62,007 nucleotides of DNA, taken from positions 1 to 62,007 of the forward strand of contig NZ_MVDE01000029.1 in NCBI RefSeq assembly GCF_002843385.1, given 5' to 3'. Origin of the DNA: Labilibaculum manganireducens (GTDB lineage: Bacteria; Bacteroidota; Bacteroidia; Bacteroidales; Marinifilaceae). The translations under genes were made by a program, and so were the position numbers. The notes under the pieces are model-generated. The model worked only from the letters and a program-made list of their open reading frames with translations, had not been told where the DNA came from and did no database searches. Of this stretch, positions 1 to 62,007 are shown piece by piece; the first letter of the stretch is position 1, and every line of letters begins with the position of its first letter.

Positions 1-117
1 TGTTATGTAGTTGTATAAATACTAATGTAAATTTATTTTAAAATTTTAAAAGAATAATTTTGAGATTAATTCAAATTACGTACATTTACTTTATAATAAT
101 CTAAAATTTTTTAAGTA

Positions 118-309
118 ATGCCTACAGGTACAGTAAAATTTTTTAACGAATCCAAGGGATTTGGATTCATTAAAAACAGCGAAACAGGAGAAGACATCTT
201 TGTTCATGTAACAGGATTAATTGACAAAATTGATCAGGATGATAAAGTGACTTTTGACGTTGTAGAGGGAAAAAAAGGAATGAATGCGGTTAATGTAAAA
301 ATTGACTAA
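118..309 (+). CDS. Cold-shock domain protein (CspA family)
   Basis: This 63-residue protein is one cold-shock domain, a five-stranded OB-fold that binds single-stranded RNA or DNA and acts as an RNA chaperone in the cytoplasm. Both RNA-binding motifs are visible: RNP1 as KGFGFI (about residues 14-19) and RNP2 as DIFVHV (about 26-31). The length is right for a complete single-domain Csp. It stands alone, with an AT-rich leader upstream and a strong terminator 27 bases after the stop, so it is probably a monocistronic gene. Whether it responds to cold or is constitutive cannot be told from the sequence. Confidence 0.95.
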   Translation: MPTGTVKFFNESKGFGFIKNSETGEDIFVHVTGLIDKIDQDDKVTFDVVEGKKGMNAVNVKID

Positions 310-335
310 ATCAGAATAAAATATTTTTCCTTAGT

Positions 336-364
336 AAAGCTCAATGTAATGTTGAGCTTTTTTT
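336..364 (+). terminator. Intrinsic terminator of the cold-shock gene
   Basis: A perfect 9-bp stem (AAAGCTCAA / TTGAGCTTT) with a 7-base loop is followed by a T run. It separates the cold-shock gene from the menaquinone cluster. Confidence 0.9.
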
Positions 365-449
365 GTACACTGTTTTTTTCTTGATTTAGTTAATCAGGAA
401 TATGAATCAAGGAAAAATTTTCTTTGTTTTTTTCAATAGCAGATTATAT

Positions 450-457
450 TATTTTTG
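450..457 (+). promoter_or_regulatory. Bacteroidota -7 element before the thioesterase
   Basis: The sequence TATTTTTG matches the TAnnTTTG consensus of the Bacteroidota primary sigma factor. It ends only five bases before the preferred ATG, so the transcript would be leaderless or nearly so. A TTTG at 423-426 could be the -33 element, but the 23-bp spacing is a little long. Confidence 0.5.
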
Positions 458-461
458 TAAA

Positions 462-893
462 ATGATTAATGAAATAGATACACTTGACGTATTGAACAAG
501 ATGTGCTCAGATACTTTGATGGAGCACTTGGGTATTACTTACACCGAAGTAGGAGAAAACTATTTGGTTGCAGAAATGCCGGTAACATCAAATCATTGGC
601 AGCCTATGAAAATTCTTCATGGTGGAGCAACACTTGCTTTGGCCGAGTCGGTTGGGAGTGCCTTATCAGTAATAAAAACTGATATGGAAAAATATGAAGT
701 GAAAGGGATGGAGATTAATGCGAATCACATTCGAAGTATTAGAACAGGAACAGTTACTGCAAAAGCACACTTTATTCATAAAGGAAGTATGACTCACATA
801 GTTGAAGTGAATATTATAAATGAACAGGAAAAGTTGATTTCTGTGTGCCGGATAACCAATATTATTTTAAAAAAACAGAATGGTGGAAAATAG
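462..893 (+). CDS. Hotdog-fold acyl-CoA thioesterase (PaaI/MenI-like)
   Basis: A hotdog thioesterase of the PaaI/YbdB group, about 143 residues from the preferred start. The family signature is the HGGATLALAESVGS stretch, which forms the central helix and carries the catalytic acidic residue, followed by the strand-rich half ending in VCRITN. The frame is open further upstream, but the extra N-terminal residues are poorly conserved in style, and the ATG at 462 fits the family start and the -7 element. It overlaps menF by 14 bases and heads the menF-menD-menB genes. The likely substrate is therefore 1,4-dihydroxy-2-naphthoyl-CoA, the hydrolysis step (MenI) between MenB and MenA. That substrate is inferred from position; paralogues act on other acyl-CoAs. 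Confidence 0.85.
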   Translation: MINEIDTLDVLNKMCSDTLMEHLGITYTEVGENYLVAEMPVTSNHWQPMKILHGGATLALAESVGSALSVIKTDMEKYEVKGMEINANHIRSIRTGTVTAKAHFIHKGSMTHIVEVNIINEQEKLISVCRITNIILKKQNGGK

Positions 894-2001
894 AAATGAG
901 CTGTCTTCTTTCTTAAGCTGCTGTTTGCAGAATGACTTCCCCTTTTTCGCTTACCAGTTGCCCAAATCCGGGATGATTCAAATAGGAGTTCAAACCGATC
1001 AGGATTTGAAAGATTATCAACTTCTATCGGATTTGGAAGGGGAAAATGGTTTTGTGTTTTCTCCATTCGATACAGAAAGCAAGCATAAATCATGGTTCGT
1101 ACGAAGTGATATTAATTTGCAGGCCTCCGAAATTGATTCGGATTCTATTCAATTATTGGAATCGTATCATCCCGAAAAGGACGAAAAATTGCCGGCTGAT
1201 GTGAGTTTGGAAAGTTCACATGCTTTGTATTTTAACCAGATTTCGAAAATGATTAATGACCTGAAACAATTCAAGTTGGAAAAGGTCATTTTATCCCGAA
1301 TTCAAATTTTAGAGGGAATGGGAATGGATTGTGCCGTTGAATCCTTTTTGAAATTATCAGAATCTTACGATTCTGCATTTGTATTTTTGGTGTCGATACC
1401 CAAAGTGGGAACGTGGATTGGCGCGAGCCCCGAAACCTTATTGTCTTCAAAAAATAATACTGTTGAAACTGTTGCTTTGGCAGGAACTCAAAAGCTTGCA
1501 GGTAGAATTGCCGATCAGATTAAATGGGAGCAAAAAGAGGTGCATGAACAGGCTTTGGTAAGTTCGTATATTGAAAACGTTTTTAGGAATTACAATCTAA
1601 CCAAATATAAACGAACAGGTCCGGTAACATCTCTGGCAGGAAATGTTGTTCATCTAAAAACAACTTATTTGTTGCCATCGGGTATGAATTTCCATCAGTT
1701 GTCAAATTTGGTACAGGATCTTCATCCAACTCCTGCCGTTTGCGGCTTGCCAAAAAATAAGGCTCTGGAGTTAATTCGCGAAATTGAGGAACATGACAGA
1801 GAGTATTATGCCGGTTATTTGGGGCCAATAGAATCGAACGGATCAATTTCACTTTTTGTGAATCTGCGAAGTATGAAAGTACTTGAAAATCAAATGGCGC
1901 TTTTTGTTGGCGGAGGAATAACTTCGGATTCAATTCCTGAAAAAGAATGGGAAGAAACCTGTTTAAAAGCTCAAACCTTGCTGAATGTGATTCGTTCGTA
2001 A
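880..2001 (+). CDS. menF: Isochorismate synthase MenF
   Basis: MenF converts chorismate to isochorismate, the first committed step of menaquinone synthesis, in the cytoplasm with Mg2+. The 373-residue protein ends in the chorismate-binding fold. Visible motifs are GASPETLL, ALAGTQ, LHPTPAVCGLPK and the EEHDREYYAGYLGPI segment that contributes active-site and metal-binding acids. Length is normal for the MenF/EntC/DhbC group. The context (menD, menB next) argues for menaquinone rather than siderophore synthesis. The start overlaps the thioesterase end, indicating translational coupling. Confidence 0.95.
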   Translation: MVENRNELSSFLSCCLQNDFPFFAYQLPKSGMIQIGVQTDQDLKDYQLLSDLEGENGFVFSPFDTESKHKSWFVRSDINLQASEIDSDSIQLLESYHPEKDEKLPADVSLESSHALYFNQISKMINDLKQFKLEKVILSRIQILEGMGMDCAVESFLKLSESYDSAFVFLVSIPKVGTWIGASPETLLSSKNNTVETVALAGTQKLAGRIADQIKWEQKEVHEQALVSSYIENVFRNYNLTKYKRTGPVTSLAGNVVHLKTTYLLPSGMNFHQLSNLVQDLHPTPAVCGLPKNKALELIREIEEHDREYYAGYLGPIESNGSISLFVNLRSMKVLENQMALFVGGGITSDSIPEKEWEETCLKAQTLLNVIRS

Positions 2002-2100
2002 GGGAAGCCCAATAAATTATTATAAATTTGACCAAACATACATTTAAAATGCAATTTTTGCTTTTGTGTATTCTCGTTTAGAACAAGAAAAATAGATGAT

Positions 2101-3798
2101 ATGGAGCGCAATTACTCGGATATTAAAGGGGTTAAAGAATTGATTGATATCTGCTGGGCGAAAGGAATGGAATATGTGATTGTTTCGCCTGGTTCCCGTA
2201 ACGCACCATTAAGTATTTCCTTTGCGAAAGATGACCGAATTAAAAGTTTGGTGATTGTTGATGAAAGAAGCGCAGGATATTTTGCATTGGGTATTGCCCA
2301 GCAAACAAGAAAACCGGTTGGCTTGGTTTGTACATCGGGTACAGCCTTATTGAATTATGGACCTGCTGTTGCCGAAGCTTTTTATCAGAGACTGCCTTTG
2401 GTGGTTATTTCGGCAGACCGGCCTGCAGAGTGGGTCGGACAAGATGATTCTCAGGCTTTGTCGCAAGTAAATGTTTTCGGACAATTTGTAAAGGCGGGTT
2501 ATCAATTGCCGTTAGATGCAAATAATGCCGATGATTGCTGGTATTTAAACCGAATGGTGAACGAGGCTTTATCCAAAGCTCAAAGTGGACGTTTAGGACC
2601 TGTTCATATTAATTTCCCTTTGCGTGAACCTCTTTACGGAGTGAGAAATTATCCCAACTCTATAGAGCGGGTGATTGGGAAAATCAATTCGGTTGATGAA
2701 TTAAGTGCTGATGCAATTTCCTTACTTGCCGGTATTGTGAATTCCAATCAGAAAATTGTAATTCTGGCTGGTTTGTTACATCCCCAGGCAGAATTAAATG
2801 AATTGCTTGCCGAATTGGCTCAAAACAAGAATGTTGTAATTCTTACCGAATCGGTATCAAACCTTCATAATAAAGAGTTTTTGCCTTGTATCGACCGGGT
2901 GATTTGCTCGATTAAGGATGAGGAATTAGATCATTTTAAGCCAGATCTGCTGATTAATTTTGGCGGGCCTTTGGTTTCTAAAATGATAAAATCCTTTTTA
3001 AGAAAAAACAAGCCTAAAGAACATTGGTTTGTGGGGAAAGAAGATCATTTTATTGATACATTCAAGAATCTTACTTCTCATATCGATGTATCGCCATTGG
3101 CATTTTTTAAGCAATTACTGCCATTGATAAAACCATCTGACAGTTCCTTTTCGGACAGTTGGAAATGCAGGGATGCCGAGGTTTCGGAAATTCATTCGGA
3201 CTATCTGAAGAATATAGAATGGAGCGATTTGAAGGTTTTCGAACAGATATTACATGCAATTCCCGAAGGTGGAAATCTGCAGCTGGCGAATAGTTCAGTG
3301 GTGCGCTATGCTCAGCTATTTAAAACATCGGCTGCACTTACTTACAATTCGAATCGCGGAACCAGTGGGATTGATGGATGCACGTCGACCGCAGTAGGTG
3401 CTGCACTGGTGAATGGGAAAACAACCACGCTGATTACGGGTGATATTAGTTTTTTTTACGACTCAAATGCATTGTGGAATAGATATTTGCAGCCGAATTT
3501 TAAAATTATCCTGATAAACAACGGAGGAGGAGGAATTTTCCGCTTTATTTCGGGACCTTCGGGGGTAGATGAATTGGAAGAATATTTTGAAACGGTGCAG
3601 AATTACAAAGCCGGTAAATTGGCTGAAACATTCGGTCTGGATTATTTTTATGCCGAAAATCAAGAGGAAGTGAATAGCATGCTTCCTAATTTCTATGCTG
3701 TCAGCAATCGTGCTGCAATACTGGAAATAAAAACACCCAGAACGGTGAACGATCAAGTATTAATAAATTATTTTAAAACTATAAAAGCAAAGGTATGA
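2101..3798 (+). CDS. menD: MenD, SEPHCHC synthase (ThDP enzyme)
   Basis: MenD joins isochorismate and 2-oxoglutarate to give 2-succinyl-5-enolpyruvyl-6-hydroxy-3-cyclohexene-1-carboxylate, using thiamine diphosphate and a divalent metal. The 565 residues show the usual three-domain layout. The N-terminal domain has [10 protein letters not shown] and the [12 protein letters not shown] segment with the ThDP-activating glutamate. The C-terminal domain has the cofactor motif running from [17 protein letters not shown] to [10 protein letters not shown]. Length matches known MenD proteins. The stop overlaps the menB start by four bases (ATGA), so the two are translationally coupled. Confidence 0.97.
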
Positions 3799-4619
3799 CA
3801 ACCAGAACCTGGACTACCATTAAAGAATACGAAGACATTAAATTCGATTTTTTCGAAGGGATTGCGAAGATAACAATCAACCGGCCAGAGGTCTATAATG
3901 CATTTCGTCCGCAAACCAATTTTGATATGTTGGATGCGATGGATATATGCCGCGAACGCAGCGATATTGGTGTAATTGTGTTTACCGGAACCGGCGACAA
4001 AGCCTTTTGTTCGGGTGGTGACCAAAATGTAAAAGGAGTGGGTGGTTATATCGATGATCATGGCGTACCTCGTTTAAATGTATTGGATCTGCACAAAGCA
4101 ATTCGTTCGATGCCCAAGCCGGTGATTGCTATGGTAAATGGGTATGCAATTGGCGGTGGTCACGTTTTGCATATTGTTTGCGATTTAACGATTGCTTCGG
4201 AGAATGCTAAGTTTGGGCAAACCGGACCGAAAGTAGGTAGTTTCGATGCCGGATTTGGTTCTTCTTATTTGGCTCGTCACGTAGGCCAGAAAAAGGCCCG
4301 CGAAATTTGGTTCCTTTGCAAACAATATACTGCCAAAGAAGCCGAAGAAATGGGAATGGTAAATAAAGTAGTTCCCTTAGAGCAATTGGAAGACGAGACT
4401 GTAGATTGGTGTAAAACCATGCTGATGCGCAGCCCAATGGCTCTAAGAATGATTAAACGCGGATTGAATGCTGAGCTCGACGGACAACGTGGATTGATGG
4501 AATTTGCCGGTGATGCCACCATGATGTATTACTTGATGGAGGAAGCACAGGAAGGAAAAAATGCATTCCTTGAAAAACGTGATCCTGATTTTCAGAAGTT
4601 CCCTAAATTTCCTGGATAA
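3795..4619 (+). CDS. menB: MenB, 1,4-dihydroxy-2-naphthoyl-CoA synthase
   Basis: A crotonase-superfamily enzyme that cyclises o-succinylbenzoyl-CoA to 1,4-dihydroxy-2-naphthoyl-CoA. The 274 residues carry the oxyanion-hole segments FCSGGDQ and [12 protein letters not shown], then the MenB-specific [20 protein letters not shown], which distinguishes it from general enoyl-CoA hydratases. The C-terminus ends in the typical KFPKFPG. It is the last gene of this men block, with a terminator close behind. The remaining men genes (menA, menC, menE) lie about 7.6 kb downstream on the same strand. Confidence 0.97.
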
Positions 4620-4640
4620 TTCAGAAAAAGATACTATTAA

Positions 4641-4676
4641 AATGGCCATTGGATTGATTCGATGGCCATTTTTTTT
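4641..4676 (+). terminator. Intrinsic terminator after menB
   Basis: Inverted repeat AATGGCCAT / ATGGCCATT with an 11-12 base loop followed by eight Ts. It closes the thioesterase-menF-menD-menB unit. Confidence 0.85.
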
Positions 4677-4679
4677 AAT

Positions 4680-4916
4680 AGTCCCCTTCAGGGGATTTAG
4701 GGGTAGCAAGAAGAGTTGTTTGTGATGCCATACCCCAATGCCAATTACCCCAAACCCCTGAAGGGGCTTACTGGCAGGCATTTTTTTTTGAAGTCCCCTT
4801 TAGGGGATTTAGGGGTAGCAAGAAGGAAATATCCAGTAATGAATTACCCCAAACCCCTGAAGGGGCTTACTGGCAGGCATTTTTTTTGAAGTCCCCTTTA
4901 GGGGATTTAGGGGTAG
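4680..4916. repeat. REP-like tandem palindromic repeats (about 99-bp unit)
   Basis: A forward element reading AGTCCCCTTYAGGGG then ATTTAGGGGTA occurs at 4680, 4790 and 4889. Its near reverse complement, TTACCCCAAACCCCTGAAG then GGGCTTACTGGCAGGCA, occurs at 4745 and 4844. Forward and reverse arms alternate with T-rich spacers, giving a 99-bp direct period. Each arm also contains its own small palindrome (CCCCTTTAGGGG or CCCCTGAAGGGG), so single strands could fold into nested hairpins. No open frame runs through it. A further degenerate copy lies at 8209-8270. This looks like a dispersed REP/MITE-type element; no transposase gene is in the window. Confidence 0.85.
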
Positions 4917-5107
4917 GATAAGGATTGCATCGCTTTTTTTATTCTTGATAAAAGAATACCTTCGATATGCCATTTTATTGCTAAGGTTTTATCCATAGTT
5001 GTAGTGATTAGAAAGCAAGCATGTGAATTAAGAATTGGTAATTAAAGAAGAGTAGATTAAAAAAAGAATGAACTATAGTTTTGCGCTAGCGGGGATAACT
5101 AGGCACC
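4917..5107. other. Non-coding stretch after the repeats
   Basis: AT-rich sequence between the repeat block and the unknown minus-strand operon. I see no gene, RNA or convincing terminator in it. Confidence 0.5.
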
Positions 5108-5566
5108 CTACAAAAAGCCTTTTATGAAATTATAAATTGAAATGAGTAGTGCTATTAATGCAAATGAAAATGTCCACCAGTAGGTTTTAGACATACGTTT
5201 AGAGTTTTTTACATCATATTTTAATTTTTCAAAGGTTAAATTCTCAACTTCTTCATGTTTTTTATTTTTTCCCTTTTGTAGATCGAATTGTTTTCTAAAT
5301 CCACCGTTTTTAATAAACCTTTCCGTTTCTTCAGCAATTGGTTCTATTCTAAAATGGTTAGCGTTATACCTGTGCACCTCTCCTAAGCCTTCATAGTTTA
5401 TAGTAGATAGATAATATGAATAATCACCTGATTTAACTTCAGGAAATAGATCTATAAAATTATCTGCTGACTCCAGTAAAAGATCATCATTAACAAAACC
5501 ATTCTTTAGAGCAAGGGTCAGAATATGATCTAAAAGCTTACTCTCATTTTCCGTAAATTCTCTCAT
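5108..5566 (-). CDS. Unknown protein with C-terminal membrane anchor
   Basis: A 152-residue protein I do not recognise. The N-terminal two thirds looks soluble and helical, with an IAEETERFIKNGGFRKQF stretch that resembles the end of small winged-helix or phage-type hypothetical proteins. A charged KGKNKKHEEVE segment follows, then one membrane helix near residues 127-149 (WWTFSFALIALLISIYNFI), leaving almost nothing beyond the membrane. It is the last of three closely packed minus-strand genes, 42 bases after its neighbour. The combination of a small soluble domain and a tail anchor next to another membrane protein suggests a membrane complex; no function is assigned. Confidence 0.75.
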   Translation of the reverse strand: MREFTENESKLLDHILTLALKNGFVNDDLLLESADNFIDLFPEVKSGDYSYYLSTINYEGLGEVHRYNANHFRIEPIAEETERFIKNGGFRKQFDLQKGKNKKHEEVENLTFEKLKYDVKNSKRMSKTYWWTFSFALIALLISIYNFIKGFL

Positions 5567-5608
5567 AATTTTTATTGCTATAAAATATTACATTGGATTA
5601 ATGGTTGA

Positions 5609-6265
5609 CTATCCATTCATTATTTCATTAGATTCTTCCAAGCTTACGGATTCATTGTTTCTTGCTTTTTCTAATCTTCGATAGAAAAATTTCATTATGT
5701 GTTCATATTCATATTTAACGCTGCAGTAATTACTAAAAGCTTTAATTTGGAGATCAATTTTTTGAGCATCGCCAATACGTTCTGACAGTTCTTTGTCTCT
5801 ATTATTAGTACCGCCATAAATCGGACCATAGTTTATTTTCGTAATATAGGTTCTAAGAGTATAGAATATATCATCAAAATTTTTTCGATCAGCTTTCAAT
5901 GCATATGTTAGTGCTTCTAATTGAGTGAGAAATCTTTCAACACACTGCATATCATCAGTAATTGATTTAGCTAAGAGGGTATAATAAATTTCTTGTGATT
6001 TGTTTTCGACTATTGTGATTCGTTTTTGAGAAACGAGTATTTCGGCCATGGTCTTTTTAGACTCTTTTAGTTCTTCTCTTATTTCCAGATATTTGATAAT
6101 CTGAAATCCAATGTGTAATGTGACGATAATACCTATAAATGCTGCAATAATTCCAATAAAGGTTTCTCCATTAACTGAAAAAGGAATGACTCTTAGTATA
6201 GAAAAAATTAATGCTATAACTGCTATTCCAAATAGCAAAATATTAAAAAGGGTTTGTTTGTTCAT
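5609..6265 (-). CDS. Unknown protein with two N-terminal membrane helices and coiled coil
   Basis: A 218-residue protein of unknown family. Two hydrophobic helices lie at about residues 9-27 and 35-60, separated by a short loop (VIPFSVNGETF). A charged helical region follows (YLEIREELKESKKTMAEIL) that probably forms a coiled coil, then a helical cytoplasmic domain with several aromatic residues. This layout of a two-helix hairpin plus a helical domain occurs in several bacterial membrane effectors and sensors, but there is no motif that fixes a role. It lies between the other two unknown genes, 11 bases after the upstream one, and all three are probably one transcript. Confidence 0.75.
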   Translation of the reverse strand: MNKQTLFNILLFGIAVIALIFSILRVIPFSVNGETFIGIIAAFIGIIVTLHIGFQIIKYLEIREELKESKKTMAEILVSQKRITIVENKSQEIYYTLLAKSITDDMQCVERFLTQLEALTYALKADRKNFDDIFYTLRTYITKINYGPIYGGTNNRDKELSERIGDAQKIDLQIKAFSNYCSVKYEYEHIMKFFYRRLEKARNNESVSLEESNEIMNG

Positions 6266-6276
6266 TTTTGTGTTTA

Positions 6277-6729
6277 TTATTTACTTACTGTTTGGGTTTG
6301 CAATAGAACTCTAATATTTCTAAGGGGACTACTTACTTGTATTTCTATATTAGCTCTTTTCTTAATCAAAATATGCTGTAAGTCATGCACGTACATAATT
6401 GAATGCTTTTCAATAATTGCAGAAAAATACTCATCATTAAAAATATTATTTAAAGATTTTGGACGAGGCATTTGGGGCTTTGGTTGATTATATTCAATTA
6501 CAGAAGCCATACAAGGGAGACGATAATTAATATTTTTGATTGCTTTATCAGTTAAGTAAACAGGAACAAGATCTTCTATACTATAGGCAGTTTCAAGGCC
6601 CGAAAAATAAACTTTATCATTCTCGAATCTTGAAATTGTAAATAAAAGAGTTTCATCAGTATTCTTACAATTAGCTCGCTTGAGACTTACGATATCATTC
6701 TTTATAAATTCTTTTAAAATATCACTCAT
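6277..6729 (-). CDS. Unknown soluble protein, first gene of three-gene operon
   Basis: A 150-residue protein with no signal peptide or membrane helix. The first half alternates short strands (TLLFTISRFENDKVYFSG, AYSIEDLVPVYLTDKAI). A proline-rich PKPQMPRPKS segment follows, then a C-terminal half with HSIMYVHDLQHILIK. I do not recognise the family. The VPVYLTDKAI and INYRLP wording resembles small hypothetical proteins of Bacteroidota mobile regions, which is only an impression. It opens the operon that continues with the two membrane proteins, 11 bases away. Confidence 0.7.
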   Translation of the reverse strand: MSDILKEFIKNDIVSLKRANCKNTDETLLFTISRFENDKVYFSGLETAYSIEDLVPVYLTDKAIKNINYRLPCMASVIEYNQPKPQMPRPKSLNNIFNDEYFSAIIEKHSIMYVHDLQHILIKKRANIEIQVSSPLRNIRVLLQTQTVSK

Positions 6730-6932
6730 TATTTATGTTTTGGTGTATTAGTAATATACTAAATAAGGAGTATTCCACAAAATACCCCTAAGAGCTTAAC
6801 TATCAAGAGTGTAATAAAAACGAATGCTTTAAAACCTCCTGTTTCACATCATTTAGCAGTCGTTGAGATTATCGGCATTACTAGCATAAGATGAATTTAG
6901 AGTGTAGGAGTGCTTTTTTAATCTTATCAATT

Positions 6933-6971
6933 ATAAAAAAAAAACAAAGACAAGCCCCGCATCACTTGTCT
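6933..6971 (-). terminator. Terminator of the DUF6261-like gene
   Basis: Read on the minus strand, AGACAAG pairs with CTTGTCT around a 10-base GC-rich loop and is followed by a T-rich run (the A run at 6936-6948 on the plus strand). It lies about 30 bases after the stop of the gene starting at 7743. Confidence 0.75.
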
Positions 6972-6999
6972 CCGTTTTACTATTTAAATTTGGAATGAC

Positions 7000-7743
7000 C
7001 TATTCCACTTCACTAGTGGCTTCTTCGGGAGTAGTCGTTTTGCTTCTTCTGCTCCTTATTTTAGTGTTGATAGTAGCAATGTACTGAGCTATTTTGGCAA
7101 AAGGCACGCCAAACTCAGCTGGTTTTGCATTTGCCATTGCACTTAAATAGGGCAATAGTTTATCGTTCATAATTTCCAGAACTACTTTCGATTGCACACT
7201 CGAAGGAATAATTTCTTCTTTGGTAGCCAAAACACCTTGATTTTTCCGGTACAAATCCAGAAGATCTATTGCTGCGACTTTCATCTCGCCAAGAGGTGTT
7301 GCAACCCCAACCAAGCTTGCAATAATTGCTTGCATTTCGGGCTTTTCAAATTCTTCGATCATCGAGGAAGCACGAGCCAATTCTTTTTCGTAGCCTAATT
7401 TGTAAAAGTTTAGGTCGTAAGCCACAATTTTTTTCCAGATTTTTTCTGCATTTTGGGCAATGGTTTCATCGGAGGCATGTGTGTTTGCATCCACAAAACT
7501 TTTAAAACAAATTGCTCTATCGTCAAACAGTTTGTCGAGTTTGGCTAATTCGGCCGTAAATTCATGACTTCTTTCTACACCAATCGAATTCGATAAAACT
7601 GCAGCTTCTTTTCTCAAATCTGTTGTGATGCCAGTTAAATAGGTATCGGTACTAAAATCTTTTTGTCCGATTTCGAACAGGGCATTGTCTGCTACACTTT
7701 GTGCCTCGTCGGCACCACATTTACTTAAGATTGTAAAATCCAT
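7000..7743 (-). CDS. DUF6261-like helical protein
   Basis: A 247-residue, almost entirely helical protein with no signal peptide or membrane segment. It resembles the DUF6261 family, a Bacteroidota-specific group of unknown function: an N-terminal region followed by repeated helices with RSHEFTAELAKLDKLFDDR and a YLSAMANAKPAEFG segment. The tail is charged and low-complexity (RSRRSKTTTPEEATSEVE). Members of such families often occur in several copies per genome near mobile or variable regions, which would fit the repeats on either side here. The family call is from memory of its style, so only moderately sure. It has its own terminator. Confidence 0.65.
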   Translation of the reverse strand: MDFTILSKCGADEAQSVADNALFEIGQKDFSTDTYLTGITTDLRKEAAVLSNSIGVERSHEFTAELAKLDKLFDDRAICFKSFVDANTHASDETIAQNAEKIWKKIVAYDLNFYKLGYEKELARASSMIEEFEKPEMQAIIASLVGVATPLGEMKVAAIDLLDLYRKNQGVLATKEEIIPSSVQSKVVLEIMNDKLLPYLSAMANAKPAEFGVPFAKIAQYIATINTKIRSRRSKTTTPEEATSEVE

Positions 7744-7928
7744 AATTGAATCATTTTAAGGGTTATTTAATGAAATTTTATTAGCGGGTGGTTGAAACTA
7801 TGAAAATTATTTTAATTAGGGAAGTTTTACAGATAGATATTATGGTAAAATTACAATATTGCAACTTGGCACATTTGACAGCTTATTTTTTAGTGTAAAA
7901 CAATTATCTTAGTTGATTTTATGTTGTG
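7744..7928. other. Non-coding leader region
   Basis: AT-rich spacer between the DUF6261-like gene and the tandem repeat. It should contain the promoter of the minus-strand gene, but I see no clear TAnnTTTG in that orientation. Confidence 0.4.
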
Positions 7929-8190
7929 AAATTTGTTGGCAAAGAGTCATCCTGCAAGTTGAAAACTGGAATATCTGTCGGCAAAACGCTCTTTGTGGAA
8001 AAAATTGGGAAAAACCACGCGGCAAAATGCTCCCGACGATCAGACTTGGGTAAAACCACGTGGCAAAAAGCTCTCGACGATCAGACTAGAGCAAAACCAC
8101 GCGGCAATGTTCTCTCGATGATCAACAAATAAAGTTTTCCGTTGGCAAACTGCTCTCGACGATCAGACTTGGGTAAAACCACGTGGCAAA
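7929..8190. repeat. 41-bp tandem repeat, about six units
   Basis: Units align at a period of 41 bases: the shared GGC of each unit falls at 7980, 8021, 8062, 8103, 8144 and 8185, with a further degenerate unit at 7938 (42-base step). The best conserved unit reads AAAACCACGYGGCAAA, then a variable pair, GCTCTCGACGATCAGACTTG and GGT. Several units contain the palindrome CCACGTGG or CCACGCGG. Because 41 is not a multiple of three, the reading frame shifts in every unit, so the short open frame running through it is unlikely to be a gene. The whole unit is repeated, with no unique spacers, so this is not CRISPR. Confidence 0.85.
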
Positions 8191-8208
8191 TATTTCAAAC
8201 TGAGCGGT

Positions 8209-8270
8209 AATTACCCCAATCCCCTAAAGGGACTTATTGGCAGCTGTTTTTTTGAAGTCTACCGGGTAGC
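8209..8270. repeat. Degenerate copy of the REP-like element
   Basis: AATTACCCCAATCCCCTAAA, then GGGACTTATTGGCAGCTG, a T run, and GAAGTCTACCGGGTAG. This has the same arm order as the tandem elements at 4745-4916 but with several mismatches, and the second arm is shortened. It puts related repeats on both sides of the 4.9-8.2 kb stretch, in the same orientation. Confidence 0.7.
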
Positions 8271-8321
8271 TGTGAATCCATATTTTCATTATCTTGAACA
8301 CTCAAAATAAAAGGAAATACA

Positions 8322-8813
8322 ATGAAAATCCGCCTAGCCATCCAATCCGATCTGCCAGCCATAAACGATATTTATAATCAGGCAGTACGCAAGCGTTACT
8401 GCACTGCCGATTTAGATGAAATTACTTTGGAGCAACGCATAAAATGGTTCGAAGGACATCAGCCTAATCAGTATCCAGTATTTGTAGCGGTTGAAAACGA
8501 TAGGCTTATTGGATGGATTTGCTACAGTGCATACCGGGCAGGACGCAGGGCTTTGCAATCCGCAGCCGAGGTGAGCTACTACATCGACGAGGAGCATCTG
8601 CAAAAAGGAATTGGCTCCCAATTAATGCAGTTTGCTATTGATGAAGCTCCCAAATATCAATTTAAAAGCCTTTTTGCTATTTTATTGGCAGAAAATTTGG
8701 CGAGTCTTAAATTGCTTGAGAAATTTGGTTTCGAACGCTGGGGTCTTATGCCACATGTGGCAGATATCGATGGAGAAACATGCGATCATTTATACTATGG
8801 AAGGAGAGTTTAA
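8322..8813 (+). CDS. GNAT N-acetyltransferase, phosphinothricin acetyltransferase-like
   Basis: A 163-residue GNAT-fold acetyltransferase of the PAT/YncA group, which acetylates the amino group of small molecules such as methionine derivatives or phosphinothricin. The IRLAIQSDLPAINDIYNQAV start, the AEVSYYIDEEHLQKGIGSQL acetyl-CoA loop (Q/R-x-x-G-x-G/A, seen here as QKGIGS) and the LLEKFGFERWG motif near the C-terminus are characteristic. The last motif, VADIDGETCDHLYYGRRV, matches PAT proteins. It converges with the sensor kinase, six bases between stops. The actual substrate cannot be read from the sequence. Confidence 0.88.
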   Translation: MKIRLAIQSDLPAINDIYNQAVRKRYCTADLDEITLEQRIKWFEGHQPNQYPVFVAVENDRLIGWICYSAYRAGRRALQSAAEVSYYIDEEHLQKGIGSQLMQFAIDEAPKYQFKSLFAILLAENLASLKLLEKFGFERWGLMPHVADIDGETCDHLYYGRRV

Positions 8814-8819
8814 AATCTG

Positions 8820-10700
8820 TTAAGCTTGTTCTGATTCTTCCTGATTTTTCAAAACAATTGTAAAAGTTGACCCTTTTCCAACTTCGCTTTCTATTAAAAG
8901 TTGTCCTTTCAAAATCTCTAAATAATCAAGGACAGTGGGTAAACCCAAACCCGTCGTTTTTTGTCCTGATAAGCCTTCCACCCGAATAGGATTTTTTTGA
9001 TAGATACTCTCAATAATTTCCTTCGACATCCCCAAACCATAATCTTTTACTTCGATGTAAAACTGGTTGTTTTTAGAGTAAGATTGAATTTCAACTCTTC
9101 CTTTTTTGTAACTGTACTTAATTGCATTCTGAATAATATTCCTGAATAAAAACTTGCAGATATTCAGATCACTGGTTATCCTTAATTCTCCGTTAAAATT
9201 TTTGTTAAAACTAACTTCGCTAAGATTTACCTGAAAAATTTCGGTCATTTCAGTTAAAACTTCATTAATGTCAAATTCTGTGAAGGTTAATTTTGGTCCG
9301 TCTTCAGCTTGAATTGTTCCCCAATAAAATAAATCTTCAAGTAATCCATTGGTTCGGGTTACAACGTGAAATATATCCTTATTGAATTCGTTTTTTTCTT
9401 CTTCACTTATTGCAAATTCAGGCTTATTTATAAATGTAGATAAGTTTAAAATCACCCCAATGGAACCTCGTAAATCGTGGGCCAGAATGGAAAAAAATTT
9501 ATTTTTATTCTGAATTACCTGTTGGAGCTCTTCATTTGTTTCGTTTAGTTTTGATGTTTTCTCATGAACTAGATATTGCAGTACTTTGGCTCTGTTTTGC
9601 TTGACTTTTAGCCATATGGTTAGTCCTAAAACAATTAATATTAATACGATAACACTAATGATGCTGATTTTTAGAATTAAACCAAAATCTTTTGGTTCAT
9701 TTAGCAGGATACTATTTTTTGGTAATTGATTTTTGGAAATATTAAATGTGCGCAGTTCATTACAATCGAAAACGTATGAGCTTGGCAGATAGTTGAATTG
9801 CGGGATATCATTAGCACAAGGTTCCTGTATTAATTTTAAGGCCAGCATTGCCGCTCTTTCACCTTGTTCATACCCTCTTGTAATTTTTCCGCCAAATAAG
9901 CCTTTGTCGAGATAAAAATCCCATGATCCAAATATGGGAACATGTGCAACTTCTTTAATTTGTGTTATGCCTTTTTGGTAGGATATAAATTTCCCGTTCT
10001 TATCCCGATTAAGTACCAATAAGTAAATTACGTAGGTGTCATCTAAATTCCTGATTGTTTGCTGTAAGCTTTCCATTGTGAATTCAGAAACCGACTCAAA
10101 ATTAAGGTCTTTAAATTGATCGGTAATTCCTTTTATTTCTTTTTGAATGGCTTGTCCGGTTTCAGTATTGTCATTAATAATGAAAATGTTTTTCCGTTCT
10201 GGAAATATGCGCTTTATTGCTGAGATGGTTCCGTAATGATCAGCCTTCTCGCCATATCCAAAAAAATTAGGATAATCCTTTAGGATGCTTGTATCCAGAT
10301 CATTTACCCCGCAATATATAATAGGAACATTTGGATAAAATTCATTGCCATTTTTTCTAACAAAATCAAAAGCGGCATTGTCACTTGTAATTATTGCTTT
10401 AAATGGAATTTGTTTTGCTTTGACTTTATAAATGTTTTGCAAAGCGTTAAGGTATTCTTCATTATAGTTGCGCTTTGTGTCCAAATATTCAAAAATCAGA
10501 TTGATATCCGGTTTGTCTTTAAAAACGCTGCGTATGCCGCGGGTTATACTATCCGTCCATGCTAATCCTTGATGGTAGCTGTGAAGAACCAAAACATTTG
10601 TTTCATTTTTAGATGAGTTTTGTGCAAATAATGGGGAAATCTTGATGGTTAAGATTTGGAGAAGAAAAAAAATGATACAGAAGGTTAATAATTTTCGCAT
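8820..10700 (-). CDS. Sensor histidine kinase with periplasmic ABC-substrate-binding-like domain
   Basis: A 626-residue membrane kinase. Order: signal peptide (1-26), a periplasmic domain of the ABC-substrate-binding type (about 34-335, starting VLVLHSYHQGLAWTDSI), a single membrane helix (339-363), a short coiled coil, HisKA and HATPase_c. The H-box FFSILAHDLRGSIGV gives His408 as the phosphoacceptor. The N box is RNIIQNAIKYS, G1 is VKDYGLGMS and G2 is TTGLGLPTV. No receiver domain and no response-regulator gene is adjacent, so its partner is elsewhere. Proteins with this sensor are thought to bind small ligands in the periplasm; the ligand here is unknown. A two-cysteine segment (EPCAND, FDCNEL) late in the sensor might form a disulfide. 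Confidence 0.9.
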   Translation of the reverse strand: MRKLLTFCIIFFLLQILTIKISPLFAQNSSKNETNVLVLHSYHQGLAWTDSITRGIRSVFKDKPDINLIFEYLDTKRNYNEEYLNALQNIYKVKAKQIPFKAIITSDNAAFDFVRKNGNEFYPNVPIIYCGVNDLDTSILKDYPNFFGYGEKADHYGTISAIKRIFPERKNIFIINDNTETGQAIQKEIKGITDQFKDLNFESVSEFTMESLQQTIRNLDDTYVIYLLVLNRDKNGKFISYQKGITQIKEVAHVPIFGSWDFYLDKGLFGGKITRGYEQGERAAMLALKLIQEPCANDIPQFNYLPSSYVFDCNELRTFNISKNQLPKNSILLNEPKDFGLILKISIISVIVLILIVLGLTIWLKVKQNRAKVLQYLVHEKTSKLNETNEELQQVIQNKNKFFSILAHDLRGSIGVILNLSTFINKPEFAISEEEKNEFNKDIFHVVTRTNGLLEDLFYWGTIQAEDGPKLTFTEFDINEVLTEMTEIFQVNLSEVSFNKNFNGELRITSDLNICKFLFRNIIQNAIKYSYKKGRVEIQSYSKNNQFYIEVKDYGLGMSKEIIESIYQKNPIRVEGLSGQKTTGLGLPTVLDYLEILKGQLLIESEVGKGSTFTIVLKNQEESEQA

Positions 10701-10801
10701 ATGCTTATGTTTAAATTAATATTACCATTTTATGTCTTTACGATCTAATCCTTATAATTGTTAGCTGGTTTTGTAATTTGCAATGGATAAAAATAGATTT
10801 G

Positions 10802-11380
10802 TTATTTGATATTTCCTTTTAAACCCAGTTCATCAGCAATTTTTTGCATGCCTTCAATACATCCCTGAATCAAGTCAGGAATTTCTATGTTGAGCATTTC
10901 AGCTCCCCGCGCTATAACGGTTCGGTCTACTCCAGCAGCAAATCGTTTGTTTTTCCAATTTTTTTGTACTGATTTTACTTTTACATCCAATACCGATTTT
11001 GAAGGACGGATTAAGGCGGTAGTGGTTACCAAACCGGTTAATTCATCAACGGCATAAAGTGTCTTCTCCAGTATTGTTTGAGGTTCAACCTCTGTGCAGG
11101 TCAACCATGCATGACTCTCAACCGCTCTTATGTATTCTTCGGGCCAATTTTCAGATTCCAATATTTCTCTGGTTTTTTTGCAGTGTTCTTCGGGATATTG
11201 ATCCCAATCTAAATCATGCACTAATCCAATAATGCCCCATTTTTCTTTATCTTCATTATTTTTTACAGCGTAAAACCTCATTACTGCCTCTACAGCTAAT
11301 CCGTGCCTTATCAGGCTTTCAGATTTTGTATGTTTTTTAAGAAGTACGAAAGCTTCCTCACGAGTTGGGATATGCGACAT
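10802..11380 (-). CDS. HD-domain protein, putative hydrolase
   Basis: An HD-superfamily protein of about 192 residues from the preferred start (a longer frame begins 30 bases earlier, but family members begin near the TREEAFVLLKKH segment). Metal-binding residues are visible as LIRHGLAVEAVM (first His), GLVHDLDWD (the HD pair) and AVESHAWL (a further His), with VDELTGLV afterwards. This subgroup is annotated as HDIG-type hydrolases, probably acting on nucleotides or phosphates in the cytoplasm; the substrate is unknown. It lies about 100 bases upstream of the sensor kinase on the same strand and could be co-transcribed with it. Confidence 0.85.
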   Translation of the reverse strand: MSHIPTREEAFVLLKKHTKSESLIRHGLAVEAVMRFYAVKNNEDKEKWGIIGLVHDLDWDQYPEEHCKKTREILESENWPEEYIRAVESHAWLTCTEVEPQTILEKTLYAVDELTGLVTTTALIRPSKSVLDVKVKSVQKNWKNKRFAAGVDRTVIARGAEMLNIEIPDLIQGCIEGMQKIADELGLKGNIK

Positions 11381-11564
11381 ATGATAGGAATTATAAATTT
11401 CTGCACTCAAATTAGCTAAAAATAGTCAGTTAGCAATTGTTCGTTTTCAAAAAAACAAGATATAAGCATATCGAATAGATCTGCATTTAAATTTTCTGTA
11501 CTATTCTTTTTAAAACTAAATATAAATAGTAAATTTAAGATCTTTAAGTCTTAATTAGGATAAT

Positions 11565-11933
11565 ATGAGTAATCAAAACAGCACAAGAAGAGGATTTTTT
11601 CAAAAACTAGGGCTGACAGTGGGGGCTGCAGCATTAATTGAAACGGAAGCATTGGCAGATATCAACTTAAATCGTTTTTCATCGGAAGAGGATCGGAAGA
11701 GTTTTTTATTGACTTATGAGACCTGGGTAAACGATTATATTGAAGTGGTTGAAAAAGAGAAGTTGTTAAAATCAGACATTTCCAATAAGCACCGGATCAT
11801 GGAATTATCAGATCAAGCCAGTGGATGGCAGGAGCAGATTAAAGAATATTTGCAGCATGATGATTTTAAGAACAAATACATTTCACTTTCAAAGAAATTT
11901 GCAGAATCTATAACTCCTGAACTGGAGGCTTAA
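11565..11933 (+). CDS. Small exported protein with twin-arginine-like signal
   Basis: A 122-residue protein starting MSNQNSTRRGFFQKLGLTVG. STRRGFFQKLG resembles a Tat signal (S/T-R-R-x-F-x-K), followed by a short hydrophobic stretch (VGAAALIETEALA) that ends in a plausible ALA cleavage site. The mature part is about 90 residues, helical and charged, with a central tryptophan-containing WVNDYIEVVEKEK and WQEQIKEYL. There are no cysteines or haem motifs, so it does not look like an electron-transfer subunit itself. I do not recognise the family. A terminator follows directly, so it appears to be a single-gene unit. Confidence 0.7.
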   Translation: MSNQNSTRRGFFQKLGLTVGAAALIETEALADINLNRFSSEEDRKSFLLTYETWVNDYIEVVEKEKLLKSDISNKHRIMELSDQASGWQEQIKEYLQHDDFKNKYISLSKKFAESITPELEA

Positions 11934-11974
11934 ATACAGTCTTTTATATCAATTATTTTATCAGAATTAAGTAG

Positions 11975-12004
11975 GAGTGATGTTTGACATCGCTCTTTTT
12001 TTAT
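11975..12004 (+). terminator. Terminator after the small Tat-type protein
   Basis: GAGTGATGT pairs with ACATCGCTC (one G-T pair) around a 3-base loop, followed by eight Ts. Confidence 0.85.
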
Positions 12005-12153
12005 TGAGTAGTCTGCTTACTTAGCTGAGCCAACAGGAATTCATTTTCGATGATTAGTAAGTGCCAAAAGATAGGAACAATATAAGAGCTTAGAAATGTT
12101 GGGTATGGGGCTTTTGTTGGTTTAAATCATAAAAATTTCAAACAATCTGCTCC

Positions 12154-12170
12154 TAATTTTGCTAACTTTG
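12154..12170 (+). promoter_or_regulatory. Two adjacent -7 elements before menA
   Basis: TAATTTTG (12154-12161) and TAACTTTG (12163-12170) both match TAnnTTTG, 23-32 bases before the menA ATG. No clear TTG -33 element is visible at the usual distance. The second men block therefore probably has its own promoter. Confidence 0.5.
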
Positions 12171-12192
12171 GGTTTCAAATTTGATTATTGCT

Positions 12193-13095
12193 ATGAATAA
12201 AACAAAAGCATGGATTCATGCATTTCGATTACGCACATTGCCTTTGGCACTCTCAAGTATTTTTTTTGGAAGTTTTTTAGCGGCAGCGCATCATTCGTTT
12301 AGTTTTAAAATATTTATTTTAGCAACTCTTACAACTTTGTTTCTTCAGATATTATCAAATTTAGCGAATGATTTGGGCGATTCTATTTCCGGAGCAGATA
12401 ATAATGAACGGGTTGGGCCGGAAAGAGCTGTGCAGAGCGGCGTTATCAGTCATAAGGAAATGAAAGGCATGCTCATCGTTTTTGTTTTACTTTCTCTATG
12501 TTCCGGATTGTGGCTTTTGTATGAAGGAATGCAGTTAATCAATCTGAAACAAGGAGCCATAATGCTGGTGATTGGTCTTTTGGCAATAAGTGCAGCAATA
12601 AATTATACAGTAGGAAAAAATCCTTACGGTTACAGTGGTTTTGGGGATTTATTTGTTTTTCTTTTTTTTGGTTTGGTTGGTGTTTTGGGTACTTATTTTC
12701 TACATACAGGAAGTATGTCCTGGAGCCTGTTTTTGCCGGCAGTTTCGGTAGGTTTACTTAGTGTAGGAGTTCTGAATTTAAACAACATGCGCGATATAGA
12801 TAATGATGCAAGAACCGGGAAAACGACTCTTGTTGTGAAGATGGGGGCTGCTAATGCCAAGAGGTATCATTTCATGCTTCTTTCCATTGCCATGATTTTA
12901 CCTTGCCTGTATACTATTTTTAACTGGCAGTCAGCTTTTCAGTTTTTATTTTTACTGAGTTTTCCTTTTATTGTTCGAAATATACTTCGAGTATTTAAAA
13001 ATAAAAATGCCCGGGATTTGGATCCTGAATTAAAACGATTGGCCATATCTACATTACTATTCAGTCTTAGTTTTGGTTTGGGATTGATACTTTAA
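12193..13095 (+). CDS. menA: MenA, 1,4-dihydroxy-2-naphthoate polyprenyltransferase
   Basis: A UbiA-superfamily integral membrane prenyltransferase that attaches the polyprenyl tail to 1,4-dihydroxy-2-naphthoate with loss of CO2, giving demethylmenaquinone. About 300 residues with eight or nine membrane helices. The first aspartate-rich motif is NLANDLGDSISGADNNER and the second is NLNNMRDIDNDARTGKTTL, both Mg2+-diphosphate-binding. The first ATG is used; a TTG four codons earlier is less likely. It opens the second men block (menA, menC, menE). Confidence 0.96.
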   Translation: MNKTKAWIHAFRLRTLPLALSSIFFGSFLAAAHHSFSFKIFILATLTTLFLQILSNLANDLGDSISGADNNERVGPERAVQSGVISHKEMKGMLIVFVLLSLCSGLWLLYEGMQLINLKQGAIMLVIGLLAISAAINYTVGKNPYGYSGFGDLFVFLFFGLVGVLGTYFLHTGSMSWSLFLPAVSVGLLSVGVLNLNNMRDIDNDARTGKTTLVVKMGAANAKRYHFMLLSIAMILPCLYTIFNWQSAFQFLFLLSFPFIVRNILRVFKNKNARDLDPELKRLAISTLLFSLSFGLGLIL

Positions 13096-13167
13096 TTATC
13101 GATTTGATAAGGCGAAATGAGATTTCTTTGACAAATCTCGCATCTTTTATCTCACATCTATATAAAT

Positions 13168-14208
13168 ATGCTTAAAGCAGATTATCAATATTACCCTCTT
13201 ACATTTAAACGGGCCAGCGGAACTTCGCGAGGTGTTTTAACACAAAAAGATTCCTGGTTCATTCGTATTTGGGATGATAAGAATCCTGATGTGAAGGGTA
13301 TTGGCGAATGCTCCATTATTCCAGGATTAAGCAGCGATGATAAACCTGGCTATGAAAATAAAATCAAAGAAATTTGTGAGAGCATAGATGACTATTGGTA
13401 TTATCTGGAGGATGGATTAACAGAATGGCCTTCGGTTTATTTTGGATTGGAGACTGCCTTTCTGGATTTCCAGGCCAAAGGGAGTAAAGTTCTTTTTCCC
13501 TCTGATTTTACAAATGGGAAAGCCCAAATTCCTATTAACGGATTGGTTTGGATGGGTGATTCCGGCTATATGAAAGAACAAATTCAACAAAAACTGGAAG
13601 ATGGTTTTGATTGTTTGAAGCTAAAAATAGGAGCCATTGACTTTGAGGAAGAAATTAATCTTTTACAGTCTATCCGTAAAGATTTTGGATCAGATAAAAT
13701 TGAGTTACGGGTTGATGCCAATGGTGCATTTTCACCTGTTGATGCGTTGAATAAATTGAAGGTCTTGTCCGAATTTCATATTCATTCTATCGAACAGCCA
13801 ATAAAAGCCGGACAATGGAAGGAGATGGCAGATTTATGTTGCGCCAGTCCTCTGCCAATTGCTTTGGATGAGGAATTGATTGGCGTGCATACTCTGAGTT
13901 TGAAGAAGGAACTTTTAGATGCAATTAAGCCTCAATACATTATTCTGAAGCCAAGTCTTCTCGGCGGGATAAAAGGAAGTCAGGAGTGGATTGATTTAGC
14001 CGAGAAAAGAAAAATACCTTGGTGGGTAACTTCAGCATTGGAATCTAATATTGGATTGAATGCCATTGCACAATGGACTTATACGCTTAATAATTCAATG
14101 CCGCAAGGATTAGGAACCGGACAAATTTACAGCAATAATATAGTGTCACCTCTTTTTATGCACAAAGGTTTTTTAGCCTACGATATTTGTGGAAAGTGGG
14201 AAATTTAA
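13168..14208 (+). CDS. menC: MenC, o-succinylbenzoate synthase
   Basis: An enolase-superfamily dehydratase converting SHCHC to o-succinylbenzoate. In the 346 residues the barrel's catalytic residues can be followed: the KxK pair in LKLKIGAID, the metal ligands in LRVDANGAF, SIEQPI and ALDEELIG, and the final lysine in ILKPSLLGG. Length is normal. It is 72 bases after menA; its stop lies 16 bases before the menE ATG, so the three genes form one operon. Confidence 0.95.
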   Translation: MLKADYQYYPLTFKRASGTSRGVLTQKDSWFIRIWDDKNPDVKGIGECSIIPGLSSDDKPGYENKIKEICESIDDYWYYLEDGLTEWPSVYFGLETAFLDFQAKGSKVLFPSDFTNGKAQIPINGLVWMGDSGYMKEQIQQKLEDGFDCLKLKIGAIDFEEEINLLQSIRKDFGSDKIELRVDANGAFSPVDALNKLKVLSEFHIHSIEQPIKAGQWKEMADLCCASPLPIALDEELIGVHTLSLKKELLDAIKPQYIILKPSLLGGIKGSQEWIDLAEKRKIPWWVTSALESNIGLNAIAQWTYTLNNSMPQGLGTGQIYSNNIVSPLFMHKGFLAYDICGKWEI

Positions 14209-14224
14209 AAGTGAGAATTTAAGC

Positions 14225-15289
14225 ATGCGTGAACTAACGATAAATGGTATTCTGTATTCTGAAGAAGAATTGGTCAAACATTGTAATAGTCAATTATCGA
14301 TCAGTGATTTTCAGTGGGAGCGGGATGTTTATTCCTTTATTTTGGAATGGTTGGATGCAAAAGAAAGCATTTCAGCGAAAACTTCGGGTTCAACAGGTAA
14401 ACCCAAAGCAATGGAGTTATCGAAGGAAAGGATGCTGCATTCGGCCCAACTTACCGGAGAGTATTTTAAATTTAAAAAAGGACAAACTGCCTTACTTTGT
14501 TTATCGACTAATTTCATTGCAGGAAAAATGATGGTTGTACGTGCCTTTTTATGGCAGTTGAACTTGATTTTAGTAAATCCAAATGGGCATCCGCTCGAAA
14601 ATTTACAATCGGAAATTGATTTTGCAGCTATGGTGCCTCTTCAGGTAATTAATTGTATAAAAGAAGGGATTAATTTTGCTTTGGTTTCTAATTTGTTAAT
14701 TGGAGGTGGGGCTGTGGATTCTTATTTAGAAGAACAATTACAGGAACTTCCAACCAATTGTTTTTCGAGTTATGGCATGACAGAAACAGTTTCTCACGTA
14801 GCTGTCAAACCTCTTAATGGAGATAAGAAATCGAATTTTTACCAAGGATTGGGTAATGTAACTTTTTCTTTGGATGAAAGATCTTGCCTGCAAATTGAAG
14901 CTCCGGAAGTTCTTGCCGGATCAATCTGCACAAATGATGTTGCAAACCTGATAGACGGGAAACATTTTATTTGGCTTGGGCGATACGATAATGTTATAAA
15001 TTCAGGTGGTGTTAAATTGTTTCCTGAGCAAATAGAAGAAAAGTTAAAAGATGCCATTTCGGATCCATTTTTTATTGCCGGAGTCGCAGATCAGGTACTC
15101 GGACAAAAGCTGGTGTTGGTTATTGAAAAGGAGAATCAATCTTCTGAATATGCATCTGGTTTATTGATAAAAATAAAAGGCTTGCTCGGTAAATATGAAC
15201 AAGCCCGTGATATTATTTTTTGTAAGGAATTCAAACGAACACCGAATGGCAAGCTTCAACGCGAAGCTACAATGTCCTTGTTTAAATGA
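14225..15289 (+). CDS. menE: MenE, o-succinylbenzoate-CoA ligase
   Basis: An acyl-CoA synthetase (ANL family) that activates o-succinylbenzoate with ATP and CoA. About 354 residues, shorter than typical ANL enzymes (450 or more), as is common for MenE in this phylum. Motifs: the P-loop KTSGSTGKPKAM, the adenylate-binding SSYGMTETVSHVA, and the hinge and C-terminal lobe IWLGRYDNVINSGGVKL with the final FKRTPNGKLQR lysine. An upstream in-frame ATG overlapping menC is possible, but MRELTINGILYS fits better. Its 3' end overlaps the convergent minus-strand gene by 34 bases. Confidence 0.95.
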   Translation: MRELTINGILYSEEELVKHCNSQLSISDFQWERDVYSFILEWLDAKESISAKTSGSTGKPKAMELSKERMLHSAQLTGEYFKFKKGQTALLCLSTNFIAGKMMVVRAFLWQLNLILVNPNGHPLENLQSEIDFAAMVPLQVINCIKEGINFALVSNLLIGGGAVDSYLEEQLQELPTNCFSSYGMTETVSHVAVKPLNGDKKSNFYQGLGNVTFSLDERSCLQIEAPEVLAGSICTNDVANLIDGKHFIWLGRYDNVINSGGVKLFPEQIEEKLKDAISDPFFIAGVADQVLGQKLVLVIEKENQSSEYASGLLIKIKGLLGKYEQARDIIFCKEFKRTPNGKLQREATMSLFK

Positions 15290-15927
15290 TCAAGATAAGT
15301 AAGTAATTTTTCAAAGTCTGGTGGGTTTTTTAAATTTAATTGATTATTCTTTTCAAATTCATTTGCTTGCTTTATTAAATTTTTATAAAAACGAGAAAGT
15401 AAAGCACTTGGGGAATTTAATTTTTTGGGTAATTCACCCTTGTTTTGAATAAGATAATAAGATTTTGTTTTTTGAAAATCTAGTTTACTTTTGGTTGATG
15501 AAATGTAATATTTAGCATAGATTTTTTGACCACTACCGTATATCTTTTGAAGATATCCGCTTGTGGTATCTCTTTTTACCAAATATTTTTTATGCTCAAA
15601 ACATTTTCCGTTTATGTTGATTTCTTTTAATTTTTCAGGAGATTTAATAATACTGTGTTGAGAACCAATTCTACATTCCATCACATCAGTTTTCACATTG
15701 TAACGAATCTTGATAGAATTTATAACCTTGTTTTCTGTAGTTGTAAGTTTAGATAGTTCGAACTGAGGATTTTGGTAGTTGTTTTGTTCTTCAGGAACAT
15801 CATCTAAAATAACTTTGTAATGCATAATTCCCAGATTTGGATAATCTTTCCAAACTGAGCTTTCTTGTGAGAATGCTGGAATTGTTATAAAGTAAATTAG
15901 GAGCGAAGAAAGTAGAAGTTTAATCAT
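15256..15927 (-). CDS. Secreted protein of unknown function
   Basis: About 223 residues from the preferred ATG, which directly precedes a signal peptide (MIKLLLSSLLIYFITIPAFS, cleavage after SFSQ-like ending). The mature part is rich in lysine and strands and has two cysteines (MECRIGSQ and GKCFEH) that could pair in the periplasm. It may be distantly related to the secreted GLPGLI-type proteins of Bacteroidota, but the defining motif is not visible, so I leave it unnamed. Its last 34 bases overlap the end of menE on the other strand. Confidence 0.75.
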   Translation of the reverse strand: MIKLLLSSLLIYFITIPAFSQESSVWKDYPNLGIMHYKVILDDVPEEQNNYQNPQFELSKLTTTENKVINSIKIRYNVKTDVMECRIGSQHSIIKSPEKLKEININGKCFEHKKYLVKRDTTSGYLQKIYGSGQKIYAKYYISSTKSKLDFQKTKSYYLIQNKGELPKKLNSPSALLSRFYKNLIKQANEFEKNNQLNLKNPPDFEKLLTYLDHLNKDIVASR

Positions 15928-16084
15928 TTTTAAATTTTTGGTTGAAACAGTCAATATAAAAATACAATAAAAAATGATAAGTAGTTGATTTATTGTTGAG
16001 TTGAAAACAGGATTTGATTAAGTTCTGGTTTGTACCCTGTGAAAAATGCTAAACTCTAAGGGAAGATGGGGTTTTATTTGGTAA

Positions 16085-16114
16085 ACAAAAAAAATGCCAC
16101 TCTAAAGTGGCATT
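16085..16114 (-). terminator. Terminator of msrA
   Basis: AATGCCACT / AGTGGCATT with a 4-base loop; on the minus strand it is followed by a T run. It ends five bases before the msrA stop. Confidence 0.9.
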
Positions 16115-16118
16115 CTAA

Positions 16119-16733
16119 TTATTTTTGTTTCAATTTATCTTTAAAAGCTTTTTTAAACTTTTCTTGTTTTGGTTTTATTACGAAAGTACAGTAGGGTTGC
16201 TGCGAGTTATTATTAAAATAATCCTGATGATAATTTTCGGCAGGATAAAAAGTTGCAGCTGCTGATATTTCTGTAATTATTGGATTGTCCCAAGCACCGG
16301 ATTCATTTAATTTCTTTTTTAGTGCTTCTGCCAGTTCTTTTTGCTCATTATTATTGTAAAATATTACAGAGCGGTATTGTGTGCCAACATCAGCACCTTG
16401 TCGGTTCAATGTGGTTGGATCATGAACTTGCCAAAAGACTTCAAGCAATTCTTTAAAACTAATTACTGTCGGATCATATGAAATCTGACAAACTTCTGCG
16501 TGCCCGGTTTCTCCCGTGCAAACTTGTTTATAGGTTGATTTTTCCTTACCTCCCATGTAGCCCGATACAACTTTATCAACTCCTTTTAACTCTTGGAAGA
16601 TTGCTTCAACACACCAAAAACATCCTGCTCCAAATGTTGCTGATTCTAAATCTTTCTTTTCTTTTGTCATTGCGTTTTTTCCGAAAATAGTTCCGGAAAG
16701 CAGAACAAAGACTACTACTAATAACTTTTTCAT
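16119..16733 (-). CDS. msrA: MsrA, peptide methionine-S-sulfoxide reductase (exported form)
   Basis: MsrA reduces methionine-S-sulfoxide in proteins and free methionine. The active-site GAGCFWCVEAIF is present, with the first cysteine as the nucleophile. Further family motifs are GYMGGKEKSTYKQVCTGETGHAE and DPTTLNRQGADVGTQYRS, the latter holding the substrate pocket. The N-terminus (MKKLLVVVFVLLSGTIFG) is a signal peptide, so this copy likely works in the periplasm or as a membrane-associated protein. A longer frame upstream is less likely as a start. No msrB is fused or adjacent. It is divergent from mobA. Confidence 0.95.
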   Translation of the reverse strand: MKKLLVVVFVLLSGTIFGKNAMTKEKKDLESATFGAGCFWCVEAIFQELKGVDKVVSGYMGGKEKSTYKQVCTGETGHAEVCQISYDPTVISFKELLEVFWQVHDPTTLNRQGADVGTQYRSVIFYNNNEQKELAEALKKKLNESGAWDNPIITEISAAATFYPAENYHQDYFNNNSQQPYCTFVIKPKQEKFKKAFKDKLKQK

Positions 16734-16820
16734 TTCTTCCGGTGTTTGTTTATTTATAATCAATCTAAAGATAGCTTTTGAATTGCTAAGTTCAAAGTTA
16801 AAAGACCTTAAAATCTGAAA

Positions 16821-16850
16821 TTGTTTGGTGCATTTTCTTGATTATATTTG
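16821..16850 (+). promoter_or_regulatory. Promoter of mobA
   Basis: TTG at 16821-16823 and TATATTTG at 16843-16850, separated by 19 bp, fit the Bacteroidota -33/-7 consensus. The -7 element ends three bases before the mobA ATG, so the message is predicted to be leaderless. Confidence 0.65.
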
Positions 16851-16853
16851 AGT

Positions 16854-17432
16854 ATGGTTAAGAATAAAAAAATAGTTGGAATAGTATTATCAGGAGGGAA
16901 AAGTTCCAGAATGGGAAGTGAGAAAGGCTTGGTTGAATGGAAGGGAAAGCACTTGATTGAATATTCTATTGAAGCTTTGCAACCAATATGTGACCAACTG
17001 GTAATTAGTTCAAATATGGAATACTATAACTACTTGGGATATCCAATTATTGAAGATGAAATTAAGGAGTGTGGACCAATAGGAGGAATCTATTCCTGCA
17101 TGAAGGCAGTAAAGGCTGATTATTATCTTGTTATTTCTTGTGATGTGCCAAATGTATCTTTTCTTCTATTTGCTGATTTATTAAAACACATTGCTGATTT
17201 TGATGCAATTTTTCCTGCTGATAAAGATGGGAGGAGACAACCTTTAATAGCCGTTTATAGATCTTCTTGTAAAGATATAATAGAGAAAGAGTTATTTCAA
17301 GGTCATTTTAAAATGATGAGATTATTAGATTTGCTGCAAACCGAAACTTTCCAAATTTCAGAAGAATTACCGTATTATAATTCAAAAATGCTGTCAAATG
17401 CCAATTCGCCTGAGGATATAGATTCATTATAA
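16854..17432 (+). CDS. mobA: MobA, molybdenum cofactor guanylyltransferase
   Basis: MobA transfers GMP from GTP to molybdopterin, producing the bis-guanine dinucleotide form needed by DMSO-reductase-family enzymes. The 192 residues start with the nucleotidyltransferase motif GIVLSGGKSSRMGSEKG; further on are ECGPIGGIYSCM (guanine and Mg2+ region) and VISCDVPNV. The ATG at 16854 is preferred over a TTG two codons earlier that falls inside the -7 element. It lies upstream of the molybdoenzyme at 17755 on the same strand, an obvious functional link, although the 322-base gap implies a separate promoter for the enzyme. Confidence 0.95.
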   Translation: MVKNKKIVGIVLSGGKSSRMGSEKGLVEWKGKHLIEYSIEALQPICDQLVISSNMEYYNYLGYPIIEDEIKECGPIGGIYSCMKAVKADYYLVISCDVPNVSFLLFADLLKHIADFDAIFPADKDGRRQPLIAVYRSSCKDIIEKELFQGHFKMMRLLDLLQTETFQISEELPYYNSKMLSNANSPEDIDSL

Positions 17433-17754
17433 TTTCATTGAGGAAATAAATCGGTAATTGGAAGCGATTCTTGTATAGTGAGAATATTCTCAATATCAAT
17501 AGAAAAAAGATTTTTAGATCCTACTTTAGAGTTTATTGAAGAAAAATTGCATCAAATGTAATTTAGTAAAAATCTAAATAGTTATATGTTTGTTTGTATG
17601 AGCGTCTTTGGGGATTTTTCTTTTTTTAGATCAATTATAAAGTGGGTTTTTATGCTCTGCAGCATATTCTCAGATTGCCTTTTTACATATGTTTACATTC
17701 ATAGATGTATGTTTCTATATGTGTTTATGTGTATAAGTTTAAAGTATTCACAAT
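17433..17754. other. Intergenic regulatory region before the sulfur reductase operon
   Basis: A 322-base gap with no convincing gene. It contains a TAnnTTTG match (TATGTTTG, 17585-17592) about 160 bases before the next start. It also has a run of ATGT-rich words with an inverted pair ACATAT (17685-17690) / ATATGT (17717-17722). A regulator site is plausible, but none can be named. Confidence 0.45.
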
Positions 17755-19992
17755 ATGAAAAGCAGAAGACAGTTTTTGAAAATTAGTTCATTAAGTGCCG
17801 CCGGATTGGTTTTTGGTGGAGGATTATTGGAAACGTTTGCCGATAATCTACTGAAGAACAATCAATCTTATTTTAAAGGGCCTTATGATTTTGCGCGCAC
17901 TCCAACTTATTGCGAAGTATGTTTTTGGAAGTGTGCCGGATGGGTTCATAAGGATGAAAACGGTAGAATTAAGAAAATTATCGGAAACGATGACGACCCT
18001 AATTGCAACGGAAGATTTTGCCCGAGAGGTACCGGAGGTGTTGGAATGTATTTCGACAGAGATCGTTTGAAAACCCCTTTAATTAGAACTGATGTGAGGG
18101 GAAAACAATCATTTCGGGAAGCTACCTGGGATGAGGCTTTTGATTACATAGCTTCCAAAATGAACAAAATTAAAGAGGAGCATGGCCCGGAATGTACGGC
18201 CTTGTTTACTCACGGTTCAGGAGGTAAATATTTTGGTAATTTGTTAAAAGGCTTTGGTTCCAACAACATAGCTGCTCCTTCTTATGCACAATGTCGTGGC
18301 CCCCGCGAAGTAGCTTTTTTGGCTACCTTTGGACAAGGGATAAATTCTCCTGAAAATACGGACATCCGGGATACTAAATGTCTGGTGCTTATTGGATCGC
18401 ACTTGGGTGAGAATATGCACAACGGACAGGTTCAGGAAATGTCTGATGCGATTGATAAAGGGACAACTATAATTACTGTTGATCCTCGTTTTTCAACCGT
18501 TGCAGGAAAATCAAAGCATTGGTTGCCAATTAAACCATCAACAGATATTGCACTTCTTCTTTCGTGGATGAATGTGATCATAAATGAAGAATTATTTGAT
18601 AAAAAATATGTAGAGAAGTACACATTCGGTTTTGATCTGTTAAAAGCTTATGTGCAGCCATTTACCCCGGAGTGGGCTTACGGAATTACTACAATAAAAC
18701 CTCAGCAGATACGTGATACAGCCCATGAAATGGCAAATGCGGCTCCTGCAGTAATTGTTCATCCCGGCAGACATGTTACCTGGTATGGAGATGATACACA
18801 AAGATTACGTGCAGTGGCTATTTTAAATGCTCTGCTAGGTAGTTGGGGACGAAGAGGTGGATTTTATAATCCGGAGAAAGCTTCTGTTCCTCATTTTCAT
18901 TTACCTGATTTTCCAAAACCAAATAAGAACTGGCGTGATGCCATGGGAGGGAAATATAAGCTTGCTGATTTAGCACTTGCTTCTGGTGTATGTCAGGCAA
19001 CAATACCAAGTCCGGAAATGAGTTGTTCAATTAAGGGGTGGATCGTGAATGGAACCAATCTGATTAATACCTTGCCGGATCAAAAGAAAACCATTGCAGC
19101 TATTCAAGCTCTTGATTTATTGGTGGTAGTAGATACCATGCCAATGGAAATTACTGGTTATGCCGATGTGGTTCTGCCAGAGTGTACTTATCTGGAAAGA
19201 TATGATTCTTTACGGATATCGCAGGGAAGAGTCCCCAGTATTGCACTAAGAATGCCGGCAGTTGATCCTTTGTACAATACAAAACCTGCCTTTTGGATGG
19301 CTCGTGAACTGGCTAAGAAATTAGATTTACTTCAATATTTCCCATTTGAAACCATAGAAGAAGAGATTGACTGGGAATTAAAACAAGTAGGTTCTTCATT
19401 GGAAGAAATGCAGCGCATAGGAGTGAAACTTTTAGATCGTGAAGCTGACGATTTGTATTTTGGTGAAGATGAGGATGTAGAATTCAATACCAATACAGGT
19501 AAAATAGAGTTGTACTCAACAGCTTTGGAGGAAGAAGGATTTGATCCGTTTCCGGTGTTTACTCAGCATCCGGAACCCGATAGTGGTTTTTATCGCTTAA
19601 TATATGGCCGAGCACCAATGCATACTTTTAGCCGAACGGCTAATAATCCAAATCTTACTGATTTAATGGACGAAAATTCGGTTTGGGTGAATCCTAAAGT
19701 GGCTAAGGTATGGGATTTGAAAAACGATCAGTACGTTTATTTAGAAAATCAGGATGGAGTAATTTCGGACTTTAAAATAAAAGTACGAATAACGGAACGT
19801 ATCCGATGGGATTCTGTTTATATGGTTCATGGTTTTGGACACGCCGATAAACGCATGACAAGAGCCTTTGGAAAAGGAGTGAGCGATACCCAGATGATTA
19901 CCAATGTAATGATTGATCCAATAATGGGAGGAACAGGAATGCGCGGGAATTTTGTGACGTTTCGATTTGATAACAAAAAAGCGGAGGTGTAA
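17755..19992 (+). CDS. Molybdopterin oxidoreductase, PsrA/PhsA-like catalytic subunit
   Basis: A 745-residue DMSO-reductase-family enzyme of the polysulfide/thiosulfate (or related tetrathionate/arsenate) reductase type. It has a canonical Tat signal (MKSRRQFLK followed by a hydrophobic stretch), so it is folded with its cofactor and exported. The [4Fe-4S] ligands are Cys53, Cys56, Cys60 and Cys89 (CEVCFWKC and FCPRGTGG). The likely molybdenum ligand is Cys180 in SYAQCRGPRE. C-terminal motifs include YGRAPMHTFSRTANNP. The next genes encode the ferredoxin and membrane subunits, completing a PsrABC-like complex on the periplasmic side that takes electrons from menaquinol. The exact substrate cannot be fixed; the sulfur-handling neighbours favour polysulfide, thiosulfate or tetrathionate. 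Confidence 0.93.
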   Translation: MKSRRQFLKISSLSAAGLVFGGGLLETFADNLLKNNQSYFKGPYDFARTPTYCEVCFWKCAGWVHKDENGRIKKIIGNDDDPNCNGRFCPRGTGGVGMYFDRDRLKTPLIRTDVRGKQSFREATWDEAFDYIASKMNKIKEEHGPECTALFTHGSGGKYFGNLLKGFGSNNIAAPSYAQCRGPREVAFLATFGQGINSPENTDIRDTKCLVLIGSHLGENMHNGQVQEMSDAIDKGTTIITVDPRFSTVAGKSKHWLPIKPSTDIALLLSWMNVIINEELFDKKYVEKYTFGFDLLKAYVQPFTPEWAYGITTIKPQQIRDTAHEMANAAPAVIVHPGRHVTWYGDDTQRLRAVAILNALLGSWGRRGGFYNPEKASVPHFHLPDFPKPNKNWRDAMGGKYKLADLALASGVCQATIPSPEMSCSIKGWIVNGTNLINTLPDQKKTIAAIQALDLLVVVDTMPMEITGYADVVLPECTYLERYDSLRISQGRVPSIALRMPAVDPLYNTKPAFWMARELAKKLDLLQYFPFETIEEEIDWELKQVGSSLEEMQRIGVKLLDREADDLYFGEDEDVEFNTNTGKIELYSTALEEEGFDPFPVFTQHPEPDSGFYRLIYGRAPMHTFSRTANNPNLTDLMDENSVWVNPKVAKVWDLKNDQYVYLENQDGVISDFKIKVRITERIRWDSVYMVHGFGHADKRMTRAFGKGVSDTQMITNVMIDPIMGGTGMRGNFVTFRFDNKKAEV

Positions 19993-19995
19993 GCT

Positions 19996-20529
19996 ATGAG
20001 ATATGCAATGGCTATTGATACGAAAAAGTGTGTAGGCTGCAGCGACTGCGTAGTAGCTTGCCAAACCGAAAATGATGTCCCTATTGGTCACTGCCGTGAT
20101 TGGGTGGTGGAAGTAATGGATGGAACATATCCTCAATTGGAAATTGAATTGCGTTCCGAACGGTGTAATCATTGTAAAAATTCACCTTGCGTGCGTTGTT
20201 GCCCAACCGGAGCCAGTCATTATTCCGATGGAGGAATTGTATTGGTTACTAAGAATGAATGTATTGGCTGCAGTGCCTGTATTACATCATGCCCTTATGA
20301 TGCAAGATATGTTCATCCCGATGGATATGTGGATAAATGTACATTTTGTTTGCACAGGGTGAAAAAAGGAATGCAACCTGCCTGTGTCGCAGTTTGCCCT
20401 ACAAAATGCATGTATTTTGGTGATTTGGATGATCCAGGAAGTGAGGTTTCCGAAGTGTTGAAAAAACGAAAGTACAAAACCTTAATTCCTGAAGCAGGAA
20501 CAAAACCTCAATTGTATTTCCTAATCTGA
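19996..20529 (+). CDS. PsrB-like four-cluster ferredoxin subunit
   Basis: A 177-residue iron-sulfur protein that passes electrons between the membrane subunit and the molybdoenzyme. Four [4Fe-4S] clusters are indicated by the cysteine groups: CVGCSDCVVAC near the N-terminus, CNHCKNSPCVRCCP, CIGCSACITSCP and CTFC with ACVAVCPTKC. This is the DmsB/PsrB/NrfC pattern. It has no signal of its own, so it is presumably exported together with the Tat-bearing catalytic subunit. It starts three bases after the catalytic gene stop. Confidence 0.95.
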   Translation: MRYAMAIDTKKCVGCSDCVVACQTENDVPIGHCRDWVVEVMDGTYPQLEIELRSERCNHCKNSPCVRCCPTGASHYSDGGIVLVTKNECIGCSACITSCPYDARYVHPDGYVDKCTFCLHRVKKGMQPACVAVCPTKCMYFGDLDDPGSEVSEVLKKRKYKTLIPEAGTKPQLYFLI

Positions 20530-20542
20530 TAAAACTAACAAA

Positions 20543-21484
20543 ATGAGAGAAGAAATAATTGTAAGTGGAAGAAATAACCCACTCATCGATCCTCAGTTAC
20601 ATGTTTGGCACTGGGAAATACCAACTTATTTGTTTTTGGGTGGTTTGGCGGCAGGTGTGATGTTTTTTGCGGCCTTGTATTATCTGAGAGGCAGAGAAAA
20701 TGATTACCGGACAGCCGTGAAATTAGCGCCAATGATAGCTCCAATTGCTTTGGCTTTAGGCCTTATCGCTTTGTTTCTAGATCTACATCACAAACTATAT
20801 TTTTGGAGATTATATACTACCATCAGACTGGAATCTCCAATGTCGTGGGGAGCGTGGACTTTAATGATTGTTACACCTGTTTCGATTATTTGGAGTGCTC
20901 TTCATATTAAGGAACTATTTCCAAATTGGGATTGGAAGTTTGATTTTGCGAAAGAGCTTATTGGTTTTTTTGAGAAAAACAAGAAAGTATTAGCCTGGAT
21001 CATGTTGATTTCATCGGCGATACTTGGAATTTATACCGGAATTTTATTTTCTGCATTTAATGCAAGACCATTGTGGAATACATCTATTATGGGGCCTTTA
21101 TTTTTAGCTTCCGGATTATCGGCAGGTTCGGCTGTTGTAATCTGGATGTCAAAAAATCATGCAGAGCGTAAGCGGTTTGCTCAATTGGATCTAATGATTA
21201 TTGGAATCGAACTATTTCTGATTATTCACATGTTCATGGGATTTTTGGCTAGTACTCAAGTTCAAATTGACGCTGTAAATTTATTTTTAGGAGGTCCTTA
21301 CACAGCTTCATTCTGGGGATTTGTAGTCATTTTAGGGATGATTGTTCCTGCAATACTGGAAGGTCTGGAATTAAAAGGGTATAAAATACCTGTCGCCATT
21401 CCAGTTGTCTTGGTTCTGTTTGGAAGTGTAATGCTTCGATTCATTATTTCGAATGCAGGACAGGCTAGTCGCTGGCTTTATTGA
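20543..21484 (+). CDS. NrfD/PsrC-like membrane quinol-oxidising subunit
   Basis: An integral membrane protein of 313 residues with eight or nine hydrophobic helices, of the NrfD/PsrC family. It anchors the reductase and oxidises menaquinol. Recognisable segments are HWEIPTYLFLGGLAAGVMFF near the first helix, LDLHHKLYFWRLY and LESPMSWGAWTLM. The early helix with PTYLFLGG and the SPMSWG loop are typical of PsrC rather than of DmsC. It follows the ferredoxin gene by 13 bases. Confidence 0.93.
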   Translation: MREEIIVSGRNNPLIDPQLHVWHWEIPTYLFLGGLAAGVMFFAALYYLRGRENDYRTAVKLAPMIAPIALALGLIALFLDLHHKLYFWRLYTTIRLESPMSWGAWTLMIVTPVSIIWSALHIKELFPNWDWKFDFAKELIGFFEKNKKVLAWIMLISSAILGIYTGILFSAFNARPLWNTSIMGPLFLASGLSAGSAVVIWMSKNHAERKRFAQLDLMIIGIELFLIIHMFMGFLASTQVQIDAVNLFLGGPYTASFWGFVVILGMIVPAILEGLELKGYKIPVAIPVVLVLFGSVMLRFIISNAGQASRWLY

Positions 21485-21529
21485 TTTGAGTGTTAATTTA
21501 TCTGTAAAAACTATATAAACAATATAACT

Positions 21530-22054
21530 ATGAGCGAAGTGAAAAAAACAAAATACCTAAACCCATATGTTGGTGGGGTATTGCTAGGTCTCGTACTTTT
21601 GGCCGCCAATTTTGTTTCTGGTCGCGGACTAGGTGCAAGTGGTGCAATAAAAAGTGCAGTGGTTACTACTGTAAGTTTGGTTATGCCTTCTCACGTTGAA
21701 AACTCTGCTTTTTATACTGAATACAAAGAATCTCATCCCGGCAACCTAATGAAATCATGGTTGGTTTTCGAAATGATAGGTGTTTTAATTGGAGGGTTTC
21801 TTTCAGGAGCTTTTGCAAAACGCTTAAAATTTAAGGTTGAGCATTCACCTAAAATTACTTCTAAGAGAAGAATAATATTTGCCGTTTTGGGAGGTGTATT
21901 ATTTGGTTTTGGATCTCAGTTGGGAAGAGGTTGTACCAGTGGATCAGCCTTAAGTGGTATGGCTGTTTTATCGGTAGGAGGATTTCTTACCATGGCGTTT
22001 ATTTTTGGAACAGCTTTCGCCTTAGCTTACTTTTTCCGTAAAAACTGGATCTAA
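21530..22054 (+). CDS. YeeE/YedE half-transporter (PmpA/TsuA-like, first half)
   Basis: A 174-residue membrane protein with four or five helices, one half of the YeeE/YedE family. Full-length TsuA-type members import thiosulfate through cysteine-lined pores. The family motif GSQLGRGCTSGSALSGMAVL carries Cys135. An earlier glycine-rich segment, GRGLGASGA, lacks the cysteine that some members have. The other half is encoded next, eight bases later. The split form resembles PmpA/PmpB pairs, which were linked to sulfur-compound transport. Confidence 0.9.
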   Translation: MSEVKKTKYLNPYVGGVLLGLVLLAANFVSGRGLGASGAIKSAVVTTVSLVMPSHVENSAFYTEYKESHPGNLMKSWLVFEMIGVLIGGFLSGAFAKRLKFKVEHSPKITSKRRIIFAVLGGVLFGFGSQLGRGCTSGSALSGMAVLSVGGFLTMAFIFGTAFALAYFFRKNWI

Positions 22055-22061
22055 ATTTTAA

Positions 22062-22673
22062 ATGTATTTAAACTTATTTGTTATGGGACCATTAATAGTT
22101 AACGAAATAATTTCACCAAACACCAATTTGCTAATTGCGATGCTAATTGGAATCGGGTTTGGTTTTGTATTGGAATCAAGTGGATTCTCATCTAGTCGTA
22201 AGTTAGCAGGAATGTTTTATGGCTACGATACCACAGTATTAAAAGTGTTTTTTACAGCAGCAATTACTGCAATGATCGGTTTGTTGTTTTTCAGTCTGTT
22301 CGGATGGATAGATTTGAGTTATGTCTATGTTAATCCAACTTACTTAACTTCAGCTATGGTTGGAGGTGCAGTAATGGGAGCTGGTTTTATTATTGGAGGA
22401 TTTTGTCCCGGCACTGCTTTTTGTGCATTGTCAATAGGTAAATTGGATGCATTGGCATTTATAGGTGGTTTAGTTCTCGGAATTATTTTCTTTACAGAAG
22501 GTTACCCTATGTGGGAGGATTTGTATAAAGCCAACTTTATGGGCACACCAACAATGAACGAATTGCTCGATATTCCTCGCGGAATATTTGCTTTGGGATT
22601 AATTTTGGCGGCTTTTGCTATGTTCTGGGTAGGCGAATGGGCTGAGAAAAAATTTCCCCGTGAGGAGTATTAA
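22062..22673 (+). CDS. YeeE/YedE half-transporter (PmpB-like, second half)
   Basis: A 203-residue membrane protein with about six helices, completing the pair. The cysteine motif GGFCPGTAFCALSIGKLDA holds Cys115 and Cys121, as in TsuA-type pores. GFVLESSGFSSSRKLAGMFYG near the N-terminus is the second conserved segment. The start may instead be the ATG seven codons later. Adjacent to the PsrABC-like genes, the pair probably moves thiosulfate or another reduced sulfur species across the inner membrane. Confidence 0.9.
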   Translation: MYLNLFVMGPLIVNEIISPNTNLLIAMLIGIGFGFVLESSGFSSSRKLAGMFYGYDTTVLKVFFTAAITAMIGLLFFSLFGWIDLSYVYVNPTYLTSAMVGGAVMGAGFIIGGFCPGTAFCALSIGKLDALAFIGGLVLGIIFFTEGYPMWEDLYKANFMGTPTMNELLDIPRGIFALGLILAAFAMFWVGEWAEKKFPREEY

Positions 22674-22852
22674 TATTCTTTGGGATATCTTGACTAAAGA
22701 AAATAAATGATTTAACTTGATATATAGCTAGTTAACCTTATAAAAAACAATCGTATGAAACGTCCATGCCAAAACATTTTTTGACACACAGGGAGATGAT
22801 TATTCCAGCATGGTAAGTTCCATATGGCAACTGAAAAACAAATAATAAACAT

Positions 22853-23473
22853 ATGAAAATGAGATTGATATTGGCATCTGTATTTATTCCATTAGGAATT
22901 ATTATTGCTGCAGTGCCCGAAAATACAACCAAGCCGTTTCGTTTAACTGCTGGTGAATTACTAAACGAGATACATGAAGGAACTCAATTTATAAGCACCG
23001 ATCAAATCGCTGATATGTTAGTGCAAAAAGATCCAAGTCTTCAATTAATTGATGTTCGTACTCAGGCAGAGTTTGAAAAATATAGTCTTCCGGGATCTGT
23101 TAATATCCCTCTTTCTGATCTTTTATCAGAAGAATGGAATGATTTTTTGGATCAAGGTGTAAAAATGAATGTGTTTTATTCCAATGGGAATTTGAAGGCA
23201 AATGAGGCTTGGATGATTACTCGTCAGTTGGGTTTTAAGAATAATTACGTTCTTCAGGGAGGTTTAAATTATTGGGCCGAAACAATTCTTAATCCACAAG
23301 CTCCAAAATCTGTTCTTGCTGATGATGAAATTGCAAAATACGATTTCCGTAAAGGGGCAAGTGCTGCTCTTGGAGGTGGAAATGCTGTTGTTTCTAATAG
23401 TACTGAAGGTAAAACAGCAAAGCCACCTATTGTAAAAAAGAAAAAGAAGAAAAAAGTCGCTGGAGGGTGCTAA
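22853..23473 (+). CDS. Rhodanese-like protein lacking the usual active-site cysteine, with C-terminal Cys
   Basis: A 206-residue protein with a weak N-terminal hydrophobic signal (about 1-20) and a rhodanese domain (about 45-150: LIDVRTQAEFEKYSLPGSVN, QLGFKNNYVLQGGLNYW). The catalytic loop, normally with cysteine after VVY, reads VFYSNGNLKANEA, so Ser110 occupies the cysteine position. The domain is followed by a flexible tail of about 50 residues, rich in Gly, Ala, Ser and Lys, ending in a lysine run and VAGGC. Cys206, the final residue, is the only cysteine in the protein. It is the last gene of the reductase and transporter run, with a terminator behind. Loss of classical sulfurtransferase activity is expected; a sulfur-carrier role for the tail is a hypothesis. 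Confidence 0.9.
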   Translation: MKMRLILASVFIPLGIIIAAVPENTTKPFRLTAGELLNEIHEGTQFISTDQIADMLVQKDPSLQLIDVRTQAEFEKYSLPGSVNIPLSDLLSEEWNDFLDQGVKMNVFYSNGNLKANEAWMITRQLGFKNNYVLQGGLNYWAETILNPQAPKSVLADDEIAKYDFRKGASAALGGGNAVVSNSTEGKTAKPPIVKKKKKKKVAGGC

Positions 23474-23489
23474 TTTTTGCATTCTTATT

Positions 23490-23529
23490 AAAAAGCCTTT
23501 TCGATTAGTTTCGGAAAGGCTTTTTTTTT
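23490..23529 (+). terminator. Terminator after the rhodanese gene
   Basis: A 14-15 bp stem (AAAAAGCCTTTTCGA with TTCGGAAAGGCTTTTT, one G-T pair) followed by a long T run. It separates the reductase run from the outer-membrane gene. Confidence 0.92.
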
Positions 23530-23818
23530 GAATTCAACTTTTAATTTTTTTGACTAAACAAAGAGATATATCGATATAATTATTGGGAAAAACGCATTTC
23601 ATTATTGATATACGATTGTGTTTGTATCTCCCTTATTTACATTCAGTTAAAATAATTAAATCATTGTAAAAAAAAGTTTTGCAAACTATTGGTATTTAGA
23701 TAGTTTAAGATGTGTTAGGTTTTATATGTAGATATATGATATAAAACATATATGGATGAATATAGAGTTTGTATTTTGTTTTGGAATCCTAATTATATCA
23801 AACTAATAAAAACAGAAA

Positions 23819-25081
23819 ATGAAAAATACTTTTAAGATTGTTTTTTCGGCTCTAATTGTATTGGCTGGAATCTTTTCTACTCAGTCTGTTAAGGCAACAG
23901 ATGGGTATTTTGGTGTGGGTTACGGCGCGCAAAATAAAGGTTTAGCTGGTGCTGGTATCGCATGGTATCAAAATTCATTAATCAACGGTAATCCTGCGGG
24001 GCATGTTTTTCTGGGAAAACAATATCAGGTTGGTGTTGGGTTTTTTAACCCTAATCGTGAATATACAGTTACAGGAAATCCTTCTGGAGCGCCAGCTTTC
24101 GGATTAACTCCTGGAAATGTGAAAAGTGACTCAAAATTATTCTTAATGCCGAGCATGGGTGCCAATTGGATGATCAATGAAAAAAGTAGTTTCTCTGCAA
24201 CTCTTTTTGGTAATGGAGGGATGAATACTGATTATCCTACACAGACATTTTACGATCAGAGTTCTTCAACTACTGGTGTGGATCTAGGACAGATGTTTTT
24301 GGGTTTGACCTATTCAAGAAAAATAGCCGAGAAACACAGTTTTGGTATTACTGCTTTATTGGCTTATCAATATTTTGAAGCAAAAGGTTTATCCGCATTT
24401 AAACCAATGTCTGGTGCTCCAAACAAATTAACAAACAATGGTCACGATAGTGGTTTTGGTTATGGAGTTAAGTTTGGATATATGGGTGAATTAGCAAAAG
24501 GATTGCATTTGGGAGCCAGTTATCAAACCATGTTGTACATGAGTGAATTTGATGATTATGCCGGTCTTTTTGCAGAGCAGGGAGATTTCAATATTCCATC
24601 TACATGGACTGTTGGTTTGGCTTATGAAATCAACGAAGATTGGGCTGTAATGGCAGATTACAAAGTAATCAATTATACTGATGTGGCTTCAGTTTCCAAT
24701 AAGATGGATCCGATGGCATTTGCAACAGCTCCGCTTGGATCAGATAAAGGTGCAGGTTTTGGATGGCAAGACATAAATGTTTGGAAGTTCGGAGTTGAAT
24801 TTGCCGGTGTTAATACATGGACTTTTCGTGGGGGATACTCGCATACAGATCAGCCAGTTCCAAATTCAGAAGTAATGTTCAATATTTTGGCTCCCGGAGT
24901 TATTGAAGATCACATTACTTTAGGTTGTTCAAAAACTTTGGGTGATTCTGGAAAAGCTCTTCACTTGGCATTGGTTTATGCATTGCCATCAAGTGTTAAA
25001 GGAATGAATCCCATGGATCCTGCTCAAACAATTGAATTGGAAATGAATCAATTTGAAGTAGAAATCGCATTTACTTTTTAA
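23819..25081 (+). CDS. FadL/OmpP1-type outer-membrane transport protein
   Basis: A 420-residue outer-membrane beta-barrel of the FadL/TodX/OmpP1 family, which imports hydrophobic compounds. A signal peptide (1-26, ending VKA) precedes the plug-like N-terminus TDGYFGVGYGAQNKGLAGAG with the family NPA motif in NGNPAGHVF. The rest is amphipathic strands, ending in the aromatic residue needed for barrel assembly (IAFTF). It lies after the sulfur genes on the same strand with its own 290-base upstream region and strong terminator. It may take up a hydrophobic sulfur compound, but fatty acids or aromatics are equally possible. Confidence 0.9.
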   Translation: MKNTFKIVFSALIVLAGIFSTQSVKATDGYFGVGYGAQNKGLAGAGIAWYQNSLINGNPAGHVFLGKQYQVGVGFFNPNREYTVTGNPSGAPAFGLTPGNVKSDSKLFLMPSMGANWMINEKSSFSATLFGNGGMNTDYPTQTFYDQSSSTTGVDLGQMFLGLTYSRKIAEKHSFGITALLAYQYFEAKGLSAFKPMSGAPNKLTNNGHDSGFGYGVKFGYMGELAKGLHLGASYQTMLYMSEFDDYAGLFAEQGDFNIPSTWTVGLAYEINEDWAVMADYKVINYTDVASVSNKMDPMAFATAPLGSDKGAGFGWQDINVWKFGVEFAGVNTWTFRGGYSHTDQPVPNSEVMFNILAPGVIEDHITLGCSKTLGDSGKALHLALVYALPSSVKGMNPMDPAQTIELEMNQFEVEIAFTF

Positions 25082-25101
25082 TGCTGCATATATTGAAGTA
25101 A

Positions 25102-25134
25102 AAAGAGGTTTTCTTTCATGAAAACCTCTTTTTT
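25102..25134. terminator. Terminator between the FadL-type gene and the ATP-grasp gene
   Basis: AAAGAGGTTTTC / GAAAACCTCTTT, a perfect 12-bp stem with a 6-base loop. T runs follow on the plus strand and A residues precede it, so it may serve both convergent genes. Confidence 0.92.
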
Positions 25135-25163
25135 ATTTTGTAAATCAGCATTTTTAAAGGAAA

Positions 25164-26204
25164 CTATTTTTTAGATTTACCCGGGAACAGATGTTTAAAA
25201 AGCCCTGATAATACATCACGAAATGGTTCTGGTTTGACTCCCAGTTTTCTGTTTTCCTGGCTAATTTCAAACACCAGTTTCATGTGTTTAATAATTTCCT
25301 GATAGGCTTTAAAAAGAGAATAATCAGGATCATAAATGTGAGCAGGCTCCGAGTTTGTCCCATTTAATTCAATGATTTTGATATTATTCCCATTGTAAAG
25401 ATCTTCTAAGCTGTTTACCTTAAGATCAAATCGACCATAGTAATAACCATCAAGCGGCTGAGCAATTTTGCGAAAAACGTTAACCAACCGATCGTTAATT
25501 AAACGATTTCCATCCAGGAATTTTGTGCCTCGGTTATGATTTCCAATAGGTTCCAGTTTATAGGTTATCCCCGATGGAACAATTTGATTCCACTTCGAAT
25601 GGTATTTCTTTTTTAAGTAGGAAATTCTGCTTTTGGCACGAACATTTTCAGTTACCAGTTCACTAAATCTGGATTTTCCATTTCCAGTGATTTTTAAGAA
25701 CTCTTTTCTAACTATTGATGTGATTCCATCTTTTGAAGAGATTGGGAACCGATGATAAAATACACCCAATTCAATTGGAAAGTCAATAAATTCCTGAACA
25801 AGAATATCTTCATTTTTAGTTTGTAAAAACAGATTTAAATCTTGTTTGGTATCTATCTTTTCAACACCAATACCTCTTTCACCAACGTTGGGTTTGCATA
25901 CAATAGGGAAATCGAATTCGTGCTCAGCCATTTTCGCACAAACAGTCTCTGTATTTTCATCTTTTATCGATAAAAATCCCTTAGGGATGTATTTATTGTC
26001 AATAAAATCGAGCATTTTCATTTTGTCCATTCCAAAAGCACCCCCGAATTTCATGCTTGGGTTGGTAGCTGTGAAGTAGGAAAACGAGCGAGCTTTTATT
26101 GCCAGATAAATTCCATATCCATATACAGGAAAGTAAAATATCCAGAAAGGCCAGAATTCAAAATGAAACCATTTTGAAAGAATAAAGGGTAGTTTTATTT
26201 TCAT
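25164..26204 (-). CDS. ATP-grasp domain protein of unknown substrate
   Basis: About 346 residues. After a hydrophobic aromatic N-terminal segment (WFHFEFWPFWIFYFPVYGYG), which may touch the membrane, comes an ATP-grasp fold: FDFPIVCKPNVGERGIGV (ATP-binding lysine and glycine loop), ILVQEFIDFPIELGV (adenine-binding and base), and YYYGRFDLKVNSLED with IIELNGTNSEPAH (Mg2+ ligands). This resembles D-alanine-D-alanine ligase-type carboxylate-amine ligases, with the ELNG motif in place of the usual ELN. The second ATG is chosen because it leaves a family-like start. It is a single-gene unit with no neighbours that tell its substrate. Confidence 0.85.
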   Translation of the reverse strand: MKIKLPFILSKWFHFEFWPFWIFYFPVYGYGIYLAIKARSFSYFTATNPSMKFGGAFGMDKMKMLDFIDNKYIPKGFLSIKDENTETVCAKMAEHEFDFPIVCKPNVGERGIGVEKIDTKQDLNLFLQTKNEDILVQEFIDFPIELGVFYHRFPISSKDGITSIVRKEFLKITGNGKSRFSELVTENVRAKSRISYLKKKYHSKWNQIVPSGITYKLEPIGNHNRGTKFLDGNRLINDRLVNVFRKIAQPLDGYYYGRFDLKVNSLEDLYNGNNIKIIELNGTNSEPAHIYDPDYSLFKAYQEIIKHMKLVFEISQENRKLGVKPEPFRDVLSGLFKHLFPGKSKK

Positions 26205-26419
26205 ACACAGCAAATATTTTTTTAGGAGTACTTGTAATTAATCATACTCTTAAGAATATTTATAATTAATTGGGTAGATAAAGCGTCTATTTAAGAATGA
26301 AAATACAGATTTATACAATTCATCCGACAGAGATTCATTTATAAAACTGTTTTCTATGAATTATTTTCATATTTTGATATCTTTCTATAATATTCAATAA
26401 TTTACAGAAATTTATTTTT

Positions 26420-26935
26420 ATGCAAACAGTCTCTGTCTCTAAAATCATAATCAATCAGCTAATTGACCTTTGTGAGAAACTTTCTGCAAAACAGTATTCT
26501 GCTTCTTTGCAACTTTTGATGAATAATTCCATAGGAAAACACATTCGTCATATTGTAGAGTTTTACGATATTTTAAAGGACAGTTGCAATGCAGATTCTG
26601 TTCTGAGTTACGATACCAGAGAGCATTGCAGCAGAACTGAAACGGAGAAAAAAGTGGCTGTAAAAAGATTTAAGGATGTCCTGAATTGGTTGAATGATAT
26701 TGATGAAAATTTGGTTCTTAAATTGAATGTAAGTTACGACAAGGTTGCAAATAAAGGTTTTGATATTGATACAAGTTTGCAAAGAGAATTAGTATACAAT
26801 ATTGAACATGCCATTCATCACATGGCTATTATCAGAATTGCGATAGAGCAGGAATTTCCTGACATTAAATTGGATAAACACTTTGGAGTAGCTTATTCTA
26901 CCATCAGGTTTAGAGATGACTTATGTGCACATTAA
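26420..26935 (+). CDS. DinB-like four-helix protein
   Basis: A 171-residue member of the DinB/YfiT-like metal-binding superfamily. The three-histidine pattern is visible: GKHIRHIVEFY near residue 40 and NIEHAIHHMAIIRIAI near 130. These proteins bind a divalent metal and are often thiol-dependent transferases or proteins of unknown role. The 3' end overlaps the following NRDE gene by 13 bases, so the pair is one operon. This arrangement of DinB-like plus NRDE is suggestive of a conserved pair, but its function is not known to me. Confidence 0.85.
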   Translation: MQTVSVSKIIINQLIDLCEKLSAKQYSASLQLLMNNSIGKHIRHIVEFYDILKDSCNADSVLSYDTREHCSRTETEKKVAVKRFKDVLNWLNDIDENLVLKLNVSYDKVANKGFDIDTSLQRELVYNIEHAIHHMAIIRIAIEQEFPDIKLDKHFGVAYSTIRFRDDLCAH

Positions 26936-27651
26936 CCTACATACCTATTGGTTCTGATGATTTCTTCTTTACTACCAATAGAGATGAAAGTCCGTTAAGA
27001 GAAGCTGAATTTCCTAAAGAATATCATATTGGAGAGTCGTTTGCACTTTATCCAAAAGATAAAATGGCTAAAGGAACATGGATAATGTGCCATGAAAATG
27101 ATTTCTCACTTTGTTTGTTGAATGGAGCCTTTGAAAAACACAAACATGAACCTCCTTACAAAAAGAGCAGGGGCGTTATGGTTCTCGAATTTTCAGAATT
27201 TGCATCAACCATTGATTTTATTAGAGATTACCATTTTGGTGGAATGGAACCATTTACACTACTTGTTTTAAGATATAAATACACGCGAAATTTGGAAGAG
27301 ATACGTTGGGATGGAGAGACATTTCATTATCGGAAACTGGACCCCTCGAAGCCTTACATTTGGTCATCATCTACCTTGTATAATAAAGATGCTCGGGAAA
27401 TGCGTCAGCACTGGTTTGATAATTGGTTTCGTCAGTGTAATAATTTTTCGGGTAAAGAAACAATCAAATTTCACAAAACTACGGGAAGGGATGATGCTTT
27501 TAACGGATTAGTGATGAACCGGAAAGAGAAGGTGAAAACTCTTAGCATAACACAAATCAAGCGAAAGAATAGGATGGTTTCCATGTATCACGATGACTTA
27601 CTAAAAGAAGAATCCCGAGATATTTGTTTAACCAAAAAGAGCCTCAAATGA
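26923..27651 (+). CDS. NRDE (TANGO2-like) family protein
   Basis: A 242-residue protein that begins MCTLTYIP and carries the family name motif as TTNRDESPLREAEFP, with Cys2 exposed after removal of Met as in N-terminal-nucleophile-type folds. Eukaryotic homologues (TANGO2) are linked to haem or lipid handling; bacterial roles are unclear. The gene starts inside the DinB-like gene and ends at a bidirectional terminator shared with pckA. Confidence 0.88.
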   Translation: MCTLTYIPIGSDDFFFTTNRDESPLREAEFPKEYHIGESFALYPKDKMAKGTWIMCHENDFSLCLLNGAFEKHKHEPPYKKSRGVMVLEFSEFASTIDFIRDYHFGGMEPFTLLVLRYKYTRNLEEIRWDGETFHYRKLDPSKPYIWSSSTLYNKDAREMRQHWFDNWFRQCNNFSGKETIKFHKTTGRDDAFNGLVMNRKEKVKTLSITQIKRKNRMVSMYHDDLLKEESRDICLTKKSLK

Positions 27652-27675
27652 ATAAAATGAGGCTCTTTTAAGTTT
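27635..27675. terminator. Bidirectional terminator between NRDE and pckA
   Basis: AAAAGAGCCTCA / TGAGGCTCTTTT, a perfect 12-bp stem with an 11-base loop. It overlaps the NRDE stop codon and ends close to the pckA stop on the other strand. Confidence 0.9.
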
Positions 27676-27677
27676 AG

Positions 27678-29336
27678 TTATTTTCCCGGACATTGAGAAA
27701 TAATTCCTGGATCCAGATTTTGGTTACCATATGATTTATCGAAATTAGCGGAAAATTTATTTGCTAATTTTTCGGCTGTTTTTTGATATTCGTCATGGCT
27801 TTGCCAGGTGTTAATTGGGTTAAGAATTTCGCTAGGTACATTTTCACAAGATGTTGGAATGTTCAAGTGGAATACTTTGTTCTCAATAAAGTCTGCCTTA
27901 TCTAATTTGCCTTTTAAAGCCGCATCAACCATCGCTCTGGTGTACTTTAACTTTATTCTTGATCCGGTACCGTATGAGCCTCCGCTCCAACCTGTATTAA
28001 TCAGGAATACGTTGGTATTGTGTTTATCCATTTTATCGCCAAGCATTTCGGCATAAATGTTAGGATTACAAGGCATAAATGGCTGACCAAAAAATCTCGA
28101 AAAGGTTGCCTGTGGCTCTGTAACGCCTGTTTCAGTACCTGCCAGTTTCGAAGTATATCCCATTAAAAACCATAGCATCGCCTGCTCTTTGCTTAGTTTT
28201 GAAATTGGAGGAATTACTCCATAAGCATCAGCAGTCAAAAATAAGATCGTGTTAGGATGCCCGGCTTTCGAACTTTCCTTAATATTATCCAGGAAAGAAA
28301 GAGGATAACTTGCTCTTGAGTTTGGAGTGTATCTGTCATCGAAAAAATCGATCTCACCATCTGGGTAAATCATGGCATTTTCAATTATAGCTCCATGCTT
28401 GGTGTAATCCGCCTTATGCATTACTGCTTCATAAATTTCAGGCTCATTTTCTGGTTTGATGTCAATCATTTTTGCATAACAGCCATTCTCAAAATTGAAA
28501 ATACCATCATCACTCCAGCCATGCTCATCATCTCCAAGTAAGGCTCTTTCCGGATCGGCAGATAAGGTTGTTTTTCCAGTTCCTGAAAGCCCCAATAATA
28601 GTGCAGAATCTCCATTGACTCCTTCGTTAGCTGAACAATGTAAAGGCAATACTCCTTTAAAAGGAAGATAGTAATTCATTACCGTAAACATCAACTTCTT
28701 CATGCTGCCCATATAAGATGAGCCATAAACAATGCCTATCTTCTTGTCGAAGTCCACAACTACACAGATGTCGGAAGTTTCACCATTTGGTTGATCACGA
28801 ACCAAACCTTTGTAGCGATCTTTATCCAACTTATCTTTTGGAAGCGCAATTAAAAAGAATTGTTCATCAGCAAAGATCGATTGGTTGATGTCATCAGGAG
28901 TTGGTCTAAACATATTGTCAACAAACACCTGACTTAGTGCTTTATCGCAAATGGTTTTTACACGTAGTGCATATTTAGAATCTGCACCAATTACCCTATC
29001 TGTTGTAAATATAGTTTTCTTCTTACCAATTGTTTTTAGGGCATCTTCAAAAATCAATGCAAACGTTTGCGGATTCATGCCGATATTGTTTGGCGAAGAC
29101 CAGTCTATATTTAACTCACTTTCAGGATTTCTTACAATGTAAGTATCCTTAGGACTTCTTCCGGTAGAATTTGAAGGAGTCCAAGTGCCCAATGCACCAT
29201 TTCTGGTTAAAACGGCCTCTTTGTTATCTACTGCTAAAGATATAAGAACTTCTCTTGGTAGATTTTCCCGAATGTTGGAATGCAGTTTTAACGATTTTTT
29301 TAAATCTTCAATCATGCTAATTTCAATGGTGTTCAT
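27678..29336 (-). CDS. pckA: PckA, phosphoenolpyruvate carboxykinase (ATP)
   Basis: Interconverts oxaloacetate plus ATP and PEP plus CO2 plus ADP. In anaerobic Bacteroidota it often runs in the carboxylating direction during succinate fermentation. The 552 residues show the PEPCK P-loop GLSGTGKTTLSAD, the metal-binding LLGDDEHGWSDDGIFNFENG, LPLHCSANEG (substrate histidine region) and RIKLKYTRAMVDAAL near the end. The start gives a slightly long N-terminus; the ATG seven codons later is an alternative. A TACTTTTG at 29370-29363 on the minus strand is a candidate -7 element. Confidence 0.97.
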   Translation of the reverse strand: MNTIEISMIEDLKKSLKLHSNIRENLPREVLISLAVDNKEAVLTRNGALGTWTPSNSTGRSPKDTYIVRNPESELNIDWSSPNNIGMNPQTFALIFEDALKTIGKKKTIFTTDRVIGADSKYALRVKTICDKALSQVFVDNMFRPTPDDINQSIFADEQFFLIALPKDKLDKDRYKGLVRDQPNGETSDICVVVDFDKKIGIVYGSSYMGSMKKLMFTVMNYYLPFKGVLPLHCSANEGVNGDSALLLGLSGTGKTTLSADPERALLGDDEHGWSDDGIFNFENGCYAKMIDIKPENEPEIYEAVMHKADYTKHGAIIENAMIYPDGEIDFFDDRYTPNSRASYPLSFLDNIKESSKAGHPNTILFLTADAYGVIPPISKLSKEQAMLWFLMGYTSKLAGTETGVTEPQATFSRFFGQPFMPCNPNIYAEMLGDKMDKHNTNVFLINTGWSGGSYGTGSRIKLKYTRAMVDAALKGKLDKADFIENKVFHLNIPTSCENVPSEILNPINTWQSHDEYQKTAEKLANKFSANFDKSYGNQNLDPGIISQCPGK

Positions 29337-29755
29337 GTAACATTTATTTTAGGTTTGGAACTCAAAAGTATGACTATATATAGAGTAATCCTACTATGTA
29401 GATATTATTTTTGCATTTTTGTTGTATTATTTTTTAATTAGATTTCGTAGTTTTACCGTGGCGGAGATTGGTTCGAATAGGCTCATTAATAGCGAGTTTC
29501 TTTTGTTTTATGGTTTGTATTGTTAACTACATAAATCTTCATTATCTGGAATACAATCGTTTGCGTTGATAATATTATTATAAGTAAGACTCTTTTTTAT
29601 CTTTAGAATTAGGCTGGCAAACCTTTCATTAAATTAATACAGAACTGATTTTTCTCATAAAAAAACCTCCAAAAGTAATCTTTTGAAGGTTTTAAAAATA
29701 TGTGTATCGTATTTTAACCATTACCTGTTGTCAATAATGGTTATTTTAATACAAA
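29337..29755. other. Intergenic region between pckA and xerD
   Basis: About 420 bases without a gene. The left part should hold the pckA promoter (candidate -7 at 29363-29370, minus strand). The right part holds the xerD terminator. Between them I see nothing specific. Confidence 0.5.
29655..29692 (-). terminator. Terminator of xerD
   Basis: On the minus strand, AAACCTTCAAAAG pairs with CTTTTGGAGGTTT (one G-T pair) around TTAC-like loop bases and is followed by a T run. It lies about 65 bases after the xerD stop. Confidence 0.8.
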
Positions 29756-30661
29756 TTAGTCTTTTGAACGAGGATGGAAATTTTTAATAGTTTCCTTTAA
29801 GTATTCTCTATCCAAATGAGTATAGATTTCTGTAGTAAGAATAGATTCGTGTCCTAACATTTCCTGTACAGCTCTTAAGTCAGCACCACCTTCAACTAAA
29901 TGCGAAGCGAAAGAGTGACGGAAAGTGTGAGGAGAAACATTTTTCTTCAATCCAACTTTTTTAGATAGATTCTTAATGATAGTAAAAATCATAACACGAG
30001 AAAGTTTACGACCTCTGCGGTTTAAGAAAAGAATATCTTCACTATCCTTATCGATATTTAATTTTCCACGATAGCTCTTAAGATATATCTTAATTTCTTT
30101 TTTCGCCTTTTTTCCAATTGGAATTAAACGCTCTTTGTTACCTTTTCCATGAATTTTGATAAAACCCATTCTAAAATGCAGGTTAGAAACACGCAGGTCA
30201 ATTAATTCAGATACACGCAATCCACAAGAGTAAAGTGTTTCAAGAATAGCTCTGTTTCTTTGACCTTCAGCTTTGTTCATGTCTACTGCCTTAACTAAAA
30301 CATCAATTTCTTCAGTTGTTAAGGTGTCAGGCAGTTTACGGCCAATTTTTGGAGCCTCTAACAATGCAGTAGGGTTCTTTTCAATAATTTCTTCTAATAA
30401 TAAGTATTTAAAAAATGCTTTAATACCAGAAATAACACGAGCTTGAGTTCTAGGACTTGTACCTGCATCATTAATCCATGCAACAAAATCTTTCAAGTGT
30501 TGAAGAATAACTTCCTCCGGAGCAACCTCCATGTTCTTTTCTCTGAAGAAGGTTGTCAATTTTGTAATGTCATTAATATAAGCATCTACCGAGTTCTTGG
30601 AGAGGTTCTTCTCCAAAGTTAAGTAGGTCTTAAAATTTTCAATTGTTGTTGTCCATTTCAT
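29756..30661 (-). CDS. xerD: XerD-type tyrosine recombinase
   Basis: A 301-residue site-specific recombinase that resolves chromosome dimers at dif together with XerC and FtsK. N-terminal SAM-like core-binding domain (about 1-90), catalytic domain after that. Catalytic residues: Arg in CGLRVSELIDL, the HTFRHSFASHL His-x-x-Arg pair, GHES for the second histidine, and the nucleophile Tyr in TEIYTHLDR. Full length and standard motifs mark it as the housekeeping enzyme and not an integrase. It is divergent from aroQ, an arrangement I recognise as common in this phylum; ftsK is about 8 kb away. Confidence 0.93.
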   Translation of the reverse strand: MKWTTTIENFKTYLTLEKNLSKNSVDAYINDITKLTTFFREKNMEVAPEEVILQHLKDFVAWINDAGTSPRTQARVISGIKAFFKYLLLEEIIEKNPTALLEAPKIGRKLPDTLTTEEIDVLVKAVDMNKAEGQRNRAILETLYSCGLRVSELIDLRVSNLHFRMGFIKIHGKGNKERLIPIGKKAKKEIKIYLKSYRGKLNIDKDSEDILFLNRRGRKLSRVMIFTIIKNLSKKVGLKKNVSPHTFRHSFASHLVEGGADLRAVQEMLGHESILTTEIYTHLDREYLKETIKNFHPRSKD

Positions 30662-30844
30662 TTTATTCAGTTTTTAGTATGTAGTTTAGTTGTAAGTAAT
30701 ACCATTTTATTATTAGTTTTACTCAAGTACTAATAATATACGAATTCTTTATGATAAAACTTGTCTGCAATTTAAAAAAATATTACGTAAGCTGACAATT
30801 TTTTTAAGACCTCTTTATGTTTAACCTTAAAATACTTTGACAAG

Positions 30845-31276
30845 ATGAATTTTTTGATCATTAACGGTCCTAACCTTAATTTGCTCGGAATCCGCGAAAA
30901 ATCTATATATGGCGAGATCTCGTTCGAAACTTATTTTGAACAGCTGCAGGTGTTATATAGTAAAATCAAACTAGAATATTACCAGTCTAACATAGAGGGG
31001 GAATTGATAAATGAGATACATCGTGTGGGTTTTAGTTATGATGGAATTGTACTCAATGCAGGTGCCTATACTCATACCTCTCTCGCCCTTGCTGATGCTA
31101 TATCTGCTGTAAATACACCGGTTGTAGAAGTCCATATTTCTAATGTACATAAAAGAGAGTTGGTGAGGCATTCTACCATGATCGGAAAGGCTTGTTTAGG
31201 TACTATTTCCGGTTTCGGAATGGATTCATATCGATTGGGAATCGAAGGGCTATTAAATTATTGTGACAAAAGGTAA
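30845..31276 (+). CDS. aroQ: AroQ, type II 3-dehydroquinate dehydratase
   Basis: Third step of the shikimate pathway, converting 3-dehydroquinate to 3-dehydroshikimate. This feeds chorismate, the precursor of the menaquinone made by the men genes here. The 143 residues have the family start FLIINGPNLNLLGIRE, the active-site tyrosine in EKSIYG, NAGAYTHTS, and VEVHISNVHKRE with the catalytic histidine. Length and motifs are standard for the dodecameric type II enzyme. Confidence 0.96.
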   Translation: MNFLIINGPNLNLLGIREKSIYGEISFETYFEQLQVLYSKIKLEYYQSNIEGELINEIHRVGFSYDGIVLNAGAYTHTSLALADAISAVNTPVVEVHISNVHKRELVRHSTMIGKACLGTISGFGMDSYRLGIEGLLNYCDKR

Positions 31277-31363
31277 TATTTTTTTGATAAATGATTTTTT
31301 TTGTATGTTTTATATTATGGGTAAGTTGTTGATAGCTTATTAAATTGGTTTTGAGAAATTGAG

Positions 31364-31371
31364 TATCTTTG
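31364..31371 (+). promoter_or_regulatory. -7 element of pyk
   Basis: TATCTTTG matches TAnnTTTG, 33 bases before the pyk ATG. A TTG at 31345-31347 gives a short 16-bp spacing, so the -33 element is uncertain. Confidence 0.5.
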
Positions 31372-31404
31372 CAGTGCCAAAACTAAAATTGAAAGAGTTA
31401 CTCG

Positions 31405-32820
31405 ATGAAGAAGCACACGAAAATTATTGCCACTATTTCCGACAGAAAATGTGATGTCGAATTTTTGACAGAATTGTTTGAAGAAGGAATGAACGTAGTT
31501 CGGCTAAACACGGCTCATCAGACTCATGATGATGCTATGAAGGTTATTGAGAATGTACGAAAAGTATCTGATAGGATTGCTTTGCTCGTAGATACTAAAG
31601 GCCCTGAGATTAGAACTATTGATGTTAAAGAGGAAATTCACCTTAAAAAGGGTGATTTAATTAAGATGAAAGGGAACGACAATCTTCCCTGCACAGAGTT
31701 GTGTGTAAAGGTTAGTTATGAGGATTTTGTAAAGGATCTTGAAATTGGAAAGAAGATATTAATTGATGATGGTGAATTAGAATTGTTGGTAGTTGATAAG
31801 GATGAGCAATTTTTGACTGTAGAAGCACAAAATGCAGGACCCGTTAAAAACCGCAAGAGTATAAATGTTCCTGGGGTATCAATAAATTTACCATCTTTGA
31901 GTCCTAAGGATATTGAATTTATTCATTTTGCTATTGCGCAGGACATTGATTTTATTGCTCATTCGTTTGTTCGTAACAAACATGATGTTCTTCAAATTCA
32001 AGGAATTCTTGATCAGCAAAATTCGGATATTAAAATTATTGCAAAAATTGAAAATCAGGAAGGGGTTGACCATATTGATGAAATATTGGAACATGTATAT
32101 GGTATCATGGTTGCCAGAGGTGATTTAGCCATTGAGATTCCTGCTCAAAAAATTCCTGTCATTCAGCGAAAAATTATTCGTAAATGTATTGAGAGAAAGA
32201 AGCCTGTTATTATTGCTACGCAAATGCTTCACTCAATGATTAATAATCCAAGACCTACAAGAGCAGAAGTTAGTGATATTGCCAATGCCATTTACAATAG
32301 AACCGATGCGATCATGTTAAGTGGTGAGACTGCATATGGAGACTATCCTGTTGAAGCAGTTCGGGTAATGAAATCGGTAGCAATTGAGGTTGAAAAGGAA
32401 CTTTATCCGGATACAAAACAAAATTTCGTGAGAAGTAATCATGAACTTTCTGCTATTTTGGCTCGATCTGCAGTTAAAGCATCGCAATTGCTGCCTGTGA
32501 AAGCAATTGTAACCGATACTCTAACCGGTAGAACCGGAAGATATTTGTCTGCTTACAGAGGAACACTTCCTGTTTATGCATTGTGCTATTCGAAGCGTGT
32601 AATGAGAGAATTAGCTCTTTCGTATGGTGTTGAAGCGAGTTATCGTAAATTGCTTGTTAGTCGTGATGAATACGTAAAGCAAACCATGTTTTCCCTAATG
32701 GATCAGGGATGTTTTAAAAGCGAGGATATGGTTATTATTATAGGTGGTAGTTTTGGTCCTTCCAAAGGAGTATCATTTATGGAGATCAGTGTTGTTGATC
32801 AATTAACACATAAAGTGTAA
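31405..32820 (+). CDS. pyk: Pyruvate kinase
   Basis: Last step of glycolysis: PEP plus ADP to pyruvate plus ATP. The 471 residues show the barrel motifs VDTKGPEIRT, the Mg2+- and substrate-binding VARGDLAIEIPAQKIP, ATQMLHSMINNPRPTRAEVSD and MLSGETAYGDYPVEAV. The C-terminal allosteric domain is present, ending in the IIIGGSFGPSKG segment. Length fits. It is a monocistronic gene with a TATCTTTG promoter element and a strong terminator. Confidence 0.96.
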   Translation: MKKHTKIIATISDRKCDVEFLTELFEEGMNVVRLNTAHQTHDDAMKVIENVRKVSDRIALLVDTKGPEIRTIDVKEEIHLKKGDLIKMKGNDNLPCTELCVKVSYEDFVKDLEIGKKILIDDGELELLVVDKDEQFLTVEAQNAGPVKNRKSINVPGVSINLPSLSPKDIEFIHFAIAQDIDFIAHSFVRNKHDVLQIQGILDQQNSDIKIIAKIENQEGVDHIDEILEHVYGIMVARGDLAIEIPAQKIPVIQRKIIRKCIERKKPVIIATQMLHSMINNPRPTRAEVSDIANAIYNRTDAIMLSGETAYGDYPVEAVRVMKSVAIEVEKELYPDTKQNFVRSNHELSAILARSAVKASQLLPVKAIVTDTLTGRTGRYLSAYRGTLPVYALCYSKRVMRELALSYGVEASYRKLLVSRDEYVKQTMFSLMDQGCFKSEDMVIIIGGSFGPSKGVSFMEISVVDQLTHKV

Positions 32821-32831
32821 AGACATATTTA

Positions 32832-32872
32832 GAAAAAAAATGCGAACCACAATGGTTCGCATTTTTTTTCTA
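32832..32872. terminator. Bidirectional terminator between pyk and the HupE-like gene
   Basis: A stem of AAAATGCGAACCA with TGGTTCGCATTTT around a 3-base loop, flanked by A and T runs on both sides, so it can work in both directions. It overlaps the end of the minus-strand gene. Confidence 0.92.
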
Positions 32873-33433
32873 ATATCGTAAGTAAATAAGAACAAGAGCT
32901 ATACCAATACCTATGCCCGTAATTACCAGATTAAAACTTCTTCTGTCTGTTTTAAAAACCAACATCAGCAATGATGATACAAGCAGGCTGCTGAATGAAA
33001 TTAAAAAGTAGGAGACTGAAGCTCCAAGATTATATCCTGTAAATGGATAAAAAGAAAATGAGCTTCCGTAAACATTTTTATAATGCAGGTTGATTCCAAT
33101 CCCCAAAATGATGCCAACTAAAGCAAAGAAATTATATCTTATTGTTGATGCAGAACTCTGACTGCTAACTAGATTTTGAATTCCCACCAGCAGAATTGAG
33201 AAGGCCAAAATCAATTTAACGGTTGTGCCGGAAAAGGTTATAATCGAAAAATTACAAAGAAGGAGACCCACAATCGAGCCAATAATTAAGGCAAGTAAAA
33301 GAGAAAAATAGGCTTTCCAGTCTTTTATTTGAAAGGAGATTCCGAACAATACCAAAAGCATAAAAGGTTCGAATGAAGAAAAAGAAATTAAATGATACAG
33401 CGCTGATTCAAAGCTTGATAGTATAGTGTTCAT
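32870..33433 (-). CDS. HupE/UreJ-like membrane protein, histidine-poor
   Basis: A 187-residue protein with about six membrane helices. The pattern follows HupE/UreJ (nickel/cobalt permease-like) proteins: an LYHLISFSSFEPFMLLVLFG opening, VKLILAFSILLVGIQNL in the middle and ALVGIILGIGINLHYKNVYG plus YNLGASVSYFLI later. The histidine and aspartate residues that mark metal-carrying HupE helices are mostly missing; for example, the expected HGLGFS segment reads LGIGIN. It is the last gene of a three-gene unit with an acyl-ACP thioesterase and an Lnb-like protein. It may have lost metal transport for another membrane role. Confidence 0.65.
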   Translation of the reverse strand: MNTILSSFESALYHLISFSSFEPFMLLVLFGISFQIKDWKAYFSLLLALIIGSIVGLLLCNFSIITFSGTTVKLILAFSILLVGIQNLVSSQSSASTIRYNFFALVGIILGIGINLHYKNVYGSSFSFYPFTGYNLGASVSYFLISFSSLLVSSLLMLVFKTDRRSFNLVITGIGIGIALVLIYLRY

Positions 33434-33448
33434 CTTTTATTTATTTAT

Positions 33449-34198
33449 TTATTTCCATTTTATAACTGCACGACAATTTTCAATGTCCGTGTTTTTCGTT
33501 TTGATTATAATTTTTGAGGTGTTATCACTACTTTGGTTGAATATCTCAAGAATCTGATCGAGTTTGGCTTCATGCAAGTAATTTATCTCCAGCTCGTGAA
33601 TTGTTTTATTCAATAAGATTTCGGAAAGGCAAGAGTCTATTGCCCACTTTATGTATTTTACATTATTCACATGCTGATAGAAATCCAGATCACTATAGTG
33701 AATGTGCAAATCTTCTACGTAATTCCCTTGTTCAAGTTGTTGTAATTTACCCAGACTATGTTCAAAGATAGGATCTTCAGAGTTGACTGGCATTTTAGCA
33801 ACAATTTCTTGTGGTCTAATCAATCTTTTTGTTTTCGTATTAAGCACCAGCCACGAAGAGGTCGCCTGACCGATAACATCCCCTTTCATGTTATAAATCC
33901 GGTATTCCCGATTTCCAAACAAGCCATCCGCTCCAATCGACCAGGTTTCAATATCAATATTATCTTTCCACTTGGGAGTTTCAAAAATTTGAACTTTTAA
34001 TCTTGATAAAATCCAAGCCAAATTATTGGCTTTTAAATCATCAATACCTTGATTGATTAAATCTACATGATGTCCGGCAATTTCCTGAAAGTAATTGCAG
34101 ATGCTGGTGAGTTTTGCTCTTCCTTTTAGGTCTGTATCAAAAGATCCAATACGGAAGGTTTCCCGGTATTTTCTTATGTCGGTGTTTGATATATTCAT
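33449..34198 (-). CDS. Acyl-ACP thioesterase (FatA/FatB-like)
   Basis: A 249-residue double-hotdog thioesterase that releases fatty acids from acyl carrier protein. The N-terminal hotdog has YRETFRIGSFDTDLKGRAKL and the Gln/Glu-His pair FQEIAGHHVD. The C-terminal hotdog carries the catalytic DLDFYQHVNNVKYIKW (Asn and His). These are the standard motifs of the bacterial members. The gene overlaps the stop of the upstream Lnb-like gene (TAATG), so they are translationally coupled. A lipid link between the two is plausible. Confidence 0.9.
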   Translation of the reverse strand: MNISNTDIRKYRETFRIGSFDTDLKGRAKLTSICNYFQEIAGHHVDLINQGIDDLKANNLAWILSRLKVQIFETPKWKDNIDIETWSIGADGLFGNREYRIYNMKGDVIGQATSSWLVLNTKTKRLIRPQEIVAKMPVNSEDPIFEHSLGKLQQLEQGNYVEDLHIHYSDLDFYQHVNNVKYIKWAIDSCLSEILLNKTIHELEINYLHEAKLDQILEIFNQSSDNTSKIIIKTKNTDIENCRAVIKWK

Positions 34199-35394
34199 TA
34201 CAGTAAACGAGTTCTGATTTTTTTTACAATGTACAGTGATCTTAAAAGGAGAAGAACCACAAAGGGTAATATTTCATTAGGGAAAGATTGCGGTATAAAT
34301 GCCCAGCTTCCCAATATCAATATGAGTATTATTGAATGCAGTAAAAAGTAATAATAAGCTGGCAAAGAGGATTTTTTTCGGAGTAATGTAAAAACCATTG
34401 GGAAGTGAAGAGGGAAGGCCCAAATAATATTCCAATTAGGTCCGGTGGCCTGATGATCTGTAAAAAACCATAAGAAAATTATAAGCCAGCCCAGCAATCC
34501 GCAAACGCCAAATATAAAAATATCAAAAATGAACAGATCTTTGTCTCTTTTTAGATATACAAGACCCAAGATTAGTCCAATTAAAGCTAACAATCCAAAA
34601 ATAAAAACTGGTCTTTGGTACCAATTAGTTATTTTGAAGTTGAGAGCCGGTTTTAGAATAACATTGGTTGATTTTACCAAAGGTTTAATTGTCTCATCCG
34701 TTCTGATTTTTGCATGTTCAAAGCCCAGCATCATGTTGTCTGGTAAAAACATATATTGGTAAGGAGTCGCTTCAGCATCACAAGGTATTCCAAGAGCTAA
34801 ATGGATTCCTAAAAATATCCAGCGGCTTTTTTGCATGAATGGATCTAATAGATTCCAAAATGATTTTGGTTGATCCGAAATTGTGTCGAAAAGAACTGTG
34901 CCTGATGTGTTTTCACTAACAATATCCCGAATTCGTGTAGAGCAATTGTCAAAAAGAAAATCGTATCTGTAATATCTGTTTTCAGGTTGGTAATTTTTTA
35001 ATAAAGCGGTGAACAGCTTATGCTTCTCAATACTATCAAGATTTAGTTTCTGCTCAACAATCCCTCTTTTCTCATAAATGTATCCGTTTTTAAAACGATC
35101 AAACGTTGTGTATGATAACATGTAGTCCAATTTGCCTCTTGCAAATTTTGGATAAAAATTTGGCGTGTTGAAATTGAACGTACCGTAACCAAAAACCAAA
35201 TCTATTTTTTTTTCTTCATCTTTTATTCGTAATGCAGAATGACCAAATTGTGAGTACAGTTCATCTCCCGGAGAACAGGTGAGAAGACTGATTTCTGCAT
35301 TCTTTGATAAATTTTGTCCTGATACATGATTGCCGATTGCCAATAATAAAAATATAATCAACAAGATACGAAAAGAGGCTGTTTTTAATGTCAT
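34198..35394 (-). CDS. Lnb/DUF4105 membrane protein, putative lipoprotein N-acyltransferase
   Basis: A 398-residue protein with a signal peptide (1-26), a periplasmic N-terminal domain and four or five C-terminal membrane helices (from about residue 265). The domain has LLTCSPGDELYSQFGHSALRI and the YDFLFDNCSTRIRD cysteine motif of the DUF4105 family. Family members in Bacteroidota have been described as Lnb, which adds the N-terminal acyl chain to lipoproteins by way of a cysteine and histidine. The gene heads an operon with an acyl-ACP thioesterase, supporting a lipid role. I am confident of the family and less so of the exact activity. Confidence 0.85.
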   Translation of the reverse strand: MTLKTASFRILLIIFLLLAIGNHVSGQNLSKNAEISLLTCSPGDELYSQFGHSALRIKDEEKKIDLVFGYGTFNFNTPNFYPKFARGKLDYMLSYTTFDRFKNGYIYEKRGIVEQKLNLDSIEKHKLFTALLKNYQPENRYYRYDFLFDNCSTRIRDIVSENTSGTVLFDTISDQPKSFWNLLDPFMQKSRWIFLGIHLALGIPCDAEATPYQYMFLPDNMMLGFEHAKIRTDETIKPLVKSTNVILKPALNFKITNWYQRPVFIFGLLALIGLILGLVYLKRDKDLFIFDIFIFGVCGLLGWLIIFLWFFTDHQATGPNWNIIWAFPLHFPMVFTLLRKKSSLPAYYYFLLHSIILILILGSWAFIPQSFPNEILPFVVLLLLRSLYIVKKIRTRLL

Positions 35395-35712
35395 AATAGT
35401 AAATGTTTACTCTTCGAAGATAAGTATTTTATGAATATTACGAATGTTTTCAATTTTCTATTTTATCGTGATAAAGGAAAATTATTATTGAAAATATTTG
35501 TCACTCTATTTCAATCGGCACGGCAATAATTTGAATGTTGTTACTTTTGTAAATTTGCGCTTCTTAAAATATTGGTGAGTAATTGTTTATCTTATGTGCT
35601 TGCCTGAGTGTTTTTTTTAGTTATTTCGTCAAAAACATTACATATTGTTTATCAAATATGATATTATTTAACATCTTTATGCGGCTATTTAAACTAAACT
35701 AATCCCAACTAA
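35395..35712. other. Divergent promoter region of the Lnb and TPR-kinase genes
   Basis: A 318-base gap. Two overlapping plus-strand -7 elements lie at 35542-35549 (TACTTTTG) and 35550-35557 (TAAATTTG). They would leave a leader of about 150 bases before the kinase gene, in which I see no named RNA element. Confidence 0.5.
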
Positions 35713-37791
35713 ATGAGAAGGCTTCTTTTCGTTATTCTTTTTGTTTCCCAATGTTTCTTTGTCTATTCGTCAAATTCAAAGCGTGATAGTCTAAAACAGC
35801 TTATTAACGTTCCCTCTGATTCATTAACTTATGATGTGTTGTATCAGTTGGGTGAGGATTATATTTCTGATTATCCGGATTCAGCAATTTATTATGCGGA
35901 TCAAATTCTGAAGTCTGAAAATTTATTTTTTGATTCAGTTTTTACTATGAAGGCGAACTACCTAAAAGGAAAAGCATCTTATAGGAGTAGTGATTATTCT
36001 AATTCCATCAAATATATTGAAAAAGCAATTTTGTATTGTGTTAAAAATCATGAAAAAGAAAAAGCTGATTGTTATAATATTTTGGGTAATTCGTTAATAG
36101 AAATTGATAACTACAAACTTTCTCTTAGCGCCTATTTTACAAGTTTAAACATTCGAAATGGATTAAAAGACAGCTTGCTGATTTCTGCTTCATTAAATAA
36201 TATTGGGAATGTTTATTTTCAGATGCAGGAATATTCCAAGGCACTTGATTATTATAATCAATCTTTGGTTTTAAAGGAAAATGCCAATAATTTGCAGGGT
36301 ATCGCTGTAATGCGTAATAATATTGGAAACGTATACCATAAAATGAATGATAGTCTTATGGCGTTGTCGTCATATCTGAAAGCGTTGGATATCATTGAAT
36401 TTGAAAATAATGTTGATTGGAAGCCAATTTTATTAGAAAATATTGGTCAGTTGTATCTGGATTGTTGTGATATAAATAAGTGCATGGTTTACTATCATAG
36501 AGCTTTGATTGAGTCGGAGCGAAAAGGGGATAAAATTTCTATTGCAAGTGTCAAGTCATCCTTGGCAATAGCTTATTTAAAGAATGGAGATTATAATGCA
36601 TCTCTGGGGTTGTTCGAGGAGGCTTTAACAAAAGCGAAAGAAATAGGTGTTGCAAGAATTGAATTGGACTGTTATTATTACATGTCGGAATTGTACGAGA
36701 AGAAAAATAATTTTGAGAAGAGTATCCAATATTTCAAAAAGTACGATAAAATAAGAGCGAAGATTTACAGAGAGAATAATAGCAAAGAAATTGCGGAAAT
36801 TCAGGCGAAATTTCAATTGGACAAAATCGATACTGAAAATGAGGTTCTGAAACAACGGAATACAATTCAAAGGTTAGAAATAGACAAACAAAAGACCAGA
36901 GGTTTATATTTTTTTAGTTTGGGTGTTTTGATTTTATCTCTGCTTATATATTCAATATACATTAGTCGATTCAGGAAGAAACACAATAAACTTTTAACGG
37001 AAAAAAATAAAATTATATCCGACAGAAATAAAAGTCTGACAAGTTTGAATGCTACCAAGGATAAGTTTTTATCTATTGTCGCGCACGATCTGAAGAATCC
37101 GTTTAATGCAGTGCTGGGGTTTACCGATTTATTAATTGACCGATATGATGAGCTTGAGGATTCAATGAGGCAGGAGTATATTGAAATTGTTCATAAATCG
37201 GCTCTTCATGGCTCTTTGTTGCTTGATACATTACTAACATGGTCGAGATCGCAGATGGGGGTGATGGAGTATAATCCTATCATTATTAACGCAAGCCAGC
37301 TAATAGAAGAAGAAATGGAAGGCCTTGAGGAAAAAGCATATGCAAAAGGCATTTCACTTGAGTTGAATGAAATTAATGCTTCGCTGGTTTATGCCGATTC
37401 GGATATGATTCGAACTGTTGTGCGGAATTTAGGGAATAACTCGATTAAATTTACGGAGGAAAGAGGAAGAATTATTTTCTCGGTAAAGGCAGAAGAGGGC
37501 AAAGCAATTATAAGTGTTGAAGATAATGGTGTTGGGATCAGGCCTGAGGATAAAATAAAATTATTTAATCTTGACTCTAACTATTCAAGGCCAGGAACTT
37601 CGAATGAAAAAGGAACCGGATTGGGCTTAATCTTGTGTAAAGATTTTGTGGAAAAAAATGGAGGAGAAATAGGTGTGGAAAGTCGAGAAGGAGTAGGGAG
37701 TAAATTTTGGTTCACTCTTCCTTTGCGTGTTAATGAAATAGAAAAAAAATCCTCTACCCTTGAAAGAGTAGAGGAGGAATGTATTGTTTGA
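35713..37791 (+). CDS. TPR-containing sensor histidine kinase
   Basis: A 692-residue kinase. A signal peptide (1-20) is followed by about six or seven TPR repeats in the periplasm (about 45-350; for example LNNIGNVYFQMQEYSKALDY and RNNIGNVYHKMNDSLMALSS). Then come a coiled coil, a membrane helix (397-418) and HisKA with FLSIVAHDLKNPFNAVLGF (His458 the phosphoacceptor). The ATPase domain has RNLGNNSIKFT, VEDNGVGI and GTGLGLILCKDF. No response regulator is adjacent. The final 20 codons contain a hairpin that is the terminator of the convergent minus-strand genes. Such TPR kinases are common in Bacteroidota, with mostly unknown signals. Confidence 0.92.
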   Translation: MRRLLFVILFVSQCFFVYSSNSKRDSLKQLINVPSDSLTYDVLYQLGEDYISDYPDSAIYYADQILKSENLFFDSVFTMKANYLKGKASYRSSDYSNSIKYIEKAILYCVKNHEKEKADCYNILGNSLIEIDNYKLSLSAYFTSLNIRNGLKDSLLISASLNNIGNVYFQMQEYSKALDYYNQSLVLKENANNLQGIAVMRNNIGNVYHKMNDSLMALSSYLKALDIIEFENNVDWKPILLENIGQLYLDCCDINKCMVYYHRALIESERKGDKISIASVKSSLAIAYLKNGDYNASLGLFEEALTKAKEIGVARIELDCYYYMSELYEKKNNFEKSIQYFKKYDKIRAKIYRENNSKEIAEIQAKFQLDKIDTENEVLKQRNTIQRLEIDKQKTRGLYFFSLGVLILSLLIYSIYISRFRKKHNKLLTEKNKIISDRNKSLTSLNATKDKFLSIVAHDLKNPFNAVLGFTDLLIDRYDELEDSMRQEYIEIVHKSALHGSLLLDTLLTWSRSQMGVMEYNPIIINASQLIEEEMEGLEEKAYAKGISLELNEINASLVYADSDMIRTVVRNLGNNSIKFTEERGRIIFSVKAEEGKAIISVEDNGVGIRPEDKIKLFNLDSNYSRPGTSNEKGTGLGLILCKDFVEKNGGEIGVESREGVGSKFWFTLPLRVNEIEKKSSTLERVEEECIV
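37742..37774 (-). terminator. Terminator of the ftsK-lolA unit, inside the convergent kinase gene
   Basis: CCTCTAC (37751-37757) pairs with GTAGAGG (37768-37774). Read on the minus strand the stem is followed by a run of eight Ts (plus-strand A run 37742-37748). It lies about 20-55 bases after the lolA stop, so the signal is embedded in the last codons of the opposite-strand kinase. Confidence 0.75.
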
Positions 37792-37795
37792 TAAT

Positions 37796-38437
37796 TTATC
37801 GCATATCGTTCACTTCCACATCTGGATTTGATTTTGGATCAAAAACAAAATAAGAATCAGCAAATTTGAGGTTAGGAGTCAGATTTTTAAGTGTAATACT
37901 TACATTATTTCCATCTTTCCCAATTGTTTTTAACGATTTAATTTGATTCTTAGCCTTATCGATTCTCAATTGTATCGAGGAGAATTCCTGTTCTGAATTT
38001 AAAGGAATGAGGTCTATTACATGGTAAGTAGAAGAATTTACTGTTTCCTCTTTGATGTATTTGTAGCTATATCCTTTTTCATAAATGGAAAAAATTTGGG
38101 CTGGATTTAATCCTTCTTCTTCATTTTCTTCCGGTTCTGTAATGTTTACTTCATTAACATCAATGATGTGTGAAAACATGGTAGTTCCATCATAATAAGT
38201 ATCAACACCCATAAGTTTAAGACGATATTTATTACCCAGCAGAACTATATTTCCTTCTGATACTTCATGGATATCTTCTTCCGCATTATCCATAGAAAAA
38301 GTAAATTCTGCACTGATGCTTTTAAATTCTTTATTTTTTGCAGAAACTTTATCAAGAATAGTTTTGGCTTTAATATCCTGAGCCGACAGGTTTAAACATA
38401 TAGCTCCAAAAAGAAGGAAACAAAAGATTTTTTTCAT
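37796..38437 (-). CDS. lolA: LolA-like outer-membrane lipoprotein carrier
   Basis: A 213-residue periplasmic protein with a signal peptide (1-19, ending LSAQ). It has the LolA half-barrel pattern: DKVSAKNKEFKSISAEFTFSM, GNIVLLGNKYRLKLMGVDTYYDGTTMF and IQLRIDKAKNQIKSL. It carries lipoproteins from the inner to the outer membrane. An acidic insert (EPEENEEEGLNP) is unusual but found in related proteins of the phylum. It is 61 bases after ftsK and probably co-transcribed. Confidence 0.9.
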   Translation of the reverse strand: MKKIFCFLLFGAICLNLSAQDIKAKTILDKVSAKNKEFKSISAEFTFSMDNAEEDIHEVSEGNIVLLGNKYRLKLMGVDTYYDGTTMFSHIIDVNEVNITEPEENEEEGLNPAQIFSIYEKGYSYKYIKEETVNSSTYHVIDLIPLNSEQEFSSIQLRIDKAKNQIKSLKTIGKDGNNVSITLKNLTPNLKFADSYFVFDPKSNPDVEVNDMR

Positions 38438-38498
38438 TTTAGCTTATTTTATAAATATTCAAATATTCTTAATCAATAACTGTGCCACGCCGTTATTG

Positions 38499-40898
38499 CT
38501 ACACATTACTTAATAATTTTTCCAGCGAATATTCATCTTGAATTAATACTTGTCTGGCTTTACTTCCTTCAAAAGGGCCAACAATTCCAGCGGCCTCTAA
38601 TTGATCTACTATTCTGCCTGCTCTGTTGTAGCCGATAGAAAATCTTCTTTGAATTCCTGAAGTTGATCCTTGCTGAGATGAAACAACCAATCGGGCTGCA
38701 TCTTCAAAAAGAGCATCTCTTTTTTGCAAATCGATATCCATTGCTGAATTTTCGGAAGACTCACCCACATACTCCGGCAAAAACATTGCTGTAGGGTAGG
38801 ATTGTTGCTTTTGTATGAATTCTGTAACAGCTTCCACTTCCGGAGTGTCAACAAAAGCACATTGTACCCTCACAAGTTCACTTGTTAGTGAAATAAGCAT
38901 ATCCCCACGACCAATCAACTGGTTTGCTCCGGGACTATCAAGAATTGTTCGGGAATCAATCATAGATGCTACTTTAAAGGCAATTCGTGCCGGGAAATTA
39001 GCTTTGATAACTCCTGTAATAATATTTGTTGAAGGTCGTTGTGTTGCAATAATCATATGTATTCCAATAGCTCTGGCTAATTGGGCAATACGGGCAATTG
39101 GGGTCTCAACTTCCTTTCCCGCTGTCATAATTAAATCAGCAAACTCATCAATAATTACTACAATATAGGGTAGGTAACGATGACCGTTTTCCGGATTCAA
39201 ATTACGTTTTACAAACTTGGTATTGTATTCCTTTATATTTCTGGCATGTGCCTTTTTCAACAAATCATATCTGGAATCCATTTCAATACATAAGGAGTTT
39301 AATGTTGCAATAACCTTATGTATATCAGTAATTATGGGTTCTTCTTCTCCCGGAAGTTTTGCCAGAAAATGCTTCTCGATTGTTGAATAAATGCTTAATT
39401 CAACCTTTTTAGGATCGATAAGGACAAATTTAAGCTGGGAAGGATGCATCTTATATAAAAGCGATGTAATAATTGCATTCAAACCAACCGATTTTCCTTG
39501 CCCTGTTGCTCCGGCCACCAATAGGTGAGGCATTTTGGTTAAATCAAGAGTATAGGTTTCATTCGATATTGTTTTTCCAAGTGCAACAGGAAGTGCATGT
39601 GTTGATTCCTGGAATTTTTTAGATGAAATAATGTTCTTCATTGACACGATTTCAGGTGTACGGTTCGGAACTTCAATACCAATAGTTCCCTTACCCGGAA
39701 TCGGAGCTATAATTCGAATTCCTAAGGCGGATAGACTAAGTGCAATATCGTCTTCCAGATTCTTTATTTTGGAAATGCGTACTCCCGGAGCGGGAACAAT
39801 TTCATACAGTGTAATCGTAGGACCAATTGTAGCTTTTATCTGAGTAATTTCAATTTTGTAATGACGCAGTGTCTCTACAATTTTATCTTTATTTGATTCA
39901 AGTTCTTCTTTACTTACACTCGAATTACTGGCATGATGAGCTTCTAATAATTCGATTGGAGGGTATTTATAGTTTGAAAGATCAAGTGTAGGATCGAAAT
40001 CCTCCATCGGTCTGCGCTGAATGCTTACGGTTTCTTCTTGTTTTGATACTGACTCAATTTTTAGCTCCAAATCTTCACCTGCTGTTTTAGGATCGTTTAC
40101 TTCCTGTTGCAGAATAATTTCTTCCTCAGGAAAAATCTCAGAATTAATAATTAATTCATCGTCGTCTTCGCCTTCTTTATCCTCTTGTTCATCATTTAGA
40201 GAGTGTATCGAAGAAGTCAATGATTCTGTTTCATCTTCATCAGATTTGGAGAAGTCTTGGCTTTCTTTATGGTCTGTTTTAGATTTTGAACTAAATATTT
40301 TTTTGAAAAAGGAAATAGAGTTTTGAAAGGCAAAGGTAATAAAGGTTAAAAAGCTAAGAACAATTAGAAACAGAGTGCCAACATTACCTATTAAGGAAAC
40401 AAGCCATTCACTTATAAAGTAACCATGAATTCCTCCCAAGAATAAAAATGAATGCGATGTTGATTGAACAAATGTAAACGACATGAAAACCGAAAACCAA
40501 ATGCAGAATAGTAAGGTGTTTATAATTGTTTTTCGTAATGATTGTATTTTTACTCCCCAAATTCGAAGAGAAAGGACTACGAGTAGATAAAGGAATGAGA
40601 ATGATGCGATTCCAAATCCTTTGTTTATAACCAAATTGGAAATGTAAGCCCCGGTTTTTCCCGTCCAGTTTTCAACACGTACTTTTGAGTCTGTGATTAA
40701 TTCGAGCCATTTAATATCTAATTTACTTTGATCAGCTCCTCCTGTAAAAAAGAAGGAGACGAATGCCAATCCAATATAAATAGTGAACAGAGAAAGTGCA
40801 ATACCAAAAAGGAATTTGGTTCTTTCGTCACTAAGAAATTTTGGGGCTGAGAAGCGCGATTTAGCTTTTGTATTGTTTGTTTTTTTCTTTTTAGCCAT
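38499..40898 (-). CDS. ftsK: FtsK/SpoIIIE DNA translocase
   Basis: A 799-residue cell-division DNA pump that moves the chromosome termini and activates Xer recombination. About four membrane helices at the N-terminus (to about residue 195), an acidic linker (210-265) shorter than in E. coli, then the motor: Walker A GATGQGKSVGLNAII, Walker B YIVVIIDEFADLIMT, and ATQRPSTNIITGVIKANFPA. The C-terminal gamma domain (SIGYNRAGRIVDQLEAAGIV) reads KOPS-type sequences. A complete, standard protein. Confidence 0.97.
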   Translation of the reverse strand: MAKKKKTNNTKAKSRFSAPKFLSDERTKFLFGIALSLFTIYIGLAFVSFFFTGGADQSKLDIKWLELITDSKVRVENWTGKTGAYISNLVINKGFGIASFSFLYLLVVLSLRIWGVKIQSLRKTIINTLLFCIWFSVFMSFTFVQSTSHSFLFLGGIHGYFISEWLVSLIGNVGTLFLIVLSFLTFITFAFQNSISFFKKIFSSKSKTDHKESQDFSKSDEDETESLTSSIHSLNDEQEDKEGEDDDELIINSEIFPEEEIILQQEVNDPKTAGEDLELKIESVSKQEETVSIQRRPMEDFDPTLDLSNYKYPPIELLEAHHASNSSVSKEELESNKDKIVETLRHYKIEITQIKATIGPTITLYEIVPAPGVRISKIKNLEDDIALSLSALGIRIIAPIPGKGTIGIEVPNRTPEIVSMKNIISSKKFQESTHALPVALGKTISNETYTLDLTKMPHLLVAGATGQGKSVGLNAIITSLLYKMHPSQLKFVLIDPKKVELSIYSTIEKHFLAKLPGEEEPIITDIHKVIATLNSLCIEMDSRYDLLKKAHARNIKEYNTKFVKRNLNPENGHRYLPYIVVIIDEFADLIMTAGKEVETPIARIAQLARAIGIHMIIATQRPSTNIITGVIKANFPARIAFKVASMIDSRTILDSPGANQLIGRGDMLISLTSELVRVQCAFVDTPEVEAVTEFIQKQQSYPTAMFLPEYVGESSENSAMDIDLQKRDALFEDAARLVVSSQQGSTSGIQRRFSIGYNRAGRIVDQLEAAGIVGPFEGSKARQVLIQDEYSLEKLLSNV

Positions 40899-41023
40899 TG
40901 ACTATTTTTTCATTTTTCACAAAATTCGTATTGTGTACGAATTCATGTAAAAGTAATAAAAATGGCATTTAAAACCACAGGAAAATCAGCTTCTAAAAAG
41001 ATAAGTTTGAAATCAGATGTTAA

Positions 41024-41704
41024 TTAATTGAAATCAACAATGTATTTTTTTAATGTATTAAGGTCAGAAAGGACATATTCCTCTGGAATATTGAAATCTT
41101 CCTCATTAACAGCAACTAGATTTATTGATTGTGCTGTGAATTTTGCTTTTACTTGATTCATAGTAGTTTCAAATTCCATGAGTACCCCAGGGATTTGGTA
41201 CAATGGAGTGTTACGGTTGGGGTCTTTTAGTTCAATTTCCGAAGTGTAGTAAAGACTGACTTGAGTTTTTGATTGATCGGCCATGAAAACTGTGGCTTTT
41301 TTACATTCATAACCAGCTATTAGTTTTGTGGAATCATTGTATTCTATTTTTGCCGGAGGAAGCTGACTGTATACAAATGCAACTTTATCTTTAGGAAATT
41401 CATAGTTAAGCTTATTACTCAATACCTTTAGTAATATATTACTATTTGGATTGTTGTATTTAGAAAGAAATTTTGTGCTGAAAAAACCAAGATAGCCTTC
41501 AGATATGAGGCAAATGTTATTATCCTTAAAGTGCAATTCTACTTTGTTTGGTAAAAGGGCAATTATTGGATTATCTTTTTCCGAAGAAAAGTAACTGACA
41601 CTATAGGTAATTATCCCTTCAGTAATTTTATTCTCGGTTTCGGATTTTGTTTTGCATCCCCAGACCAATAATAAAATTAGAATTATAGATAATCCTTGCT
41701 TCAT
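41024..41704 (-). CDS. Lipoprotein of unknown function
   Basis: A 226-residue protein with a lipoprotein signal (LLLVWGC, Cys16 or so) followed by a short charged linker. The mature part is beta-rich with IIYSVSYFSSEKDNPI, IAGYECKKATVFM and YQIPGVLMEFE. The last segment resembles the GLPGL-type or DUF4412-like secreted proteins in wording, but a firm family is not clear. It stands alone, about 125 bases upstream of ftsK on the same strand and 500 from the divergent arc genes. Confidence 0.75.
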   Translation of the reverse strand: MKQGLSIILILLLVWGCKTKSETENKITEGIITYSVSYFSSEKDNPIIALLPNKVELHFKDNNICLISEGYLGFFSTKFLSKYNNPNSNILLKVLSNKLNYEFPKDKVAFVYSQLPPAKIEYNDSTKLIAGYECKKATVFMADQSKTQVSLYYTSEIELKDPNRNTPLYQIPGVLMEFETTMNQVKAKFTAQSINLVAVNEEDFNIPEEYVLSDLNTLKKYIVDFN

Positions 41705-42228
41705 AGGATAATGTTTTGGTTAGTGAATATTTATTGAAAACCGATTTGTGCTTTTAAATACAGTTAAAAGCAATCTGTAAATACAATAAACAGGATTTAC
41801 TAAAAGTATGAAAACATTGGGGAATACAATATTATATTTTGGCATCTTACATGAAATTGCACGATATCTTTACGAAAATCACATTTTTTGCCGATTAAAT
41901 TCCACTTTTAACTAATACGTAAATAATTGATAGAGGTTATGCTGAAAAAATGACCAGGACATTTTAACTTCTCTTTATTGCGTAAAAATCGATTTGGGTA
42001 GAATAGTTGAATTGGAATGCTGATTTACGAGAAAAAGTTATCATAACTACACAAATAGATTGATCGTTGCAAACGAGTGTATTTTAAAGATTGTTTGCTT
42101 TGAATTTCATGCATTTACAGAATTAGGTACTGAACAGTAAATTTAAAAGTGTCGTAATGTGTTGAAAAACAGAGGTTGAAAAATATTATAAATAAAAAGG
42201 TATTTCATTGTTTTGTTGTTATTTTTTT
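41705..42228. other. Long intergenic region upstream of arcC
   Basis: About 520 bases with no open frame I trust. It separates the divergent lipoprotein and arc transcripts and should hold both promoters. I see no hairpin terminator, riboswitch or repeat. Confidence 0.5.
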
Positions 42229-42236
42229 TAGATTTG
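42229..42236 (+). promoter_or_regulatory. -7 element of arcC
   Basis: TAGATTTG matches TAnnTTTG. TTG triplets in TTTTGTTG at 42211-42218 lie too close for the usual spacing, so the -33 element is uncertain. Its position rules out the upstream TTG as the arcC start. Confidence 0.5.
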
Positions 42237-42269
42237 CATTATAAAATGAAAAACATAAATGTAAAAATA

Positions 42270-43250
42270 ATGAAAAATAAATTAGCAGTTGTAGCATTAG
42301 GCGGAAATGCCTTGTTGAGGGGGAGTCAAAAAGGGACTGTTGAGGAGCAGACTCAGAACACAATTGATACTCTTGAAAATCTTATTTTTCTTGTTAAGGA
42401 AGGGTACGATGTTATTATTGCTCATGGTAATGGCCCTCAGGTAGGTAATATCTTAATGAGAAACGATGCAGGTGAGCAGCTTTACAATATTCCTCAAATG
42501 CCTTTGGATATTGATGTGGCTGATTCTCAAGGGGGAATTGGTTATATGATTGAGAGGAATTTGCGTAATGTATTAAAGCAAAATGGCATTGAGAAAGATG
42601 TGGTGACTTTGGTGACTCAGGTTGTTGTTGATAAGAATGATCCTGCATTTGCTGATCCTTTAAAGCGTGTGGGTAAGATTTATACCAAAGCGCAAGCTGA
42701 CGAGTTACGCGCTGATAAAGGGTGGATTTTTAAGGAAGAGGTGAAAACAGAAGGAGGATGGAGGCGTGTTGTGCCTTCGCCAAAACCTATTCGTGTTTTG
42801 AATGAGAAGGTTATTGAAAATCTGGCTCGTCAGGGTAATATTGTAATTACTGTTGGTGGTGGTGGTATTCCGGTTTCTGAAGATGAGAATGGGAACCTTT
42901 GTCCGGTTGAAGCTGTAATTGATAAAGATCTTGCTTCGGCATTGATTGGAGCCCGGATTAAAGCGGATGAATTTTATATTCTTACTGATGTTTCCTTTGT
43001 CTATCATGACTTTAGAGGGCCAAATGAGAAAAAACTTGAGTTCTTGAATCATGCCGATACAATGAAATACATGGAAGACGGTACTTTCGCAGAAGGATCT
43101 ATGGCCCCGAAAATCCGTGCTTGTCTAAGTTTTATTGAAAATGGCGGTGGTAAATCAGTTATTACTGAAGCAACCAAATTGGTCGATAAATCTTACGGAA
43201 CCAAAATAACTATGGAATACGATAAAAACGACGTAGAGCATAATTTTTAA
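42270..43250 (+). CDS. arcC: Carbamate kinase
   Basis: Transfers phosphate between carbamoyl phosphate and ADP, yielding ATP, ammonia and CO2. About 326 residues from the preferred start; MKNKLAVVALGGNALLRG is the family start. Motifs: ALGGNAL (phosphate loop), AHGNGPQVGN, VVPSPKPIRVLNE and TVGGGGIPV. An ATG eight codons earlier is possible. It is followed 64 bases later by an ornithine carbamoyltransferase gene that has its own -7 element (TACTTTTG, 43279-43286). No arginine deiminase gene is nearby. Confidence 0.95.
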   Translation: MKNKLAVVALGGNALLRGSQKGTVEEQTQNTIDTLENLIFLVKEGYDVIIAHGNGPQVGNILMRNDAGEQLYNIPQMPLDIDVADSQGGIGYMIERNLRNVLKQNGIEKDVVTLVTQVVVDKNDPAFADPLKRVGKIYTKAQADELRADKGWIFKEEVKTEGGWRRVVPSPKPIRVLNEKVIENLARQGNIVITVGGGGIPVSEDENGNLCPVEAVIDKDLASALIGARIKADEFYILTDVSFVYHDFRGPNEKKLEFLNHADTMKYMEDGTFAEGSMAPKIRACLSFIENGGGKSVITEATKLVDKSYGTKITMEYDKNDVEHNF

Positions 43251-43314
43251 TTAACTATTATTAATATCAGATTATAATTACTTTTGTGATTGTAATTTTT
43301 AAAAAATACATACC

Positions 43315-44316
43315 ATGGCTTTTAATTTAAGAAACAGAAACTTTTTGAAGTTGTTGGATTTTACTCCAAAGGAAATGCAATATATGTTGGATCTTGCAAG
43401 AGATCTTAAAAGAGCAAAATATGCAGGTACAGAAGTGCAGACTATGAAGGGAAAGAATATCGCTTTGATATTTGAAAAATCTTCAACTCGTACTCGTTGT
43501 GCTTTTGAAACAGCAGCTTACGATCAAGGTGCTCACGTTACTTATTTAGGTCCTTCTGGTTCTCAGATTGGTGTTAAAGAGTCAATGGCTGATACTGCCC
43601 GCGTTTTAGGACGTATGTATGATGGTATTGAGTACCGTGGATACGGACAGGCAGTTGTAGAGGAATTAGGAAAATTTGCGGGTGTTCCTGTTTGGAATGG
43701 TTTGACAGATGAATTTCATCCAACTCAAATATTAGCTGACTTTTTAACTATGACGGAGCATTCAGATAAGCCGCTTAGTCAAATATCATTTGCATATTTG
43801 GGCGATGCCCGTAATAATATGGCTAACTCTTTAATGGTTGGTGCCGCTAAAATGGGTATGGATGTAAGAATCGTTGGTCCGGCTAATCTCCAGCCAGAAG
43901 AAGAATTGGTGGCTCAATGTATGGAAATTGCTAAAGAAACAGGTGCTGTTATTACAATTACTGATGATGCGCAAGCCGGAGTTAAAGGATGTGATTTCCT
44001 TTATACTGATGTTTGGGTATCGATGGGGGAACCGGATAAGGTTTGGGAAGAAAGAATTGGTATTCTTAAACCATATCAGATTAATGCTGATTTGATGACA
44101 GCTACAGGAAACGATAAGTGTAAATTTATGCATTGTCTGCCAGCGTATCACAACAGACAAACAAAAGTTGGCGAAGAAGTTTTCCAAAAGTTTGGTATGG
44201 ATGGTGTTGAAGTGACCGAAGAGGTTTTTGAATCTCCTGCATCTATTGTATTTGACGAAGCTGAGAACCGTTTGCACACTATAAAAGCAGTAATGGTTGC
44301 TACTTTAGGAGCATAA
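43315..44316 (+). CDS. arcB: Ornithine carbamoyltransferase (catabolic type)
   Basis: A 333-residue aspartate/ornithine carbamoyltransferase. The carbamoyl-phosphate loop is SSTRTRC, ornithine-binding segments are [11 protein letters not shown] and SMGEPD, and HCLPAYH supplies the catalytic cysteine. This wording follows the E. coli ArgF/ArcB form and not the N-acetyl- or N-succinylornithine transcarbamylases that many Bacteroidota use for arginine synthesis. With carbamate kinase upstream it most likely breaks down citrulline to ornithine and carbamoyl phosphate, though synthesis cannot be excluded. Confidence 0.93.
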
Positions 44317-44339
44317 TTGAGCTTTTTAGATAAAAAGAG

Positions 44340-44366
44340 AAGGGTAGTCGTTTGACTACCCTTTTT
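44340..44366 (+). terminator. Terminator after arcB
   Basis: AAGGGTAGTC / GACTACCCTT with a 4-base loop, then a T run. Confidence 0.9.
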
Positions 44367-44428
44367 ATTTGTTGTTATGTTTTCTTATGTGTATTATTTT
44401 TGTTTAAAATAAAGGTGTTCTGTATTTG

Positions 44429-44635
44429 TTAATTTTTAATATATGTAAAGTTTTGATTTTTAAGAATTGGATTTCCAGAAATGCCACGTTTTTTTAGCTC
44501 ATTTTTAAAACTGCAACCTCCACAACTACCTCCACAACTCGATTTCTGTTTTATGAATAAACGCACAAACTGATATATAGTATATCCAGATGCGAAAATC
44601 ACAATTGCATAAGTTGATATTAATTGAAAGCTCAT
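44429..44635 (-). CDS. FeoB-associated Cys-rich membrane protein
   Basis: A 68-residue protein with one N-terminal membrane helix (about 7-27) followed by the cysteine cluster SSCGGSCGGCSFKNELKK. This matches the small FeoB-associated Cys-rich proteins. It starts four bases after the FeoAB stop on the same strand. The cysteines are placed on the cytoplasmic side, where they could accept ferrous iron from FeoB; that role is inferred for the family. Confidence 0.9.
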   Translation of the reverse strand: MSFQLISTYAIVIFASGYTIYQFVRLFIKQKSSCGGSCGGCSFKNELKKRGISGNPILKNQNFTYIKN

Positions 44636-44639
44636 AATT

Positions 44640-47153
44640 TTAAAGTATTAAATTGCCTGTTTGGTAAATGATAAAGGAAACCAGCCAAGCTAATCCTGTA
44701 GTGTAAAACACAACAAAAGCTGCCCATTTCCAATTGGCTTCCTTAACGATAGTTACGATTACTGCTATACATGGAAAATAAATCAGAATAAATATAAGGA
44801 ATGATAGAGCCGATAAGCTGGAAAAAACATTCTCGCCTGTTCGATAACTGCCGGCAAATTTTTGCTCCTTCAACTTCGTTCTCAATCCTTCGCTGGTTTC
44901 ACTTGCGCCTTCTCCTTCCTGATACAGAACCCCCATTGTGCTTACCACAACTTCTTTGGCGGCAATACCGGTTAATATACTTACAGTCATTTTCCAATCG
45001 AAACCTAAAGGATGCAGAGCGGGTGCAACAAATTGACCGATTTGACCGATGTAAGATTTTTGTTGTTTCTCCTCCAGTTTAAGGTTTTGAATTTTTTGAA
45101 TCTCTACTTCTTTTTCGGATAGCAACTGTTTTGTATCATTTTCATTGTTTTGCTGTATGTTGTTTATCCGACTATCAAAATCTTGATTGGTTTCCACTAT
45201 CATTTTATCGTAATCCTTCGAGAAATTGATCTCTCTGGGGAAATACCCTAAAGCCCAAATTAGAATAGAAGCTAAAAGAATCACACCTCCCATTTTTTGC
45301 AGGTATTGAGCACCTTTATGCCACATGTGAATTATGGTCGATTTAAGAGTAGGCAAACGATAAGGCGGTAGTTCCATAACAAAGGGAGCATCTTTGGATT
45401 TGAAAAAGCTCGCCTTAAAAATTTTTGCAAAGAAAATCGCAAGAGCTATACCAAAAGTGTAAATTCCGAATAGAACTAATGTTGCATGTTCAGGGAAAAA
45501 TGTTCCGATTATTAAAATATAAATAGGAAGCCTTGCACTGCATGACATGAATGGGGTGATCAGCATAGTTAATATTCTGTCATTTCTGTTTTCAAGGGTT
45601 CTGGTTGCCATTAATGCAGGTACATTACACCCAAATCCCATTATTAATGGGATAAATGATTTTCCATGCAAGCCAATTTTATGCATTAGTTTATCCATAA
45701 TAAAGGCGGCTCTGGCCATATATCCTGTGTCTTCCATAAAGGATATAAAGAAGAATAAAATCAGAATGTTTGGCAGGAATACAATTACACCACCAACACC
45801 ACCAATTATTCCATCTATAAATAAATCTTTTAGCGGACCGTCGGGCATAAATTGTTCAATTAATCCAGCAAAAGCATTTACACCCATATCAATCCATTGC
45901 ATTGGGTATTCGCCTAAATTGAAGGTGGCGTAAAACGTTAAAAACATGAACACGAAAAAAATCGGAAAACTAAACAGCTTATGAGTGATGAACGTGTCTA
46001 TTATTGTGGTTTTACGTCTGCGTTTAATGGGACTCTCCTTGTAAGTTTCCTTAAGTGCTCCATCAATAAATCCGTACTTCGAATCAGTAATTACGGTTTC
46101 GCACACTTCGCCAAATTCTTTTTCAATTTTTTGAATTTCGTCTTTTGCGATGTTCTTTATATTGAAATGCCTGTCACTATCCTGTACTAGGTGACGAGCA
46201 CTTTTGTCAGCTTCCAAAAGTTTAATAGCCAGGAATCTAGGAGATGTTTTTGTGCAGATTTTAGGATCCTTTTTTATTTCATGTTGTATTTTAGCAATCG
46301 ATCTTTCAACCGATTTACCGTAATTTACATGAATGTGACGTACAATTGGATCTTTGTCTTCGTACACATTTATTACCTTATTAAAAAGTTCTTTTATGCC
46401 AGTTCCTTTCGGACTGATGGTTGGAATAATTGGAATGCCAAGCATTTTTGCAAGAGCTTTAAAATTAAGGACAGCACCTTTTTTTTCCAGTTCATCATAC
46501 ATGTTCAAGGCAATAATCACCTTTATATCCATGTCAATTAACTGTGTGGTCAGGTACAGGTTTCTCTCCAGGTTAGATGCGTCAACAACGTTAATTACCA
46601 CATCCGGTTTTTCATTCATAATGTATTTGCGAACAAATAATTCTTCGGGAGAGTAGGCTGTTAGCGAGTATGTGCCAGGCAGATCAGTGATGTTAAAATG
46701 GTAACCATTTTGCTTTACTTTGGCTTGTTTGGCGTCTACGGTTACTCCGCTGTAATTACCTACGTGCTCTTTTGATCCGGAGGCATAATTGAATAGTGTG
46801 GTTTTACCCGAGTTTGGATTTCCAACCAAAGCAATATGAATTTTTTTCCCTTTTTCTTTTGCTGAAGTTTTTAGAATGTCATCACTAATAGTTCCTTCAA
46901 ATCCATTTACCTTAATATTTTTAGCCTCTTCTTTTGTAATTACTTCAATTAAAGATGCCTCACTTCTTCTTAGGGAAACTTCGTACCCCATTATTTGATA
47001 CTCAACAGGATCTTTAAGAGGAGCATTTTTGATAACAGTGACCTTCTTGCCCTTTACAAAGCCCATTTCGGTAATTCTCTTTCGAAAGGCTCCGTGTCCC
47101 TGAACTTTTATTATAATTCCCTCTTGACTATCAGATAATTCGGAAAGCTTCAT
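44640..47153 (-). CDS. feoB: FeoA-FeoB fusion, ferrous iron transporter
   Basis: An 837-residue fusion. Residues 1-73 are a FeoA-type SH3-like domain (GHGAFRKRITEMGFVKGKKV). Then comes the FeoB GTPase: G1 GNPNSGKT (111-118), G3 DLPGTYSL, with NMYDE for the G4 region. A helical switch domain and about eight membrane helices with the Gate motifs follow (GFGCNVPALMATRTLE and SCSARLPIYILI). A coiled linker of about 60 residues lies between late helices. FeoB moves Fe2+ across the inner membrane. Fusion with FeoA is common in this phylum. A hairpin lies just ahead of its ATG. Confidence 0.96.
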   Translation of the reverse strand: MKLSELSDSQEGIIIKVQGHGAFRKRITEMGFVKGKKVTVIKNAPLKDPVEYQIMGYEVSLRRSEASLIEVITKEEAKNIKVNGFEGTISDDILKTSAKEKGKKIHIALVGNPNSGKTTLFNYASGSKEHVGNYSGVTVDAKQAKVKQNGYHFNITDLPGTYSLTAYSPEELFVRKYIMNEKPDVVINVVDASNLERNLYLTTQLIDMDIKVIIALNMYDELEKKGAVLNFKALAKMLGIPIIPTISPKGTGIKELFNKVINVYEDKDPIVRHIHVNYGKSVERSIAKIQHEIKKDPKICTKTSPRFLAIKLLEADKSARHLVQDSDRHFNIKNIAKDEIQKIEKEFGEVCETVITDSKYGFIDGALKETYKESPIKRRRKTTIIDTFITHKLFSFPIFFVFMFLTFYATFNLGEYPMQWIDMGVNAFAGLIEQFMPDGPLKDLFIDGIIGGVGGVIVFLPNILILFFFISFMEDTGYMARAAFIMDKLMHKIGLHGKSFIPLIMGFGCNVPALMATRTLENRNDRILTMLITPFMSCSARLPIYILIIGTFFPEHATLVLFGIYTFGIALAIFFAKIFKASFFKSKDAPFVMELPPYRLPTLKSTIIHMWHKGAQYLQKMGGVILLASILIWALGYFPREINFSKDYDKMIVETNQDFDSRINNIQQNNENDTKQLLSEKEVEIQKIQNLKLEEKQQKSYIGQIGQFVAPALHPLGFDWKMTVSILTGIAAKEVVVSTMGVLYQEGEGASETSEGLRTKLKEQKFAGSYRTGENVFSSLSALSFLIFILIYFPCIAVIVTIVKEANWKWAAFVVFYTTGLAWLVSFIIYQTGNLIL

Positions 47154-47171
47154 TCTTATTTATTAATAGAT

Positions 47172-47187
47172 GATGCCGTTTGGCATC
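47172..47187 (-). promoter_or_regulatory. Hairpin in the feoAB leader
   Basis: GATGCC / GGCATC with a 4-base loop ends 18 bases before the feoAB ATG. It lies in the 5' untranslated region predicted from the promoter at 47240-47270 and could affect ribosome access. It is too short to be a known riboswitch. Confidence 0.5.
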
Positions 47188-47439
47188 TGATAATTGCAAC
47201 TTGATTGTTATTTAATTATTGTGCTTAATTAAAGCTTGTCAAACGTATTGGAAAAATAGGTGACTTGCAATCCCTAATAGTAGGTATTTTAACCTTTTCA
47301 ATTCATTGTGTTTAATCTGGGATGTGTAATAATTAATCAGATTGGCAAAATTAAATATAAATTTGGGCAAAAGTAAGTGTTTTAAGGAAACATAGATTTT
47401 TTGACTTGCTTTTTTATTGATATAGATTGAATATGGACA
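47188..47439. other. Intergenic region upstream of feoAB
   Basis: Holds the feoAB promoter on the minus strand and otherwise AT-rich sequence without a gene. No clear Fur-type palindrome is visible. Confidence 0.4.
47240..47270 (-). promoter_or_regulatory. Promoter of feoAB
   Basis: On the minus strand, TTG (47270-47268) and TACGTTTG (47247-47240) are 20 bp apart, matching the Bacteroidota consensus. The predicted leader is about 80 bases and contains the hairpin at 47172-47187. Confidence 0.65.
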
Positions 47440-47470
47440 AAAAAAAAGCTGTCAGAAAGGACAGCTTTTA
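47440..47470 (-). terminator. Terminator of the DUF3276 gene
   Basis: AAAAGCTGTC / GACAGCTTTT with a 6-base loop; on the minus strand it is followed by nine or so Ts. It lies about 20 bases after the stop. Confidence 0.9.
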
Positions 47471-47489
47471 TAAATTATATATGGAATTA

Positions 47490-47885
47490 TTATTCCGTTA
47501 AATCTTCAAATTCTATATTTGTAAAGGATTCTGACTCAAATCCTTCAATAACTGTTGCTGGTTCATGGTATTCTGAATCTGCATAAGTTTCTTCGTCAGT
47601 TTCTTTCTCCAAATTTGAAGATTTGATAAAATCAATTGCCTCTAAAAGGCCATCTGAAAATTTATCGAAATCTTCTTTATACAAAAATATTTTATGCTTT
47701 TCGAAGGTGAAATTTCCTTCTTTGTCATAACGTTTTTTACTTTCGGTGATTGTTAAGTAATAGTCGTTTTTCTTTGTTGCTTTAACATCAAAAAAATAAG
47801 TCCTTTTCCCTGCTCTTACCGCATTTGAATAAATTTCATCTCGATTATGTTTTTCAAACCCTTCCTTTTTATCGTAACCTTCCAT
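47490..47885 (-). CDS. DUF3276 (PUR-family) nucleic-acid-binding protein
   Basis: A 131-residue protein of the DUF3276 family, related to the eukaryotic PurA single-stranded nucleic-acid-binding repeat. The core is RAGKRTYFFDVKATKKNDYYLTITESKK, then KHKIFLYKEDFDKFSDGLLEAIDFI. An acidic tail follows (EKETDEETYADSE, FEDLTE), possibly unstructured. It is widespread in Bacteroidota, and homologues in spirochaetes bind DNA and RNA. Its target is unknown. A possible -7 element (TATTTTTG) lies 39-46 bases upstream on the minus strand. Confidence 0.9.
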   Translation of the reverse strand: MEGYDKKEGFEKHNRDEIYSNAVRAGKRTYFFDVKATKKNDYYLTITESKKRYDKEGNFTFEKHKIFLYKEDFDKFSDGLLEAIDFIKSSNLEKETDEETYADSEYHEPATVIEGFESESFTNIEFEDLTE

Positions 47886-48104
47886 TTGAAAATAATTTGT
47901 TATTTATTTTGATTTTATACATTCAAAAATAAAAAAATATACGTACTATTTATTATGAATATGTATTTTATTGAGGAAAATGTGGTTATTTAAAATGAGT
48001 ATGCAAACCTTTTCAGGGCATAGGTGGTTTTTTTACTTGTTTTTAATATGTAAAGCTATTTTGTTGGGAGGCTTAATTATTTTATCTTATTTGTTAGTTT
48101 TTTC

Positions 48105-48134
48105 TTGTTAGCAAGTAAAAAAAGCCTACTTTTG
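48105..48134 (+). promoter_or_regulatory. Promoter of the nusB operon
   Basis: TTG (48105-48107) and TACTTTTG (48127-48134), 19 bp apart, fit the Bacteroidota -33/-7 consensus; the ATG is 38 bases further on. Confidence 0.7.
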
Positions 48135-48171
48135 CAACCGAATTAATGTAATTGACAAGTTCTTTAAACGT

Positions 48172-49122
48172 ATGATTAGTAGAAGATTGCTTCGTGTTAA
48201 GGTATTGCAGATTTTGTATGCCTATTATAAAAACCAGGATCGCACAATAGCTAAGGCCGAAAAGGAATTATTTTTTAGCGTCGGAAAAGCTTACGATTTG
48301 TATCATTATTTACTTCTGCTTATTGTGGATGTTGCTTTTGTTTCTGAAAAGAAAATTGAAAATTCAAGAGGCAAAATTATTCCATCTCATGAGGATTTAA
48401 ATCCCAACACAAGATTTATTAATAATTCTGTAATCAGGCAGTTGGCAGATAACATTCAGTTGAATAGTTATTCTAATTCGCACACCGTAAATTGGAGCGA
48501 TCAAGAGGATTACGTTAGGATTTTGCATGACAAATTGATTAATTCAGATTTGTATCATGAGTATATGGCCTTACCAGAGAGCACTTATGCTTCTGATAAG
48601 AAATTTGTAGAGAAGTTTTTTACTCATATTATTGCTGCAGATGAGGATTTTTACAGCTTAATGGAAGAGAAAAGCATCTATTGGAATGACGAAATAGAGT
48701 TCATTATTAGCATGGTTGTGAGAACAATAAAAGGATTTTCTCAAACCGATGACACTTACACTTCTTTAATGTCTTTGTATAAGGATCGTGATGATGAGGA
48801 TTTTGTGAAAACATTGTTGCGTAAGGCCATTATCAATCATACTGATCATATGGAATTGATTAAGGCGAATACCAAAAATTGGGATTTGGAGCGTATTGCA
48901 TACATGGATATTTTGATCATGGAGCTGGCCCTTACAGAAATAAAGGAGTTTACAAGTGTTCCTGTTAAAGTGAGTTTTAACGAATATCTTGAAATTGCCA
49001 AATTCTACAGTACAGCCAATAGTAGTAATTTCATTAACGGAATTCTTGATAAAATGGTTCAGGAGTTGAAATCAAATGGAACTGTTAAAAAAGTGGGCAG
49101 AGGCTTAATAGAAGGAAAATAA
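48172..49122 (+). CDS. nusB: NusB transcription antitermination factor
   Basis: A 316-residue NusB, about twice the length of the E. coli protein. The N-terminus is MISRRLLRVKVLQILYAYYK (RNA-binding face). The conserved NusB domain is in the C-terminal half: WDLERIAYMDILIMELALTEI, VPVKVSFNEYLEIAKFYSTANSSNFINGILDKMV. The long middle part is typical for this phylum. It works with NusE on rRNA operons. It leads a run of genes (DUF1573, yajC, ybbR, coaE) that is a common arrangement in Bacteroidota. Confidence 0.95.
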   Translation: MISRRLLRVKVLQILYAYYKNQDRTIAKAEKELFFSVGKAYDLYHYLLLLIVDVAFVSEKKIENSRGKIIPSHEDLNPNTRFINNSVIRQLADNIQLNSYSNSHTVNWSDQEDYVRILHDKLINSDLYHEYMALPESTYASDKKFVEKFFTHIIAADEDFYSLMEEKSIYWNDEIEFIISMVVRTIKGFSQTDDTYTSLMSLYKDRDDEDFVKTLLRKAIINHTDHMELIKANTKNWDLERIAYMDILIMELALTEIKEFTSVPVKVSFNEYLEIAKFYSTANSSNFINGILDKMVQELKSNGTVKKVGRGLIEGK

Positions 49123-49233
49123 TTCCAAAAAATACACTTTAAAATGCGCTTATCTTTCGGTAATGCGCATTTTTTATTTTATTAAGAGAAGCAAATGTAC
49201 TTCCATTAAAATTCACTACATTCGGGAACCAAA

Positions 49234-49722
49234 ATGTTTGAACAATTAATGAATAAAAATACACATCTTCAAACCGGCAAATATCTTTGTAGTATACTGT
49301 TTGTAGTAATTTTGTTCTCATTTTTAGTACAATGCACTTCAAATAAAACAGGTAAGCCTGATGGTAAATTGATTCAAGGAAAACATTCTGAGGAGATTAT
49401 TCCGCCGAATGGTTTTCCGAAGTTTGAGTTTACTAAAGAAATACATAAATTTGGCGTGATTTCTGAAGGTGAAATCGTTGTTTGTGATTTCTTTTTTAAG
49501 AACATTGGGTCGAAAGATTTAGTAATTAAGAATATTGAAACAAGTTGTGGCTGCACTGCTGTGAAATGGGAGAGGAAGCCAGTGAAAGTTGGTAAGGAAT
49601 CACATATAACAGTGGAGTTTAACTCTGAAGGAAGATACGGAAAACAATACAAGGTGATCACCGTTTTTTGTAACACTTTATCTGGAACAAAAGAGCTGGT
49701 GATTACAGCACAAGTGAAATAG
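49234..49722 (+). CDS. DUF1573 lipoprotein
   Basis: A 162-residue lipoprotein. A hydrophobic signal ends in FLVQC, so the lipidated cysteine is near residue 34; the ATG five codons later is an alternative start. The mature part is one DUF1573 domain, an immunoglobulin-like fold with the marker FFKNIGSKDLVIKN then ETSCGCTAVKW and ITVEFNSEGRYG. Its role is unknown. It occurs between nusB and yajC in many Bacteroidota. Confidence 0.9.
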   Translation: MFEQLMNKNTHLQTGKYLCSILFVVILFSFLVQCTSNKTGKPDGKLIQGKHSEEIIPPNGFPKFEFTKEIHKFGVISEGEIVVCDFFFKNIGSKDLVIKNIETSCGCTAVKWERKPVKVGKESHITVEFNSEGRYGKQYKVITVFCNTLSGTKELVITAQVK

Positions 49723-49779
49723 AATAATTAGTAATTGTATAATTTAATATGGCCTTTGGCCTTAAAATTTAGGATTGAA

Positions 49780-50100
49780 ATGGATAATTTATTGAACATC
49801 TTATTGATGACACAACCTCAAGAGGGGCAGAACCCTATCATGCAATTTGTACCTCTAATTCTAATTGTAGTGGTATTTTATTTTTTCATGATTCGTCCGC
49901 AAATGAAAAAGCAGAAGGAACTGAAAAAATTTCGTGATGATTTGAAAAAAGGAGATAAGGTTGTTACTACAGGAGGTATTTATGGAAAAGTTCTTGAAAT
50001 TCAGGAGACTGTAATTATCATGGAAGTTGAAGGACAAAACCGATTGAAAATTGATAAAGCAGCAGTAGTTAAAGATATGAGCGATGTTGCTCAAAAATAA
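49780..50100 (+). CDS. yajC: YajC, preprotein translocase subunit
   Basis: About 106 residues from the preferred ATG. One membrane helix ([21 protein letters not shown]) is followed by a basic and helical cytosolic part with [22 protein letters not shown]. These are the standard YajC motifs. It accompanies SecDF in protein export. A start upstream at a TTG is possible but less like the family. Its gene lies in the nusB cluster. Confidence 0.95.
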
Positions 50101-50106
50101 TAGTTT

Positions 50107-50141
50107 AGACTGTGCTCATTGAGCACAGTCTTCTTCTTCTA
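50107..50141 (+). terminator. Hairpin with U-rich tail between yajC and ybbR
   Basis: GACTGTGCT / AGCACAGTC forms a strong stem, and the inner bases CATTG can extend it; TTCTTCTTCT follows. It may be a partial terminator or attenuator inside the cluster, because the next start lies only about 15 bases on. Confidence 0.65.
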
Positions 50142-50154
50142 AATTTTTCTAGCA

Positions 50155-51165
50155 TTGGGTATTCCAGATCTTCAAAAGATAAAGGAGCTTTTTAATACAG
50201 AAAAAATTGCTTCGAATAAAAAACTGCTTGTGTATGTTTTTTTTGTTGGGATCGCTACAATATTTTGGTTCCTAAATGCTTTAGGAAAAGAATATACAAC
50301 CACAGTGCACTATCCTGTTCGGTATATTAATTTACCGCAGAACAAAGTTCTTACCAATAAATTACCGGAAAAATTAGCCTTAAAAGTTAATGCGTATGGT
50401 TTTGATTTAATACGTTATAAAATAAGTACGGCATTTCTTTCCAATCCTTTCGATGTTGGGTTTTATACTAATAATCGTATAGAAAACAGAACTCTTCAAA
50501 CCTATTCTCTGGCTACGGCTCAAATTATGAGCCGATTCGAAAGAGATTTGTCTTCAAGTATTAAGTTAGTAAGTATCTCACCGGATACAATACGTTTTGA
50601 GTTTTCTCCGATTGTAGAAAAGAAGGTTCCTATTAAGAGTAATGTGTCGAGTAGCTTTGAGCAGCAATTCATGTTAGATGAAGCAATCTCTTTGGAATTT
50701 GACAGTGTGGTTGTGAAAGGGCCTAGTTCAATTCTCGATAGTATTGATTTTGTGGAAACGGAGGAGCTCGTTTTAACTAATTTGCATAAAACGGTTAAAA
50801 AGAAAGTAAGTTTAAAACAGATAGAAGGTCTTGAGTTTGATCAACAGAAAGTTGAAATAACGGTTCCTGTTGAACAATTTACTGAAGAAAAAGTTACTGT
50901 TCCTATTAAAGTGAGCAATCTTCCTGATTCTTTAATACTAAGGTTATTTCCAGGCGATGTTAAAGTATCTTATTTTGTGGGATTTAAAAAGCATGATAAG
51001 GTTTCGGTTGATTTGTTCGACGTGAGAGTGGATTATAATCAAACTTCAGATGAGGGTAGTAATAAGTTAAAGATACAGTTATTACGCAGTCCCGGTTTCG
51101 TAACAAATGTTCGTTTTTATCCTCAGGAAGTTACTTATCTGAAAGAGAAGAAAACATTCGAATAA
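50155..51165 (+). CDS. ybbR: YbbR-domain protein
   Basis: A 336-residue protein with an N-terminal membrane helix (about 23-43) and a chain of YbbR-like domains outside the membrane; for example LPNKVLTNKLPEKLALKVNAY-type segments and VPIKSNVSSSFEQQFMLDEA. YbbR proteins are linked to cyclic-di-AMP synthase CdaA in Firmicutes; no cdaA is next to this gene. No ATG is available at the right place: the frame is closed upstream by a TAA about nine codons before, so TTG at 50155 is the most likely start. Confidence 0.88.
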   Translation: MGIPDLQKIKELFNTEKIASNKKLLVYVFFVGIATIFWFLNALGKEYTTTVHYPVRYINLPQNKVLTNKLPEKLALKVNAYGFDLIRYKISTAFLSNPFDVGFYTNNRIENRTLQTYSLATAQIMSRFERDLSSSIKLVSISPDTIRFEFSPIVEKKVPIKSNVSSSFEQQFMLDEAISLEFDSVVVKGPSSILDSIDFVETEELVLTNLHKTVKKKVSLKQIEGLEFDQQKVEITVPVEQFTEEKVTVPIKVSNLPDSLILRLFPGDVKVSYFVGFKKHDKVSVDLFDVRVDYNQTSDEGSNKLKIQLLRSPGFVTNVRFYPQEVTYLKEKKTFE

Positions 51166-51210
51166 AACAGTTCGCCTTTTGTAAAAAGGAATTATAAAAA
51201 TATTTCAAGA

Positions 51211-51804
51211 ATGTTGAAAGTTGGCTTAACAGGAGGAATCGGATCAGGAAAATCAATTGTCGGAAGGGCATTTGAGATGATGGGAATTCCTGTTTATATT
51301 GCTGATATTGAGGCAAAAAGATTGATGGTTTTTGATTCGGAGCTTCGGAACTTATTGATTTCTCGTTTTGGGAATCAGATTTATGATTCCAATTTTAATT
51401 TAAATCGAAAATTACTCGCTGAGATTGTATTCAATGATTCAGAAGCATTACAAGATATTAATTCGATTGTTCACCCTGCAGTTCGAAAAGATTTTATTAG
51501 ATGGTGCGAACAACATTCTCAAATACCCTATGTAATACAAGAATCGGCTATAATTTTTGATAGTGGTTTGTACAAGAATTTCGATAAGATAATTACAGTT
51601 GCAGCAAAAGACGAGATCAGGATTCAAAGAGTCATGGAGCGGGATTCAATGAGCAGGGAACTGATTGTGGAGAGAATGAGAAGTCAACTTCCGGAATCAG
51701 TAAGAATTGAAAAAGCTGATTTTGTAATTTATAACAATACAGAGTTAATTCTTCCTCAGATTGAACGAATAGACAAACAAATTAGGTCTTTAGCCAAGAA
51801 ATAA
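51211..51804 (+). CDS. coaE: CoaE, dephospho-CoA kinase
   Basis: Final step of coenzyme A synthesis, phosphorylating dephospho-CoA. The 197 residues start MLKVGLTGGIGSGKS (P-loop). Other motifs are GIPVYIADIEAKRLM, NSIVHPAVRKDF and QESAIIFDSGLYK. It follows ybbR by 45 bases and ends the nusB cluster. Confidence 0.95.
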   Translation: MLKVGLTGGIGSGKSIVGRAFEMMGIPVYIADIEAKRLMVFDSELRNLLISRFGNQIYDSNFNLNRKLLAEIVFNDSEALQDINSIVHPAVRKDFIRWCEQHSQIPYVIQESAIIFDSGLYKNFDKIITVAAKDEIRIQRVMERDSMSRELIVERMRSQLPESVRIEKADFVIYNNTELILPQIERIDKQIRSLAKK

Positions 51805-51930
51805 ATTTAAAACTTTTGTTAAACTTTGTTAATAGAGCCGCTTTTTCAGAAGTACGATTTCTAATTAAGTGATCTTTTGTTTTCTTTGCTTTAAGAAAAC
51901 TAGAATTGTAAAATAATTTAGTGCCGAAAA

Positions 51931-52650
51931 ATGGGAAAATACGGAAGATGGATTGCCGGCGGATTAGGTTGGGCCTTTTTAGGTCCAATTGGTGGAGTAT
52001 TGGGATTTATGTTGGGATCGGCAATTGATACAGTTGAAATTGAGAACGTTCATGTAAGAGGAGCTACAAGACAAGGTGATTTTGTAATGAGCTTGCTTAT
52101 TTTGGTTGCTGCTGTAATGAAGGCAGATGGAAAAGTATTAAAAGTAGAATTAGATTACGTAAAAGGATATCTGGTAAAAAGTTTTGGTGTTGGCAGAGCT
52201 GGCGATGCAATTACTGTACTTCGTGATATTCTAAAGCAAAATATACCTGTTGAGGAGGTATGTCAGCAGATTCAGCACAATCTTGATTATTCCTCCAGAT
52301 TACAGCTGATGCATTTTCTATTTGGAATTGCTCAGGCTGATGGAATTGTTTCTGAGTCTGAATTAAATATTATTGATAAAATATCTTACTATTTGGGTAT
52401 TCAGTCGGGTGATTACAACTCGATTAAGTCTATGTTTATTCAATCTACAGAATCAAGTTATAAGATTCTTGACTTAACACGGGATGCTTCTGACGCTGAG
52501 GTTAAAAAGGCTTATCGAAAAATGGCAGCTAAATACCATCCTGATAAAGTGAGCTACTTGGGTGAAGATGTACAGGAGGCCGCAAAGGAGAAGTTCCAGA
52601 AGTTGAGTGAAGCCTTCGAGAAAATTAAAAAAGAAAGAGGGTTTGCGTAA
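51931..52650 (+). CDS. TerB-DnaJ domain protein (DjlA-like)
   Basis: A 239-residue protein. The N-terminus has a glycine-rich hydrophobic stretch (GRWIAGGLGWAFLGPIGGVLGF), likely a membrane anchor. A TerB-like helical domain (about 50-160; GDFVMSLLILVAAVMKADGK and FLFGIAQADGIVSESE) is followed by a J domain (about 170-239) with the HPD motif in AAKYHPDKVSY. DjlA proteins of this layout recruit DnaK at the membrane. It is monocistronic as far as can be seen. Confidence 0.9.
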   Translation: MGKYGRWIAGGLGWAFLGPIGGVLGFMLGSAIDTVEIENVHVRGATRQGDFVMSLLILVAAVMKADGKVLKVELDYVKGYLVKSFGVGRAGDAITVLRDILKQNIPVEEVCQQIQHNLDYSSRLQLMHFLFGIAQADGIVSESELNIIDKISYYLGIQSGDYNSIKSMFIQSTESSYKILDLTRDASDAEVKKAYRKMAAKYHPDKVSYLGEDVQEAAKEKFQKLSEAFEKIKKERGFA

Positions 52651-52709
52651 TCTGGATTAATTCTAAGATATTTTTTTGCAAAATTGTTTTTTTAACTACA
52701 ATTGAATTA

Positions 52710-52717
52710 TAAATTTG
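52710..52717 (+). promoter_or_regulatory. -7 element before the DUF5606 gene
   Basis: TAAATTTG matches TAnnTTTG, 25 bases before the ATG. The nearest TTG lies 23 bp upstream, slightly long. Confidence 0.45.
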
Positions 52718-52742
52718 TGCTTCCAAATATAAAAACGAAAAT

Positions 52743-53156
52743 ATGTTGAAAGGAATATTGGCCATAGCAGGACATTCAGGTCTTTTTAAAATGGTATCTA
52801 ACTCAAAGAATGCTCTAATTGTTGAGTCTTTGATTGATAAAAAGCGTATGGCAGCTTATGCGTCTTCTAAAATTAGTGCTTTAGAAGATATTGCTATTTT
52901 TACTGATGAAGGAGATGTTCAGTTAGCAGTTGTTTTTAAAAGTATTAAGGAAAAGGAAAATGGAGGTCAGGCAATAAGTCACAAAGCTTCAGGGAATGAA
53001 TTGAAAGCTTACATGACTGAAGTGTTGCCTAATTACGATGAAGATCGCGTGTATGTTTCTGATATGAAAAAAGTTTTTCAGTGGTACAATATTCTACAGG
53101 AAAATGATTTGTTGGATCTTGAAGAAACCGTAGAAAAAATTAAAGAGGAAGAATAA
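52743..53156 (+). CDS. DUF5606-family protein
   Basis: A 137-residue cytoplasmic protein of the DUF5606 group, found mainly in Bacteroidota. The start MLKGILAIAGHSGLFKMVS and the NALIVESLIDKKRMAAY stretch are characteristic. The SH3-like N-terminal part is followed by a helical tail with DMKKVFQWYNILQENDLL. Function unknown. Own -7 element and a clear terminator. Confidence 0.85.
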   Translation: MLKGILAIAGHSGLFKMVSNSKNALIVESLIDKKRMAAYASSKISALEDIAIFTDEGDVQLAVVFKSIKEKENGGQAISHKASGNELKAYMTEVLPNYDEDRVYVSDMKKVFQWYNILQENDLLDLEETVEKIKEEE

Positions 53157-53176
53157 AAACTTCTATATCATTTAAG

Positions 53177-53208
53177 AAACTGTCCATTTTATGGACAGTT
53201 TTTTTTTG
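53177..53208 (+). terminator. Terminator after the DUF5606 gene
   Basis: AAACTGTCCAT / ATGGACAGTTT with a 3-base loop, then eight Ts. Confidence 0.92.
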
Positions 53209-53278
53209 CACATATTTGATTGACAACAAAGTTTTTTTTGACGTACTTGTAAGTAGAAATCGAAAATGGAGGTTTGCT

Positions 53279-53800
53279 ATGGCAGCAGAAATTGATAAAG
53301 GGTGTATTTTATTAAGGAAATGGAAATCTGGAGATGAAGAGGATCTTGTTAAATCTGGAAATGATTTGGATGTATCCCGTTTTTTAAAAAACAGCTTTCC
53401 ATACCCATATACTCTTAGGGATGCTCATCGTTGGATTCATTTTGTAAATCATGTTGCTAAGGGGTATTTTATGGCAATTGAGGTGAATAAAGAAGTGGTT
53501 GGCTGTGTTGGTGTAGAACGACAGGAAGATGTTTTTTGTAAATCGGCCGAATTGGGTTATTGGATCGGACAAAAGTATTGGAACAGAGGGATTATGACTC
53601 ATGTGGTAAAGGAAACTGTAGATTATGCTTTTTTACATATGAATATTGTGAGATTATATGCAAATGTTTTTGAAGGGAATATTGGATCAGTAAAAGTTTT
53701 AGAAAAGGCAGGTTTTGTGCAGGAAGCTGTTTTAAAGAATGCCGTTTACAAGAACGGCAATTATTTGGATCAATTGATTTTTGCCATAATTCGAAGATAA
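53279..53800 (+). CDS. GNAT N-acetyltransferase (RimJ/RimL type)
   Basis: About 173 residues from the preferred ATG. Motifs: CILLRKWKSGDEEDLVKSGN, VVGCVGVERQ, ELGYWIGQKYWNRGIMTHVV (acetyl-CoA loop, N/R-R-G-x-x-T) and SVKVLEKAGFVQEAVLKNAV. This is the RimJ/RimL-like set that acetylates protein N-termini or small molecules. The frame upstream of the ATG overlaps a terminator tail, which supports the chosen start. Substrate unknown. Confidence 0.88.
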   Translation: MAAEIDKGCILLRKWKSGDEEDLVKSGNDLDVSRFLKNSFPYPYTLRDAHRWIHFVNHVAKGYFMAIEVNKEVVGCVGVERQEDVFCKSAELGYWIGQKYWNRGIMTHVVKETVDYAFLHMNIVRLYANVFEGNIGSVKVLEKAGFVQEAVLKNAVYKNGNYLDQLIFAIIRR

Positions 53801-53830
53801 AAAAAAAGAGGCCTTAGCCTCTTTTTTTTA
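53800..53830. terminator. Bidirectional terminator between GNAT and the convergent gene
   Basis: AAAGAGGC / GCCTCTTT with a 4-base loop, A run on the left and T run on the right, so usable by both genes. Confidence 0.85.
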
Positions 53831-53831
53831 T

Positions 53832-55055
53832 TTATTTCCCATCAAAAATGATGTTGTAACTTTCCCAGAAATTTTTATCGTAAGGCATATTTTCATAATA
53901 TGCTCGTTTCTCAATTACTTCCGGCTTGTTGGTGTTAATTTGGGTTATCAGCATTTCTGTGTTGATATCCGTTGAAGTGATTTCTTTCGTTTTTTTATCT
54001 TCTACTTCATGATGACGCTTGTAGTTCACATAGCTCAAGTAATATTTCCCTGAATGTTGCTTGTAGGTAACACTAAAATCGTATTCAATTTTTAATGGCT
54101 TCCACTTTTGCCGTTCTTCGTTAACGTAAAAACTTCTTCCCTGTGACGAATAATTACTGGCAACAACATGAGTTTCATTTTTAATCACAGCAAAATCTTT
54201 TATTTTGATGTAAATTTTACCCGAATATTCTTTGGCATAGTAATCGCCCGTATTGCTTAACATTGGTTTTTTACTTTTGTAAGCGATCACCCAGATTGAG
54301 TCATTTTCGTACTCTGTAATTTGTTCCAGGTTTAAATCGTAAAAATTTAAATGATTGTTGTTTAGTATATTTCCTCGGCTACGTACAATGTCCATTTCCA
54401 ATAATTCTTCTAAATAAGTCGACCCGTCGGCAAGCGATGAAGTCTCAAAATTCTTTCGTACCTGCAAAAACTTGTAACCACGTTCTTTAAATACCTGATA
54501 AGCATCTGCCCGTTGATATCCTTTGTCGTCATAAATACGAATTGCGGCTTCTCTAAGCCGGTTTAGTTTACTGTTTTCGAATTTTTCGGAGCGATAATAA
54601 ACATCGTAATTGAAAGGAGTCTGCAGGTAGTTTTCCGGAATTCTTTCAATTGCAGTTCTAATTCTCTTTTTCAGAACTAATGATTGAGCAGTTACCTCAA
54701 CTTCAGCAATGCTGTAATTTTTTGGCGTTAATTTTATCATCAATGTATCTTCTTGTATGCAGTTTTTCACACTGTTTGAGAATGTGGAATAACCAACTGC
54801 TGAAGCCTGTATGGTTTTTTCAAATAAATCTCCTGGTATTTTAAGTTCGAAAACTCCATCCATATTAGATGCTGCACCAATATATGATCCAAGAACTCCA
54901 ATATTTGCAAAAGGAATCGGTTCATTATTGATTTCATTTGTAAGCTTGCCTACAATCCGGATTAACTTTGTTTTTTCTTCGTTGTTATCTTTCTGTGCCG
55001 TTGTTGAAAAGGACAAGGTAATGAGAGCAAGGAGAAGTATAATGTATTTTTGCAT
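53832..55055 (-). CDS. Carboxypeptidase-regulatory-domain exported protein
   Basis: A 407-residue secreted or outer-membrane-associated protein. The signal peptide (1-20) is followed by a CarboxypepD_reg-like beta-sandwich (about 30-115; IVGKLTNEINNEPIPFANIG, GAASNMDGVFELKIPGD, QASAVGYSTFSNSV). The rest is a beta-rich domain found in Bacteroidota (ENYLQTPFNYDVYYRSEK). Such proteins may act at the cell surface with a TonB-type or unknown partner. It stands alone. Confidence 0.85.
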   Translation of the reverse strand: MQKYIILLLALITLSFSTTAQKDNNEEKTKLIRIVGKLTNEINNEPIPFANIGVLGSYIGAASNMDGVFELKIPGDLFEKTIQASAVGYSTFSNSVKNCIQEDTLMIKLTPKNYSIAEVEVTAQSLVLKKRIRTAIERIPENYLQTPFNYDVYYRSEKFENSKLNRLREAAIRIYDDKGYQRADAYQVFKERGYKFLQVRKNFETSSLADGSTYLEELLEMDIVRSRGNILNNNHLNFYDLNLEQITEYENDSIWVIAYKSKKPMLSNTGDYYAKEYSGKIYIKIKDFAVIKNETHVVASNYSSQGRSFYVNEERQKWKPLKIEYDFSVTYKQHSGKYYLSYVNYKRHHEVEDKKTKEITSTDINTEMLITQINTNKPEVIEKRAYYENMPYDKNFWESYNIIFDGK

Positions 55056-55350
55056 AAGTATGGGTTTGCTGATTTTTAGATAAATAAAAATTTAAGTTAT
55101 AAGTAAGCTATCAATTCTCTTGCCACAAAAAGAAATTAATGCCAATATTTTCAGTTAATTATTACAAAGATATGTTTATGATAGATTTAGGAAAGAAAAA
55201 GAGCTTGTTTTCATGATAAAAAATGTTAATTTTTATGATATGAGTTTATTTTTTGTCGAATTAGAAATATCTTCGTTTACATTTAAGCTAATATTATGAC
55301 CTGGCCAATTCGGTTTTGGTATAATAAATCTATTAACAAATAGTGATCCT
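55056..55350. other. Divergent intergenic region
   Basis: About 295 bases, AT-rich; it carries the promoters of the two divergent genes. I see no consensus -7 element I would defend and no RNA gene. Confidence 0.4.
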
Positions 55351-56037
55351 ATGAAAAAACAATTTCTTATCCTGTCAATGCTTCCTTTTTTTCTTCTGTC
55401 GTGTGTTGTCTCCAAGAAAAAATATGAAGAATTAGAATATGCAAAACGCCGAAGTGATGCCAAAGTTGTTGCTCTCGATAGCGAGAATTCAAAAAAAAGC
55501 ACGCAGATTACTGAGCTAAATTCCAAATTGGATCAAACATTAGCAGAGTACAATGAGATGAAGAATAGCATGTCGGAGAGTAATGCTATGAAAAATACAG
55601 AAATTGATGATTTGAGTACCGAATTAATGGGACTTGCTTCCGATACCACTGAACTTAAAGTTAAGTTGATGGAAACATTGGATAAATACAATTCCGCTTT
55701 GAATCTGAATGAGGAAAATAATTTGAAAATCTCTGGTTTGCTAAAACAAATTGAAGGGTTAAAATTGGAATCAGGCAAGCTGAGCCAGGATTTAAAGACA
55801 GCCAGTGTTGAAGCTGATTGGGAAAAGAAGAAGATTGAAACAGAAACACAAAAGAATAGAGATCTGATCTCAATGAAAGACAAGGAGATTGAAAGCCTGA
55901 AAGCTGAAATTAAAGAAAAAGATGGAAAGCTGAGCTGGTTAAGAAAGGTTAAAGATGAGAATGAAGCTGAAATTGAAAAATTGACCAATCAAGTTAAATT
56001 GTATAAGAAAGAATACGAGAAAGCAGTTGCTAAATAA
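55351..56037 (+). CDS. Coiled-coil lipoprotein
   Basis: A 228-residue lipoprotein (signal ending LLSC, lipid cysteine near residue 18). Almost all the rest is predicted coiled coil, with heptads in LDSENSKKSTQITELNSK, TELKVKLMETLDKYNSALN and KEIESLKAEIKEKDGKL. No globular domain follows. It resembles the coiled-coil part of some Bacteroidota OmpA-type proteins but lacks the OmpA domain. A structural periplasmic role is possible. It is followed 26 bases later by a methyltransferase gene. Confidence 0.8.
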   Translation: MKKQFLILSMLPFFLLSCVVSKKKYEELEYAKRRSDAKVVALDSENSKKSTQITELNSKLDQTLAEYNEMKNSMSESNAMKNTEIDDLSTELMGLASDTTELKVKLMETLDKYNSALNLNEENNLKISGLLKQIEGLKLESGKLSQDLKTASVEADWEKKKIETETQKNRDLISMKDKEIESLKAEIKEKDGKLSWLRKVKDENEAEIEKLTNQVKLYKKEYEKAVAK

Positions 56038-56063
56038 GCTTTTTAAAAATCGAATATATATAT

Positions 56064-56675
56064 ATGAAGGAGATGTGGGATCAGCGTTATGCTGAATCGA
56101 AATATATTTACGGCGAAAAGGCAAACTTGTTTTTTGTAACACAATTGCATCTTCTTAAGTCGGGAAGAATGTTATTGCCCGGTGAAGGAGAGGGGCGAAA
56201 TGCAGCCTATGCTTCTCGTGCAGGATGGAAGGTTGATGCTTTTGATTACAGTAAGAAAGCTGTGGAGAATGCTAAAAGGTTTTTTGCAGAGCAAGAGGTT
56301 GATGTGAATATGTATACTGAAAATATATTAGACCATCCTTCAATTGAGGAAAAGTATGATGTTGCAGCTCTGCTTTATTTGCATTTGCCCTCACAACAAA
56401 GATTTATCGCACATCGATTTGTTGCCGATTCGGTGAAGCCGGGTGGAGTAGTTCTAATGGAGGTTTTTTCGAAAAATCAGATTGGTCGTAAATCCGGTGG
56501 ACCACCAAACGAGGATATGCTCTACGATCTATCAGAAATCAGAAGAGATTTTGAAGAATTTGACATCTTACTGTTGGAGGAGGTTGAAATCCATCTTTCA
56601 GAAGGCAAATTGCATAAGGGGAAAGCGATGGTTGTGCGATTTGTTGGGAAAAAAAAGAACATCTGGATATCTTGA
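56064..56675 (+). CDS. Class I SAM-dependent methyltransferase (TehB-like)
   Basis: A 203-residue methyltransferase. It has the opening MWDQRYAESKYIYG, the SAM-binding glycine-rich loop RMLLPGEGEGRNAAYASRAGW, and a motif II acid in VDAFDYSKKAVENAK. This order is shared with TehB and thiopurine-methyltransferase-like enzymes that act on small thiol, selenium or tellurium compounds. An internal ATG three codons later is an equal start candidate. Substrate unknown. Confidence 0.88.
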   Translation: MKEMWDQRYAESKYIYGEKANLFFVTQLHLLKSGRMLLPGEGEGRNAAYASRAGWKVDAFDYSKKAVENAKRFFAEQEVDVNMYTENILDHPSIEEKYDVAALLYLHLPSQQRFIAHRFVADSVKPGGVVLMEVFSKNQIGRKSGGPPNEDMLYDLSEIRRDFEEFDILLLEEVEIHLSEGKLHKGKAMVVRFVGKKKNIWIS

Positions 56676-56707
56676 TTAATTAACTGTGAATATTTAGCTT
56701 TGTGCTC

Positions 56708-57106
56708 ATGGAAATTTTATTGATAGCACTTGTGGGGATTGCGGGAATTGCATTGCTAACCACCTATTTAGGACAGCGTTGGAAATCAAAAAATGGAGGA
56801 GATGTGGAAAGTAAAATTTCTGCAGAGCCAATAGAAGAGTGTTGCGGTGCTCACGAGATTTGTGAAACCGATTTGATTAATAGGATGTCTGAGGAAATTA
56901 TATATTACGAGGACGAAGAATTAGATGCATATAAGAGCTTTGAAGAGAATGATTTTAACGACGATCAAATTGATGAGTTTCGTGAGGTTCTTTATAGCTT
57001 AAAAGAAAATGAAATGGAAGGTTGGCTAAGAAGTTTAGAGCTTCGAAAAATAGAGTTGCCTTCTATAATAAAATCAGAAGTGGTTTTTATGCTTGTTAAA
57101 AATTGA
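56708..57106 (+). CDS. Conserved single-pass membrane protein with CCGxHxxC motif
   Basis: About 132 residues from the ATG (a GTG two codons earlier is less likely). One membrane helix at the very start (ILLIALVGIAGIALLTTYLG) is followed by a cytoplasmic or periplasmic part with ECCGAHEICE, four potential metal ligands. Helical acidic segments come after (YYEDEELDAYKSFEEN, DDQIDEFREVLYSL) and a conserved MEGWLRSLELRKIELP. I recognise it as a widespread Bacteroidota protein without a settled function. It is 32 bases after the methyltransferase and may be co-transcribed. Confidence 0.8.
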   Translation: MEILLIALVGIAGIALLTTYLGQRWKSKNGGDVESKISAEPIEECCGAHEICETDLINRMSEEIIYYEDEELDAYKSFEENDFNDDQIDEFREVLYSLKENEMEGWLRSLELRKIELPSIIKSEVVFMLVKN

Positions 57107-57253
57107 AAGTAGTGTTGAAAATATTGATGGATTTGTTTTTTGTAAGTTTGTGATTTTCAATGTAAACTTTATTCGTACTTTCCTGTTTATCTGTTATTAT
57201 TTTCTCCTGTAGGATAATACTAAAAAAGATGGCTTAGTTCATTATTAAATTCG

Positions 57254-57261
57254 TACCTTTG
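57254..57261 (+). promoter_or_regulatory. -7 element of the DEAD-box gene
   Basis: TACCTTTG matches TAnnTTTG, 20 bases before the ATG. No TTG occurs at the usual distance upstream. Confidence 0.55.
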
Positions 57262-57281
57262 CGGCTCATAAATTTTATAGA

Positions 57282-59081
57282 ATGAATTCATTTGAAAATC
57301 TTGGCCTTTCTGAGGCTATCCTAGGAGCTATCAAAGAGTTAGGCTTCGTAAATCCAACACCTATCCAAGAAAAAGCAATTCCAGTACTATTGGAAGGAAG
57401 ATCGGATTTCGTTGGTTTGGCTCAAACTGGAACTGGGAAAACGGCGGCTTATGGTTTACCTTTGCTCGAACTAATCGAACAAGACGTAAAATTACCACAA
57501 GCTTTGATTCTATCCCCTACACGGGAATTGGGAATCCAAATTGCAGACGATTTAAGATTATTTTCTAAAAATATTTTGAATCTTAATGTTGTAAACGTTT
57601 ATGGCGGTGCCAGCATTGATGATCAAATCCGGAAATTAAGAAGAGGAGCACATGTTATTGTTGCCACTCCTGGCCGTCTACTTGATATGATTAGACGTAA
57701 AGCAGTAGATCTTTCTAAAATTGAATATTTAATTCTTGATGAAGCAGATGAAATGCTTAACATGGGATTTAAAGAGGATATTGATGTAATACTTTCTTCT
57801 ACTTCTGAAGATAAGTTAACATGGTTGTTTTCTGCAACTATGCCTGCCGAAGTTCGAAGAATTGCTAAAAACTACATGACAGATCCTGTTGAAGTTACAG
57901 TTGGCAAAGCGAATACTTCGAATGTAAATATTGAGCATCAGTATTATTTAATGAATAATCGTGATCGATATAATGTTCTTAAAAGAGTAGTTGACTATTA
58001 CCCTAATATATTTGGAATTATTTTTTGCCGTACCCGAAAGGAAACTCAGGAAGTAGCCGAATTATTAATGAAGGACGGATACTCAGCTGATGCTTTACAT
58101 GGGGATCTTTCGCAGGTTCAGCGCGATAAGGTAATGAGAAGTTTTAAAAATAAAACTCTTCAGCTTTTAGTTGCTACAGATGTTGCAGCCCGAGGCATTG
58201 ATGTTGACGATCTTACTCATGTAATTCATTACAACTTACCTGATGAGTTGGAATTTTACACGCACAGAAGTGGTCGTACAGCAAGAGCAGGCAGATCAGG
58301 TATTTCAATTGCCTTAATTACGCCACGTGATGAACGAAAAATAAGAGATCTTTCCAAGAAACTAAATGTTGAATTTGCTCAGGTAAAGGTTCCTGGTGGT
58401 GAAGAAGTTTGTGAAAGGCAATTGCTTCACTTTATGAACCGTATTAAGGAGGTAGATATTGAAGAGAATAATATCGAAACATATTTTGAAGCTATTAACA
58501 GCGAATTAAACGAATTAAGCAGAGAAGATATCATTAAGAAGTTTGTATCTCTCGAGTTTAACCGTTTTATGGATTATTACAAAAATACTCCTGATTTGAA
58601 TATGAAATCATCTACTCAAAAAAGAGCTCAAAGAGCAAGTGAGAGTAGTGATAGCAATGAAGATCGTATGTTTATTAATATTGGAATAAAAGATGGAATT
58701 GATGTCCCTCGTTTATTGACTTTAATTCACAAGCAATGTGGTGTTAGAGGAAAGAATATTGGTAGAGTAGATTTAAAAGGTGTATTCTCCTTCTTTGATG
58801 TGGAAAAAGAGTTTACTAACGATATTGTAAAAGGTTTTGCCGGAGCAGTTGTAGGGGGTAGAAGCATCCGTATTGAAGTGTCTGGAGATCGCCCAACGAG
58901 TGGAGGTGGCGATAGTCATAGAAAAGGCAGACCAAGAGGTGAAAGATCTGACAGATCTGGTTTTGACAGAGGTCGAGGAGGATCTGATCGCGGAGGAAAC
59001 AAAAAAGAATCTTTCAGAGATAGAAAAAGGAAAACAAGTGATAGTCCGAGATATTCGGAAAGAAAGAAAAGGGAAGCGTAA
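57282..59081 (+). CDS. DEAD-box RNA helicase with DbpA-type RNA-binding domain
   Basis: A 599-residue RNA helicase. Q motif (FVNPTPIQEKAIP), motif I AQTGTGKT, II LILDEADEML, III FSATMP, then the second RecA lobe with TDVAARGIDVDDL (V) and HRSGRTARAGRSG (VI). After a linker comes a DbpA-like RNA-binding domain (about 460-535; MFINIGIKDGIDVPRLLTLI). The tail is basic and rich in Arg, Gly and Ser (RGRGGSDRGG). This is the DeaD/CsdA architecture, with ribosome assembly or cold adaptation the usual role. The stop codon lies within the terminator loop. Confidence 0.95.
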   Translation: MNSFENLGLSEAILGAIKELGFVNPTPIQEKAIPVLLEGRSDFVGLAQTGTGKTAAYGLPLLELIEQDVKLPQALILSPTRELGIQIADDLRLFSKNILNLNVVNVYGGASIDDQIRKLRRGAHVIVATPGRLLDMIRRKAVDLSKIEYLILDEADEMLNMGFKEDIDVILSSTSEDKLTWLFSATMPAEVRRIAKNYMTDPVEVTVGKANTSNVNIEHQYYLMNNRDRYNVLKRVVDYYPNIFGIIFCRTRKETQEVAELLMKDGYSADALHGDLSQVQRDKVMRSFKNKTLQLLVATDVAARGIDVDDLTHVIHYNLPDELEFYTHRSGRTARAGRSGISIALITPRDERKIRDLSKKLNVEFAQVKVPGGEEVCERQLLHFMNRIKEVDIEENNIETYFEAINSELNELSREDIIKKFVSLEFNRFMDYYKNTPDLNMKSSTQKRAQRASESSDSNEDRMFINIGIKDGIDVPRLLTLIHKQCGVRGKNIGRVDLKGVFSFFDVEKEFTNDIVKGFAGAVVGGRSIRIEVSGDRPTSGGGDSHRKGRPRGERSDRSGFDRGRGGSDRGGNKKESFRDRKRKTSDSPRYSERKKREA

Positions 59082-59097
59082 GCTTCCTTTTTTTTTG
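59069..59097 (+). terminator. Terminator overlapping the DEAD-box stop codon
   Basis: GGAAGC (59072-59077) pairs with GCTTCC (59082-59087) with GTAA in the loop; the stem extends with A-T pairs and a run of Ts follows. The TAA stop is in the loop, so terminating ribosomes will cover the hairpin. Confidence 0.85.
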
Positions 59098-59285
59098 CAG
59101 TTAATTTTGATCCGGTTTTTATATAGTAAGAATTATAATATATATAATCTTAAGTTTAGAGTAAAAAGGTAATGTTTTGATCAAATATATATTTTATATT
59201 CTGTTGATTTTATTTATTTTTATTCTAATTAAGGTGTTTTACACAATGTATTATTGTAGTTTATGTATTAACTAAAATTTATGCT

Positions 59286-60803
59286 ATGAACAAAAGGTAC
59301 TTTAAAATTGTTTTGCTTCTATTCGCTTTATCGCTTCTGTCCCCAGTAGTAAGAGCTCAGAATGCAGATCAGAAATGGGGTGTAGGGCTCTATTTAAACT
59401 TTAATGATTATAAAGGGGATATTGCTAATGATTTTTGGGATTTAGGCAATTCGAAACCTTATCTTGGATCTGCAACCTTAGGTCGATATTTAAACCCTTC
59501 TTTTGACGCTGTCTTTCGCGTAAGTTACTTTAATGTAGAATCAGAAGGTGCTATTGGTAATTTTGATGCGTGGTTGTTTAATACCGATGTAAATTTAAAA
59601 TATAAGTTCAATAATGGCTATTTTCTAAAAGAAAATGCAACACTTTCTCCGTTTTTAGTTGCAGGTTTAGGTTATACCAATGCAGATACTAAAGGCCGGG
59701 TTTTTGGTGGCGATTTTAATAAGCAGTATGATAATGTAAACTTTTATTATGCGGCAGGTTTAAATATTCAAATTGATGACAGATGGAGTGTTGCTTTGGA
59801 AACAGGAATTTATTATCCGATGAGTGATAGGTATGATGGTTATAAAAATAAAGAAAGAGAAGCTAAATCATACAACGATAAATTCATGCACAATACGATT
59901 GGTGTAATATATAATTTTGGAAAATCAGAGGATTCAGATGGTGATGGTGTGAGTGATCGAAAAGATGAATGCCCTAATACCCCTTCAGGGGTAGCTGTTG
60001 ATAAAAAAGGATGTCCTTTGGATTCCGATGGCGATGGCGTGGCTGATTTCAAGGATGAGTGTCCAATGTTAGCAGGAGACCCATTATTGGCTGGTTGTCC
60101 TGATTCAGATGGCGATGGGGTTGCTGATAAGGATGATGCATGTCCTGATGTAAAAGGACTGGTTCTGTTTGCTGGTTGCCCGGATACTGATGGAGATGGT
60201 GTTCAGGATTCTGAAGATGCCTGTCCCCAAGTTAAAGGATTAAAAACACTTAACGGTTGTCCGGATTCAGATGGTGATGGAGTAACCGATGCAAAAGATA
60301 AATGTCCAAAAACGAAACCAGGTTATGTGGTGGATGTTATGGGTTGTGCGTTGGATAATGATAAAGATGGCGTTGTAAATGAGGAGGATAAGTGTCCGGA
60401 AATGGCAGGTACTGTTTCAAATTTTGGATGCCCTGAAATTGAAGCTGAAGTTAAAAAGGAACTTGAATTTGTGGCTAAAAATGTTCAGTTTGCTTCAGGG
60501 AAGGATGTGTTAACTCCAAAATCAAGAGAAATTCTTAATGAAGTTGTGCAGATTATGAATGATTACTCAGCTTATTCGTTAACTATTTCCGGTTATACTG
60601 ACGACCAAGGAAAAGAAGAGATGAATCTTCTTTTGTCTGAAAAAAGAGCCAATGCAACCAAGCAGTTTTTAACCGAAAAAGGCATTGTGACTGAGCGAAT
60701 TACAGCTAAAGGTTTCGGAGAATTAAATCCAATATCAACAAATGCTACAGCCGAAGGAAGAGCTTTAAATAGAAGAGTACAATTTGAATTAGTAATTAAA
60801 TAA
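59286..60803 (+). CDS. OmpA-family protein with TSP type 3 repeats
   Basis: A 505-residue outer-membrane protein. Signal peptide (1-24, ending VRAQ), an N-terminal beta-barrel of about 190 residues, then six thrombospondin type 3 calcium-binding repeats (each D-x-D-G-D-G-V followed by a CP pair, about residues 215-385). The C-terminal OmpA domain (SGYTDDQGKEEMNLLLSEKR and FGELNPISTNATAEGRALNR) binds peptidoglycan. This architecture is common in Bacteroidota. It lies 21 bases upstream of the mechanosensitive channel gene, so both probably belong to one transcript. Confidence 0.93.
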   Translation: MNKRYFKIVLLLFALSLLSPVVRAQNADQKWGVGLYLNFNDYKGDIANDFWDLGNSKPYLGSATLGRYLNPSFDAVFRVSYFNVESEGAIGNFDAWLFNTDVNLKYKFNNGYFLKENATLSPFLVAGLGYTNADTKGRVFGGDFNKQYDNVNFYYAAGLNIQIDDRWSVALETGIYYPMSDRYDGYKNKEREAKSYNDKFMHNTIGVIYNFGKSEDSDGDGVSDRKDECPNTPSGVAVDKKGCPLDSDGDGVADFKDECPMLAGDPLLAGCPDSDGDGVADKDDACPDVKGLVLFAGCPDTDGDGVQDSEDACPQVKGLKTLNGCPDSDGDGVTDAKDKCPKTKPGYVVDVMGCALDNDKDGVVNEEDKCPEMAGTVSNFGCPEIEAEVKKELEFVAKNVQFASGKDVLTPKSREILNEVVQIMNDYSAYSLTISGYTDDQGKEEMNLLLSEKRANATKQFLTEKGIVTERITAKGFGELNPISTNATAEGRALNRRVQFELVIK

Positions 60804-60824
60804 TCACTTAAATATATTAAAAAA

Positions 60825-61658
60825 ATGGATATGGATATGGATTTGGATGTTGTGTATAGTAAATCGGACCAGTTGTGGACAATGGCGTTAGAGTATACTC
60901 CTAAATTATTGTTAGCCTTAGTAACTTTAGTAATTGGATTGTGGATTATTAAAGCAATTGTAAAAGGTGTTTCTAAGGTGATGGATAAGAGGGATATGGA
61001 TCCTACTTTGAAACCATTTGTGGTAAGTTTATTTGGGATTCTGTTGAAAGTTATGCTATTTATTACTGTAGTAGGAATGGTTGGTGTTCAGATGACCTCA
61101 TTTATTGCAATTTTAGGAGCCGCAGGTTTGGCTGTAGGTATGGCTTTATCAGGAACCTTGCAGAATTTTGCAGGAGGAGTAATGATTTTAATTTTTAAGC
61201 CATTTAAGGTTGGTGATGTATTGGAAGCCCAGGGGTACGCTGGAGTTGTTCAGGAAATTCAACTTTTTAATACAATAATGCTTTCTTTTGATAATAAAAC
61301 CATTATTATTCCAAACGGAGGTTTGGCAACAGGTTCTATGATAAACTATTCAACACAACCTACACGTCGGGTTGATATGAAGTTTGGAATTGGTTACTCT
61401 GATGACATTGATAAAGCAAAACAGATTTTGAATGGACTGCTGGCTAATCATGACTGTGTACTTAAGGATCCTGCGCATTTTATTGCGGTTTCTGAGTTGG
61501 CAGACAGTTCTGTTAACTTTACCGTAAGAGCATGGGTAAACGCAGCTGATTATTGGACCGTTTTCTTTTATATGCAAGAAACAGTGAAGAAAGAATTCGA
61601 TAAGAACAATATCGGGATTCCTTTTCCACAGCGCGATGTTCACGTTTATAATCATTAA
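60825..61658 (+). CDS. mscS: MscS-type mechanosensitive channel
   Basis: A 277-residue small-conductance mechanosensitive channel that opens under membrane tension to release osmolytes. Three membrane helices: the first two at about 23-47 and 63-86, then the glycine- and alanine-rich pore helix (ILGAAGLAVGMALSGTLQNF). The cytoplasmic domain follows with VGDVLEAQGYAGVVQEI and IIIPNGGLATGSMINYS. The N-terminus begins MDMDMDLD, an unusual acidic repeat; a different start could exist. Terminated by the hairpin right behind. Confidence 0.94.
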   Translation: MDMDMDLDVVYSKSDQLWTMALEYTPKLLLALVTLVIGLWIIKAIVKGVSKVMDKRDMDPTLKPFVVSLFGILLKVMLFITVVGMVGVQMTSFIAILGAAGLAVGMALSGTLQNFAGGVMILIFKPFKVGDVLEAQGYAGVVQEIQLFNTIMLSFDNKTIIIPNGGLATGSMINYSTQPTRRVDMKFGIGYSDDIDKAKQILNGLLANHDCVLKDPAHFIAVSELADSSVNFTVRAWVNAADYWTVFFYMQETVKKEFDKNNIGIPFPQRDVHVYNH

Positions 61659-61679
61659 TAAACGAAGAGTATATTTCAA

Positions 61680-61703
61680 GGGAGACGAAAGTCTCCCTTT
61701 TTT
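61680..61703 (+). terminator. Terminator of mscS
   Basis: GGGAGAC / GTCTCCC with a GAAA tetraloop and six Ts. The intron-like sequence starts right after the T run. Confidence 0.93.
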
Positions 61704-62007
61704 AGTATGTCGGGCATGGTAACGTGCTATCAAGATGAAACGTTCTTGAGTTCGCCGAGTTGACAGGAAGAACTAGCAATTGGCAAGGGTGTTGGGGGCG
61801 ACCCCAAATCTGAAGGAAGCCATCAGCAAAGTCATCGTTCTAACGAACAGAAACTTGATATAAGGCTTATTAGTGTGGGTAACCGAGCTATGGATTGGGA
61901 AAACCCAAAAGTCAACCGTAACCACTAAGAGTAAATCAAGTAGGACGTGACGAAAGTACGTTATCTTATCCCGAGAGATCTCATAACCTGTTGTCCAAAA
62001 CAACAAA
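61704..62007 (+). mobile_element. 5' part of a group II intron (truncated by the window end)
   Basis: The sequence has no plausible coding frame but many structured features of group II intron domain I. These include a TTGGGG / CCCCAA hairpin with a GCGA loop (about 61794-61809), the stretch CTGAAGGAAGCC (61810-61821), GATATAAGGCTTAT (61857-61870) and an ACGTGACGAAAGTACGT hairpin (61944-61960). They match my memory of Bacteroidota group II introns. The 5' end is put near GTATG at 61705, a weak match to the GTGYG consensus, so the boundary is uncertain. The reverse transcriptase/maturase gene would lie beyond the window. The short minus-strand frame here is a by-product. No search was run. Confidence 0.72.

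Follow-up and report, generated by a model that had tools for sequence, protein, structure and literature searches.

A rhodanese-fold protein with a cysteine-less loop and a conserved terminal cysteine, linked to a split YeeE channel, as a candidate periplasmic sulfur carrier

The window, i.e., the whole analyzed stretch of 62,007 nucleotides from a contig of Labilibaculum manganireducens, contains an operon in which genes for a PsrABC-like reductase are followed by those for two YeeE-type proteins, YeeE1 and YeeE2, and for a rhodanese-like protein (cf. Table 1). The best NCBIfam match of the molybdopterin subunit was the thiosulfate reductase PhsA, with 472.8 bits, which is below the cut-off of 694. 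YeeE1 and YeeE2 match two halves of PF04143, as do PmpA and PmpB, the proteins that they resemble and for which a heterodimer has been proposed (PMC11582611). The cysteine of the GRGCTSG motif in YeeE1 aligns with that of GGCNIGH in S. thermophila TsuA, in which three conserved cysteines serve thiosulfate transport (PMC11582611), and YeeE1 matched TsuA chains among solved structures with E values of 0.0007-0.001; a phmmer search of solved structures with YeeE2 retrieved no YeeE. By eye, an inverted repeat with a T run behind it can be seen just past the stop codon of the rhodanese gene (23490-23529). It resembles a terminator, in which case the rhodanese gene would be the last of the operon. 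The operon is followed by a gene for a FadL/OMPP1-type outer-membrane protein (23819-25081; PF03349), strong relatives of which lie beside the operon in loci L024-L029, L143, and L149. This protein might admit sulfur compounds.

Table 1 Positions in the window of the operon genes and of the features of the rhodanese-like protein
Feature	Position	Strand	Basis
PsrA/PhsA-like molybdopterin subunit, twin-arginine start SRRQFLK	17755..19992	+	PhsA NCBIfam
PsrB-like 4Fe-4S subunit	19996..20529	+	PF13247, E 5.3e-24
NrfD/PsrC-like membrane subunit	20543..21484	+	PF03916, E 3.7e-47
YeeE1, C-terminal part of PF04143 (PmpA-like half)	21530..22054	+	PF04143, E 3.1e-22
YeeE2, N-terminal part of PF04143 (PmpB-like half), with GGFCPGT	22062..22673	+	PF04143, E 8.2e-13
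Cys-less rhodanese with terminal GGC	22853..23473	+	ORF, PF00581, alignments
N-terminal hydrophobic helix, residues 3-20, after MKMR	22859..22912	+	AlphaFold2; fusion alignment; low-confidence fusion model
Rhodanese domain, residues 50-143	23000..23281	+	PF00581, E 1.4e-14; Foldseek
Ser110 codon at the catalytic-Cys position, loop YSNGNLK	23180..23182	+	alignments
Flexible tail, residues 174-206	23372..23470	+	AlphaFold2 pLDDT
Seven lysines, K195-K201	23435..23455	+	sequence
Cys206 codon	23468..23470	+	C in 67/67 rows of A2

The rhodanese gene, whose coordinates include the stop codon, encodes a protein of 206 amino acids (hereafter, the window protein) that ends in seven lysines followed by VAGGC and has its only cysteine, Cys206, as the last residue, just as a preceding sequence-only reading of this DNA had stated. 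That reading had also placed Ser110 where rhodaneses have their catalytic cysteine, and the alignments agree with it, as Ser110 faces the cysteine of FYCGGGFRS in PDB 6mxv and that of VYCRSGNRS in L036. A Pfam scan of the window protein matched PF00581 only, and Foldseek matched its model to rhodaneses such as 3gk5 (E 4.2e-6; TM score of 0.82 when normalized by target length). The window protein is a rhodanese by fold, not by catalytic residue. Its flexible part turned out to be shorter than the roughly 50 residues initially supposed and is nearer 33: AlphaFold2 predicted a helix at residues 157-173 (mean pLDDT of 88 for block 161-170), pLDDT fell below 50 only at 176-188, and blocks 191-200 and 201-206 had values of 65 and 57, respectively. 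By the positive-inside rule, the N-terminal helix would be oriented N-in/C-out, and the rhodanese domain should be periplasmic. This helix may be either a membrane anchor or a signal peptide; we prefer an anchor, because a helix occupies the corresponding position in YeeE2-rhodanese fusions. The closest named record belonged to Labilibaculum sp. K2S (99% protein identity, in a comparison that may exclude records of the own genome). Within the own genome there were 10 matches to PF00581, the window protein included, corresponding to eight further rhodanese proteins; all eight retain the loop cysteine in one or more of their rhodanese domains, and cysteine is the last residue of none. Since the other rhodaneses of the same genome have neither feature, the combination of a terminal cysteine with a Cys-less loop is not attributable to chance. 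Chance or a sequencing artefact as the origin of the lysine run was rejected as well, for the same end is present in isolates and MAGs.

Conservation was followed with a profile, A1 (13 rows, GGC in 13 of 13), which includes the tail and so favours tail-bearing matches. At E ≤ 1e-5 it gave 145 unique matches, ordinary rhodaneses included: 115 combined a loop without cysteine with a basic G(G/A)C end, 12 had neither loop cysteine nor tail, 12 had a loop cysteine without such an end, and six had a loop cysteine together with a basic tail. The tail flag in this count demands four basic residues, and nine of the 12 sequences flagged as having neither do end in GGC or in GGC plus one or two residues. 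After L060 had been excluded by name, filters for start codon, length, score, and redundancy left 92 candidates, 66 of which were aligned with the window protein (P0001) in alignment A2 (67 rows, 24-99% identical to the window protein). The invariant residues of A2 are limited to P22, D67, R69, G137, G205, and C206. Column 110 holds serine in 57 rows, glycine in five, alanine in four, and cysteine in a single one, so that 66 of 67 rows are without the loop cysteine, while terminal GC is present in all 67 (L060, with its tail out of frame, having been dropped beforehand). Homologues thus do not generally have the loop cysteine, the terminal one is conserved, and the expectation that the two features would be conserved together held. 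The chains end in GGC (43), EGC (10), GGCS (9), GGCG (2), GGCE (2), or DGC (1), and 56 of the 67 have no cysteine outside the last three residues. The tails are net positive over 25 residues in 65 of the 67 sequences, although some tails of the group end in KKEEEGGC or VEVEEGGC; the lysine run is common and not essential, with terminal GC as the fixed element. An in-frame terminal cysteine was missing from three matches, i.e., L060, L117 8560-9117, and L125 7768-8220, the latter two being absent from A2. In L060 (2040-2160), the rhodanese frame itself ends without cysteine and a neighbouring frame reads AVQGGCS, which means either a frameshift or an assembly error. In a subfamily (L073, L076-L079, L082, L083, L087-L091, and L093-L095), the basic residues are followed by a terminal EGC or DGC in place of GGC, and the loops read, e.g., YSEGG or YGNDD; PsrABC accompanies this subfamily in the wide regions fetched for it.

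The terminal motif could also be read as a sorting, lipidation, or processing signal and not as a working arm; its shortness and its position after basic residues would suit such a signal, and tails common to the proteins of one locus (see below) would fit a common processing enzyme. However, no hydrophobic stretch adjoins the motif, unlike in known C-terminal sorting tags, and an N-terminal helix or a channel half is already part of the protein. Moreover, among 6987 closed ORFs of at least 60 amino acids from 156 fetched sources (overlapping loci being counted repeatedly), a basic end of the G(G/A)C type was seen in 171, of which 162 matched the profile of the Cys-less rhodanese group. The other nine, judged by eye from the last 60 residues only, look spurious, which leaves no convincing protein with this end outside the group. 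We therefore hold a processing signal to be very improbable.

Of the 56 genomes of the family, 23 had a homologue of the rhodanese (E ≤ 1e-12), as did 118 of 295 of the order and 53 of 395 of the phylum (both at E ≤ 1e-15), with the own genome counted in each case. Homologues were also present in 25 of 100 genomes of the phylum to which L034, a Marinimicrobia MAG, belongs (E ≤ 1e-12). The best 20 of these 25 loci all have the YSNG loop and the GGC end, and 19 of the 20 contain matches to YeeE1 and YeeE2 within the fetched stretch, the exception, L171, beginning at a contig end. The Cys-less rhodanese hence occurs in sulfur loci both of Bacteroidota and of a phylum holding a Marinimicrobia genome. 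A search of 99 genomes from the phylum that includes the Nitrospiria MAG L037 gave no homologue, which by itself shows little.

The gene neighbourhood was compared in 61 regions (the window and L096-L155), all of them selected by a match to the rhodanese profile, which includes the tail; the queries for neighbouring genes were limited to the proteins of the window plus the octaheme and cytochrome b proteins from L133. YeeE1 was present in 60 of the 61 regions, and in 58 the rhodanese was directly downstream of YeeE2 (44) or fused to it (14). The other three were not scored as adjacent: L130 begins at a contig end, and in L148 and L153 stop-to-stop ORFs overlap YeeE2. All 58 rhodaneses adjacent or fused to YeeE2 end in GC plus zero to two residues, in regions that had been found with a tail-containing profile, and their loop residue is serine (43), alanine (7), glycine (7), or, in L125 8162-8776 alone, cysteine. 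The reductase is more variable. Within the stretches fetched, PsrABC was found in 43 regions, an octaheme tetrathionate reductase without PsrABC in 13, and neither in five, and the gene order YeeE1-YeeE2-rhodanese is kept in all three settings. The octaheme protein was recognized by TIGR04315 above the cut-off in L133, L146, and L154, and elsewhere by its similarity to the L133 protein; in L133 its gene is adjoined by one for a cytochrome b (PF01292), and similar ones occur in seven of the loci retrieved with YeeE2 (see below).

These data bear on the partner of the rhodanese. The sequence-only reading had pointed to the placement beside a sulfur reductase and sulfur transporters and had asked whether the tail can reach PsrA; the sulfur context is indeed constant across the regions, but the constant partner is the YeeE1/YeeE2 pair and not PsrA. 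Because the reductase varies (PsrABC or octaheme) while YeeE stays, the channel is the better candidate, and PsrA as the sole partner is weakened by the loci without PsrABC. It might still be argued that the protein is a shuttle in the manner of Sud, which would bind polysulfide in the periplasm and deliver it to the active site of PsrA, with YeeE as a mere neighbour that uses the same compounds. The predominance of PsrABC, in the same operon order, speaks for this, as does the report that periplasmic Sud of Wolinella speeds polysulfide respiration by PsrABC (PMC2628731). Against it are the 13 regions with an octaheme reductase and no PsrABC, the five with neither reductase, the near-constant presence of YeeE1, and the fact that the fusions join the rhodanese to YeeE2, and we consider a shuttle of this kind rather unlikely.

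The 61 regions had been picked through the rhodanese itself; to reduce this bias, we also searched with the YeeE2 of the window. In the family, the genomes with YeeE2 were precisely the 23 of 56 that have the rhodanese; in the order (295 genomes), YeeE2 was found in 120, the rhodanese in 118, and both in 117. The four order genomes with one gene only are accounted for by three divergent YeeE2-rhodanese fusions and one cut at a contig end. These divergent fusions (L191 1168-2373, L192 2104-3312, and L193 1733-2953) end in AGGLCG or AGGLCS, not in GGC, and adjoin an octaheme tetrathionate reductase. Nineteen places from the order search, hand-picked and weighted towards loci unread before, all contained a rhodanese, fused to YeeE2 in 14 and downstream of it in five. 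Eighteen of these rhodaneses were complete and 16 had the terminal cysteine (12 of 14 among the fusions); the two without it, L199 and L201, are both fusions, and the next rhodanese there ends in IGGC or LGGC. A class sample of 295 genomes gave YeeE2 matches in four besides the own genome: L187 and L188 are of the split type with a GGC-ended rhodanese downstream, and L189 and L190 contain a full-length YeeE (342 amino acids), with no GGC-ended rhodanese ORF in the stretch fetched.

Fusion was the rule with the octaheme reductase, where YeeE2 and the rhodanese form one reading frame in 13 of 13 regions, and L150 is a PsrABC region also scored as fused. The junction falls where the YeeE2 of the window ends, and in the 61-region set all 14 fused rhodaneses end in terminal GC. 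Alignment A3, by comparison, comprises 15 fusions for which a GGC-type end was a selection criterion, so its invariant GGC is no evidence. In the fusion model, which is poor in the channel part (mean pLDDT of 62.6), the tail could not be placed and no contact was modelled. The fusions also weigh on the idea that the terminal cysteine is a disulfide tether, which would lock the pseudo-rhodanese to YeeE or tie paralogues together and would carry no sulfur. With no other cysteine in 56 of the 67 rows of A2, a disulfide would have no partner in the same chain, and paralogues with common tails could be so tied; a fusion, however, needs no tether, yet the terminal cysteine is kept in 14 of 14 and in 12 of 14 fusions of the two sets. 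We give this idea little credence.

Many loci contain two or three rhodaneses in tandem. We compared the top two in 19 fetched loci chosen for having at least two tail-bearing rhodaneses, using the 14 residues before the motif. The mean tail identity was 6.7 of 14 within a locus versus 2.7 between loci, the within-locus mean was reached in none of 20000 permutations (a test that ignores relatedness and genome composition), and the partner from the own locus was the best tail match, ties allowed, in 14 of 19 loci. The rhodanese domains of the pairs are 21-35% identical, i.e., the tails have stayed alike within a locus while the domains have drifted apart. A locus-specific tail common to the tandem paralogues was seen in 13 of the 19 loci, e.g., KVVPIKKKKK[RK]KPEGGC in L129 and PVQHTRVVEGGC in L122; in the other six (L119, L120, L121, L124, L126, and L127) the tails are alike at no more than four of 14 positions, and these pairs count against a universal rule of shared tails. 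As the cause of shared tails, recent gene conversion has little support overall and fails as a general explanation, because 85 of the 183 residues shared by the 19 pairs have identical codons, against the 76.5 predicted from codon usage. Conversion is conceivable in L130 (12 identical codons versus 6.7 predicted) and L129 (10 versus 7.4), the loci with an excess. The wide regions also contain 12 long paralogues (>300 amino acids). Six of them, in L110, L112, L116, L124, L126, and L127, have GGC or GGCS at the end, which the other six (L108, L111, L117, L123, L125, and L129) lack; by Pfam, the ones in L108, L110, L124, and L126 have two rhodanese stretches each. Five of the six tailed long paralogues have a visible loop cysteine (that of L116 is not shown), and five, all but L124, match a lipobox pattern; L110, L112, L126, and L127 combine a lipobox and a loop cysteine with a GGC or GGCS end.

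The C-terminus of SoxY, a periplasmic sulfur carrier, is GGCGG. Its cysteine sits on a mobile "swinging arm" (PMC11237559), and the window protein resembles it in having the cysteine on a Gly-containing C-terminal arm (GGC in all rows of A1 and GC in all rows of A2), but differs in its fold, which is PF00581 only, without a SoxY-type domain, and in its setting, as the loci mapped with the queries named above adjoin reductases, not Sox enzymes. With the single-domain rhodaneses GlpE, PspE, and TSTD1 it shares the fold and the DVR motif, but it has no loop cysteine and has an added N-terminal helix and GGC tail. Sud of Wolinella succinogenes likewise has a rhodanese fold, with its working cysteine in the rhodanese loop. 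Sud is a periplasmic carrier linked to a Psr-type reductase (PMC2628731), and the link to PsrABC recurs in the window and in 43 of 61 regions in all; the window protein differs from it in being without the loop cysteine and in having its cysteine at the chain end. The window protein may work like SoxY or Sud, and it is a member of neither group. A channel combined with a carrier domain is found in the 8j4c chain named YeeE(TsuA)-YeeD(TsuB), and the rhodanese, adjacent or fused to YeeE in 58 of 61 regions and in 19 of 19 places found with YeeE2, is comparable to a TsuB-like carrier. TsuB, however, is a soluble cytoplasmic TusA-like protein (PMC11582611), whereas the window protein is a Cys-less rhodanese with a terminal cysteine, predicted to be periplasmic, and has no TusA-like domain.

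In the light of the descriptions of TsuA, PmpAB, and SoxT in PMC11582611, the conserved unit resembles a split YeeE channel equipped with a putative periplasmic donor of its own, in which a flexible arm bears the cysteine. Handover of SoxYZ-bound sulfur to the YeeE-like channel SoxT, along the SoxT cysteines, is considered conceivable there, and a protein-bound donor of sulfane sulfur for YeeE-type channels is discussed as conceivable and unproven (PMC11582611). The rhodanese family described here, genetically almost inseparable from the channel, often fused to it, and having one cysteine, is a candidate for such a donor. The rhodanese fold is known; the Cys-less loop combined with a terminal-Cys tail beside YeeE suggests an undescribed kind of sulfur carrier, and the combination of fold and tail was not found described in the open-licence full-text literature (preprints and most subscription papers lie outside it).

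We therefore propose, with a probability of roughly 0.55, that the protein is a periplasmic sulfur carrier whose reactive cysteine, no longer in the rhodanese pocket, now sits at the end of a swinging arm that serves YeeE. It would be a pseudo-enzyme with its reactive residue shifted from pocket to tail. The N-terminal helix would hold the rhodanese in the inner membrane beside the YeeE1/YeeE2 channel; gene adjacency, fusion, and co-occurrence show the link to the channel, while membrane side and physical contact are inferred. The Cys-less pocket would no longer catalyze on its own and would be kept as a docking or anion-binding site, because D67, R69, and G137 are invariant. The terminal cysteine, on its flexible and usually cationic arm, would take up sulfane sulfur or a thiosulfonate, either supplied by anions in the vicinity of the respiratory reductase or handed over by an active partner rhodanese, and would present it to the YeeE cysteines. 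Tandem paralogues with a common, locus-specific arm, as seen in 13 of 19 loci, would be expected if they dock at one site. A more tentative extension is a periplasmic sulfur bucket brigade, in which active lipoprotein rhodaneses, Cys-less membrane rhodaneses, and YeeE would pass sulfur on by means of co-evolving arms, the matching terminal-Cys arms of one locus would dock at a single site, and the arm sequence would set the pairing of carrier and channel; we regard it as possible. Finally, the same genome contains a large ORF with a rhodanese part (L156 105-2604), the other parts of which we take, by eye, to be CoA-disulfide-reductase-like, TusA-like (CGLQCPGP), and DsrE-like; its product is a possible cytoplasmic acceptor for sulfur arriving through YeeE.
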